Of a DNA stretch of 36,389 nt, positions 1 to 36,389 are shown one piece after another; the first letter of the stretch is position 1, and each line of letters opens with the position of its first letter. Origin of the DNA: a virus; IMG/VR virus record IMGVR_UViG_3300008259_000074, positions 1 to 36,389 of that record, one strand, 5' to 3'. Under the pieces are notes generated by a model. It ran no database searches. It saw nothing but the letters and a program-made list of their open reading frames with translations, and was not told where the DNA came from. The position numbers and the translations under genes were made by a program.

Positions 1-723
1 CAACGTGCCGCTGCACCAGCTCGCGTCGCATAACGATGTCGACGAGCCGTGGACGCCGGCGCAGGCCCAGACCTGGGACTGCTACGGCTACCAATTCTCG
101 ACCATCGAATACCCTTTCCTTCAGAGCATGAACTGCCGCGCGCGCCTCCAAGACAAGTCGGAGCACCGCGGGATGTACCTCTTTACCGTGGCTCCGGTCG
201 GCGATGCCTTCAGCGCGGCGCCGGAGCAGTCGAAGGAGTTTTACTTCATCCAGCTCGAGAACGGCCGCTTCACGGCGCAGCCGACGAACCATGTGCTCGT
301 CGAGGATCGCTCATTTACGCGAAAGGAAATGGGGTGGCCCGACTTCCTGCGCCGCCAGGAAGATTGGTGCAGCGCGGAGGATGGGGCATGAAGTACCTCT
401 CAGTCTGCTCCGGCATCGAAGCCGCGACCGTCGCCTGGCACGACCTTGGCTGGACGCCCGTCGCGTTCAGCGAGATTGAGCCGTTCCCTTCAGCCGTGCT
501 GAAGCATCACTACCCCCATGTCCCGAATGTCGGCGACATGACTAAATTCAAGGAGTGGAATCTTGAACCAATTAACCTTCTTGTCGGAGGAACCCCTTGC
601 CAGTCCTTCAGCGTCGCGGGCCTCCGCAAAGGGCTCGATGACCCCAGAGGCAACCTTATGCTTACATTTCTTGCAATCGCTGAACGTGAGAGACCTAAAT
701 GGATTGTCTGGGAAAACGTCCCC
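1..723. repeat. Left copy of imperfect terminal repeat
   Basis: The left end aligns with 35808-36389 at the right end in the same orientation. The first 72 bases are identical. The left copy then has 141 extra bases (47 codons, in frame), and the rest matches with scattered, mostly third-position differences, until the last ~110 bases, which are identical again. The pattern of synonymous changes points to two real alleles rather than sequencing error. The likely cause is a circular or terminally redundant phage genome assembled from a mixed population; a true tandem duplication is the alternative. Confidence 0.85.
2..391 (+). CDS. Conserved phage protein of unknown function (3' part)
   Basis: The frame is open from base 2, and the complete gene at 35638-36057 shows that the start lies outside the window. 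A GTG at base 5 is therefore not the start. I recognise no catalytic motif. It is soluble, aromatic-rich and has no membrane segment. Compared with the right-end copy it keeps 47 extra residues (WDCYGYQF to VGDAFS) between PAQAQT and APEQSKE, and I take this longer form as the ancestral one. The stop overlaps the start of the cytosine methyltransferase (ATGA), so the two are translationally coupled. From memory, similar proteins lie beside DNA-modification genes in other phages; no function is assigned. Confidence 0.7.
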   Translation, partial: NVPLHQLASHNDVDEPWTPAQAQTWDCYGYQFSTIEYPFLQSMNCRARLQDKSEHRGMYLFTVAPVGDAFSAAPEQSKEFYFIQLENGRFTAQPTNHVLVEDRSFTRKEMGWPDFLRRQEDWCSAEDGA

Positions 724-2265
724 GGTGTCCTGTCATCCAACGGAGGACGGGATTTTGGCACCTTCCTCGCAGCGTTGGGGGAGCTGGGGTACGGGTGGGC
801 CTATCGGGTGCTGGACGCACAATGGTTCGGCGTGGCCCAGCGTCGTCGCCGTGTGTTCGTTGTCGGATGTCTTGGAGACCAGGCCGGTGCCGCAGCGGTT
901 CTTTTTGAGTCCGAAAGCGTGTGCCGGGATACTCCGCCGAGCAGAGAAGCGCGGCAAGTCTCTCCCCGAAGCGTTGGCGGTGGCCCTGCGGACGGCAGCA
1001 TCTCGGGAGCCGTGACTCGCAAGTGGGCGAAGGGCAGCGGTGGCCCTGCCGGTGACGAGTGCTACAACATGGTCGCCCAAGAGGTTGTCGCGGCGTTGAC
1101 GGCCAGCGGGCGAGGCGTTGAGCGAACCGGCGAGAGCCGAGGCCAAGACCCGCTGGTCGCCGTCGCCCAGCCGGTGGCGCAACCCATCACCTTCGGCGCA
1201 CAGATGTCCGTGCCGCAGACCGATGTTGATATGGTGCAGACGCTGCAAGCCAAGAATCCGATGGCCGTCGCCCAGCCGGTGGCGTTCAAGGTGCGCGGCG
1301 GCGTCGCGGTGGACTCTGCGGGCAAGGCTGCGGGCAAGGGCTACCTCGGCAGCGAGGAGACGGCCTTCACGCTTGCCGCGACGCAGGATCAATGGATTGG
1401 TCAGCCCGTCGGCACCGACTGCTACAACGGCGCCATCACGGGCGAGGTGGCGGCGACCATCGGCACACCCGGCAGCAGCGTGAACGCTAGCGGGCCGACG
1501 GTGATGCAGGCGGTAGATGTGAAGCAGGTGCAATGGGCTAGCGGCGGAGGTCAGGTTGAGAACGACACCGCACAAGCCCTTCGAGCCGGCGCGGAGTACA
1601 ACTACCAGTTTGCGCGTGTCGCCATGCAAGTCCGCCGACTCACGCCCGTGGAATGTAGTAGACTCCAAGGTTTCCCTGATACATATCTGGAGTTGACCTA
1701 TGGGACGGAAAGCCAAGCCCACGCCTCTCAAGTTTTGCATGAGCTGTGGAAACAAACTGGAGCGATTGCGAGAGAAGGATGGGGACCTGGAATCGTTGCT
1801 TCACTTTTCACGCCGGAAGTTTTGCTCGCGGGTGTGCATGGCGGATGGATTTCGTGGGAGATGGCGACCTGTTGTGCTATCGCACCAAGGCCGTTATCGA
1901 GCAAGGTCAATTATGCAGAGAGATTCGTGCGCCGATTGCAAGAAGCAGGGCAGGATGGACGTTCACCATATCAACGAGAATCCTTTAGACAACTCTCTGA
2001 AGAACTTGGTTGTTCTTTGTCGCAGCTGCCACTTGAAGAAGCACAAGCAAGAAAGGTTTTGCTCAATTCAGAGTTGTGGCCGCAAGCACAGGCGCAATGG
2101 CCTTTGCGATATGCACTCGCAACGGAAAAGCAGAGGAGTTCTGGCAAGTTGAACGCAGACGGCCCCCGCTACAAGGCGTTGGGCAACAGCATGGCGGTGC
2201 CGTGCATGAAGTGGATCGGGGAGAGGATTCAAGCCGCCGTCGAGCGGCAGGAGGTGCCAAAATGA
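388..2265 (+). CDS. DNA (cytosine-5) methyltransferase with internal HNH insertion
   Basis: A 625-residue C5-cytosine methyltransferase. Motif I is SVCSGIEAATVAW (residues 5-17), motif IV is GGTPCQSFS with catalytic Cys71, ENV is at 109-111, and QRRRRVFVVG at 151-160. A long variable target-recognition region follows, with internal repeats (a 21-bp direct repeat at 1159-1179 and 1264-1284). Motif IX-like RRLTPVECSRLQGFPDTY falls near 415-433 and motif X GNSMAVP near 599-605. Motifs IX and X normally lie close together; here about 155 codons (1687-2151) separate them. That DNA encodes an HNH endonuclease in another frame, while the methyltransferase frame stays open. The start at 388 is chosen because it overlaps the upstream stop (ATGA) and begins at motif I; the frame extends further upstream without homology. 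It probably protects phage DNA from host restriction. Whether the interrupted enzyme is active is unknown. Confidence 0.88.
   Translation: MKYLSVCSGIEAATVAWHDLGWTPVAFSEIEPFPSAVLKHHYPHVPNVGDMTKFKEWNLEPINLLVGGTPCQSFSVAGLRKGLDDPRGNLMLTFLAIAERERPKWIVWENVPGVLSSNGGRDFGTFLAALGELGYGWAYRVLDAQWFGVAQRRRRVFVVGCLGDQAGAAAVLFESESVCRDTPPSREARQVSPRSVGGGPADGSISGAVTRKWAKGSGGPAGDECYNMVAQEVVAALTASGRGVERTGESRGQDPLVAVAQPVAQPITFGAQMSVPQTDVDMVQTLQAKNPMAVAQPVAFKVRGGVAVDSAGKAAGKGYLGSEETAFTLAATQDQWIGQPVGTDCYNGAITGEVAATIGTPGSSVNASGPTVMQAVDVKQVQWASGGGQVENDTAQALRAGAEYNYQFARVAMQVRRLTPVECSRLQGFPDTYLELTYGTESQAHASQVLHELWKQTGAIAREGWGPGIVASLFTPEVLLAGVHGGWISWEMATCCAIAPRPLSSKVNYAERFVRRLQEAGQDGRSPYQRESFRQLSEELGCSLSQLPLEEAQARKVLLNSELWPQAQAQWPLRYALATEKQRSSGKLNADGPRYKALGNSMAVPCMKWIGERIQAAVERQEVPK
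563..1015 (+). CDS. Possible overlapping ORF inside the methyltransferase
   Basis: A 150-codon frame in +2 relative to the methyltransferase, starting at TTG (reads MNQLTFLSEEP) and ending with SPKACAGILRRAEKRGKSLP. This resembles, from memory, small hypothetical proteins annotated near phage cytosine methyltransferases, and the frame is also open in the right-end allele from about 36224 to the window end. Against it: where the two alleles differ (the PCQ motif region), changes are silent in the methyltransferase frame but alter this one (LASPSASR versus PAKVSQSR). It is therefore either a second gene with a variable N-terminus or a shadow of conserved motifs. Confidence 0.3.
   Translation: MNQLTFLSEEPLASPSASRASAKGSMTPEATLCLHFLQSLNVRDLNGLSGKTSPVSCHPTEDGILAPSSQRWGSWGTGGPIGCWTHNGSAWPSVVAVCSLSDVLETRPVPQRFFLSPKACAGILRRAEKRGKSLPEALAVALRTAASREP
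1159..1284 (+). repeat. 21-bp direct repeat in methyltransferase variable region
   Basis: GCCGTCGCCCAGCCGGTGGCG occurs at 1159-1179 and 1264-1284, encoding AVAQPVA twice. Around it CYN and EV(V/A)A motifs also recur, so the target-recognition region appears to have grown by internal duplication. Confidence 0.7.
1700..2152 (+). CDS. HNH endonuclease nested out of frame in methyltransferase
   Basis: A 150-residue HNH-family endonuclease. It opens with GRKAKPTP and a CxxC/CxxxC zinc site (CMSCGNK; CSRVC). The nuclease core follows: CADCKKQG, then DVHHINENPLDN and LCRSCHLKKH. It closes with a third Cys/His cluster (CSIQSCGRKHRRNGLC). This matches free-standing phage HNH homing endonucleases. The ATG at 1700 has GGAG seven bases upstream, and the stop at 2152 ends just before the methyltransferase codons for NADGPRY. 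The ORF lies in the +2 frame relative to the host gene, so it is not an intein, and with only about 13 flanking bases upstream there is no room for a group I intron. Base composition is less GC-rich than its surroundings, consistent with recent acquisition. Confidence 0.9.
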   Translation: MGRKAKPTPLKFCMSCGNKLERLREKDGDLESLLHFSRRKFCSRVCMADGFRGRWRPVVLSHQGRYRARSIMQRDSCADCKKQGRMDVHHINENPLDNSLKNLVVLCRSCHLKKHKQERFCSIQSCGRKHRRNGLCDMHSQRKSRGVLAS

Positions 2266-2366
2266 AGCCCGACTGGGACGAGCTCTTTGAGCTGCTGGGC
2301 CACGCGCTGATTGGCTGCCTGCTGATCCTGCTTTTCTGCTGGGCCTTGGTTGAGCTGATGCAGTAG
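2262..2366 (+). CDS. Small single-span membrane protein
   Basis: A 34-residue ORF whose ATG overlaps the methyltransferase stop (ATGA). It has an acidic N-terminus (MKPDWDELFE) followed by one strongly hydrophobic stretch (GCLLILLFCWALVEL) that should span the inner membrane. Function is unknown; small early phage membrane proteins of this type are common. Support comes from the tight coupling and the clean membrane segment. Confidence 0.55.
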   Translation: MKPDWDELFELLGHALIGCLLILLFCWALVELMQ

Positions 2367-2455
2367 GCTAGAATTTGATTTAGGAGGCGGGCTCCCCCTC
2401 CGCAACGGGCACGGCATACGCCACCCGTAACCATGGCGAGCCGAGGAGAAGTGTT

Positions 2456-3100
2456 ATGAGTTTGATTATCAGCAATTCCAGCGGCGGCAGCTTTGAGCCC
2501 CGCAAGCCCCTCGAGGCCGGCGCGCACGCGGCCATCTGCGACATGGTGGTGGACCTCGGCGTGCAGCCGAGCCCAGGCGGCCAATTCGCTCCGAAAAGAA
2601 CGGTCGTTCTGCGGTTCCAGATCCCGAGCATCCGCGTCGAGATCACGAAGGACGGCGAGACGAAGGACCTGCCGGCGGTCATCAGCCGCACCGTGGGCCT
2701 GTCGTTGAACGAGAAGAGCACGCTCTACGCGCTGTTGACTGCGTGGAGAGGACGGTCGTTCACGGCCGAGGAGCTCAAGGCATTTGACCTGTCGAAGGTC
2801 GCCGGGAAGCCCGCGTTCATCAACGTCACGCACGCCACGAAGGGCGACCGTACCTACGCAAACCTGACCAGCATCATGCCGATGCCCAAGGGAATGACGG
2901 CGCCGGTGCTCGAGGGCGAGGCGCTCGTCTACTCGACCGACGCGCCGAACAGCGCGATGTTCGACAAGCTCCCGACGTGGATGCAAGAGAAAATCGCCAA
3001 CCGAGTGATCGACATCCCGAAGGCGGCGCCGAAGGCGGCACCGGCCGCGCCGACCCCCGCGGGCGGCGAGTCATTCGTCGACGACGACCTGAGCTTCTAA
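2456..3100 (+). CDS. Putative single-stranded DNA-binding protein
   Basis: A 214-residue protein. The N-terminal 140 residues look like an OB-type beta domain (alternating hydrophobic strands such as RTVVLRFQIPSIRVEI). The C-terminal 40 residues are an Ala/Pro linker ending in an acidic tail with terminal Phe (VDDDLSF), the arrangement used by SSB proteins to recruit partner enzymes. The ATG follows a strong GAGGAG ribosome site. It lies directly upstream of a RecB/Cas4-like exonuclease, as expected for a replication/recombination module. The SSB call rests on the tail and context rather than on a recognised family signature. Confidence 0.6.
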   Translation: MSLIISNSSGGSFEPRKPLEAGAHAAICDMVVDLGVQPSPGGQFAPKRTVVLRFQIPSIRVEITKDGETKDLPAVISRTVGLSLNEKSTLYALLTAWRGRSFTAEELKAFDLSKVAGKPAFINVTHATKGDRTYANLTSIMPMPKGMTAPVLEGEALVYSTDAPNSAMFDKLPTWMQEKIANRVIDIPKAAPKAAPAAPTPAGGESFVDDDLSF

Positions 3101-3102
3101 TC

Positions 3103-3810
3103 ATGCCTACCGCAAAATTAGGATATCGGGCGGCCGACGGGAAGCGAATCCCGTCGGTAACTACAGTCTTAAAAATAAAGGACCCCGGCGCGCTCCTCAT
3201 GTGGGCATATCGCACAGGGCGCGAGCACGGCGTGCTCGAGGGGCGGGGGGAGCAATCCCCCGCCGGCCTCTACGAGGGCTCGGACATCCTCGCCATCGGC
3301 ACGGCGGTCCACGCCATGTGCGAGGCCTGGGTGAAGGGCGGCAACCCGCAGACCGTGCTCACCGAGGCGCTGGACGCAAAGACGGTCGTGGACCGCGATG
3401 CGTTCAAGCGTCAGGCTGGATCGGCTTACAGCGCCTTCGAGTTTTGGTGCAAGGGCACCCAGCTCGAGATCATCGACTGCGAGGTGCAGGTCATCAGCGA
3501 GGCGCACCGGTACGGTGGCACGCTCGACTTCATCGGCAAGCTCGACGGCAAGTTGGTCCTGGGTGACTTCAAGACATCGAACGGGGTATACCCCGAGATG
3601 CTTTGCCAGTTGGCGGCCTACGCCAAGGCCTACGAGGAATGCACCGACAAGAAGATCGACGGCGGGTACCATTTGCTGCGGTTCTCAAAGGAGAACGGCG
3701 ACTTCGGGCATCACTACTACCCGTCGCTCGACGATGATGCTTGGCCGGCGTTCCTGCACCTGCGTGCTCTGTACGACCTGCACGAGAAGCTCAAGAAGAG
3801 GGCCGCGTGA
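3103..3810 (+). CDS. RecB/Cas4-like PD-(D/E)XK exonuclease
   Basis: A 235-residue nuclease of the PD-(D/E)XK superfamily. The N-terminus carries IPSVTTVLK and a GTAVHAMCEAWV helix, as in RecB/AddB-type nuclease domains. The catalytic core is GGTLDFIG (Asp), then LVLGDFKTSNG (D-x-K), followed by the QLAAYAKAYEE helix that positions the Gln and Tyr of motif IV. It probably acts on phage DNA ends for recombination or processing together with the upstream ssDNA-binding protein. The ATG at 3103 lies two bases after the previous stop; an in-frame extension further upstream overlaps that gene and was rejected. The stop overlaps the next start (TGATG). Confidence 0.82.
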   Translation: MPTAKLGYRAADGKRIPSVTTVLKIKDPGALLMWAYRTGREHGVLEGRGEQSPAGLYEGSDILAIGTAVHAMCEAWVKGGNPQTVLTEALDAKTVVDRDAFKRQAGSAYSAFEFWCKGTQLEIIDCEVQVISEAHRYGGTLDFIGKLDGKLVLGDFKTSNGVYPEMLCQLAAYAKAYEECTDKKIDGGYHLLRFSKENGDFGHHYYPSLDDDAWPAFLHLRALYDLHEKLKKRAA

Positions 3811-4112
3811 TGAAGCGTAAGCTCGACGACGATGAATGGGACGACCTCATCAGCGACCTTGTTGACGAGGACATGGTGAACAATCCGGCCCACTACAAGC
3901 TGGTGCTGCCGAACGGCGATGAGGTCGAGGCGATCGACGTCATCCACGCCGCGCTCGGCAGTCTCCAGACGGTGGCGTACTGCCGTGGGGCGGCGATCAA
4001 GTATTTGATGCGCGCAGACAAGAAAAAGGCTTACGCGCAGGATCTGCGCAAGGCCGCCTGGTACTGCACCCACGCCGCCGACATCCTTGAGGCCCTGAGT
4101 CTCGACGACTGA
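3810..4112 (+). CDS. DUF3310-family protein
   Basis: A 100-residue protein with the DUF3310 pattern: VNNPAHYK, then EAIDVIHAAL, then YCRGAAIKYLMRADKKK and DLRKAAWYCTHAADIL. In other phages such proteins are often labelled nucleotide kinase-like, but the function is not established and no Walker motif is present. An extra acidic leader (KLDDDEWDDLISDL) precedes the domain. It is translationally coupled to the exonuclease (TGATG) and closes the rightward early operon. The next gene is convergent, 59 bases away. Confidence 0.8.
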   Translation: MKRKLDDDEWDDLISDLVDEDMVNNPAHYKLVLPNGDEVEAIDVIHAALGSLQTVAYCRGAAIKYLMRADKKKAYAQDLRKAAWYCTHAADILEALSLDD

Positions 4113-4171
4113 CCACCCGCGAGCGGAGCGCACCCCCCTGGAGCGCCGGCCCCATCTCCGCAGCCGGCCAC

Positions 4172-4942
4172 TTACCCGAACTTGCGCCGTAGGTAGTCCA
4201 TCGAGAGCGGCATCAGGTCGTAGTTGCCCGCGCGCACCTCGTTGAGCACGACGATGCCGCTCCACTCGGAGCGCTGCACATCCTCGGGCCTGTAGCCCTC
4301 GTGGTCGATGTAGAAGCGGCCGCAGACGAGGCCGTGCTTTACATGGTCCGGGTACTGCTTTGAGCCATACAGGAAGCCCTGCTGGTGGCCCTGCACGAAG
4401 CTCGAGCCGATGTGCCCAAGGCGGCTCGTGATGGTGCCGCCGATGGGTCTGCCGCTGAACGGGTTTGGGAAGTAGTGGCAATACTTGATGCCGTCGATCT
4501 CGGCGATCTCGAGGAACTTAGGCCGCTCCCAGTCCAAGGTCTGGCAATTATGCGAGCCGATGGTGCCCTGCCACTTGGGCTCGCGTGACGCCACCCGATC
4601 CGCGCGCGCCTCGTGGTTGCCCGGGATGAAGACCTTGCGTGGTGTCCAGTATTTTCGCTTGCCGCGCACGCGCCGTTCCTGCTCGGCCATCATCGGCGCG
4701 CAGAGTCGCCGGAATGCCTCGTTCCCGGCCTCAACATCTTCCTGGTATCGGGTGCCCTCGAGCTCCTGTGAGCCGGGCTCGCTGTGCGAGTTGAGCGACG
4801 GGAAGTCCCACCAGTCGCCGATGCACACCACGACATCCGGTTGATATTCGACGATGGCGCGGGCGGCCCAGTCGACGTGTTCTGTGTTGGCCCCCGGCTT
4901 GATCTGTGCGTCGGGGATGATGAGGTGGCGGCGTGGGGTCAT
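4172..4942 (-). CDS. Calcineurin-like metallophosphoesterase
   Basis: A 256-residue metallophosphoesterase. The two-metal motifs appear in order: IIPDAQIKPG (first Asp; Gln in place of the usual His of DxH), VVCIGDWWDFPS (GDxxD), FIPGNHEARADR (GNHE), then CHYF and a GHQQG segment where most family members have GHxH. The last change and the DAQ variant suggest a phage-specific subfamily, but the core metal ligands are retained. It could hydrolyse nucleic acid ends or phosphomonoesters. It is the last gene of the leftward late operon and overlaps the upstream metallopeptidase gene (ATGA). Confidence 0.82.
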   Translation of the reverse strand: MTPRRHLIIPDAQIKPGANTEHVDWAARAIVEYQPDVVVCIGDWWDFPSLNSHSEPGSQELEGTRYQEDVEAGNEAFRRLCAPMMAEQERRVRGKRKYWTPRKVFIPGNHEARADRVASREPKWQGTIGSHNCQTLDWERPKFLEIAEIDGIKYCHYFPNPFSGRPIGGTITSRLGHIGSSFVQGHQQGFLYGSKQYPDHVKHGLVCGRFYIDHEGYRPEDVQRSEWSGIVVLNEVRAGNYDLMPLSMDYLRRKFG

Positions 4943-5265
4943 TTAGTCGCCGTTGTGAATGTCTGGAGCGCTTGATGCAGCAGACTTCCAAGGTTGTCCA
5001 CGAACACCTCGCAATCGTTGAGCGGGTGGTTCATTTCCGACAAAAGGCAATGTACGAGCTCGTGGCAGAGGGTCTGCTGCAGCTCGGTGTCGCCGAGGTC
5101 TCCTCGCAGGTCGATACGGTGCCGGTTTGGGTCATAGATGCCGACCGCCGCCTTCGGGTGCCGCCACCTGGACAGCTGGACGATACGGACCGTGACTTGG
5201 TGCCCGTGGATCTGAAACCGGCGCGGGATGCCGAGCTTCTTGTAGCGGTCTACTTTGCTACCCAT
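4939..5265 (-). CDS. HEXXH zinc metallopeptidase-like protein
   Basis: A 108-residue protein with a zinc protease site, TLCHELVHCLL (HELVH), followed 15-20 residues later by DCEVFVDNLG, whose Glu can be the third zinc ligand as in ImmA/gluzincin-type phage peptidases. The first half contains strands (HQVTVRIVQL, AVGIYDPNRHRIDL) typical of the SprT/ImmA fold. It has no signal peptide, so it should act in the cytoplasm. It starts within the last 16 bases of Rz and overlaps the next gene by ATGA. The position after the spanins is unusual. A role in cleaving a host regulator or phage protein is only inference. Confidence 0.72.
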   Translation of the reverse strand: MGSKVDRYKKLGIPRRFQIHGHQVTVRIVQLSRWRHPKAAVGIYDPNRHRIDLRGDLGDTELQQTLCHELVHCLLSEMNHPLNDCEVFVDNLGSLLHQALQTFTTATK

Positions 5266-5681
5266 CGCTGGAGCTCCCCGAGGCGCTCGGCGTCGCGCTC
5301 GCAGGCGGCGAAATGGTCCGCAAGAGCCGCTCCCTCGTCGCCGGGGACTCCGGCGGCACCATCAGCCGGGACGGGGGCGATACCTGGGCCGGGCACGGGA
5401 CAGGCGGGGGGGTGGCGCAGCCGCCGAGCAAGCTCGCGCCCACGGCGATCAGCGTCGCCCAGTCTCGACTCGAGGTCACGCTCCACCTCCTCACGTTTCG
5501 CGTGAGCAGCCCGCAGAGCCTCCGTGGCGGCCTCTGCCGCCCTCGCCCTGTCTGCGTGCCACTCTGCCTTGACAGCCGCCGTGCCGGCTTCATAGCCCGC
5601 GCGGTGCGCGGCACGGTAGCCGAACCACCCGGCGGCCGTCAAGGTCACGGCCAGGGCGAGCCCTAGCCAGAGGCGAATCAA
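5250..5681 (-). CDS. Rz: Rz-like inner-membrane spanin (i-spanin)
   Basis: A 143-residue protein with one N-terminal membrane anchor (LWLGLALAVTLTAAGWFGY), then a long Ala/Glu/Arg-rich coiled coil and a Pro-rich segment. This is the layout of type II i-spanins, which span the periplasm and fuse inner and outer membranes in the last step of Gram-negative lysis. A lipoprotein gene (Rz1-like) is embedded entirely within it in another frame, the classic Rz/Rz1 arrangement. It starts four bases inside the end of the holin gene and its end overlaps the metallopeptidase gene. Confidence 0.8.
   Translation of the reverse strand: MIRLWLGLALAVTLTAAGWFGYRAAHRAGYEAGTAAVKAEWHADRARAAEAATEALRAAHAKREEVERDLESRLGDADRRGRELARRLRHPPACPVPGPGIAPVPADGAAGVPGDEGAALADHFAACERDAERLGELQRWVAK
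5258..5479 (-). CDS. Rz1: Rz1-like outer-membrane lipoprotein spanin, nested in Rz
   Basis: A 73-residue ORF wholly inside Rz in another frame. It has a short signal sequence (TLIAVGASLL) and a lipobox LLGGC for lipid attachment, then a Pro-rich mature part (CATPPPVPCPAQVSPPSR). The GTG start at 5479 is chosen because GAGGAGGT lies five bases upstream, an unusually good ribosome site inside a coding region; the frame is open further upstream but has Arg-rich, signal-incompatible sequence there. The mature lipoprotein should sit in the outer membrane and bind the Rz C-terminus. Confidence 0.8.
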   Translation of the reverse strand: MTSSRDWATLIAVGASLLGGCATPPPVPCPAQVSPPSRLMVPPESPATRERLLRTISPPASATPSASGSSSDG

Positions 5682-5860
5682 GCCGGGTCGGCCTTCTTCT
5701 TGGAGAGCACCGACCAGACCGCGGCGACGATGGTCGCGGCGGCTCCGGCGACGGCTGCGACCGTCTCAGCATCGGCGAGACCCTTGCCGACCAGGTAGCC
5801 GCCGACCGCGGCCACGATTGCGCGGACGATGCCCGCGATTTGTTCACCAGTCATAAACAC
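5678..5860 (-). CDS. Small holin (Pam3-gp28-like)
   Basis: A 60-residue protein with two hydrophobic segments (IAGIVRAIVAAVGGYLVG and VAAVAGAAATIVAAVWSVL) and a positively charged tail (SKKKADPA). This matches small phage holins that end in lysines; the pattern EQIAGIVRAIVAAVGGYLVGKG resembles the Pam3-gp28 holin group as I remember it. It lies directly after the endolysin gene (1-base gap) and before Rz. A second Met at codon 3 is an alternative start, possibly a dual-start holin/antiholin. Confidence 0.75.
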   Translation of the reverse strand: MFMTGEQIAGIVRAIVAAVGGYLVGKGLADAETVAAVAGAAATIVAAVWSVLSKKKADPA

Positions 5861-5861
5861 C

Positions 5862-6350
5862 TCATGCTTCGTTGATGGAGCTCGTCGCCCCGTTGGAGGC
5901 CACCAGCGGGAGCCTGGTGGCCGGGATTGGAACGGTCGAGGGCCACCGATAGCCGAGGACGCGCGCGCGATCGAATTGAGCGAGGCTCACGGCGTTGTTT
6001 TGGTTGCCGCCCAGCACCATCAACCGCCCCATCTCGTCGGTGCCGGCGACGAAGCCCACATGGCCGCCGCCCTTTCGCTCGAAGACGGCGATGCAGCCGG
6101 GGATCGGGTCGGGGATGCTGACCCCGAACTCGAGCCAGCCCCGCGCGCGGTACCAGTACTTCGGCGGGACGAGCCCCTCCTTGCGCATCACGGCGGCGAC
6201 ATAGACCCCGCACCACGGGGTCTCGTCGTCGCGCCACCACGCCTTGAGCTCGAGGAGCCACCGCGAGATGACCGGCGCCGTCGCCTTGCCCGGGGTTTCC
6301 CGCAGGCCAAGGTAGCGCCGCGCGCGGTGCATCCATGTGGGCTCGGTCAT
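5862..6350 (-). CDS. Endolysin, TIGR02594/NlpC-P60-type peptidoglycan hydrolase
   Basis: A 162-residue cell wall hydrolase of the papain-like fold. The N-terminal helix region WMHRARRYLGLRETPG is followed by the catalytic Cys in DDETPWCGVYVA (Cys47), the His in GGGHVGFVAG (His97) and a polar residue in LGGNQNN. This is the TIGR02594 pattern, whose members cut peptide bonds in peptidoglycan. No signal peptide is present, so export depends on the adjacent holin. It overlaps the upstream ejection-type gene by ATGA. Confidence 0.85.
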   Translation of the reverse strand: MTEPTWMHRARRYLGLRETPGKATAPVISRWLLELKAWWRDDETPWCGVYVAAVMRKEGLVPPKYWYRARGWLEFGVSIPDPIPGCIAVFERKGGGHVGFVAGTDEMGRLMVLGGNQNNAVSLAQFDRARVLGYRWPSTVPIPATRLPLVASNGATSSINEA

Positions 6351-8260
6351 CGCTCCTCCGTGGACAATAGGCCCGGGAGCCGTCCACCGAACTGCACACT
6401 CTCAAATCTCTTGAGCTGCCTGGCGGCGTCCTCTTGGAGCAGCTTGCGATCCTCTGCCGACAGCCGCTGAAGGATGGCGCGCTGCTGCTGCGGGTCGATT
6501 TCCGTCAGCATCCGCGCCATGTCCTCACGCACGGCTGGGTTGAGGCCGCGCAGCCGACCCTGAGCCATGTTGAGGAAGGTCATCAGCCTAGAGGCCGTGT
6601 TGCCGCTCACGAACTCGGCGGCCTGCTCCGCGCGCGCCAGTTGGTCCACGCCGCCGCCAGCCGCCGCCGTGGTTCGCGCGGTGCGCGAGCCGAGGTTCGG
6701 GTTGACGTTGCGAGAAAACTCTTGCAGCTGTCGCTCTGCCTTGATTCGCAGCGCAGCCTGTGCGGCTGCGTCTGGGCTCACGGCGAGGAACTCGAGCAAG
6801 TCTCTGTTTTGGCGCGATGATGTGAGGGCGCGCGCGAGGCTGGCGTCGTCCATCGAGGCCAGTCGGTTGTAGAAGGTATCGCGCGCGGTGTCGCGCACGA
6901 CGCCGACCTGATCGGGGGTCAGGCCGCGAAGCGCCGTGGCACGGTCAGACTGCGGCATATTCTGGAACCGCTGGCCGAGCTCAGACAGCTTGATGAGCTC
7001 GGAATCCTCCGCGAACCGCGCGCGTGCTGCCCCATACTCCGGCACGGCGCTCTTGGTGAGGCCGTCAAGACGATCGAACAGCGCACGGATGCCCGAGGCG
7101 TTCACGTCTTGATTGCGGAATGCCTGGTCCTTCTTGGTGCGAACGGCTCGCATCAGATAGTCGAGGCCCGCCACGGTGGGGTAGGCGTTCTGGATGAGGT
7201 TGCCGTCCTTGTCCACCAGGTCTGGGATTTTGAGATTCTCTTGCCGCGCCGCGTTGGTCTGCGCCGACTTGTACAGCTTACGCAGGAGCGGATCGCCGGC
7301 GATGAGGTTTACGATTTCATCGTCCTGCACATAGCCGACCGCGCGCGCCTTGCCGTAGAGATCGCTCGCGTTGGCGTTGCGGAGCTTGTTGTACTTCTCG
7401 AGGATGTCCTGCGTGAACTGGCGGTTGCCGCCGGTCATCTCGTTGACGATGTTCATCACGCGGCCGCCGGAGCCGGCGAGCGTTTCCTGAGAGAACTCTC
7501 GCACGACATCGCCAGCCGCCCCGCCGCCGATGGCGGCGCGCTCGGTAGCGCCCTGCCCGGCCTGTCCCATCAGCAAGCCAAGCGGCTGGATCTCGCCGGG
7601 GCGCCTCTGGGCGATGTTCTGCAACATCTGCTCCGATGTAAGCGGACCCTCGCGCATGGCGGCGAGCATTTCCTGGGAAGCGACCCGAGGTTCATCAGGG
7701 CGCACGGCGCGCTGGAAGATGTCGCGCGCACCGCGCGCGCCTGCCATGAGCCCACCAAACGCAGGGCCAGCCACCGCGCCGCCGCCGGCTCCGAAGACGG
7801 CCCCTGCGATCCTGCTATCAGGGCCAGCCTCGAGGCCGCCCTGGACCGCGCCAGTCGTCGCGCCAGCGCCGGCTTGCGTACCGAGCCGCCCCAGCGTGCT
7901 TTCCACCGCGCCGAGCTTGCCGAACGGGTTAGGAGAGAGCAGGGCACCGGCAAACTCTGACGCGCCGTATGTCAACGGGTTGGCGCGGCGCATAGACTCG
8001 CGCTCCGCCGCCTGTTCGCGCAGGCTTTGCTCATAGGGCATCACGCCAGCCGCGCGCTCAACTGCCGCGATCGCCTCATCCGCTCCACCGTAGGTGAATC
8101 CCTGCCCGAAGGCGCGGATACCCGTCTGGAGCTCCCCAGGCGTCTCTGTCTTCGGCGCTGCGCGCATCTTCTGCTGCCGCACGCGCTCAATGACTTCCGG
8201 GCTGGTGCCCTCTGGGAATTCCGCGACGGTGCCGTCCGGCATTGGTACCTTGATGCTCAT
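6347..8260 (-). CDS. Large internal virion (ejection-type) protein
   Basis: A 637-residue protein. It begins with MSIKVPMPDGTVAEFPEGT, a short N-terminal motif common in phage internal virion and membrane-penetrating proteins. It continues with Gly/Ala-rich stretches that could insert into membranes (roughly residues 130-185: AGAGATTGAVQGGL, AVFGAGGGAVAGPAFGG), then long helical segments. It belongs to the block between the second S74 protein and endolysin, where podoviruses place ejection proteins. I recognise no catalytic motif and no transglycosylase. Confidence 0.6.
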   Translation of the reverse strand: MSIKVPMPDGTVAEFPEGTSPEVIERVRQQKMRAAPKTETPGELQTGIRAFGQGFTYGGADEAIAAVERAAGVMPYEQSLREQAAERESMRRANPLTYGASEFAGALLSPNPFGKLGAVESTLGRLGTQAGAGATTGAVQGGLEAGPDSRIAGAVFGAGGGAVAGPAFGGLMAGARGARDIFQRAVRPDEPRVASQEMLAAMREGPLTSEQMLQNIAQRRPGEIQPLGLLMGQAGQGATERAAIGGGAAGDVVREFSQETLAGSGGRVMNIVNEMTGGNRQFTQDILEKYNKLRNANASDLYGKARAVGYVQDDEIVNLIAGDPLLRKLYKSAQTNAARQENLKIPDLVDKDGNLIQNAYPTVAGLDYLMRAVRTKKDQAFRNQDVNASGIRALFDRLDGLTKSAVPEYGAARARFAEDSELIKLSELGQRFQNMPQSDRATALRGLTPDQVGVVRDTARDTFYNRLASMDDASLARALTSSRQNRDLLEFLAVSPDAAAQAALRIKAERQLQEFSRNVNPNLGSRTARTTAAAGGGVDQLARAEQAAEFVSGNTASRLMTFLNMAQGRLRGLNPAVREDMARMLTEIDPQQQRAILQRLSAEDRKLLQEDAARQLKRFESVQFGGRLPGLLSTEER

Positions 8261-9525
8261 CGCGTCACCTTGTTTCCTTTATCGTCGTACTGCTCGACCA
8301 CGCCGCCGCTGCGCTCCAAGATGGAACGAATCATCTGCGCCTGTACCTCAACCGGATACATCGGGTTTGGGAACTGCCTTTGGCCCGCAGCAAGATCCAT
8401 GTCACTCATGGTGTTACCTACGGTCTGCATCTGCGCTATGCCAGATCCTCCGCCTACAGACGGTGCAATCAAGTCAGCGTTCGCTGCCTCCACAACACCC
8501 TTCATAAAATCTCCAATAACGGGCGCATTGGCTAACGAGCTAGCAAGCCCACCCTGCAAAAGGCGCCCGCCCTTTTGCTTGATTAACTGCTCAATCTCTT
8601 GAGGCGACTTCTTGCTAATTTCGGCTACGCTCATGCCTGTAATGTTCGCTGCGTATTGCAGCGCAGCGGTTCTAGCTTGGAACGCACCTGACTGCTGTCG
8701 CGGTGTCATACCTGCCATCGGCCCTTCAGTCGGTATGGCGCCGCCCTTAGTGGTAACAGGGCGCTGCACCACGGTGCCGTCACGACGACGGACGATGGTG
8801 CCGGGGGCAAACCCGGCTGCGGCCGTCTCTGCCGGCGTGAGGAACATTCCACCCGGCGCGCCGGGCGCGCCGCCCCCTGCCGCGCCGCCCGCGCCACCGC
8901 CACCACCCGCCGCGCGCGCACCAGCAGCGGCGCCCTTCATAAAGGTCTGTTCCGTGCCGTCGCTGTAAGAGACGATGACCCTATCCGTGAGATCCACCTT
9001 ACCAACCTGCACGCGAGGCTTTTCCTCCTTCGGCGGCCCCGTGTACCGGCCCGTCAGCGGGTACAGCCGAGAGCCGCCAACCGTCACGCCAAGAGTGCTT
9101 TCGCTGGCGAGCTTGGCGAGATCCGGCGCCATCGTGGCGACATCGCGCCCTTCCTGCGTGCTGTAGAGCCGCGCCAGCGCCTCCTGCGGGTCCTGACGGT
9201 AGCGGGAAGTCAGCGGCCCACCCTCGCCGCCCGGGAGGCTCTCAAGCGTCCCTGCGGTGCTACCAAAGAGACGCCCGGCGATGCGAGGCATCTCGGCCTC
9301 TGCTGCCGCGGTGCGGCGGGCCGCCTCGGCCTCGGTGGCCTGCTCCTTGCGGCGCGCGCGCAGACCCTCGAGGCCGCCCAAGAGGCCAGACCCAGACAAC
9401 ATCCCGAGGATGGCCGCCGTGCCGCCCTCGCGGGCGAGCCGCCGGCGCTGCTCCTCGGTCATGCCTTCCATGTTCTCGCCCAGCAGGCCACCGATGAGGC
9501 GCTGGAATCCGGTCATCTCTGCCAT
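8257..9525 (-). CDS. Structural/ejection-type protein, Gly-Ala rich
   Basis: A 422-residue protein. The start at 9525 (MAEMTGFQRLIGG) is chosen because it lies next to the upstream stop; the frame extends 39 codons upstream within that gene. Features are a glycine-rich loop (about residues 200-235, GGGGGAGGAAGGGAPGAPGG), a conserved-looking central beta region (VIVSYSDGTEQTF) and a helical C-terminus. The DNA encoding the C-terminal third (about 8260-8750) is visibly less GC-rich than the rest, suggesting modular exchange. It overlaps the next gene by ATGA. Function is unknown; position suggests an internal virion component. Confidence 0.6.
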   Translation of the reverse strand: MAEMTGFQRLIGGLLGENMEGMTEEQRRRLAREGGTAAILGMLSGSGLLGGLEGLRARRKEQATEAEAARRTAAAEAEMPRIAGRLFGSTAGTLESLPGGEGGPLTSRYRQDPQEALARLYSTQEGRDVATMAPDLAKLASESTLGVTVGGSRLYPLTGRYTGPPKEEKPRVQVGKVDLTDRVIVSYSDGTEQTFMKGAAAGARAAGGGGGAGGAAGGGAPGAPGGMFLTPAETAAAGFAPGTIVRRRDGTVVQRPVTTKGGAIPTEGPMAGMTPRQQSGAFQARTAALQYAANITGMSVAEISKKSPQEIEQLIKQKGGRLLQGGLASSLANAPVIGDFMKGVVEAANADLIAPSVGGGSGIAQMQTVGNTMSDMDLAAGQRQFPNPMYPVEVQAQMIRSILERSGGVVEQYDDKGNKVTR

Positions 9526-9526
9526 G

Positions 9527-9802
9527 TCACTCTCCGAGCAGACCGCCGCGCACGCGACGGCCGCCATACAGGCTGTAAAGGCCGCCATAAATTCTGGCGG
9601 GGTCGTACTGCGACGCGCGTCCGGCAAAGCCGCCGCGCTCAATCTTGGGGGAGAGGGAGCTGCTCAAGTCGACCTCTTCCTCTTCGGGCTTCTTCTTGAG
9701 GTTCTTGAGGACGTTCCCGAACGAGAACCCACCAACCCCGCCGCCCTTATCGCCGCCGGCCATCATGGCCTGCATGATCGCTTGCATAATCGGTTCCATC
9801 AC
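9527..9802 (-). CDS. Small hypothetical protein, Met/Gly rich
   Basis: A 91-residue ORF with a Met-rich N-terminal helix (MEPIMQAIMQAMMAGGDKGGG), a Lys/Glu-rich middle and a basic C-terminus with GGLYSLYGGRR. It overlaps the upstream S74 gene by ATGA and is one base from the next start, so it is part of the late operon. I recognise no family. Confidence 0.5.
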   Translation of the reverse strand: MMEPIMQAIMQAMMAGGDKGGGVGGFSFGNVLKNLKKKPEEEEVDLSSSLSPKIERGGFAGRASQYDPARIYGGLYSLYGGRRVRGGLLGE

Positions 9803-11547
9803 TTCTTCTCCTTGCCGACCTTGCGGTCGAGCTCCTTGATGGCCTCGGTCAAGAGGCCGATTAGCTGCGGCGCACCAACCTGCCGCATCCCATCACCGCG
9901 GCGCGAAACGGCGCTCGGCATGACCTTCTCGACATCCTGCGCCGAGACGCTCATGTCCTCCTCGCCGCCGTTGTCCTCGCCCTCCTCGGAGCCGTACCCG
10001 TCCTCCCACTCGAACTCGATGCCCTTCAGCCGGCGCACCTTGTCGAGCGGGTTCTTGATGGACTTGATGTCGCGCTTCATGTCCTCGTCGGACCCGAAAA
10101 CCTGGGTCATCATGTTCCAGTAAGACGGGCGCCCGGTGACGGTGCTGGTGCCCGTCGTATTCATCGGCGACGCCTGCACCGCCCCCTGCCTGATGGCGAG
10201 CTGCTGCAACGGGAACTGCTGCCGGCGGAAGTCCTCCTCGCGCTGCGCGTTCAAGAACTGCTGGTAGAGCTGCTGCTGCTGCGTGCCGAGGCCCATCATC
10301 GCCCTGCCCGCCCCGTACCGATTCTCCAGCGCCGTCTGGCCGTAGCCCGCCAGGTCGCGCCCGGCGCCGAGCCGGAGCTCTGCGCCCTGCACCCCGGCTG
10401 CCTGGTTCGCGCGCGCGGCGTCCATCGCGGTGCCGACGTTGAACTGCTCGGCGGCGGTCCCAAGGCGCTGCGCGTCGAGCTGCGCCCGCTGGTTCGCCTC
10501 CTCGGCAGAGAGGCCCATGCGCATATAGTCCTGCATCGCCTGCTGGTTCGCCGCCCCGGCGCGCATCCCCTGCTCGACGTTGAACTGCTCGGCGGCAGAC
10601 CCCAGTCGCTGCGCTTCCTGCATGGCCCTCTGGTTCTCGAGGTCGGCGCGCATCTGCGCGTCGACGTTCGCGGTCTCGGCCGTGAGCCCAAGCCGCGCCA
10701 GCTCCATGTCGCGCTGCTGGTTCGAGATCTGACCACGCTGGGCGAGCTCCATCACATTCTGCGCCGCGTTTTGGTTCGAGAGCCGCACCGCCTGCTCGCG
10801 GCCGACATCGGCCTCTCTCAGCGCCGCCGCCTCGCGGAAGCCCCGCGCGCGCTGCTCGGCCACAAAGCGATTGCGCTCGCGCGCGGCCTCGCCCGCGGCG
10901 ATGCCCTCCTCGATGGCGGCACGAGAGCCACCGAAGGCACGCGCCGCCGTGGCGCGAGCCGATCGCGTCCCGCGAGCCTGCTCCTCGGCGCGGCTGATGT
11001 CCTCGAGCCCCGCCTGGGTGACGGCCGCCTCGTAGGGGTTCATGTAGCGGCCGAGGTCTTGGTCCAAGAAGCCAGCCGCCTGCGCCGTGGGCGCGGCGCC
11101 AGGGGCGCCGATGTCGCGCGCGCCGAAGGTGGTCCCGACGCGGCCGGCAGAGACGCGGCTGGGGGCAAACTGCGTCCCGACCGCGCCGGCGCTGATACGC
11201 TCCGGTCCACGCGCCAAGGCGCCGCCGACATCACGCGCGCCGAACTGCGTCCCGACGGCGCCCGCCGAGATGCGCTCGGGCTGGAAGCCGAGCTCACGCT
11301 GCGCCGCGCGCGCGGCCTGCTCCACCTCGGGGACGAATCCGCCCTCCTGCGCGATACGGCGCGTCATCGCCTCGCCGGACATATAGTCCCGCGTGAAGGG
11401 CGCGACCATCATCCCACGATAGGGCTCGTAGGGGATCGCCGCGACGTCCTCGGCGAATTGAAGGTTCTGCAAGACCCGGTTATAGATCTGCGGGTCGATC
11501 TCGGTCTTCTGGACGTCCTTCTTCTTGGAACTAAAAATCTTGCTCAC
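9799..11547 (-). CDS. Repeat-rich virion protein with C-terminal S74 chaperone domain
   Basis: A 582-residue protein starting at GTG (GTGA overlap with the upstream gene). Residues ~90-150 contain near-repeats of ERISAGAVGTQFGARD. The middle (~180-420) is a long Ala/Gln/Arg-rich helical region with repeated segments of the form RLG(S/T)AAEQFNV and ANQ(Q/R)A; the matching DNA includes a 21-bp repeat (10435-10455 and 10576-10596). The C-terminal ~110 residues are an S74-type intramolecular chaperone: SDEDMKRDIKSI has Ser and Lys five apart, as in the self-cleaving dyad, followed by SAQDVEKVMPSAV and LIGLLTEAIKELD. S74 domains usually end fibres; here the body looks coiled-coil, so it may be a trimeric internal or stopper protein. 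Confidence 0.7.
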   Translation of the reverse strand: MSKIFSSKKKDVQKTEIDPQIYNRVLQNLQFAEDVAAIPYEPYRGMMVAPFTRDYMSGEAMTRRIAQEGGFVPEVEQAARAAQRELGFQPERISAGAVGTQFGARDVGGALARGPERISAGAVGTQFAPSRVSAGRVGTTFGARDIGAPGAAPTAQAAGFLDQDLGRYMNPYEAAVTQAGLEDISRAEEQARGTRSARATAARAFGGSRAAIEEGIAAGEAARERNRFVAEQRARGFREAAALREADVGREQAVRLSNQNAAQNVMELAQRGQISNQQRDMELARLGLTAETANVDAQMRADLENQRAMQEAQRLGSAAEQFNVEQGMRAGAANQQAMQDYMRMGLSAEEANQRAQLDAQRLGTAAEQFNVGTAMDAARANQAAGVQGAELRLGAGRDLAGYGQTALENRYGAGRAMMGLGTQQQQLYQQFLNAQREEDFRRQQFPLQQLAIRQGAVQASPMNTTGTSTVTGRPSYWNMMTQVFGSDEDMKRDIKSIKNPLDKVRRLKGIEFEWEDGYGSEEGEDNGGEEDMSVSAQDVEKVMPSAVSRRGDGMRQVGAPQLIGLLTEAIKELDRKVGKEKK

Positions 11548-11912
11548 AGTCGTTTCTCCAGCACCACACAGGTGCGACGGTATCCGTCAAGCGCTCGCTC
11601 CCACCCGGGGCGGCCCATTATCAACATCGTGTCGCAGCCGATGCTGCGCGCCCACGTCTCAATCATCGGCCGCAGCTCGTCGTCGATCTCGTGCAGGTCG
11701 CCCGCGCCGATGATGACCGTTAGCTGCTTGATGCGGGGGAACAGGTCCACGGTCGTGATGACCACGGAACCCTCGGCGGCCCACAGCTGGTACTCGCCCG
11801 AGCGTATCCCCTCAAGTACATCCTCGTACCCCATCTGACCGTAACCTTCGGCGAGCCCCCTCTCTATGAGCTCGCGGAACTTCACGGCCGGCATGATCTC
11901 CTCGCCGATCAT
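11544..11912 (-). CDS. GNAT-like protein resembling T7 gp13 internal virion protein
   Basis: A 122-residue protein. The pattern EGYGQMGYEDVLEGI, then YQLWAAEGSVVITTVD, then IIGAGDL and ARSIGCDTMLIMGRPGWERAL follows the acetyltransferase-like fold seen in T7 gp13-type phage proteins, which assist virion assembly rather than acetylate. No clear acetyl-CoA loop (R/QxxGxG/A) is visible. The ATG at 11912 overlaps the upstream stop by ATGA; a longer frame upstream lies inside that gene and is not used. Confidence 0.6.
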   Translation of the reverse strand: MIGEEIMPAVKFRELIERGLAEGYGQMGYEDVLEGIRSGEYQLWAAEGSVVITTVDLFPRIKQLTVIIGAGDLHEIDDELRPMIETWARSIGCDTMLIMGRPGWERALDGYRRTCVVLEKRL

Positions 11913-13381
11913 CGCTCGCCGCCCGCGACGGCATCGAGCCGCATCACACCGACGCGCCAGTCTGTCATCGAGTCCCCGGTGATCTTCATCTCGACCTGTC
12001 GGCCGCTGAACCTGACCGCAGTATAGGGCGAGTCGATGGTGTAGGTCTTGACGACCTCCGATCCCAGCGGCGTGAATCTCGTCTTGAACTGCACGCCCAC
12101 CGCGCCCTGCGTGTTCTCGTCGGCGATGAGCTGACGCGCGACCATGATACGGTCGCCGCCGCCGAACTCGATCGGCCCAGACTGAGCGTATGGCGTCGCT
12201 CCGTCGTAGGTGGCGCCGACCTCCTGCTCGTAGATGTAGCCGTCCGCCGAGACCATCAGCGGGTAGGTGAACACGCCGCGGTCGGTCCCCGCCGTGCGGC
12301 CAAGGCTCCCGATGGTCCAATGCTGCTCGCGGTAGTTGTAGACCACATACGAGTCTACCTCAGAGTTTGAGGCGCTCGGGTAGAACCACCAGACCTCGCC
12401 GTACTGGTTGTTGGCGACCGCGTAGACCTTCGAGCGCTGCGTCTGCGAGAGGTTGTTGGTCACATAGTCCAGCACGTCGCACTTGATCGGGCGCACGAAG
12501 CCGTCGTAGGTGAAGAAGCCAGACGGCGACCACCAGAAGGCGACCGACTCCACCGCCGCCACGGCCTGGGCGCTGATGAGCCCGCAGCCGGTGGCGATGC
12601 GCTCGAAGCCATAGACGAACGGAGGGCCCTGGTACTGGGCCGTGTGTACATCTACATCCGTGAATATGAGGTTCACGCCGCGCAGCCGCTTGCCCGCGAC
12701 GATGCTGCCGACGCTCTCGAGCTCGATGTCGCCGGCCTGGTTGGTGATGGATGGCGTCCAGAGCGTGTTGTTCTCCTGGTCACACCATTGCACCTTGCGC
12801 GCGTTGCCGCCCGCGCCGAGCGCGAACACGAACCGCTCGGCCGTCACCATCACGGCCTTGTTGCTGACCGGTGCGTTGGCGAGCGCGGCCGCGTCTGAGC
12901 CGGTGTTGAGCTGCCACTCGAGGATCTTGCCGTCTGCGTTGGAGCAGGCAAGCAGATACTCGCCCCAGTTGTCGAGGCTCCAGGTCGTCGCCGGCGTCAC
13001 GGTGCCGGTGTCGGGGCGCGGGGTGCCGTAGGAGAAGAGACCGTAGGGGCCGCCGCCATAGGCAAGGTTCAGCGTCGCGTCGGCGCTGCCCGGCGTGAAC
13101 GACGCCGGGGTGATGTCGGTCAGCGTCCCGGCCTCGTTCATCGCGTAGAGGTTCGAGTGCGTCCCGGCGGCGATCCAGCGCGCGTTGGCGTTGGTGCGCC
13201 AGGTGAGGAGCCCGCGGCACTTGCCGGTGAGCTGGCTGCTCGAGCGCTTGCGCCACCCGCCAACGGGTCGCATCGTGCCCTCGTACCAGCGCACGAGCGA
13301 GGCGTCGCGCCAGCGGCTCTTGCTCTGGTAGTCGGTGCCGTTGCGGTACACGCCCGGCTGGATGTTGATTGGTACGAGCAT
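11909..13381 (-). CDS. Tail beta-propeller protein (P22 gp10 / T7 gp12-like)
   Basis: A 490-residue virion protein. The start at 13381 (MLVPINIQPGVYRNGTDY) follows a GGAG site and lies two bases after the previous stop. Repeating beta-blades are visible (SNLYAMNEAGTLTDI, WGEYLLACSNADGKI, AFWWSPSGFFTYDGF, EVWWFYPSASNSE), with DASLVRWYEGTMRPVGGW near the N-terminus. The layout resembles the propeller-containing nozzle/stabilisation proteins of podoviruses (P22 gp10, T7 gp12), which close the tail channel. The family assignment is structural inference. Confidence 0.65.
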   Translation of the reverse strand: MLVPINIQPGVYRNGTDYQSKSRWRDASLVRWYEGTMRPVGGWRKRSSSQLTGKCRGLLTWRTNANARWIAAGTHSNLYAMNEAGTLTDITPASFTPGSADATLNLAYGGGPYGLFSYGTPRPDTGTVTPATTWSLDNWGEYLLACSNADGKILEWQLNTGSDAAALANAPVSNKAVMVTAERFVFALGAGGNARKVQWCDQENNTLWTPSITNQAGDIELESVGSIVAGKRLRGVNLIFTDVDVHTAQYQGPPFVYGFERIATGCGLISAQAVAAVESVAFWWSPSGFFTYDGFVRPIKCDVLDYVTNNLSQTQRSKVYAVANNQYGEVWWFYPSASNSEVDSYVVYNYREQHWTIGSLGRTAGTDRGVFTYPLMVSADGYIYEQEVGATYDGATPYAQSGPIEFGGGDRIMVARQLIADENTQGAVGVQFKTRFTPLGSEVVKTYTIDSPYTAVRFSGRQVEMKITGDSMTDWRVGVMRLDAVAGGER

Positions 13382-13383
13382 CG

Positions 13384-13608
13384 TCACTCCTTCGGGAGGA
13401 ACCAGCCTTTGAACATTCCGGTGAGCAGCGCGATGGCGGCCGCGAGTCCGGCGAGCCACTTGACGAAGGCGACGAGCGTCTCGGCCGTCGCCCATGCGTT
13501 TGCGAGCTTCTTCAGATCGCCCTTCACCTCGGACATATCCGACTGAAGGGCCTCTAGATCCTTTCGCAAGAGCGCGATCTCCACGGCATCATTCCGTTCG
13601 TCTGACAT
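13384..13608 (-). CDS. Small coiled-coil membrane protein (XhlA/holin-like)
   Basis: A 74-residue protein with an N-terminal coiled coil (residues ~8-35, LRKDLEALQSDMSEVKGDL), a membrane segment (FVKWLAGLAAAIALLTGMF) and a short C-terminal tail (KGWFLPKE). This is the layout of hemolysin XhlA-type and T7 gp17.5-like accessory lysis proteins. A complete lysis cassette exists elsewhere, so it may be a second holin, an antiholin or a membrane-associated assembly factor. Confidence 0.6.
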   Translation of the reverse strand: MSDERNDAVEIALLRKDLEALQSDMSEVKGDLKKLANAWATAETLVAFVKWLAGLAAAIALLTGMFKGWFLPKE

Positions 13609-13623
13609 GGCTCACCCCGGGTA

Positions 13624-13944
13624 TCACACAGCCCACGGCAACGGCGGCGCGACAATCGGCGGGTTCTTCTGGGCCTCAATCTGACCCTCGACCGCAGCCT
13701 CTGTAGCCGCCTTGTCCACGCCGTTCGCCCAGACCCAGCCGAGCACTTGGTCGAGCGTGAGGTCGGCATACGGGGTGAAGGCCTCGCCCTGAACGACGGC
13801 AAACGAGGTGGTCGAGTAGACCTGCCCCGAGTACACGCCATCCACGCCCGTGCATTGCCAATGGGCCGTGACTACATAGTCAGCGCCTTCAGCAGACTGC
13901 GGGAGGCAGTCAAGGACAGAGATGTTCCAAGTGATAGTGGTCAT
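13624..13944 (-). CDS. Conserved phage protein following the tail fibre (DUF7936-like)
   Basis: A 106-residue protein. The beta-rich N-terminus (TITWNISVLDCLPQ) is followed by VVTAHWQCTG and a helix with FTPYADLTLDQVLGWVW. This resembles a small protein found directly downstream of tail fibre genes in many environmental phages (I recall it as DUF7936). The stop of the fibre gene touches its start. It is probably a fibre-associated or assembly protein. Confidence 0.6.
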   Translation of the reverse strand: MTTITWNISVLDCLPQSAEGADYVVTAHWQCTGVDGVYSGQVYSTTSFAVVQGEAFTPYADLTLDQVLGWVWANGVDKAATEAAVEGQIEAQKNPPIVAPPLPWAV

Positions 13945-15651
13945 TTATTTGCTCTCCAATGCGGCGAACTTCGCCTCAAGTTGTTCGATACGGGTCATGG
14001 CTTCTTGCAGGGCTTTAGTTAGCAGCGGAACCACATTGGCTGCGCCAACGCTTTGATACACCGGGTCGCCGTTCTCGTTTACGGCATCCTTTTCACCCGC
14101 TACAGCAATCGGCACAACTTCCTGTAATTCGTGAGCAACAAAGCCCTCTGACTCAAGCCCGTTTCGCTTCCAGTTCCATTTTACAGGCTTCAATTGCGCC
14201 AAACGATCAAGCGCGTTTTCAATCGGTTGAATGTTTTCTTTTAACCGATAATCCGACGAGGTTCCGTAAGTCGTCGTGCCGCCGCTAAAAGTGATTTCGC
14301 CTTGGCGTGTGCCATCGCCGTCGTCAAAAACCAGCGCATAGTTGGTGCCAGCGGCATTGTCTGCGCCGCATTGAATTGACATTCCATATCGGTTTGCATT
14401 GTTTCCGTCATTAACAATTCTAAAAATGTATGCGTTAGCGGAATCGCCTACAAACTCGTGATACAAACCGGATGAACTAATGTATGCGGCATTTGCTTGC
14501 GCTTTGAAATAACCGTCGCTCGTGATGCGGGCGCTTTCGGTGGCGCTAGTCTGAAAAGTAAGCACAGACCCGTTGATATTCAACTGCTGATACGAACCAG
14601 TCAGCGTTGAGTCAACACCGTGAATAGTGGATGCGCCGCTGCTGAACGTACCGCCGTTGTCAAAGCGGATGCCGTAGGTGCCGCCAGAGATACCAGCAGT
14701 GATTCCGTCACCGCTGCGAACTGCTTGGAATCTGTATGAGGGCGAACTCGTCCCGATGCCGAGGTTGCCGGAGGTGTCGAGGAACATACGCGGCGTATTG
14801 TCCGGCGAGAATCGAATTCCTCGCACGCCGGAAGTCGTACCAATAACAAGCGCGTCGCTGTAGTTGGACTCAATGTAACCGGATCGACCTGCCGCAACGT
14901 CGTCTGTAATCGTGATGCGAGTTGCTGCTGCGGTATTTGAAACGTGCAACTTGCTTGCAGGCGAACTCGTCCCGATGCCCAACCCCGTCGAGGTGAGGCG
15001 CATAAATTCGGCATCGTTATTGTCAACAAATGCCAAGCCGGGAGTGTTCATAAATTTGATGCGCTGTGGATTACTTCCAGCAACATCACGCAAATACAAA
15101 GTAGCGTTTTGACCGGCTACAGTGTTATTTACAACAAGACCATTTGCGTTTGCCGACGCAACAACCATTTGCCCACTACCTACCGTAGGGTCTGAACCGT
15201 TAACAGCGAGTTGGCTTCCATTAAATACCAGCGCACTCCCACTCGTCGCCGCCTTGCTGCCGTTCAAGTACAACACGCCGTTGGCGGTGCCGCCGTTAAG
15301 CGTGAGGTTGCCGGAGAGCGTAGCAGCCGCCGCGCTCACCGTGCCGGTGAGGGTGGGAGATCCGGCGAGCACGTTGTTGCCGGTGCCGGTGTTCGTGACC
15401 GAGACCACGTTCTTGCTGGCATCGAGCGCGAGCGCCGTCGACGCCGTGAGCGCCGACATATTCTGCGTGCCGCCGACCGTCAGCGTCTTGCCGGTGCCTA
15501 CGTTGAGGCCCACCGAGGTGCCGCTGCCTGCGCCGGTGAAGATCCCGTCGACGAGATCGAGGTTGGTGTTGATCTTGCCGCCCCAGGTGTCAGCGCTCGC
15601 GCCGACTTCCGGCTTGGTGAGGCCCAGGTTGGTGGTTGTCGTATCAGCCAT
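13945..15651 (-). CDS. Tail fibre with C-terminal S74 intramolecular chaperone
   Basis: A 568-residue fibre. The N-terminus ([20 protein letters not shown]) is a typical virion-attachment segment. The shaft has repeated beta elements, including two copies of the block LGIGTSSP (near residues 223 and 297). The last ~110 residues form an S74 peptidase/chaperone domain: [18 protein letters not shown] with the Ser-Lys dyad (S and K five apart), [12 protein letters not shown] and [11 protein letters not shown]. This domain trimerises the fibre and is then cleaved off. DNA for the shaft and chaperone (about 13970-15200) is clearly less GC-rich than the N-terminus, suggesting exchange of the receptor-binding part. 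Confidence 0.88.
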
Positions 15652-15660
15652 GTCGTTACC

Positions 15661-16506
15661 TCAAGCGGCCTGTAAGTAGGCCGGGTGTGTCTTCTCTGTC
15701 CAAGTCTCCGCCGTGTCTGCGACCGGCGCCCATGTCTCTGCGGTGTCCGCCACCGCGCCCCAGGCGACGACCGTATCGCTCGCCGCGCTCCAGCTCTCCG
15801 CCGTGTCAGCCAGCGGCGTCCAGCTCTCGGCCGTGTCCGGCTGCACTTCCCATTTCAGCCGCCCGGCGGCCGATAGAGCCGCCGATCCCGAAAGCGCCGC
15901 CGCCGCCGACTGTATGACCCCGCCCGCCGCCGCCAGGGCAGCCGACCCAGAGAGGGCCGCGCTGTCGATGTAGACAACATTCGCGGTCGCGGTCTGCGTC
16001 GCCGTCCCAGAGAGCGCCGCCGCCCCGAGCCGTACCCTTACCCCCTCGGCCGCCTGGCTCGCCGCCCCAGACATCGCCGAGGCCGCCAGCCGCACCCGCA
16101 GCGCATCCGCCGCGAGCGTGGCCGCCCCAGAGACCGCCGCGGCGCCTAGCCGCACTCGGACCCCTGCGGCCGCCAGAGAGGCCGTGGCGGCCATCGCCGC
16201 CGCGCCGTCGCGCACTATGCTCGACGAGCACGACAGCGCCCCAGAGGCCGCCAGAGACGCCGAGGCGTCCTCTACGATGACCGCCGCGGCCGTCTGCGTC
16301 GCAGAGGCCGACATGGCGCTCGCAGCCAGATGCACCCGCACCCCGACCGCCGTCACCGTCGCGGCGCCACTCACGGCCGCCGCCCCCAGCGCCACCCTCA
16401 CGCCTACGCAAGAGAGCGAGGCGGCCGCGCTTAAACTGGCAGCGCCCTCTTTAGGGTCGATGCCATAGTTGCCACGGCCGTATAACCCGGAGCCGTAGCC
16501 TGCCAT
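15661..16506 (-). CDS. Ala-rich protein with ten 20-residue and five 10-residue repeats
   Basis: A 281-residue protein starting at ATG 16506 (TTG at 16509 is the alternative). After a Gly/Tyr-rich leader (MAGYGSGLYGRGNYG), residues ~21-220 divide exactly into ten 20-residue units of consensus GAAALSGAATxxAxGVRVRL. Residues ~223-272 divide into five 10-residue units of consensus ADTAETWTPV. The 20-residue unit alternates small and branched residues and could form a beta-roll or solenoid; the ADTAETW repeats resemble short Trp repeats seen in other phage tail proteins. It lies between two fibre-type genes, so a tail or fibre role is likely, but no family is recognised. Confidence 0.65.
   Translation of the reverse strand: MAGYGSGLYGRGNYGIDPKEGAASLSAAASLSCVGVRVALGAAAVSGAATVTAVGVRVHLAASAMSASATQTAAAVIVEDASASLAASGALSCSSSIVRDGAAAMAATASLAAAGVRVRLGAAAVSGAATLAADALRVRLAASAMSGAASQAAEGVRVRLGAAALSGTATQTATANVVYIDSAALSGSAALAAAGGVIQSAAAALSGSAALSAAGRLKWEVQPDTAESWTPLADTAESWSAASDTVVAWGAVADTAETWAPVADTAETWTEKTHPAYLQAA
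15691..16446 (-). repeat. In-gene repeat array: 10 x 60 bp then 5 x 30 bp
   Basis: The coding DNA from 16446 down to 15847 encodes ten 20-residue units, and 15840 down to 15691 encodes five 10-residue units. Unit length is invariant although sequence varies. The exact period over ten units argues for structural constraint on the protein rather than recent DNA slippage. Confidence 0.75.
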
Positions 16507-16509
16507 CAA

Positions 16510-16893
16510 TTAATCCAGCGTGATGTCGAGATCGCCCGCCGGGACGCGGAACACATCGCCCGAGGCGATCGTCTTGCTCGCGGTCAGCGCGCCGTGGAAC
16601 AGAAGGTTCCCGCCGGTAAGGTTGTCCCAGACCGCGACCCAGCCGACCGTGCCCCAAGAGCCCGTCGCGGTCGGGAACTCAATGGCCGAGGTGTTCGAGG
16701 CCGCGTTGCCGGAGATGGTCGAGGCGAACGACTGGCGCGCGTAGCTGCCGCCGCTCACCTCCGTGCCAGATCCGGCGTCGGTCGGGTCGGCCGTGTGAAG
16801 CCCCAGGTAGACTGTCGCGGGCGATGTGTACGCCGTGTTCGACAGCACATGGAGGAGAATCTTGTTCTCAAGATAGTTGGAAAATGCACTCAC
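16510..16893 (-). CDS. Phage tail fibre-like structural protein
   Basis: A 127-residue protein with the pattern TVYLGLHTADPTDAGSGTEV, SYARQSF, SNTSAIEFPTATGSWGTV and VWDNLTGGNLLFHGALT, then a C-terminal FRVPAGDLDITL strand. This matches a small, widespread phage virion protein usually annotated as tail fibre protein. It probably forms a beta-sandwich decoration on the tail. Its start overlaps the adaptor stop. Confidence 0.75.
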   Translation of the reverse strand: MSAFSNYLENKILLHVLSNTAYTSPATVYLGLHTADPTDAGSGTEVSGGSYARQSFASTISGNAASNTSAIEFPTATGSWGTVGWVAVWDNLTGGNLLFHGALTASKTIASGDVFRVPAGDLDITLD

Positions 16894-17522
16894 GGGATAA
16901 CCCTCGTCGGTTTGACTTTCATGGACAGGCGCCCCTGGCTGAATGCCGCGCGCTCGTTTTGTATGATCATGTCTTCGATCGCCTGCGCGTAGAGCGGGGT
17001 CCAGAGGCCCACGCGCTCGTCGTCGCGCAAGTACGGAGCCGCCTGCAAGAGCGACCCATAGAGATACACATCGGGGTGCCGCTCGAGCACCCAGTTGGAT
17101 GCGTTGGAGTCGGAGAGCTTGGCGAGCGTCGCCACATAGGTGAGCTCAGCCGTGTACCCGGTGTCGGGCGGCGGGAGCACCTCGATCTGATTGCCGACCA
17201 GCGCAAAATACCGCGGCTTGCCGGTGGTGCGGTAGATCGACTTCTTGGCGTCGAGCTCGTCCTCGGAGAGGAACTCAAGCGGCTGCACCGGCGCCGTCGA
17301 GGTCAGCACCAGAGACTTGGCGGAAAGGAAGTCCGCCGGGAGCGCAGAGAAGGGCGTGTCGATGGTCGCGTCTGCACGCTTGACCATCTTCTGCGTCGGC
17401 AGCCGACGCTCAATCTGCGCCTCCGCCATCGAGATGAAGTCGGGGATGACCGAGGTCAAATCGTCCCGGTTCAGCCAGTCGGCGAGGGACGCTTTAAGCG
17501 CGCTGTATGACGTTAGTGCCAC
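16890..17522 (-). CDS. Head-tail adaptor protein
   Basis: A 210-residue protein starting at GTG. The N-terminus (LTSYSALKASLADWLNRDDL, then IPDFISMAEAQIERRL) is the usual opening of SU10/P22 gp4-type adaptor proteins that bind below the portal. It is followed by beta segments (KPRYFALVGNQIEVLPPP) and C-terminal helices containing LERHPDVYLYGSLLQAAPYL. The first 29 bases overlap the glycosyltransferase gene. Confidence 0.75.
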   Translation of the reverse strand: MALTSYSALKASLADWLNRDDLTSVIPDFISMAEAQIERRLPTQKMVKRADATIDTPFSALPADFLSAKSLVLTSTAPVQPLEFLSEDELDAKKSIYRTTGKPRYFALVGNQIEVLPPPDTGYTAELTYVATLAKLSDSNASNWVLERHPDVYLYGSLLQAAPYLRDDERVGLWTPLYAQAIEDMIIQNERAAFSQGRLSMKVKPTRVIP

Positions 17523-18162
17523 CGTCGGTCTGCTCCTTCATCGCCCACGCACCCTCGTGCGAATACTCAAAGGTGCCGATGTGCTTGACGTGCTGCGAGA
17601 GGTCGTGGTCCACCAGGACCTCAAAGCCTGCCTCCTTCGCCTTGCGGCAGAAGTAGACATCCTCTCCGATGTAGTGGTTGCCGACCGTCGAATACGGGAT
17701 GGCAAACCACGGCGCGTCCAGCTTCTCGAACACCTCACGCTTGACCATCATCACGCCCATTCCGACGTAATCGACGGCCTCGAGGCCCTCCGACCCGGGC
17801 GCAGTAAACACCCGGTCAATCTTGCCGGCCGCGTCTCGCATCGCCACCGGCTTGACCGGCATACGGCGCGTCGAGTAATTCGCGGCCACGATCGGCTTGT
17901 CGCGCAGGATGAGGTGGCCGATGGTTTCCCTCGGGAACCTCATGTCAGAGTCGAGCCAGAGAAGATAGTCCGCCTTCTCCGCCAGCGCCTGCTGCGCAAG
18001 CTCCATCCGTTGAGAGGCGATCAGAGTCCCGTGGCTGGTGTAAAGCAGCACACGGTCGTCCGTTGTCGCGGTGTGGTACGACATCGCGCGCGCCATATCA
18101 CAGGCAAACGATGTCATCACCGTGTCCCTTGCGGGGACCAAAATCGCAACCGACCGGCTCAT
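17494..18162 (-). CDS. GT-A type glycosyltransferase-like protein in the head gene block
   Basis: A 222-residue protein of the GT2/GT-A fold. The N-terminal strand is SVAILVPARDT, the metal-binding DxD motif is in YLLWLDSDMRF (residues 71-73), a GMGVMMVKREVFEKL segment follows, and then GEDVYFCRKAKEAGFEVLVDHD with the family's ED motif. No membrane segment. The start at 18162 overlaps the upstream stop by ATGA. It lies between the capsid and adaptor genes, so it may modify a virion protein, or host surface sugar late in infection; the acceptor is unknown. Confidence 0.75.
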   Translation of the reverse strand: MSRSVAILVPARDTVMTSFACDMARAMSYHTATTDDRVLLYTSHGTLIASQRMELAQQALAEKADYLLWLDSDMRFPRETIGHLILRDKPIVAANYSTRRMPVKPVAMRDAAGKIDRVFTAPGSEGLEAVDYVGMGVMMVKREVFEKLDAPWFAIPYSTVGNHYIGEDVYFCRKAKEAGFEVLVDHDLSQHVKHIGTFEYSHEGAWAMKEQTDGGTNVIQRA

Positions 18163-18479
18163 ACACGCCCCGGTCGAGTGCGGAAGAATCTGTTGTCGGC
18201 GTCGTTGAGCCAGGCCTTCATGCGCTTCGGATCGTCTGCGATCCCGTCGCGCTTGAGCCGGTAGTACAGGGGCATCGGAATCGACGCTACCTTGCTCCAC
18301 TCGCCCCACCGGGACCGCTCGTCGGTCTCGGCGTATGCTCTCTTATTCTGCTCAATCAGGTTGCCGGTCTCAAAGACCGTCTCGATGGTCGCCTCGTCGC
18401 GGTCGGCATTGTAGTGCCACCATTTCGTGGTTCCCGTCTCGGGGTCAAAGTCGAATAGTCGCTTACCTGTCGAGCTCAT
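18159..18479 (-). CDS. Conserved small protein downstream of capsid gene
   Basis: A 106-residue protein opening with STGKRLFDFDPETGTTKWWHYN, followed by IEQNKRAY, RWGEWSKVASIPMPLYY, and ending AWLNDADNRFFRTRPGRV. I recall homologues in the same place, just after the major capsid gene, in SU10-like and related podoviruses. A role in head completion is possible but unproven. A strong hairpin precedes it, and its ribosome site is GAGGG. Confidence 0.65.
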   Translation of the reverse strand: MSSTGKRLFDFDPETGTTKWWHYNADRDEATIETVFETGNLIEQNKRAYAETDERSRWGEWSKVASIPMPLYYRLKRDGIADDPKRMKAWLNDADNRFFRTRPGRV

Positions 18480-18490
18480 GTTCCCTCAAA

Positions 18491-18526
18491 CTTAGGGGCG
18501 ACGGCCAGATTGCCGCCGCCCCCAAG
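18491..18526 (-). terminator. Strong hairpin after the major capsid gene
   Basis: On the transcribed strand a 15-bp stem (CTTGGGGGCGGCGGC pairing with GCCGTCGCCCCTAAG, including two G-U pairs) closes a 6-base loop and is followed by UUU. It lies in the 62-base gap between the capsid stop and the next start. The short U run suggests a leaky terminator or an mRNA-stabilising hairpin. Confidence 0.7.
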
Positions 18527-18541
18527 TCTACACCACCGCTA

Positions 18542-19522
18542 TCAGGTCGTGGTGAGGTCGGCGGCGAGGCCGTGCGCGGCCTCGGTGTTGACCTTCAACC
18601 CGTACTCCACGGTGATCAAGCGCTTCTCGGCGTCGCCGGTCTTGGCGAGCTCCACCGTCTGGAACGGACGGAGGAAGGCAACGCTCGCGTACTCGGGGTC
18701 GAGCACGAAGGCATCACGCTCACGCTGGAAGCGGTTGGGGACGACCGAGACCGAACCGAAGTCCGAGACGTAGACGTCCGCGGCGCCGATGATGGTCGCC
18801 TGACGGTTGCCCGTGACCTCGCGGCGAATCTCCGCGATGCCGGCAAACTCAGACACGCGGGCCTTGTTCACCGGGCCAACCATCAACAGCTTCGGCGAGC
18901 CACCAGAGGCCCAGACCTTCTGGATGACCGTCTTGAGGATGGCCTCCGTGAAGGTGCGCAGGTTCGCCGCGGTGGCGTCCGTGCGGGTCGCGTTCGGCGA
19001 GCTCGTGTAGACCGGATCAGCGCCGCCCGTGCCCTTGTCGGTGTTGGTCTTGAGGAAGGCCAGCAGCGAGCCCGTCTTGCGCAGCGCGGTCGAAACACCA
19101 GCCGAACCAGCCGAGGCGGCCTGGTTGGTGAGCATGGTGCTCTCCATGTCGCGCTTGATCTCAGCCGAGCGCTTGGCGAGCTGGTACGCCAGCTCCGAGC
19201 GACGGCCGGCCTTGTCGACGGCCTCGAGCGTGCCCGAGATCAGCACGGTCTTGTTGCTGATCTGCGTGTAGTTGCCCACGCGGGTCGTGGCGGAGGTTGA
19301 GTCGAACGACGAAACGTCGTCGCCTTCCACCTGCGCGTTGGTCGTGGAGGCCGCGGCGAGCGAGTCCGTCTGCCACTCGAAGTAAGTGTTCTTGACGTTC
19401 TCGCGGCCGATGTTCGACATGAACGGGGTCTCTTCCGGCGAGATGTTATAGATAACATTCGAGAGAGACTCACGGATGCCCTTTGCGGCAAACGTATCGA
19501 AAGTATTTGCAGTCTGTGACAT
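18542..19522 (-). CDS. Major capsid protein, SU10/DUF5309 type
   Basis: A 326-residue HK97-fold capsid protein of the SU10-like group. Supporting segments are the N-terminus FDTFAAKGIRESLSNVIYNISPEETPFMSNIG, here given as its two halves FDTFAAKGIRES and ISPEETPFMSNIG, then YFEWQTDSLAAA, GNYTQISNKT and the C-terminal DPEYASVAFLRPFQT. It follows the scaffold gene by 12 bases and has a strong hairpin downstream, consistent with high expression. Confidence 0.85.
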   Translation of the reverse strand: MSQTANTFDTFAAKGIRESLSNVIYNISPEETPFMSNIGRENVKNTYFEWQTDSLAAASTTNAQVEGDDVSSFDSTSATTRVGNYTQISNKTVLISGTLEAVDKAGRRSELAYQLAKRSAEIKRDMESTMLTNQAASAGSAGVSTALRKTGSLLAFLKTNTDKGTGGADPVYTSSPNATRTDATAANLRTFTEAILKTVIQKVWASGGSPKLLMVGPVNKARVSEFAGIAEIRREVTGNRQATIIGAADVYVSDFGSVSVVPNRFQRERDAFVLDPEYASVAFLRPFQTVELAKTGDAEKRLITVEYGLKVNTEAAHGLAADLTTT

Positions 19523-19534
19523 GGAAATGGTCCT

Positions 19535-20500
19535 TTAAATGAATTGCTCAAACACGGCAGCCGCGTCGCGCGTGCTGCCACTCTTGGCGAGCTTAGAAAG
19601 AGCGTTCTTGGATGACACGACCTGAGAGGACTGCGGAGTGCTGGCCGCGCCAGCCTTCATGGGCTTCGCCTTCTGCGTGATGGTCGGGCGAATCTGCGAG
19701 CGCTTGCTCATCAGGTCGTCGAACATCATCGCCTTGCGCAGCGCCAAGACGGCCCGAGCGTCGTAGATGTCCGATATCTCCTCGACAGAAAAGCCGAGTT
19801 TATCGGTGGCATATTCGACGATCTTCGCCTTCTCGGCGCGTGCCTTATCAGCGTCGCGCCACTCGGGCAGCATCTCGATGAGCTTGCCACGCTCGGACTC
19901 GAGGGTCTTCTCGGCCTCCGCGCGCTCCTCCAGCTGCTGCCTCTCCACCAGAGCATTCTTCTGGGACTGAACCCAGGCAGCCTGCTCCTGCCTCGTCCTC
20001 GCCACCTCGCGCTGTCTCACCCACTCAACTGGATTCTCTTGGTAGAGACGGTCCCAGTCGATCTCGGGCGGTTGCAGCTGCTTGAGGCTCGAGTCGAGTG
20101 CCTCTAACGTCTGCGCATACCTCTGCCGCTCTTCCCGCGCCTGACGAAGCTCCGCGTCGGCCTGTTTTCTGGCCTCTGCAATCGCCTGCGTCTTGCGCGT
20201 GTAGTCCGCGGTGCGGGAGTAGCCCTTCAGCAGCTCATCCAGCGGGACGTCGACTTCTTCCCCGTCAACCTTGACGCGGAATGTCTGGCCCGGCTGGGGC
20301 GCCTCGTCGGCATCCTCCTCGCCTTCGGTTACTTCGCCCTCGGCGTCGGACTCGCCATCCGCCGCCTCGAGCACCTCTTGATCCACACCTTCGGTTTCGA
20401 GCTGATCGGTTTCGCCTTCCTCGGCGGCGATCATCTGCTCAAACACGCTCTGCGTGGACTGTACGTTTCCCGGGGGTACACCCGTGCCGGTTTCGCTCAT
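19535..20500 (-). CDS. Scaffolding protein
   Basis: A 321-residue protein with a very acidic, disordered N-terminus (residues ~25-70), a short beta element (FRVKVDGEEVDVPLDELLKG), and a long charged coiled coil with RTADYTRKTQAIAEARKQ. A basic C-terminal region follows, ending KSGSTRDAAAVFEQFI. This is typical of tailed-phage scaffolds that guide procapsid assembly. It lies immediately upstream of the capsid gene. Confidence 0.82.
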   Translation of the reverse strand: MSETGTGVPPGNVQSTQSVFEQMIAAEEGETDQLETEGVDQEVLEAADGESDAEGEVTEGEEDADEAPQPGQTFRVKVDGEEVDVPLDELLKGYSRTADYTRKTQAIAEARKQADAELRQAREERQRYAQTLEALDSSLKQLQPPEIDWDRLYQENPVEWVRQREVARTRQEQAAWVQSQKNALVERQQLEERAEAEKTLESERGKLIEMLPEWRDADKARAEKAKIVEYATDKLGFSVEEISDIYDARAVLALRKAMMFDDLMSKRSQIRPTITQKAKPMKAGAASTPQSSQVVSSKNALSKLAKSGSTRDAAAVFEQFI

Positions 20501-20526
20501 AACCCTATTGTGCGGGATTCAAGCGG

Positions 20527-20796
20527 TTACTTCCTGCCGCTTAGTTTGTCGATGTCCCGCTTCGCCATCGCGCCCGTGTCGACCACGATCCGCAGGTGGC
20601 GCTTGATTTCTCCCAGGATGCCGACCGCGAGCCACAGCCGCTCGCGCTCCTCTTGGTCGGCCGGCTTGCTCTCGCGCCATGCCTTTAGGTACTCACCCTC
20701 CAGCGCCTTGAATGCTTCATCGAGCGCGGGGCTGTCGAGTAGGGCGCGCGCCTCTGCGCCGCGCCGTTGGTCGGCATAGAGATCGCGCTCAATCAA
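20527..20796 (-). CDS. Conserved small helical phage protein
   Basis: An 89-residue helical protein starting at TTG, which overlaps the upstream stop (TTGA). Characteristic segments are ERDLYADQRRGAEARALLDS, YLKAWRESKPADQEERERLW and LRIVVDTGAMAKRDIDKL. From memory, similar proteins accompany scaffold and capsid genes in podoviruses, but no function is known. No ATG exists in this frame near the beginning, so the TTG start is preferred. Confidence 0.6.
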   Translation of the reverse strand: MIERDLYADQRRGAEARALLDSPALDEAFKALEGEYLKAWRESKPADQEERERLWLAVGILGEIKRHLRIVVDTGAMAKRDIDKLSGRK

Positions 20797-20972
20797 GCGA
20801 GGAGCCCGCCTTTCGGCTTCTTCTTCATCGCGCGGCTCAAGAGCTTGGTGCCCTTGTCGGCCTTGTTGAACTCCTTGGCAACCTTACCAGGCACGCCGAC
20901 CTTCTTTGCGAAGGCTGGGTCGTGGGCGGCGGCGGCCATTAGGCGGGCCTGCTTAGCTGATTTACTGGGCAT
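20793..20972 (-). CDS. Small basic phage protein (59 aa)
   Basis: A 59-residue Lys-rich ORF that reads MPSKSAKQARLMAAAAHD, then FAKKVGVPGKVAKEFNKAD, and ends KKKPKGGLLA. The pattern (KSxKQxRLMAAxAHxPxFAKKxGVP) is a common short phage protein in head gene blocks, function unknown. It follows the preceding stop by two bases and its own stop overlaps the next TTG start. Confidence 0.65.
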   Translation of the reverse strand: MPSKSAKQARLMAAAAHDPAFAKKVGVPGKVAKEFNKADKGTKLLSRAMKKKPKGGLLA

Positions 20973-20974
20973 CT

Positions 20975-21301
20975 CTATCGCTCCTTCTGGTTCTTGTACC
21001 GCTCCAAGAGCCGCCGCCCCTTGGCGACCGCGCTCGCCTTATCACCACGATGCCCCCACGCCTCGAGGCTCAGCTTGAGGCGCGTCTTGTCGCCCTGCTC
21101 GTCGGTGAGGAGCCCGGGCATCGAGCCCATGCGCGCGAGGAACGATCCCTTACGGCGCAGCTGCTCCGGCGTGGTCGGCGCTCCCTTGACGGGCGCCTTC
21201 AGCGTGCCGCCGGTCTCTGCCTTGTACGACGCGCGGCCCTTCGCGTTCAATCCGCCGCGCGGGTTCTTCCCGGCGGCGCGTTGCCACGCCGGGGTCTTCA
21301 C
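20975..21301 (-). CDS. DUF6321-like phage protein
   Basis: A 108-residue basic protein starting at GTG (GTGA overlap). Segments: AWQRAAGKNPRGGLNAKGRA, then LRRKGSFLARMGSMPG and LKLSLEAWGHRGDKASAVAKG. This resembles the DUF6321 pattern found in head gene clusters of several phages. Function unknown. Confidence 0.65.
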   Translation of the reverse strand: MKTPAWQRAAGKNPRGGLNAKGRASYKAETGGTLKAPVKGAPTTPEQLRRKGSFLARMGSMPGLLTDEQGDKTRLKLSLEAWGHRGDKASAVAKGRRLLERYKNQKER

Positions 21302-21447
21302 TTGCGCTTCTTGACCGTCTTCGCCGCGGCCTTGAATGCCTTGGCCGTTGGCGCGCCCTTCGCCCCAGGCTTGCGCATCTTCTCGCCGCTGCCGGCCGCG
21401 ATGCGCTCACGCTTGGCGTGGATGTTCGAGTAGAGCCCCTGCTTCAT
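21298..21447 (-). CDS. Small basic phage protein (49 aa)
   Basis: A 49-residue ORF that starts MKQGLYSNIHAKRERIAAGS, continues GEKMRKPGAKGAPTAKAF and ends KKRK. Near-identical short proteins are frequent in phage structural clusters, usually preceding a DUF6321-like gene as here. Its start is four bases after the upstream stop and its stop overlaps the next GTG. The strong positive charge suggests nucleic acid or scaffold contact, but function is unknown. Confidence 0.65.
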   Translation of the reverse strand: MKQGLYSNIHAKRERIAAGSGEKMRKPGAKGAPTAKAFKAAAKTVKKRK

Positions 21448-21451
21448 TTCA

Positions 21452-22603
21452 TCACCTCATTTCAAAGCCAAAGTCGTCCACAAACATATCACGGCTTGGC
21501 CGATAGAACGGAGACTCAATCTGCGCGGGCACGAATGGCATCGGCTCCGGCGCATAGGTCTGCATCGGCGGGATGTAGGGCTGCGGCTCAAAGACGGCTG
21601 GCTCGAATGATGGCACGAATGGCGCCATCACCGGCGGCTCGTAGAAAGCCGGGGCCATCGGAGGGGGCTCGTAGAGCATTGGAGCGGGAGGGGGCGGCGC
21701 GTAGAAAGTCGGCGCCATCGGGGGCGGCTCGTAGAAGGTCGGCGCAGGAGGAGGCGGCTCGTAAAAAGTCGGCGCGGGAGGAGGCGGCGCGTAGAGCATT
21801 GGAGCAGGAGGCTCGTAGAATGTCTGGGCCATCGGAGCCGACTGCACGGGCGTGTCCTGCTGCTGCACCGGCATGATCGAATCAAAACCCTGCGCGGCAG
21901 GCGCCATCGGCGCCTCACTCTTGGCCGGCAGGGTTTGATCAAAAGGGAACGAGAACCCCCCCATGTACGGTTGCGGCGCGAACGGGCTTGGCTGGAACTG
22001 CTGCGGTCCCATCTCCACTTGCCCTCCGCCATAAACCGGCGACGGCGGCGCGCTGCCGAAGCCGGGCGCCATCTGCGGGGGCTGCGGCTGCGGAGCGGGC
22101 TGCGCTTGGGGCGTCCCTTCCGGCTGGAAATAGTCCTCGAACATCTGACGCAGCTGGCGCCCGCCGCCGCGACGACCGCCGCGACGACCGCCACCAAAGC
22201 CGCCGCCATACCCGCCGCCGCCAAACATCGACGTCGCCGCGAACGGGTTGAAGGCTGGGCCGCCGTAGTATTGCTGCGAGAAGTAATTGCTGAAGGCATC
22301 GTTGATGGTCGGCTGGTAGGCCGGCGCGCGCATCCCGCCGCCGTAACCGCCAAAGCCGCCACCGCCGCCCATGTCATAGCCGCCGAACTGCGTGCCGTAG
22401 CCGCCCATTCCGCCGCCGCCGAAGCCGCCGAAGCCGCCCATGCCGGAGAAGTCGCGGCTCGCGTCAAAGCCGCCGCCGTAGCCGCCCATGCCGCCACCAA
22501 AAGGCGACCCATATCCGCCCATTCCGCCGCCGTAGCCGCCGCCATAGCCTCCCATCATGGGACCTTGGGCAAACTGTCGTTGACCCGAAAATGCGTTACT
22601 CAT
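21452..22603 (-). CDS. Low-complexity Gly/Tyr- and Pro-repeat protein
   Basis: A 383-residue protein with almost no ordinary globular sequence. Residues ~15-150 are Gly/Tyr/Met/Phe-rich (MGGYGGGYGGGMGGYG and similar), with a short potentially ordered stretch INDAFSNYFSQQYYG. A basic RRGGRRGGGR patch and RQLRQMFEDYFQ helix follow. The rest is Pro/Gln-rich, including about seven 10-residue units of form EPPPxAPTFY (roughly residues 275-345). It ends in an acidic-aromatic tail (DMFVDDFGFEMR). It lies between a structural gene and small basic genes in the head block, so a virion or assembly role is likely. No family recognised. Confidence 0.65.
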   Translation of the reverse strand: MSNAFSGQRQFAQGPMMGGYGGGYGGGMGGYGSPFGGGMGGYGGGFDASRDFSGMGGFGGFGGGGMGGYGTQFGGYDMGGGGGFGGYGGGMRAPAYQPTINDAFSNYFSQQYYGGPAFNPFAATSMFGGGGYGGGFGGGRRGGRRGGGRQLRQMFEDYFQPEGTPQAQPAPQPQPPQMAPGFGSAPPSPVYGGGQVEMGPQQFQPSPFAPQPYMGGFSFPFDQTLPAKSEAPMAPAAQGFDSIMPVQQQDTPVQSAPMAQTFYEPPAPMLYAPPPPAPTFYEPPPPAPTFYEPPPMAPTFYAPPPPAPMLYEPPPMAPAFYEPPVMAPFVPSFEPAVFEPQPYIPPMQTYAPEPMPFVPAQIESPFYRPSRDMFVDDFGFEMR

Positions 22604-22610
22604 GCGTCAC

Positions 22611-23972
22611 CTATTCCGACAAGTCGTAGAAAGCCAATGAACCGATGGCAGACCCGGTGCCGCTCAAGATCCTGACGGCGACCGTGTAGACATCACTCGT
22701 CCCGGCGATGGTCGCGCCGAGCTGCATATCGAAGTTATAGAGCAGATCGTTCTGCGCCTGGGCCGCGGACTGGTTGCTTGATGTCGTGTACTCGTTCAAG
22801 ACGATATCTCCGCCAGACATGGCGGTCGCGGTCACATCAAAGTCCACGCTCGCAAAGGTCGTAGTGTCGTAGGACGCGCCGGTGAGCGTCGCGTTCCTGA
22901 CCAGCGCTATCTCGTACTCGCCGTTTCCAATTGGAAGCACGCGCACCTGCTTTGGCAAGATGACCGCGCCGAGCGAGTCAGACGCGAGCCGGATTGACAC
23001 CAGCGGAACGAACGATGTCCCGATTCCGGTCAGCGTCGTGGTCCTTCGGGCCACGCGCTCGACGGAGGTCTGCTCATAGCCTCCCTCGGACAGCACCGTC
23101 GAGCAGATCTGCTTCATGCTCGAGCTGCTCGCGGTCGCGGCCGTGTTCTCGATCTCGATGCGCAGCGGAAGCGTCGCGGTCTGCATATAGACCGACGTCA
23201 CCTCGTTGGCGTTGTCGAAGGTGTGGGCCGTGATGTACTGGCCGTCGATAACGAACCCGACGCGCACCGACCCGACCCCAAGCCACTCAAAGTCCGCGAA
23301 AAGTATCTGTGCCTTTGTGGTGTCGAGCGTGATGCCGCTCGCGCCGCTCCCGTCCAACGGGTCGCCGTTCCATGAAGACTGGACCACCTTTCGGGTGTCG
23401 TCGACAGATCCGCCTGTGTAGGTGCGGATGATGAACGAGAGCTCCGTCCCGTTGCGCTGCAAAAAGAGCCCGTTGTTTGTGTCGAAGTATCCCACGCGCT
23501 GGCGCAGGTTCGCCTTTGCGGCGGCCATCACGAACGTCGACAAAAACGACAGGCTCTTTCCAGGCTGGTACGGGAAGTACCGCTTAGTCTGGCGCACCAC
23601 CTTGTCGCCGGAGGCCGTCGTCACGGCCAGGCTCACGGCCGACTCGTTTGGCAAAAAGGTAGAGGTGCCCGAGCCAGTCAGCGATGTATCGAAGGCAGGG
23701 TCCGCCGCGTACCTGTTCTGGCTGTCAAAGAGCGTGAACGGCTGCGAGACACGCAGCCGCCCGAAAGCATCAAAGTTGTTCTTTGCTAGCAAGTTGAGGT
23801 CCGTCAGCGTGTTGATGAACTTGACGATCTCGAGCTGGTTCGACGCCAACAGGCTCAGGTACAGCCTGAGCTGGTTGTTCGCCTGGTTGAAATACTGGGG
23901 GAAGTAGGCCGCAGGGGCGACATTAGGATTCGGCGGCTGCGGAACAAATACCCCCTCTAGCGGCTCCGACAT
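22611..23972 (-). CDS. Virion structural protein, beta-rich
   Basis: A 453-residue protein. The start at 23972 (MSEPLEGVFVPQPP) lies four bases after the portal stop; an in-frame extension overlaps the portal. After an N-terminal helix region (YLSLLASNQLEIVKFINTL), FGRLRVSQPFTLFDSQNRY introduces a beta-sandwich-like domain with YQPGKSLSFLSTFVM and FADFEWLGVGSVRVGFVIDG. This pattern occurs in large structural proteins of marine and environmental phages. Probable decoration or head-fibre protein. Confidence 0.6.
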   Translation of the reverse strand: MSEPLEGVFVPQPPNPNVAPAAYFPQYFNQANNQLRLYLSLLASNQLEIVKFINTLTDLNLLAKNNFDAFGRLRVSQPFTLFDSQNRYAADPAFDTSLTGSGTSTFLPNESAVSLAVTTASGDKVVRQTKRYFPYQPGKSLSFLSTFVMAAAKANLRQRVGYFDTNNGLFLQRNGTELSFIIRTYTGGSVDDTRKVVQSSWNGDPLDGSGASGITLDTTKAQILFADFEWLGVGSVRVGFVIDGQYITAHTFDNANEVTSVYMQTATLPLRIEIENTAATASSSSMKQICSTVLSEGGYEQTSVERVARRTTTLTGIGTSFVPLVSIRLASDSLGAVILPKQVRVLPIGNGEYEIALVRNATLTGASYDTTTFASVDFDVTATAMSGGDIVLNEYTTSSNQSAAQAQNDLLYNFDMQLGATIAGTSDVYTVAVRILSGTGSAIGSLAFYDLSE

Positions 23973-23976
23973 GGCA

Positions 23977-26166
23977 TCACACGGCCATCGGACCCGGCCC
24001 CATCTGCGGCGCGGGACCAATCTCAGGGATTACCGGCTGCTGCACCGACGGCGACGCCACGCGCGAACGGTCCGCCATCTGCCGGATCGCGTCCATGTCG
24101 AGTTGGGTGCCGTACTTCAGCTGCACCTCGTAGGCGCGCAGCATGAGCTCCGACTCCTGCTTGTCGCGCGCGCGGTCATCCTCGAGCAGCATCTGCTGGC
24201 GCTTGAGCTCGAGCTCCGCTTGGCTGTTCTGGATGTCCGCCATAATCTTCTGCCGCTCAACCTCGGCAAGAATCTGCGCCGGGTCAGGCGGCGGGGGCGG
24301 CGGGGGCGGCTGCGGGGGCATCATGGACGGGTTCAAGAAGAACTCGTCGGGGTTCTTGAAGCCCGAAACCTCGGCCAACCGCGCCAGCGTGTTCCGGTAC
24401 TGCTGCACCGACACGAGCGGGTTCTGCGGCCCCATCTGCTGCAAGACCATTTCCTGCTTCTGGGCGATGGCGTTGAGCACCGCGATCTTCTGCTCCTCGG
24501 TGCCGCCGCCGAGCGCGACGTCAATGTCGACGTCCATGTTCGCGTTCCACGAGCGCGGGTCAATCGGCACCCATTGATTGCGAAGGCGCACCACCCGCGC
24601 TCGGTCTTGGTTCTCCACGACCAGCTTGAGAATACCCTTGAACAGGGCGCGCATCCCGGTTTCAGCGAACACACGGGCGATCAGCTCAAGATGCTGCTGC
24701 GCTGCGCTTACGGTCGCGGCGACCGCCGCGCGGGTGGTGCTCTGTAGTGCGCCGGCATCGAGGCCCATGGCAGCCTTCGACATACCCGTGCGCGTCTCGC
24801 GCACGTTGTCGAGGTACTCGAGCATCGGGAAGGCGGCTTGGCCGACGAACGGCACGGAGAAGGCCTGGACCGCGCCGGGCTGGCGCATACGGATGACGCC
24901 GCCAACCTCGGTGTTCAGCACGTCGTCCATGTTGGCCTGCCCCTCGACCACGCCCACCCGGGGGTGGATGGCCAGAGAGAGCGAGTCCATCATGTTGCGC
25001 ATCACCGCGGACTTAATCCGCTGGAGGTCGGCCGTCATGTCGAAGATGGACAGGCCGATGAGCGCGTGCGGCTCGGGGTCAGGGCAGAAGGTCGCAAACG
25101 GCTTGTGCGAGCATGGCTCGTTCATCACGAGCTTGTAGCCGGGGCCGATGGTGCAGACCTTGCGCAACTCCGCGATGCCGTCGCGGTCGTAGTCGACGCG
25201 CACATACGCCTCGACGTAGAGCACGCGCTTGTCGTCCTGCGTGCCGCCCGGGCCATACGCCTCGGCGTACGGGTTGCGGGCGATGTATTCGTCGTTGGTG
25301 TCGAGCTCGAAGGCGCCCATCTGAGAGCGCACCTCTTCCTCGTCGTAGCCGAGCGCTACAAGATCCGAGACCCGCATCATGCGCCGGTGCGCGACCAGGG
25401 TCGCATCCTCCACCGAGCGCGCGCGGCGGTCGATGAGGAACTCCTCGGGCGGGACGGCCTCGACGACCACGCGGCCGTCGCGGTACTCGCGCTTGAGCTC
25501 GACCGAGTAAATCTGCGGCGCGGGCGGCGGAAACCCAGTCATCGGGTCCACGACCGGCGCGCCGGTCATCTGATCAATCGGCGGCTGGTACGACGGGTCG
25601 TCCATCGCGCTGATCGCGCTGCCGACGACGCCGGGCTCGTTGATGAGCATCGTCAGACTCGACTCGTCGAGGCCGGTGTAGTGCTCGGTCTTTACCTCGA
25701 CCTTCTCGTCCCAGTAATACTTGGCGATGCCGAGCGCGCCGCGCAGCGCGTCCTTGAAGACCGAGTGGCAGACCAGGAAGCCGTTGTTGTCCTGGTTGAA
25801 GATGAAATTTACATAGTCGGTGGCCTGGTCGGCGGTCGCCACGTCCTCTGGGCCGCGCGGCACGAACTGCACCACCTTCTTGGAGCCGAAGAAGACCCGC
25901 ATCAGCGACGGCATCACGCCGGAGATGGTGTCGCGCACGTCGGTCGATACGACCTGCGAGCGCCCCTCCTCCTCGTTGCCGAACGGCTCGCCGCGGTAGT
26001 ACTCAATGGCACGCGCGCGGACCGGGGAGAGCTCCGCGTCGATGAACGAGGTCGCGTCGGTCAGCTCGATGCCAACCAACGACTCGAGCTCCGAGTCATC
26101 CATCGGCTCAAGCGAGCCAACGGCCGCCTCGGCCGCCTCGATCATGGAACCTTCCGGGGAATACAT
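23977..26166 (-). CDS. Portal protein
   Basis: A 729-residue portal of the P22/SU10-like type. Segments include DVRDTISGVMPSLMRVFFGS, ATDYVNFIFNQDN, VEAVPPEEFLIDRRARSVED, IGLSIFDMTADLQRIKSAVM and GMSKAAMGLDAGALQ. A Pro tract (PPQPPPPPPPP) then leads into a long C-terminal helical barrel-like region (AELELKRQQMLLEDDRARDK). ATG 26166 is preferred over the adjacent GTG at 26169. It lies downstream of terminase, separated by methyl- and glycosyl-transfer genes, which is unusual. Confidence 0.88.
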   Translation of the reverse strand: MYSPEGSMIEAAEAAVGSLEPMDDSELESLVGIELTDATSFIDAELSPVRARAIEYYRGEPFGNEEEGRSQVVSTDVRDTISGVMPSLMRVFFGSKKVVQFVPRGPEDVATADQATDYVNFIFNQDNNGFLVCHSVFKDALRGALGIAKYYWDEKVEVKTEHYTGLDESSLTMLINEPGVVGSAISAMDDPSYQPPIDQMTGAPVVDPMTGFPPPAPQIYSVELKREYRDGRVVVEAVPPEEFLIDRRARSVEDATLVAHRRMMRVSDLVALGYDEEEVRSQMGAFELDTNDEYIARNPYAEAYGPGGTQDDKRVLYVEAYVRVDYDRDGIAELRKVCTIGPGYKLVMNEPCSHKPFATFCPDPEPHALIGLSIFDMTADLQRIKSAVMRNMMDSLSLAIHPRVGVVEGQANMDDVLNTEVGGVIRMRQPGAVQAFSVPFVGQAAFPMLEYLDNVRETRTGMSKAAMGLDAGALQSTTRAAVAATVSAAQQHLELIARVFAETGMRALFKGILKLVVENQDRARVVRLRNQWVPIDPRSWNANMDVDIDVALGGGTEEQKIAVLNAIAQKQEMVLQQMGPQNPLVSVQQYRNTLARLAEVSGFKNPDEFFLNPSMMPPQPPPPPPPPDPAQILAEVERQKIMADIQNSQAELELKRQQMLLEDDRARDKQESELMLRAYEVQLKYGTQLDMDAIRQMADRSRVASPSVQQPVIPEIGPAPQMGPGPMAV

Positions 26167-26206
26167 CACACCGCCACCCGTGCCGAAATCATGAGTATCC
26201 CTATTT

Positions 26207-27223
26207 TCATGCCAAAAGCGACGAAACCTGACCAGAGGTCAGAGAAACAAGCCACGCCTCGCGGTCCTTCACCCCGAAGGACATCACGAACCCGTCGCCG
26301 TGCTGGGCGAGGCCAGAGCAAAACTCGATCTGCTCGCCGCGGAAGAAAAACTCGCGCCCGGCGTGCAGCGGCTCAAGGTGGAACCCGTAGCGGACCATGC
26401 GGTGCGCATAATGCACCCGGTTCTTGACCTTGCGTCGTTGGTGTACGACCCCGATGAAGCCGCCCTCGAACGGAATCACCTGCGAGCCGCCAGACCAGCC
26501 GGCCAGGCTCGGGAACTCCCCGATCCACATCCGGCGCGCCGGCGCGAACTGGTACACCTCGCCGAGGTGGTGCTTGTAGACCACCCACAGGTTCTGGCCG
26601 CGGACGCAGGGCATCCAGTTTTTCTCCATCGGCTGCGCGTGTGGGCTGTGCAAGACCTGCAAGAGGTCTATCCGCGCGCCATCCAGACGACAGAGCACCA
26701 TCGTCGTGCGCACCCGCGCCCCGTGGTGCAGCCCCGAGGCCGTGAACCACCAGCGCTTGTCGTACCAGAAAAGCCGGGCGTCCTCGAGGCCGTGCTCGCA
26801 GATCACCCGCCCGCGGCGCACCTCGGCGTCGTCCACCAGCACCGGCGCGCCAGGCTCAAAATCTGATCCGATGGGCACGAAGTAGTTGCGGGTGTTCGGC
26901 GCCGGGTCGCCGCGGAACCATATCCCGTCCTCGTCACCGAGCTCGTAGTTGACCGTGCGGACCATGCACGCGAGATTCCCCGCGCCATCCGCGGCAATCG
27001 ACGGGTTACAGGGCGCATACGCCTCGCCCGGTATCTCGATGCGCCGAAACGCCGAGCCAGGGAGCTGGTCGATTAGGACTAGGCGGCCTTCCGAGCCGGA
27101 GAAGCCGGTGGCGGCTTCCCGCCCGGCGGGGGCTCCGGCGGCTTCTTGGACTCCGGCTTCGCCGGGGCTTTCTTGTCGAGGCGCTTCTGGAAGAGCGCGA
27201 CGTCGCTTGGCTTTAGCATTCAC
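26207..27223 (-). CDS. Five-bladed beta-propeller protein, GH130/GH43-like
   Basis: About 338 residues if started at GTG 27223. Propeller blades are visible: CNPSIAADGAGNLACMVRTV, HGLEDARLFWYDKRWWFTAS, NWMPCVRGQNLWVVYKHH, SQVIPFEGGFIGVVHQRR and FCSGLAQHGDGFVMSFG. The fold resembles glycoside phosphorylases/hydrolases of the GH130/GH43 type and may bind or cut glycans. Catalytic residues cannot be fixed by eye. The start is uncertain: the first ~50 residues from GTG 27223 overlap a 46-codon ORF in another frame, and homologue-like sequence begins only near LVLIDQLPGSAF, where no ATG/GTG/TTG exists. It is part of the terL-to-portal glyco/methyl block. Confidence 0.6.
   Translation of the reverse strand: MNAKAKRRRALPEAPRQESPGEAGVQEAAGAPAGREAATGFSGSEGRLVLIDQLPGSAFRRIEIPGEAYAPCNPSIAADGAGNLACMVRTVNYELGDEDGIWFRGDPAPNTRNYFVPIGSDFEPGAPVLVDDAEVRRGRVICEHGLEDARLFWYDKRWWFTASGLHHGARVRTTMVLCRLDGARIDLLQVLHSPHAQPMEKNWMPCVRGQNLWVVYKHHLGEVYQFAPARRMWIGEFPSLAGWSGGSQVIPFEGGFIGVVHQRRKVKNRVHYAHRMVRYGFHLEPLHAGREFFFRGEQIEFCSGLAQHGDGFVMSFGVKDREAWLVSLTSGQVSSLLA
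27079..27219 (-). CDS. Small Pro/Lys-rich protein (46 aa)
   Basis: A 46-residue ORF that reads MLKPSDVALFQKRLDKKAPA and then a Lys/Pro-rich tail ending ASPARKAA. It has a better ribosome site (AGGTG seven bases upstream) than the overlapping GTG of the propeller gene, and it fills the apparent gap before the propeller's conserved region. The sequence looks like a real small phage gene, but no function is known. Confidence 0.5.
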   Translation of the reverse strand: MLKPSDVALFQKRLDKKAPAKPESKKPPEPPPGGKPPPASPARKAA

Positions 27224-27230
27224 TCTCACC

Positions 27231-27839
27231 TCACATGTGGATCGTCGACGGCATCGGCACCGCAAGGTCTTGCGTCGCCTGGGAGACAAGGGGCGGCACC
27301 GCGGTCAGCACGCGAAGGTGCGGCAGCGCGTACCACTCGAGCAGGATATCGACCGGCGTGTTGGCGGGCTTGGTGTACTGCTGCAAGGTGGGAATCGCGC
27401 GCCGGCGGTGCCAGATGGCGGCCGTGCAGAGCGGGTACTTGATCTCCCACAGGTTCGCCGATTCTTTCTTCGCAGGCTTCTGGTCCGTGCAGCACGAGTT
27501 GAGGTACACAAGGTCGCACCATTCCGGCGTCTCGGCGCGAATCTGCGCGAAGCGCTCGTTGAAGTTGTCCGGCAGGATGAAGTCATCCTCGAATATCACG
27601 AACTCCTCGTGGCCCTCGCGCCACGCAATCTGCCACGCGATGTGCCACGACAGCACCAGGCAGGTGGCGCCGCGGGTCACGAAATAGTCCGTGTGCATCG
27701 GTATCTCGGACTTCACCTGCATCGTCTTGCCGAAGATGCCGTAGATGAAATCGAGCTCGATGCCGGCCTTCGCGGCCTGCGCCTTCGCGTGCTCGGTGCG
27801 CTCCGGCGTCTCGGAGAGCGTGATGCAGTAATACTTCAC
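27231..27839 (-). CDS. GT25-like glycosyltransferase
   Basis: A 202-residue protein starting at GTG that overlaps the upstream stop (GTGA). It opens with KYYCITLSETPERTEHAKAQ, the usual start of glycosyltransferase family 25 (LPS-type), followed by FVTRGATCLVLSWHIAWQ and the acidic motif FVIFEDDFILPDNF (residues ~82-93), expected to bind metal and nucleotide sugar. The C-terminal part contains YPLCTAAIWHRR. It lies between a methyltransferase and a propeller protein, suggesting one sugar-modification function; target unknown. Confidence 0.75.
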   Translation of the reverse strand: MKYYCITLSETPERTEHAKAQAAKAGIELDFIYGIFGKTMQVKSEIPMHTDYFVTRGATCLVLSWHIAWQIAWREGHEEFVIFEDDFILPDNFNERFAQIRAETPEWCDLVYLNSCCTDQKPAKKESANLWEIKYPLCTAAIWHRRRAIPTLQQYTKPANTPVDILLEWYALPHLRVLTAVPPLVSQATQDLAVPMPSTIHM

Positions 27840-28513
27840 TCGATGCCCTCCACGTCTCGGTCCTTGCCGAAGGCGAACTTGCCAGAGCGGCGCACGGCAG
27901 CGCGGTGCAGGAAGTGCGCGTCGCAGAATTCGTCTACCGCGCGCGTCACGCCGGGCCACGCCTCGTAGTCATCGCCGAACAAAATCCCGCCCTGGCGCAA
28001 GAGCGGCCAGTAGTTTGCCAGGTCCGCCTTGCAATCCTCGTAGTCGTGCGAGCCGTCGATGTAGATGACATCGGCCTGCACATTTTTTTCGGCCAGCACC
28101 CGCGCCGCAATCGTTGCCGGCAGGGGGAGGGGGGTCACGAACTTGGAGACCTTGTTGCGGATCATGTTCGACATGAACAGCTCATGCAGCCGCGGGTATC
28201 CCGCGTCCAGCCGCAGCGCCTCGTGGAGCCACTTGTTCTCGCCGTCGTGGCGCGAGTAATTCTCGAGGCTCCCGAGCCAGGTGTCGACGCAAACCAGCGA
28301 CGGGTGTACCCCATACCGCAGGCAGGTGTTGACGATGTTGACCGCCGAGCGCCCCTTCCACGAGCCGACCTCGATAATCGTGCGCGGAAGGATCTTGGCG
28401 ATCACCTGCTCGAACATCGGGTCGTCCGACCCCCAGCCCTGCAGGTCATCCTCCACGGCCTTGGCGCCCTCGTACGGGTCGGCCAAGAAGAAATCACTCC
28501 ATGAGATGCTCAT
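27836..28513 (-). CDS. Class I SAM-dependent methyltransferase (Methyltransf_24-like)
   Basis: A 225-residue methyltransferase. The SAM-binding glycine loop is TIIEVGSWKGRSAVNIV (residues ~45-61), the acidic residue after strand 2 is in VCVDTW, and the post-motif region is VIYIDGSHDYEDCKADLANY, then LRQGGILFGDDY. This pattern is typical of Methyltransf_24/cephalosporin hydroxylase-like enzymes that methylate small molecules or sugars. It overlaps terL by ATGA and the GT25-like gene by GTGA. A role in decorating the same glycan is inference. Confidence 0.78.
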   Translation of the reverse strand: MSISWSDFFLADPYEGAKAVEDDLQGWGSDDPMFEQVIAKILPRTIIEVGSWKGRSAVNIVNTCLRYGVHPSLVCVDTWLGSLENYSRHDGENKWLHEALRLDAGYPRLHELFMSNMIRNKVSKFVTPLPLPATIAARVLAEKNVQADVIYIDGSHDYEDCKADLANYWPLLRQGGILFGDDYEAWPGVTRAVDEFCDAHFLHRAAVRRSGKFAFGKDRDVEGIE

Positions 28514-29907
28514 ACGATCCCCTTCACTCCTCGCTTCACAGACTTGGCCCAGGTCGGCGAGTACACCCCGCTGCCGGTCGCCGCCTCGCTCGCAAAGGTC
28601 AGCACAAACGCATCGGCCACGTCGGGCGAGGCCAGCCCGCGGCGCTTCATGTCGTCCTTGCTCTCGAGCTTGAGCTTCCCGTTCGACATGAACGAATAGC
28701 GCGGCGAGGATAATTCATTTACCAATCGCTCGTCACGCGGCAGCTTGCAGTCGCGCGCCTGTAGCCACGCCTTCGCCTTGCCCCAGAGCTCGGCGCGCAG
28801 GTTCATGTACTGCCCCTTGAAGGCGGGGGACTCGCCAACATTGATGCCGCGCGCGGGGAGCTTGAGCTCGCGCAGCCGATCGACCACGCCCGCGCCCAAG
28901 CCGATGCTGTCGACCAGTATCTCGGCCGGGCGGTGCTTGTGGTCGGTCGTGTCCCACTCGTGCATCACGGCGCCCGTCAGCGCCATCAGGTCGAGGCTCT
29001 TCCAGGTCTTGACCGTGCCGAGCACGACATTGCCCTGCCGGCGGCAGAGCGCCGAGGAGTCCGTCCCGAAGCGCGCCACGTCCAGCCCCCAGAGCACCGG
29101 CGCGCCCGGGTTCTGTACCACGTCACGGTCGACCGCGCTCTGCGCAAGCTCAAGACCGATCAGCGTGTCGTCGTCCGCGACCGGGAACTCGCCCAGGACG
29201 CGCACCCGGTATGCGTTCGACCCCTCGCCGTACCGGCTCGACATCTCGCGCACATAGTCGTCGCTCACCCGGGGCGAGTCGAGGCAGGAGACGTGCAGGT
29301 TTTTCCACTCCCCGGCGAGGCGGTGGAAGGTGTCGTAGAAATACCCCTGCGTCCGGGTGGGGTTGCCGAGCAGGAGCGTGGTCGCGTTGTGGCCCGACAT
29401 CGAGCCACCCGCCGACTCGAAGACCGCCTCGGATACGCCGGGGGCCTCGTCCACCACCAGCAGCACCCACTCGGCGTGGATGCCCTGCAAGGCGTCCGGC
29501 TGCTCGGCGCGGCTGGTGCGGGCCGAGATGAACGACTCCTCGGGGCTCGCGCGCAGCTCGATGCGGTCGGACTTGATTTCGAGGAGATCCGCCACGGCGG
29601 GCGGCAGGAGCTTGGCCCAGCGGCGGCACTCGCCGAAGAGGGCGTCGAAGAGCTGGCTGGCCGTGGGGGCCGTGACCACGACCTTGACCGGGACGCGGGT
29701 GAGCATGAACCAGAGCATGGCCCAGGAGGCGACCGTCGACTTGCCGGTGCCGTGGCCCGAGCGGACCGAGACCTTGCGCTCTCCGGCCGCCAGGAGGCGC
29801 AGGAGGTCACGCTGCCACGGGTCTGGGGTGACGCCTAGGACCTCCTCCACGAAGGCCACAGGGGCCGCGTGGTAGCGTTTTACGAAGTCGAGGTATGGAT
29901 TCTGCAT
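28510..29907 (-). CDS. terL: Terminase large subunit
   Basis: A 465-residue packaging motor. The ATPase domain has Walker A SGHGTGKS (50-57) and Walker B VLLVVDEAPG with Asp153-Glu154. The RNase H-like nuclease domain has GLDVARFGTD (Asp276), LVDSIGLGAG (Asp333) and SPDVADAF near 428-434. The ATG is preceded by seven A residues (TGAAAAAAAATG) and no Shine-Dalgarno sequence, which is odd for a late gene. The small subunit lies upstream, across a 271-base gap. Confidence 0.93.
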   Translation of the reverse strand: MQNPYLDFVKRYHAAPVAFVEEVLGVTPDPWQRDLLRLLAAGERKVSVRSGHGTGKSTVASWAMLWFMLTRVPVKVVVTAPTASQLFDALFGECRRWAKLLPPAVADLLEIKSDRIELRASPEESFISARTSRAEQPDALQGIHAEWVLLVVDEAPGVSEAVFESAGGSMSGHNATTLLLGNPTRTQGYFYDTFHRLAGEWKNLHVSCLDSPRVSDDYVREMSSRYGEGSNAYRVRVLGEFPVADDDTLIGLELAQSAVDRDVVQNPGAPVLWGLDVARFGTDSSALCRRQGNVVLGTVKTWKSLDLMALTGAVMHEWDTTDHKHRPAEILVDSIGLGAGVVDRLRELKLPARGINVGESPAFKGQYMNLRAELWGKAKAWLQARDCKLPRDERLVNELSSPRYSFMSNGKLKLESKDDMKRRGLASPDVADAFVLTFASEAATGSGVYSPTWAKSVKRGVKGIV

Positions 29908-29956
29908 TTTTTTTCAGACGGCCCGTGTGGGGTTACGCAAGCGCACCCGCCCCCAC

Positions 29957-29990
29957 GGGGGCCACCCGCCGGGGGCAGGGGGAGGGGGGG
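29957..29990 (+). other. G-quadruplex-type tract
   Basis: Four runs of five or more G on the + strand: G5 (29957-29961), G5 (29971-29975), G5 (29978-29982) and G7 (29984-29990), with loops of 9, 2 and 1 bases. The first G run also pairs with C5 at 29950-29954. It lies about 50 bases upstream of terL. Confidence 0.7.
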
Positions 29991-30004
29991 TCGATTTCGA
30001 GGGA

Positions 30005-30108
30005 AATCAATGACTTGCGCGCAGCCTGACCGCGTGGTGGACGACTTAACATAATGGGCATTATACGCACTTCGATGTGCATTCCCTTGCGAATCAATGA
30101 CTTGCGCG
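30005..30108 (+). repeat. 17-bp direct repeat pair
   Basis: AATCAATGACTTGCGCG occurs exactly at 30005-30021 and again at 30092-30108, 87 bases apart in the same orientation, flanking the ATAATG/CATTAT palindrome. No coding explanation is apparent. Confidence 0.8.
30051..30065 (-). promoter_or_regulatory. Palindrome with leftward -10-like TATAAT
   Basis: ATAATG-GG-CATTAT (30051-30064) has perfect 6-bp arms. On the minus strand TATAAT at 30065-30060 matches the sigma70 -10 consensus; no good -35 lies 17 bases upstream. It could drive or regulate terL and the late operon, but the promoter call is weak. Confidence 0.35.
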
Positions 30109-30151
30109 ATGTGACAGAATGCGCGTCGGTGCCCTGATCGCCGGAGCAGAA

Positions 30152-30195
30152 GTTATCCACAGGTTATCCACAGGTTACTCACAGGTTATCCACAG
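30152..30195. repeat. Four tandem 11-bp DnaA-box-like repeats
   Basis: GTTATCCACAG occurs at 30152-30162, 30163-30173 and 30185-30195, with a variant GTTACTCACAG at 30174-30184. TTATCCACA is the perfect bacterial DnaA box, and the 11-bp period puts all boxes on roughly one helix face. The array overlaps the last codons of terS. Confidence 0.85.
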
Positions 30196-30700
30196 ATGTG
30201 TCGCGCGCGCCAGCATCCGACCGCGACGATGTGTCGCGCGTCAGCTTTTCCGGCTCTTGTACGCTCACGGTGCGCATCAGGTTACGCACGGCCTCGAGGT
30301 GCAGCTGCGTCGTGTCCGTCACCTTGATGTCCTGCTGGATCTTGTTGCCCCATCGCTTCGCATCCATCCGCTCGGCCAGCCATTGACGCGCAGACATCGC
30401 CACCTTCGCGGCGTTCGGGTCCATCTGCTCGGCCTCGACCTTCTCGGCCAACTGCTCGATGCGTTCGGCATTCGCAAGCGCCCTCGCGTTACGGACCATC
30501 TCGTAGCGCTCGCTCAATTCCGGGTCCTTCTGGATGCGATCGAACAACACCGAGTAAGGCACGACGCTGCCGTCTCCCGTAAAGGATCGCAGCGAGTTGC
30601 CTTCGCCTAAGTGAATCCAGAGTTGGTCCCAGAAGTCTTGGGTCTTCATCAGCTCTTGGGCCTTCTCACGCTTGGCGCGCTTGATTGGTGTACCAGGCAT
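30179..30700 (-). CDS. terS: Terminase small subunit
   Basis: A 173-residue DNA-packaging recognition protein. The N-terminal region has a helix-turn-helix-like segment (GEGNSLRSFTGDGSVVPYSV, then LFDRIQKDPELSERYEMVRN). A helical oligomerisation part contains ARQWLAERMDAKRWGNKIQQ, typical of phage small terminases. The C-terminal TSVDNL tail is encoded by the DnaA-box-like repeats. It is coupled to the upstream zinc-ribbon gene (TGATG). Confidence 0.8.
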   Translation of the reverse strand: MPGTPIKRAKREKAQELMKTQDFWDQLWIHLGEGNSLRSFTGDGSVVPYSVLFDRIQKDPELSERYEMVRNARALANAERIEQLAEKVEAEQMDPNAAKVAMSARQWLAERMDAKRWGNKIQQDIKVTDTTQLHLEAVRNLMRTVSVQEPEKLTRDTSSRSDAGARDTSVDNL

Positions 30701-30993
30701 CAGTCGTCGCTCACATGCACAAATGTCGTGACATCTTCGTAGTCCATGTCATAGCCATCCAGCGCCACGATGTCGAAGTTGGAATAGGTGCGCCTCGGCC
30801 TCTCGGCCTCGACCCGCCTCGGTTGTCTCTCAGGCTTCGGCCTCTTCTCGTCTGCATAGACCCGGCGCCATACCCGCTCGGTTGTGGAAAAGCGAAACCC
30901 GCAGGCCGTGCATTCTCTGCGCCGTCGAGCCTCCGTTGCGAACTGGTAGACCTTGACGACCTCAGACGGCCGGCTGCACTTCGGGCATTTCAT
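30700..30993 (-). CDS. NrdR-like zinc-ribbon protein
   Basis: A 97-residue protein with a four-Cys zinc ribbon: MKCPKCSRPSEVV, then RRRRECTACGFRFSTTER. This closely follows the N-terminal DNA-binding ribbon of NrdR, the ribonucleotide reductase repressor, but the ATP-cone domain is missing. The rest is a basic, Arg/Pro-rich linker and an acidic tail. It probably binds DNA. Being coupled to terS, it may regulate late genes or take part in packaging; this is inference. Confidence 0.65.
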   Translation of the reverse strand: MKCPKCSRPSEVVKVYQFATEARRRRECTACGFRFSTTERVWRRVYADEKRPKPERQPRRVEAERPRRTYSNFDIVALDGYDMDYEDVTTFVHVSDD

Positions 30994-31313
30994 CTTTCGG
31001 GCAGCTGCGGCTTAACCAGAGCCAGCCAGTCATCAAGGCGCTGGATGACCAGGAACTCGCGCTTATCGCCACGGCACACGACCGCCGGGATCTCGTAAGG
31101 CGCACAGGCCGCGGTAGCCTGGTCGACCCATTCGTAGACCGCGATAGACTTCCTGCGCTTGACCTCGAGCACCCACCGAGCCAAGCGGATATCAGCACCG
31201 CCGTCTCTGGCCTGTCCCAAGATCCGATTGGTCTGCCACCCGGTCTTGTCCGTGATTATCTTGCAGACCTCTCGCTCGGTCTCAGCGCCGCGTTGTCGTT
31301 GTCTCAGTCCCAT
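30990..31313 (-). CDS. PD-(D/E)XK nuclease-like, Holliday-junction-resolvase type
   Basis: A 107-residue protein with the pattern RGAETEREVCKII (Glu), GGADIRLARWVLEVKRRKS (Asp, then E-x-K) and EWVDQATAAC. This matches small PD-(D/E)XK enzymes such as archaeal Hjc-like resolvases and phage VRR-like nucleases. It probably resolves branched DNA before packaging. It overlaps the zinc-ribbon gene by ATGA. Confidence 0.7.
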   Translation of the reverse strand: MGLRQRQRGAETEREVCKIITDKTGWQTNRILGQARDGGADIRLARWVLEVKRRKSIAVYEWVDQATAACAPYEIPAVVCRGDKREFLVIQRLDDWLALVKPQLPER

Positions 31314-31316
31314 GTC

Positions 31317-31703
31317 TCACCATCTCGCAGTAATGCGGCCTAAGTCTACAGCACGGCATAGGTCGGCAATCAAGGGCCTGAGCTTCTTGGACATCCGCGC
31401 TCGGCGCTTGGTGTCTCTCGTCGCGTTGCGTCGAGCCTCAACCTTGCGCCAGTAATAGGCCCGATGATACTCGGCCCTGTTCGCCTTCGGCTTCGACCGC
31501 CAATGGTCTGGATGCCTCGCCTCGTCGACCGCATCCATCACGATGGCCTTGATTGCGTTCTGCTCGATGGTCGCCCGTGCGGCGATCGCCAGCTCCTCGA
31601 GCGTATGGCCGGACTTCCTGGCGGCGAGCTTATGGTACCGGTGAGGCCGGCCGCCGGTGTTCTCTGTCAGGCAGATCGGGCAGAGCTTCACTTCTTCGGC
31701 CAC
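31317..31703 (-). CDS. Hypothetical protein with N-terminal Cys/His site
   Basis: A 128-residue basic protein. LCPICLTENTGGRPHRYHKL near the N-terminus could bind zinc (Cys-Cys-His-His). A helical middle and a Lys/Arg-rich C-terminus (NATRDTKRRARMSKKLRP) follow. The charge suggests DNA binding. No family recognised. It overlaps the upstream gene by 16 bases. Confidence 0.55.
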   Translation of the reverse strand: MAEEVKLCPICLTENTGGRPHRYHKLAARKSGHTLEELAIAARATIEQNAIKAIVMDAVDEARHPDHWRSKPKANRAEYHRAYYWRKVEARRNATRDTKRRARMSKKLRPLIADLCRAVDLGRITARW

Positions 31704-31981
31704 TTGGGTTTGTAGTCGTGGATGCCGTTGCGCTTCGGAGGGTCGTCGTACTTCCGCTCCTCGGCCTCGGCCTTAGCCGCCTCGGTGGTCTCGAAGACCC
31801 CGAGCCACTTCGGGATGACCCTGCCATCCGCCCCGTGAGCCCAGAGCACATGGCGCACCTTCCCGTCCACCTTAGACGACATCACAGCAAACCGACCGCA
31901 CCCGGTCAGCAGCCCCCACTTGTCGTCCTCCTGCCACTCAAGCGGCCCCAATTTGTCAAACCGGATGATGCCCTGGCTCAT
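31688..31981 (-). CDS. Hypothetical protein
   Basis: A 97-residue protein started at ATG 31981 because of the ATGA overlap with the upstream stop. It has beta-type segments (KWGLLTGCGRFAVMSS, VRHVLWAHGADGRVIP), a helix WLGVFETTEAAKAEAEERK and a basic C-terminus. The compact alpha/beta composition suggests a small folded domain. No family recognised. Confidence 0.5.
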   Translation of the reverse strand: MSQGIIRFDKLGPLEWQEDDKWGLLTGCGRFAVMSSKVDGKVRHVLWAHGADGRVIPKWLGVFETTEAAKAEAEERKYDDPPKRNGIHDYKPKWPKK

Positions 31982-32181
31982 TGCGCCCACCCCGGCCGCT
32001 TGCCGACCTCGCCTTGGCTGTCCTCGTAATGGACGACCTTGGCGTTGAACATCGACTGGAGCGCCTTGGCGATTTGAAACCCCTCCTCGCCGAGTCCAGC
32101 GACCATTCGCTTGGCTAGTGGTTTTTCTGCAACATGTTGCTCCAACGCAACAGGACGCGACGGGCTTGTCTTGTATCTCAT
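31978..32181 (-). CDS. Small hypothetical protein
   Basis: A 67-residue protein starting at ATG 32181, chosen for the strong GGAGGA ribosome site five bases upstream; the longer in-frame start at 32217 has none. Sequence includes LAKRMVAGLGEEGFQIAKAL. It is the first gene after the TGTCCG motif array and so heads the terS-containing leftward unit. Function unknown. Confidence 0.5.
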   Translation of the reverse strand: MRYKTSPSRPVALEQHVAEKPLAKRMVAGLGEEGFQIAKALQSMFNAKVVHYEDSQGEVGKRPGWAQ

Positions 32182-32202
32182 GATTCCTCCATTCCTAAAC
32201 CA

Positions 32203-32316
32203 ATGTCCGAAGGTCATGTCCGAATGTCCGTGTCCTTAAGGACACTCGGACATTTTCGGACATAAATGACCCGCCGAATATGTCCGAACCGGACATTTTC
32301 GGACATTTTCGGACAT
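32203..32316. promoter_or_regulatory. TGTCCG/CGGACA motif array with central palindrome
   Basis: About nine copies of ATGTCCG(AA) or its complement lie in 114 bases. Forward copies start at 32203, 32216, 32224 and 32280; reverse copies end at 32253, 32263, 32296, 32306 and 32316. The last three are spaced exactly 10 bp. A perfect 16-bp palindrome, GTGTCCTTAAGGACAC (32230-32245), sits in the centre, flanked by opposed copies. The array lies between the prim-pol/helicase stop and the next gene. It fits an iteron-type origin or a multi-site operator. Confidence 0.85.
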
Positions 32317-34364
32317 CACACCTCTGCAAGCGAAGACCCCCCTACCGTGGCCTTCAGAAAGGGCGACATGATCAGCTTTTCGACCGCATCGTGGACAGAC
32401 TGCCTCGCCACCCCGCACTCCCGGCCGACCGCGCGCAGCTCCTCGATGGTCCACACCAGCGGCGTCTCTGACCTCTTCTGGCGCTCCCGCAGGGCCAGCA
32501 GGATCGTCCGCTGCGCCTTCCCTTGGGGCGAGTGAGCCACGGCCGGCTTACTCGGCGCGCTCGTCTCCTTCATCACCAGCGACTTGACCTCCTCGCCATA
32601 CTTGTCGATGCGCCCGAGCTGGACCTCCACCGCCTCGTACCCAAGCGGGGACAGACTGGCCGTATCCTTAAACCGCTCTCGGCTCACCGCCACCGCCATG
32701 GCCTGAGCGTCCGGCCGCTCGACGATGTACTCGGCGTCGGGGTTGGCCATGAGCGCGGACGCGCCCCGTGGCCGCTTGCTGTCCCCGTGGCCCGAGTGCG
32801 CCACGAGCAATACCGTGGCCGTGTATCGCTCACGCAGCCCGATGGTGAGCTTCGAGAGGTACTCGGCCACCTCCTGGTTGCTGTTCTCGTCGAGCCCGGC
32901 GCTGAACTTGCTGAAGGTATCGACCACGATGAGCGCCGGCCGCACCTGCGCCTGGTCGATGGCCTGCTGGAGCGCCTCCATCTCGGACTCGGCGTTAAGG
33001 TTAGCGACGGACTCAAGCGCGAGCATCTGAATATCGCTCAGGCCGCGGCCCTTGCCGTGCTCTTGCACCCATGCCTCGGCGCGCCTGCCGAGCCCGGCGC
33101 CCTCGCCGGAGAGAATCACGACGGGGTTCCCGGCCGAGGCTATGCGCATGGCCCAGTCGAGCGCGATGAACGACTTAAACGACGCGCGCGGCCCGGCGAG
33201 CACCGCCAGCACGTTGGCCTCGATGACGTTGTGGATGAGCCATGTCGCCTCGCGCCGCTCCGCGACGATATCGCCGATGGCGCGCAGCGTGAGCCGCCGC
33301 CCGGGCGTGGCGGTTGCGCCGATCGACAGGAGGGTCGGCTCCGGCTCCCGCGCGCGCTCCATGCCACGCGCCTCTGGCACGTCGCTGTAATCGGTCTCCG
33401 GCTCATCCCTGACCGGCGGCCCGATGCGCACCGCCTCTGGCACCGGCACCCAGCCGCCCGCCTTGGCGGCGCTGAAGAGGCTCCCGAGCGTGACCCCCTT
33501 GCCGCGGTCCAGGTGGAACGACTGCCACCGATACTCCATGTCAGCGCGCCCTGCATACGACGCCGGAAGCACGCCGGTGATGCCGCCGCTCGACCACGCA
33601 TCCCAGAGCTCGAGGCCGTCGTCTGCGCCGCCCGATGCGTGATGCAGCGCCATGCCGCACATCAACCAGGCGTCGTAACCCTCCGGGTCGATGTGCGCGA
33701 TCGCCTCAGTAACTCGCGGCAGGTCGCGCTGGAAGTCTTGAGAGGTCCCGGGCTTAGGCGGCAGCTTGGCCGCGACCTCGGCGGGCAGCTCGAGGTCCAT
33801 GCGGCGCTCGTCGATGAGCCCCGCTGGCAGCGGCTGCGCTTCCTCCATGGGGCCGCTCTGGCCGTAGTGCAGGGGCCACCATATGACATAGCCGCCCTCT
33901 GCGCGTATGTCGAGCCCCTCGCGCTTGACCTTGCCCAAGACGACGGACGCGCCGCCCCGTATCTTGACCCCAGCGGGTGCCTTGAATAGGTAATGCCTGC
34001 CACCAGAGCCGCCGCCGGTCGCGTGGACTCTGGTCTTGGTGAGCTCAAACTGGTGCTCGCTGATCCAGTCCTGCGCCGCGCTCGACGCGCTCCGGTGGTC
34101 GTAGTCGATGACCACCAGCCCGGTGATGGAGCCGGTCGGCACCCCGACCAGCGCCTCCGGGTTCGCCGACCACCAGCGCCGGATCTGCTGCTCGTCCTGG
34201 GTGGCGTCCTTGAAGCCGTTGCGGGTGAGTGGCGACTTTGCCTTTAAGGTGCGACCTTCTTGGTCGGTCTGGTCCGCCCTGCGGCACGGAAACACCGGCG
34301 CGCGCTTGGAGAGCTCGAGGACGCGCTCGACGGAGACGATGGCGGTGAGGTCTGGCTTGCTCAT
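32316..34364 (-). CDS. Primase-polymerase/PriCT/AAA helicase fusion (replication protein)
   Basis: A 682-residue replication protein. Residues 1-200 are a bifunctional prim-pol domain: the metal-binding Asp pair in VVIDYDHR (87 and 89) and the SGGRHYLF motif (His124). Residues ~210-305 resemble PriCT-2 (EGYDAWLMCGMALHHASGG; WQSFHLDRGKG). Residues ~355-590 are an RepA/AAA_25-type helicase: Walker A GPRASFKS (391-398), Walker B LIVVDTFSKF (478-487) and LLVAHSGHGD. The C-terminal part includes a possible winged helix (LVWTIEELRAVGRECG). It should prime and unwind phage DNA, with host polymerase elongating. It overlaps the HTH gene by ATGA; the motif array begins at its stop codon. Confidence 0.87.
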   Translation of the reverse strand: MSKPDLTAIVSVERVLELSKRAPVFPCRRADQTDQEGRTLKAKSPLTRNGFKDATQDEQQIRRWWSANPEALVGVPTGSITGLVVIDYDHRSASSAAQDWISEHQFELTKTRVHATGGGSGGRHYLFKAPAGVKIRGGASVVLGKVKREGLDIRAEGGYVIWWPLHYGQSGPMEEAQPLPAGLIDERRMDLELPAEVAAKLPPKPGTSQDFQRDLPRVTEAIAHIDPEGYDAWLMCGMALHHASGGADDGLELWDAWSSGGITGVLPASYAGRADMEYRWQSFHLDRGKGVTLGSLFSAAKAGGWVPVPEAVRIGPPVRDEPETDYSDVPEARGMERAREPEPTLLSIGATATPGRRLTLRAIGDIVAERREATWLIHNVIEANVLAVLAGPRASFKSFIALDWAMRIASAGNPVVILSGEGAGLGRRAEAWVQEHGKGRGLSDIQMLALESVANLNAESEMEALQQAIDQAQVRPALIVVDTFSKFSAGLDENSNQEVAEYLSKLTIGLRERYTATVLLVAHSGHGDSKRPRGASALMANPDAEYIVERPDAQAMAVAVSRERFKDTASLSPLGYEAVEVQLGRIDKYGEEVKSLVMKETSAPSKPAVAHSPQGKAQRTILLALRERQKRSETPLVWTIEELRAVGRECGVARQSVHDAVEKLIMSPFLKATVGGSSLAEV

Positions 34365-34576
34365 GGGTAGATATCCGGCCGGAGAGCCTTCCTAGATACC
34401 CCAGAGGCCGCCTCAACCGCAAGCACGCGCAGCACCGGCACGCGCCCTGCGTTCATCCATTGGTGGACCGCCTGCGGCTTCACCTTGAGTTTACGGGCCA
34501 GCGCCGTCTGTCCGCCCGCTTGGGCGACGGCGTGGAGGAGTGCCGCTGTCTGCGGCTGTACTTTTGCGGTAGGCAT
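34361..34576 (-). CDS. Cro/YdaS-like HTH regulator
   Basis: A 71-residue helix-turn-helix protein. AVAQAGGQTALARKLKVKPQ, then AVHQWMNAGRVP, is the YdaS/Cro-type HTH; the tail RVLAVEAASGVSRKALRPDIYP is typical of that group. It is divergent from the rightward early operon and translationally coupled to the replication gene, so it likely controls the region 34577-34727 and its own operon. With no integrase in the window, it may time early gene expression rather than maintain lysogeny. Confidence 0.75.
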   Translation of the reverse strand: MPTAKVQPQTAALLHAVAQAGGQTALARKLKVKPQAVHQWMNAGRVPVLRVLAVEAASGVSRKALRPDIYP

Positions 34577-34727
34577 AGCGGCGGAAGGGTATCAAGTGCG
34601 TCTTGGCGGCGCAACAGCGGCGGCTGAAAATATTTTTCAAGAAGTGCTTGACACGGTAAGCGGGGCATGAGAAATTGCATCCATGGACGGCGCGGTGCCG
34701 GACCAGAAGTGGTAGAAGGAGATATTT
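34577..34727. promoter_or_regulatory. Divergent early control region
   Basis: A 151-base gap between the leftward HTH gene and the rightward early operon. It contains an AT-rich palindrome, TGAAAA-TAT-TTTTCA (34625-34639), as a possible operator, and a rightward promoter candidate. The first rightward gene has a strong AAGGAGA ribosome site. Confidence 0.6.
34648..34676 (+). promoter_or_regulatory. Candidate rightward early promoter
   Basis: A perfect -35 TTGACA (34648-34653), a 17-base spacer and a weak -10 GAAATT (34671-34676). The palindrome at 34625-34639 lies just upstream, and the first rightward gene begins 52 bases downstream. The weak -10 suggests dependence on an activator or a different spacing. 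Confidence 0.45.
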
Positions 34728-35006
34728 ATGCAGGTTCAAATCATCGAGTCTAAGGAAGTCACCCACAAGAACATCGGCCGCTATGTTTACGCGACCATGA
34801 AGTGCGGCAAGCAGACGATGGTTGTGTCGGTCGGCAGCGGCAGCGTGACGGCGCTCGTGCAGAACGCTTCGCACCGCGCGTGGAAGGGCTTTGGCAAGAC
34901 CTTCCGCACCTTCGATGAAGCCTTCGGCAACTACAAGTCCGCCGAAGCACGCGCGATGCTTGACGCAGCGCGCACCCTGTGGAACGGTCAGGAGGTGGCG
35001 GCGTAA
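34728..35006 (+). CDS. Small early protein of unknown function
   Basis: A 92-residue protein, first gene of the rightward early operon, with ribosome site AAGGAGA six to seven bases upstream. It is mixed alpha/beta (VQIIESKEVTHKNIGRYVYA; QTMVVSVGSGSVTALV) with a helical C-terminus (KSAEARAMLDAARTLW). No family recognised. First early genes often counter host functions; this is only context. Confidence 0.6.
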   Translation: MQVQIIESKEVTHKNIGRYVYATMKCGKQTMVVSVGSGSVTALVQNASHRAWKGFGKTFRTFDEAFGNYKSAEARAMLDAARTLWNGQEVAA

Positions 35007-35030
35007 GCCGCCCCTCTGGAGGATCTGCAA

Positions 35031-35228
35031 ATGTCCAACGAAGCATTCGAGTGGTTCGCCATCCTCGCCGCATGGTTCGCCCTGTTCGGCCTTGGCGCGA
35101 CCGCCCTCGCCGCCTACGAATGGCTCCTGCGCCGCCGCAACCGTGACCTGTTGCCAAAGCCCGGTGGACGCGCGCGCGTCTACCGCGCCGACCCGCCGTC
35201 GGTCTCGCGCTGGGGGAGCACGCGATGA
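35031..35228 (+). CDS. Small single-span membrane protein
   Basis: A 65-residue protein with one hydrophobic span (WFAILAAWFALFGLGATALAAY) followed by a strongly basic cytoplasmic-type tail (EWLLRRRNRDLLPKPGGRAR). Ribosome site GGAGGA lies upstream. The stop overlaps the next small membrane gene (ATGA). Function unknown. Confidence 0.55.
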   Translation: MSNEAFEWFAILAAWFALFGLGATALAAYEWLLRRRNRDLLPKPGGRARVYRADPPSVSRWGSTR

Positions 35229-35326
35229 TTTCTCTTGATGCTTGGCTTCTTTCCATTGGAATCGTCTGGGCGGTCGTCGTGATGTTCGGCGCGATCGCCG
35301 CAATCTTCAACAACCTGCGGGAGTGA
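35225..35326 (+). CDS. Very small membrane protein (33 aa)
   Basis: A 33-residue ORF that reads MISLDAWLLSIGIVWAVVVM, then FGAIAAIFNNLRE, almost entirely one membrane helix. It overlaps the previous stop (ATGA) and ends three bases before the next start. The paired small membrane genes may act together. Confidence 0.5.
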   Translation: MISLDAWLLSIGIVWAVVVMFGAIAAIFNNLRE

Positions 35327-35329
35327 ACC

Positions 35330-35641
35330 ATGAGCGACCCGAAGCTGCCACAGGAAGACGGCTTGTTCGAGGCGATGGTGCTGTCTGAGCTCGAGCATAT
35401 GCCGATTCAAATCGACATCGAGCGCGCCATCACACGACTGCGTGCTAACGGCTTCAGCGCCGAAGCGGATGTTCTGCTTGGCCGCGGTGATGCCGCTTGG
35501 GTGATGCTGCGCGCGCTGCGCGACGCCCTGCGCCGGATGGACCCGGCATGGTGCGAGCTGCACCAGCAGTCGCAGCTGTCGGATGAAGAATTCGACGACG
35601 TGCTCGGCACGCTTGAGAATCTGCTGGAGGGCAACCTTTGA
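35330..35641 (+). CDS. Small helical early protein
   Basis: A 103-residue acidic, mostly helical protein (LFEAMVLSELEHMPIQIDIE; ITRLRANGFSAEADVLLGRG) ending DDVLGTLENLLEGNL. No family recognised. Its stop overlaps the TTG start of the next gene (TTGA), so expression is coupled. Confidence 0.55.
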   Translation: MSDPKLPQEDGLFEAMVLSELEHMPIQIDIERAITRLRANGFSAEADVLLGRGDAAWVMLRALRDALRRMDPAWCELHQQSQLSDEEFDDVLGTLENLLEGNL

Positions 35642-36057
35642 CTTTGCATACGCACGCCGGTTCCCTGCCGACGCACAAATATGTGTGGATTGAACCGCGC
35701 GCGATTGGCGACCACGGCTGGCTGCGCGCGGTCTGGTTCGGTCTCGCGTCGTTTCCCGGCCGCGCCTGGGGGTGCCATGTGATGCTCGAGTCTGGCGCCG
35801 TCTACCGCAACGTGCCGCTGCACCAGCTCGCGTCGCATAACGATGTCGACGAGCCGTGGACGCCGGCGCAGGCCCAGACCGCAGCCCCAGAGCAGAGCAA
35901 AGAGTTTTACTTTATTCAGCTCGAGAACGGCCGCTTTACGGCGCAGCCGACGAACCATGTGCTCGTCGAGGATCGCTCGTTCACGCGCAAGGAGATGGGG
36001 TGGCCCGACTTCTTGCGCCGCCAGGAAGATTGGTACAGCGCGGAGGATGGGGCATGA
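35638..36057 (+). CDS. Conserved phage protein, short allele with 47-codon deletion
   Basis: A 139-residue protein starting at TTG, which overlaps the previous stop. This is the full 5' version of the gene cut at the left window end: KYVWIEPRAIGDHGWLRAVW, then WGCHVMLESGAVYRNVPLHQ. At PAQAQT it jumps directly to AAPEQSKEFYFIQLENGRF, lacking 47 residues present in the left copy. Downstream differences are largely silent. The deletion removes a Cys/aromatic-rich segment, so this allele may be altered or inactive. It overlaps the methyltransferase start by ATGA. Confidence 0.65.
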   Translation: MTLHTHAGSLPTHKYVWIEPRAIGDHGWLRAVWFGLASFPGRAWGCHVMLESGAVYRNVPLHQLASHNDVDEPWTPAQAQTAAPEQSKEFYFIQLENGRFTAQPTNHVLVEDRSFTRKEMGWPDFLRRQEDWYSAEDGA

Positions 36058-36389
36058 AGTACCTCTCCGTCTGCTCTGGCATCGAAGCCGCGACCGTCGC
36101 GTGGCACCACATGGGATGGCAGCCCGTTGCGTTTAGCGAGATCGAGAAGTTCCCGAGCGCGGTGCTCGCGCATCACTACCCCGATGTCCCGAATGTCGGC
36201 GACATGACTAAATTCAAGGAGTGGAATCTTGAACCAATTGACCTTCTTGTCGGAGGAACCCCCTGCCAAAGTTTCTCAATCGCGGGCCTCCGCAAAGGGC
36301 TCGATGACCCCAGAGGCAACCTTATGCTTACATTTCTTGCAATCGCTGAACGTGAGAGACCTAAATGGATTGTCTGGGAAAACGTCCCC
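35808..36389. repeat. Right copy of imperfect terminal repeat
   Basis: Matches 1-723 in the same orientation but lacks 141 bases after position 35880. The segment around 36200-36240 and the last ~110 bases are identical to the left copy, while the middle carries many mostly silent changes. Confidence 0.85.
36054..36389 (+). CDS. DNA (cytosine-5) methyltransferase, second allele (5' part)
   Basis: The first 112 codons of a cytosine methyltransferase, cut by the window end. Motif I SVCSGIEAATVAW, motif IV GGTPCQSFSIAG and WENVP are intact. It differs from the left copy at about ten residues, for example HHMGWQ for HDLGWT and PIDLL for PINLL; the Asp form is the more usual one in this family. 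Whether this allele carries the HNH insertion cannot be seen. Confidence 0.85.
   Translation, partial: MKYLSVCSGIEAATVAWHHMGWQPVAFSEIEKFPSAVLAHHYPDVPNVGDMTKFKEWNLEPIDLLVGGTPCQSFSIAGLRKGLDDPRGNLMLTFLAIAERERPKWIVWENVP

Follow-up and report, generated by a model that had tools for sequence, protein, structure and literature searches.

What purpose is served by a dense cluster of short repeats that starts exactly where a phage replication gene stops? The window considered here, i.e. the whole 36,389-bp stretch of viral DNA that was analysed, contains a single cluster of this kind. A sequence-only reading had described it as about nine copies of one motif in both orientations among which lies a 16-bp perfect palindrome, with 10-bp spacing at one end and a prim-pol/helicase gene next to it, and had regarded it either as an iteron origin or as a cooperative operator. 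The description was accurate in each of these points, and the elements on which the argument relies are the following:

32203..32316, no strand assigned: iteron array with nine exact ATGTCCG/CGGACAT heptamers in 114 bp, the layout being kept in relatives.
32212..32271, minus strand: main hairpin, with an outer 4-bp stem GGTC/GACC, two iteron stems, an apical stem and a T/A-rich loop.
32230..32245, no strand assigned: 16-bp perfect palindrome GTGTCCTTAAGGACAC, apical stem and loop of the hairpin, self-complementary in relatives with other sequences.
32280..32296, minus strand: smaller hairpin made of two iterons (ATGTCCG GTT CGGACAT), predicted to form the second arm of a three-way junction.
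32316..34364, minus strand: gene of the replication protein (682 aa) with Prim-Pol, PriCT_2, AAA_25 and a C-terminal winged helix.
32319..32522, minus strand: region coding for the C-terminal winged helix (aa 615-682), the type of which matches the array type.
32370..32405, minus strand: predicted recognition helix H3 (aa 654-665, RQSVHDAVEKLI), with columns 654, 655, 659 and 663 being highly type-informative.
31978..32181, minus strand: small gene d1 (67 aa), its ATG preceded by GGAGGA.

Four heptamers lie in plus orientation (32203, 32216, 32224, 32280) and five in minus orientation (32247, 32257, 32290, 32300, 32310), with 10-bp steps at 32290/32300/32310 and additionally at 32247/32257. 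Read on the minus strand, on which the replication gene is also encoded, the array begins on the last base of the stop codon of that gene and proceeds with three direct copies at 10-bp steps, one inverted copy, two direct copies, the self-complementary core, two inverted copies, GACC and one further inverted copy. Of the 15 heptamer copies in the window, six are isolated, and in 200 simulated first-order Markov genomes no 114-bp segment held more than two, as compared to the nine observed. No other heptamer in the entire window is as clustered as ATGTCCG, while TGTCCG is in total not over-represented (23 observed, 26.5 expected); the signal is the clustering, not the total number. The AT content is about 51% over the array versus about 35% around it, with no clear melting region and no adjoining AT-rich block.

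Scanning viral contigs with the protein yielded 80 relatives, with 72-100% identity in the best segment of each. From a scan with one repeat pair, 77 stretches were obtained, which mostly belong to the same phage group, and two scans with the C-terminal domain added further relatives. It had been proposed to look for the array in close relatives, and indeed, wherever the contig of a relative extends beyond the gene, an array with the same arrangement is located behind the stop codon, with a repeat unit that differs by type. At least five types can be distinguished, namely type A with TGTCCGAAA, which is the type of the window, type B with GGTACGAAA (e.g. L007), type C with GGTCAAAAA, type D with TGTTGGAAA (L055) and type E with TGTYCGGA (L060 and its close kin), and their alignment reveals a common K-G-T...A skeleton. 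Types D and E are single lineages each, and part of the type-A sample was found through its own repeat, i.e. by the repeat-pair scan. In 12 near-complete genomes of about 33-37 kb, the pattern of the own type is found at one place only and the patterns of the other types are absent; there is one array per genome, and the repeat types are mutually exclusive. The proposed count of copies elsewhere in the genome likewise gave only the isolated ones, with one array per genome of about 36 kb. No sixth type was present among the arrays inspected from the two C-terminal profile scans, and a scan for the type-D repeat gave a double match in one contig only, the known one. Among phage records, no cultured relative exceeds 60% identity, the best matches covering 59% at 31%; nucleotide matches outside the methyltransferase gene are all under 80 bp, and a scan of genome contigs for named hosts gave one partial match (L222), which is probably irrelevant.

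Which part of which protein follows these types? For 66 non-redundant replication proteins, we determined by protein position whether the nearest neighbour is of the same repeat type, together with the ratio of distances between and within types. For aa 1-300 the same-type score is about 0.5, for aa 626-682 it reaches 1.00, and along the protein the distance ratio climbs from 1.0 to 3.5 (aa 626-682). The N-terminal half shows no relation to repeat type, to which the C-terminal ~60 residues are perfectly matched. On trees, the fewest type changes are 23 for aa 1-300, 9 for aa 301-590 and 4 for aa 601-682, the latter being the minimum possible for five types. The most type-informative columns include 641, 652, 654, 655, 659, 663 and 677, of which those from 654 to 663 belong to the predicted recognition helix and 677 to the predicted wing. 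The consensus helix is GV[SAP]RQSVHDAVEKL in type A, AMSKTTAHAAAEAL in type B, GQSKQSVHKAVEAM in type C, GLNRHSVHDAVEKL in type D and GLPRSSVHEAVEKL in type E, and wing residue 677 is S in types A, D and E, Y in type B and F in type C.

According to Pfam, the replication protein combines a Prim-Pol domain of the archaeo-eukaryotic type (aa 22-167) with PriCT_2 (219-300) and the RecA/RepA-like ATPase domain AAA_25 (356-528); a PDB sequence search with this protein gave no relative. An AlphaFold2 model of the C-terminal 112 residues (pLDDT 79.7) has helices at model positions 46-61, 70-79 and 84-95, the last of which corresponds to aa 654-665, and strands at 100-103 and 106-109, and the domain is predicted to be a winged helix of the H-H-H-wing kind. 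In structural alignments of this model, winged-helix domains came out on top, the best being that of MCM8 (Z 8.9, rmsd 2.3 Å, 67 residues), with SelB, MukF, ORC2, GntR and CRP-type domains among the other top matches. Foldseek E-values were weak (best 0.027), which is expected for a winged helix of 65 residues, and the DNA-binding domain of P4 alpha was absent from the fold-match list, which is uninformative either way. The full-length AlphaFold model was poor (pLDDT 53) and was set aside except for its C-terminal domain, which agrees with the separate model.

Part of the association between repeat type and winged helix is linkage, as the array abuts the winged-helix code. The gene d1, just past the opposite end of the array, offers a stretch of similar size as linkage control, and it shows the association to a far lesser degree: in trees with matched rows, the winged helix (43 residues) requires 4 changes and d1 (43 residues) 14, with 15 for d2 and 21 for the HTH gene. 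An explanation of the match by linkage alone is therefore rejected. Neither the HTH protein (34361-34576) nor the Zn-ribbon protein, both of which the sequence-only reading had considered as binders, tracks the repeat type (same-type nearest-neighbour scores 0.57 and 0.58, versus 1.00 for the C-terminus of the replication protein). The terminase subunits do not track it either (small 0.57, large 0.43), and none of these proteins or of d1-d4 follows the repeat type like the winged helix does, for which reason they were all rejected. Pairwise comparisons delimit the region that switches. L052 (type A) and L060 (type E) are 90-100% identical on both sides and 79-87% identical over ~400 bp of winged helix and array; the window (type A) and L007 (type B) are 40-61% identical at winged helix and array, versus 86-100% over most of the remaining protein gene and 89-99% downstream. 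In L042 and L052, winged helix and array are nearly identical, and the downstream flanks are much more diverged.

The center of the array can be folded into a hairpin, and in comparison to shuffled sequences, folding is strong on both strands, with z-scores of -8.4 and -9.7 as DNA and of -7.2 (gene strand) and -8.9 as RNA. Such z-scores alone prove little, since palindromic arrays and opposed repeats fold well by nature. More informative is the variation of the stems, as the apical stem occurs as TGTCC/GGACA, AGTCC/GGACT, AGACC/GGTCT or GTGC/GCAC, the outer stem as GGTC/GACC, AGTC/GACT or GAAC/GTTT, and a type-C stem as CCAT/ATGG, CTAT/ATAG or TTAT/ATAA. In types A, D and E, 10 of 24 pairs are changed on both sides, versus 2.7 in shuffles (none of 500 shuffles reached 10), and in type C 6 of 22, versus 3.2 (4 of 500 reached 6), with slid controls giving at most 3 and 4, respectively. 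The hairpin is kept by compensatory changes, and this includes stems that are not formed by repeats. Bulges in the main hairpin are almost confined to the minus-strand 5' arm and include a 2-nt AG beside the apical stem, and a 2-nt excess at this position (AG, AA, TG or TC) recurs in types A, B, C and E, being less clear in D. A transcription terminator was rejected, as no T-run follows the hairpin in most type-A and type-B arrays and the type-B arrays are coding, and so was a known RNA family, as an Rfam search gave only three chance matches, all far below the gathering scores.

We consider it probable that the array is a replication origin that is read by the winged helix of its own replication protein, and that winged helix and array together constitute a specificity cassette. 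Of the two functions originally considered, the iteron origin is therewith well supported, with the replication protein as the likely binder, and the cooperative operator of HTH or Zn-ribbon proteins is not. The array with its conservation, the type switching, the winged-helix match and the hairpin covariation can be read directly from the DNA, and on this basis we strongly infer that the C-terminal winged helix binds the iterons, the bound units being ~9 bp in length. What may follow is a matter of reasoning from sequence: the opposed iteron clusters would bring several Prim-Pol/PriCT-2/RepA-like-ATPase protein molecules together around the self-complementary core, this core would be extruded or melted as a hairpin in the cell, the ATPase domain would be loaded as helicase, and the Prim-Pol domain would lay the first primers on the exposed strand, so that replication would start at the array. 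Winged-helix code and array, ~0.4-0.6 kb in total, could be exchanged or co-evolve as a unit, and this would account for the five or more putative origin types that exclude each other among phages which are otherwise closely alike. In 6 of 10 genomes the cumulative GC skew, which had been suggested as a further check, reaches its minimum no more than ~2 kb from the array; this is a weak, suggestive point for an origin and is confounded by gene direction, as the minimum coincides with the switch of gene direction upstream of the replication gene.

Could the replication protein bind the array for regulatory purposes only, as an autoregulator or as a controller of the genes from d1 to terminase, with no origin being involved? 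The array does lie upstream of d1 with its ribosome site, and the match of winged helix and repeat type fits an operator equally well. We nevertheless regard this as rather unlikely, because the array is positioned 3' of the protein's own gene and away from its promoter, because in type-B phages it is located within the d1 reading frame (MRQNKVRKVRKVR...), because an operator would not need a covarying hairpin, and because the cellular precedent with such a protein layout is an origin (PMC4234260). A cooperative site for the YdaS/Cro-like HTH protein or the NrdR-like Zn-ribbon protein is scarcely conceivable in view of the above-described lack of tracking and, for the HTH gene, of the 21 versus 4 label changes on the trees, even though the HTH gene adjoins the prim-pol gene upstream.

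It is very unlikely that the function belongs to an RNA structure between the two genes, i.e. a 3' UTR or leader with the repeats as no more than its stems. Strong folding on the gene strand, compensatory changes and bulges mainly on one strand would all be compatible with it, but no RNA family matches, the repeat type follows a predicted DNA-recognition helix of a replication initiator, direct tandem repeats occur at ~10-bp steps (9 in type B), and conservation extends to single repeats that lack a stable partner. Moreover, the type-B array is coding in d1, which argues against an untranslated-RNA role. A packaging (cos/pac) or recombination site appears highly improbable. The small terminase gene is found 1.5 kb downstream, and similar triple repeats adjoin an integrase gene in an unrelated prophage, but neither terminase subunit follows the repeat type, and no integrase gene was found next to the array.

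If the array is an origin, how does it compare to known ones? The origin repeats of P4 have a different sequence, and there is a second site, crr. P4 alpha unites primase and helicase with a winged helix at its C-terminus, by which the short origin repeats are bound (PMC4234260). A predicted C-terminal winged helix in a primase-helicase and short repeats are found here too, and the repeat type matches the winged-helix type; in contrast to the bacterial TOPRIM primase of P4 alpha, there is a Prim-Pol domain with a RepA-like ATPase, and there is one array with a hairpin core. In the plasmid pRN1, the origin is located just 3' of the Prim-Pol/helicase/winged-helix gene and is genetically required, and the same has been proposed for phage BIP-1; in pRN1 (ORF904) and BIP-1/BPP-1, a stem-loop of ~100 nt directly follows the gene, with conserved structure and non-conserved sequence (PMC4234260). 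The domain order with a C-terminal winged helix and a stem-loop of ~100 nt directly 3' of the replication gene, kept in structure without sequence, recur here. However, the helicase of the pRN1/BPP-1 systems is of the SF3 kind, iterons are lacking there, and the motifs that are recognised were "not yet identified" (PMC4234260), whereas the present system has AAA_25 (RecA/RepA-like) and clear iterons that are matched to the recognition helix. The sequence that is read by the winged helix in Prim-Pol replicons of the pRN1/BPP-1 kind was previously unknown. The present system is best read as a hybrid of the P4 and pRN1/BPP-1 designs, a putative iteron-plus-hairpin origin in which P4-like iterons and a pRN1-like structured origin behind the gene would be joined with a RepA-type ATPase, a primase and an initiator in one chain.

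The definition of PrimQH (PrimPol-PV1) comprises an AEP domain, PriCT-1/2, one of several P-loop ATPases including RepA, and a winged helix at the C-terminus (PMC5862659). The domain architecture is the same here, and the likeness is one of architecture alone; PrimQH is known only as such an architecture, whereas here the winged helix is paired with its putative target, and origin recognition by the winged helix of such primases had previously been just a suggestion. At RSF1010 oriV, an iteron-binding initiator (RepC), a RepA-type helicase (RepA) and a primase acting at the hairpins ssiA/ssiB (RepB') cooperate (PMC4234260). These are three separate proteins, in contrast to the one fused protein and one compact array described here. 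Lambdoid phages exhibit O-ori type specificity, which is the nearest parallel to the exchange of winged-helix/array pairs. In lambda, the iterons lie inside O and are followed by an AT-rich stretch (PMC4488673, PMC7466680). An initiator gene with iterons beside or inside it is thus common to both, but here short iterons and a hairpin follow the gene, the array starting at the stop codon. In the literature on the compared replicons, we found no description of a repeated exchange of matched winged-helix/array pairs within one phage group.

It is a tentative suggestion, and one that we consider rather doubtful, that the five array/winged-helix pairs are replication-specificity types that are kept diverse by selection, with a readable code of residues and bases. 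Selection might act through escape from origin decoys, satellites or interference among co-infecting relatives, and this is plausible because extra copies of its own origin stop lambda replication (PMC4488673). If true, the type diversity would be the replicative counterpart of heteroimmunity in a widespread group of uncultured phages, and mutual exclusion of the types in the cell, if it occurs, would mean that phages diversify origins in the same manner as repressors. With dozens of natural recognition-helix/repeat pairs, target, protein-DNA code and the role of the hairpin are testable together.

Several minor observations concern the neighborhood and the rest of the genome. The d1 frame can be extended upstream to an ATG within the iteron at 32217 (32181-32217), with a good ribosome site at the 32181 start, and in type-B relatives (L007, 7059-7360) the 9-bp repeat spacing reads as Val-Arg-Lys codons (VRKVRKVR) in the d1 frame. 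The YdaS/Cro-like HTH gene at 34361-34576 overlaps the start of the replication gene, and its alleles (54-99% identity among relatives) are shuffled independently of this adjoining gene. Clustered TGTCCG/CGGACA motifs occur inside an unidentified gene in the unrelated phages L135 (3150-3330), L138 (~5314) and L137 (~2957); in L135, this gene is followed by one for a DnaB-type helicase, and the cluster resembles an origin inside a gene in which this hexamer has come into use independently. In L150 (632-670; near-identical in L099, L109, L116 and L131), three TGTCCGAAA-like repeats adjoin the genes of an excisionase and of a tyrosine integrase that has a lambda-type arm-binding domain, and are probably integrase arm sites, i.e. 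a second convergent use of such a repeat. The window ends (1-723 and 35808-36389) overlap, with 73 bp identical and then 90.5% identity over 514 bp, so that the genome is probably complete and circularly permuted with ~35.8 kb, and the start of a cytosine-5 DNA methyltransferase gene is present at both ends, with a different allele at each. An SU10-type capsid protein is encoded at 18542-19522, and two large proteins (9799-11547 and 13945-15651), each ending in a Peptidase_S74 (endosialidase chaperone) domain, are probably tail fibres or spikes.
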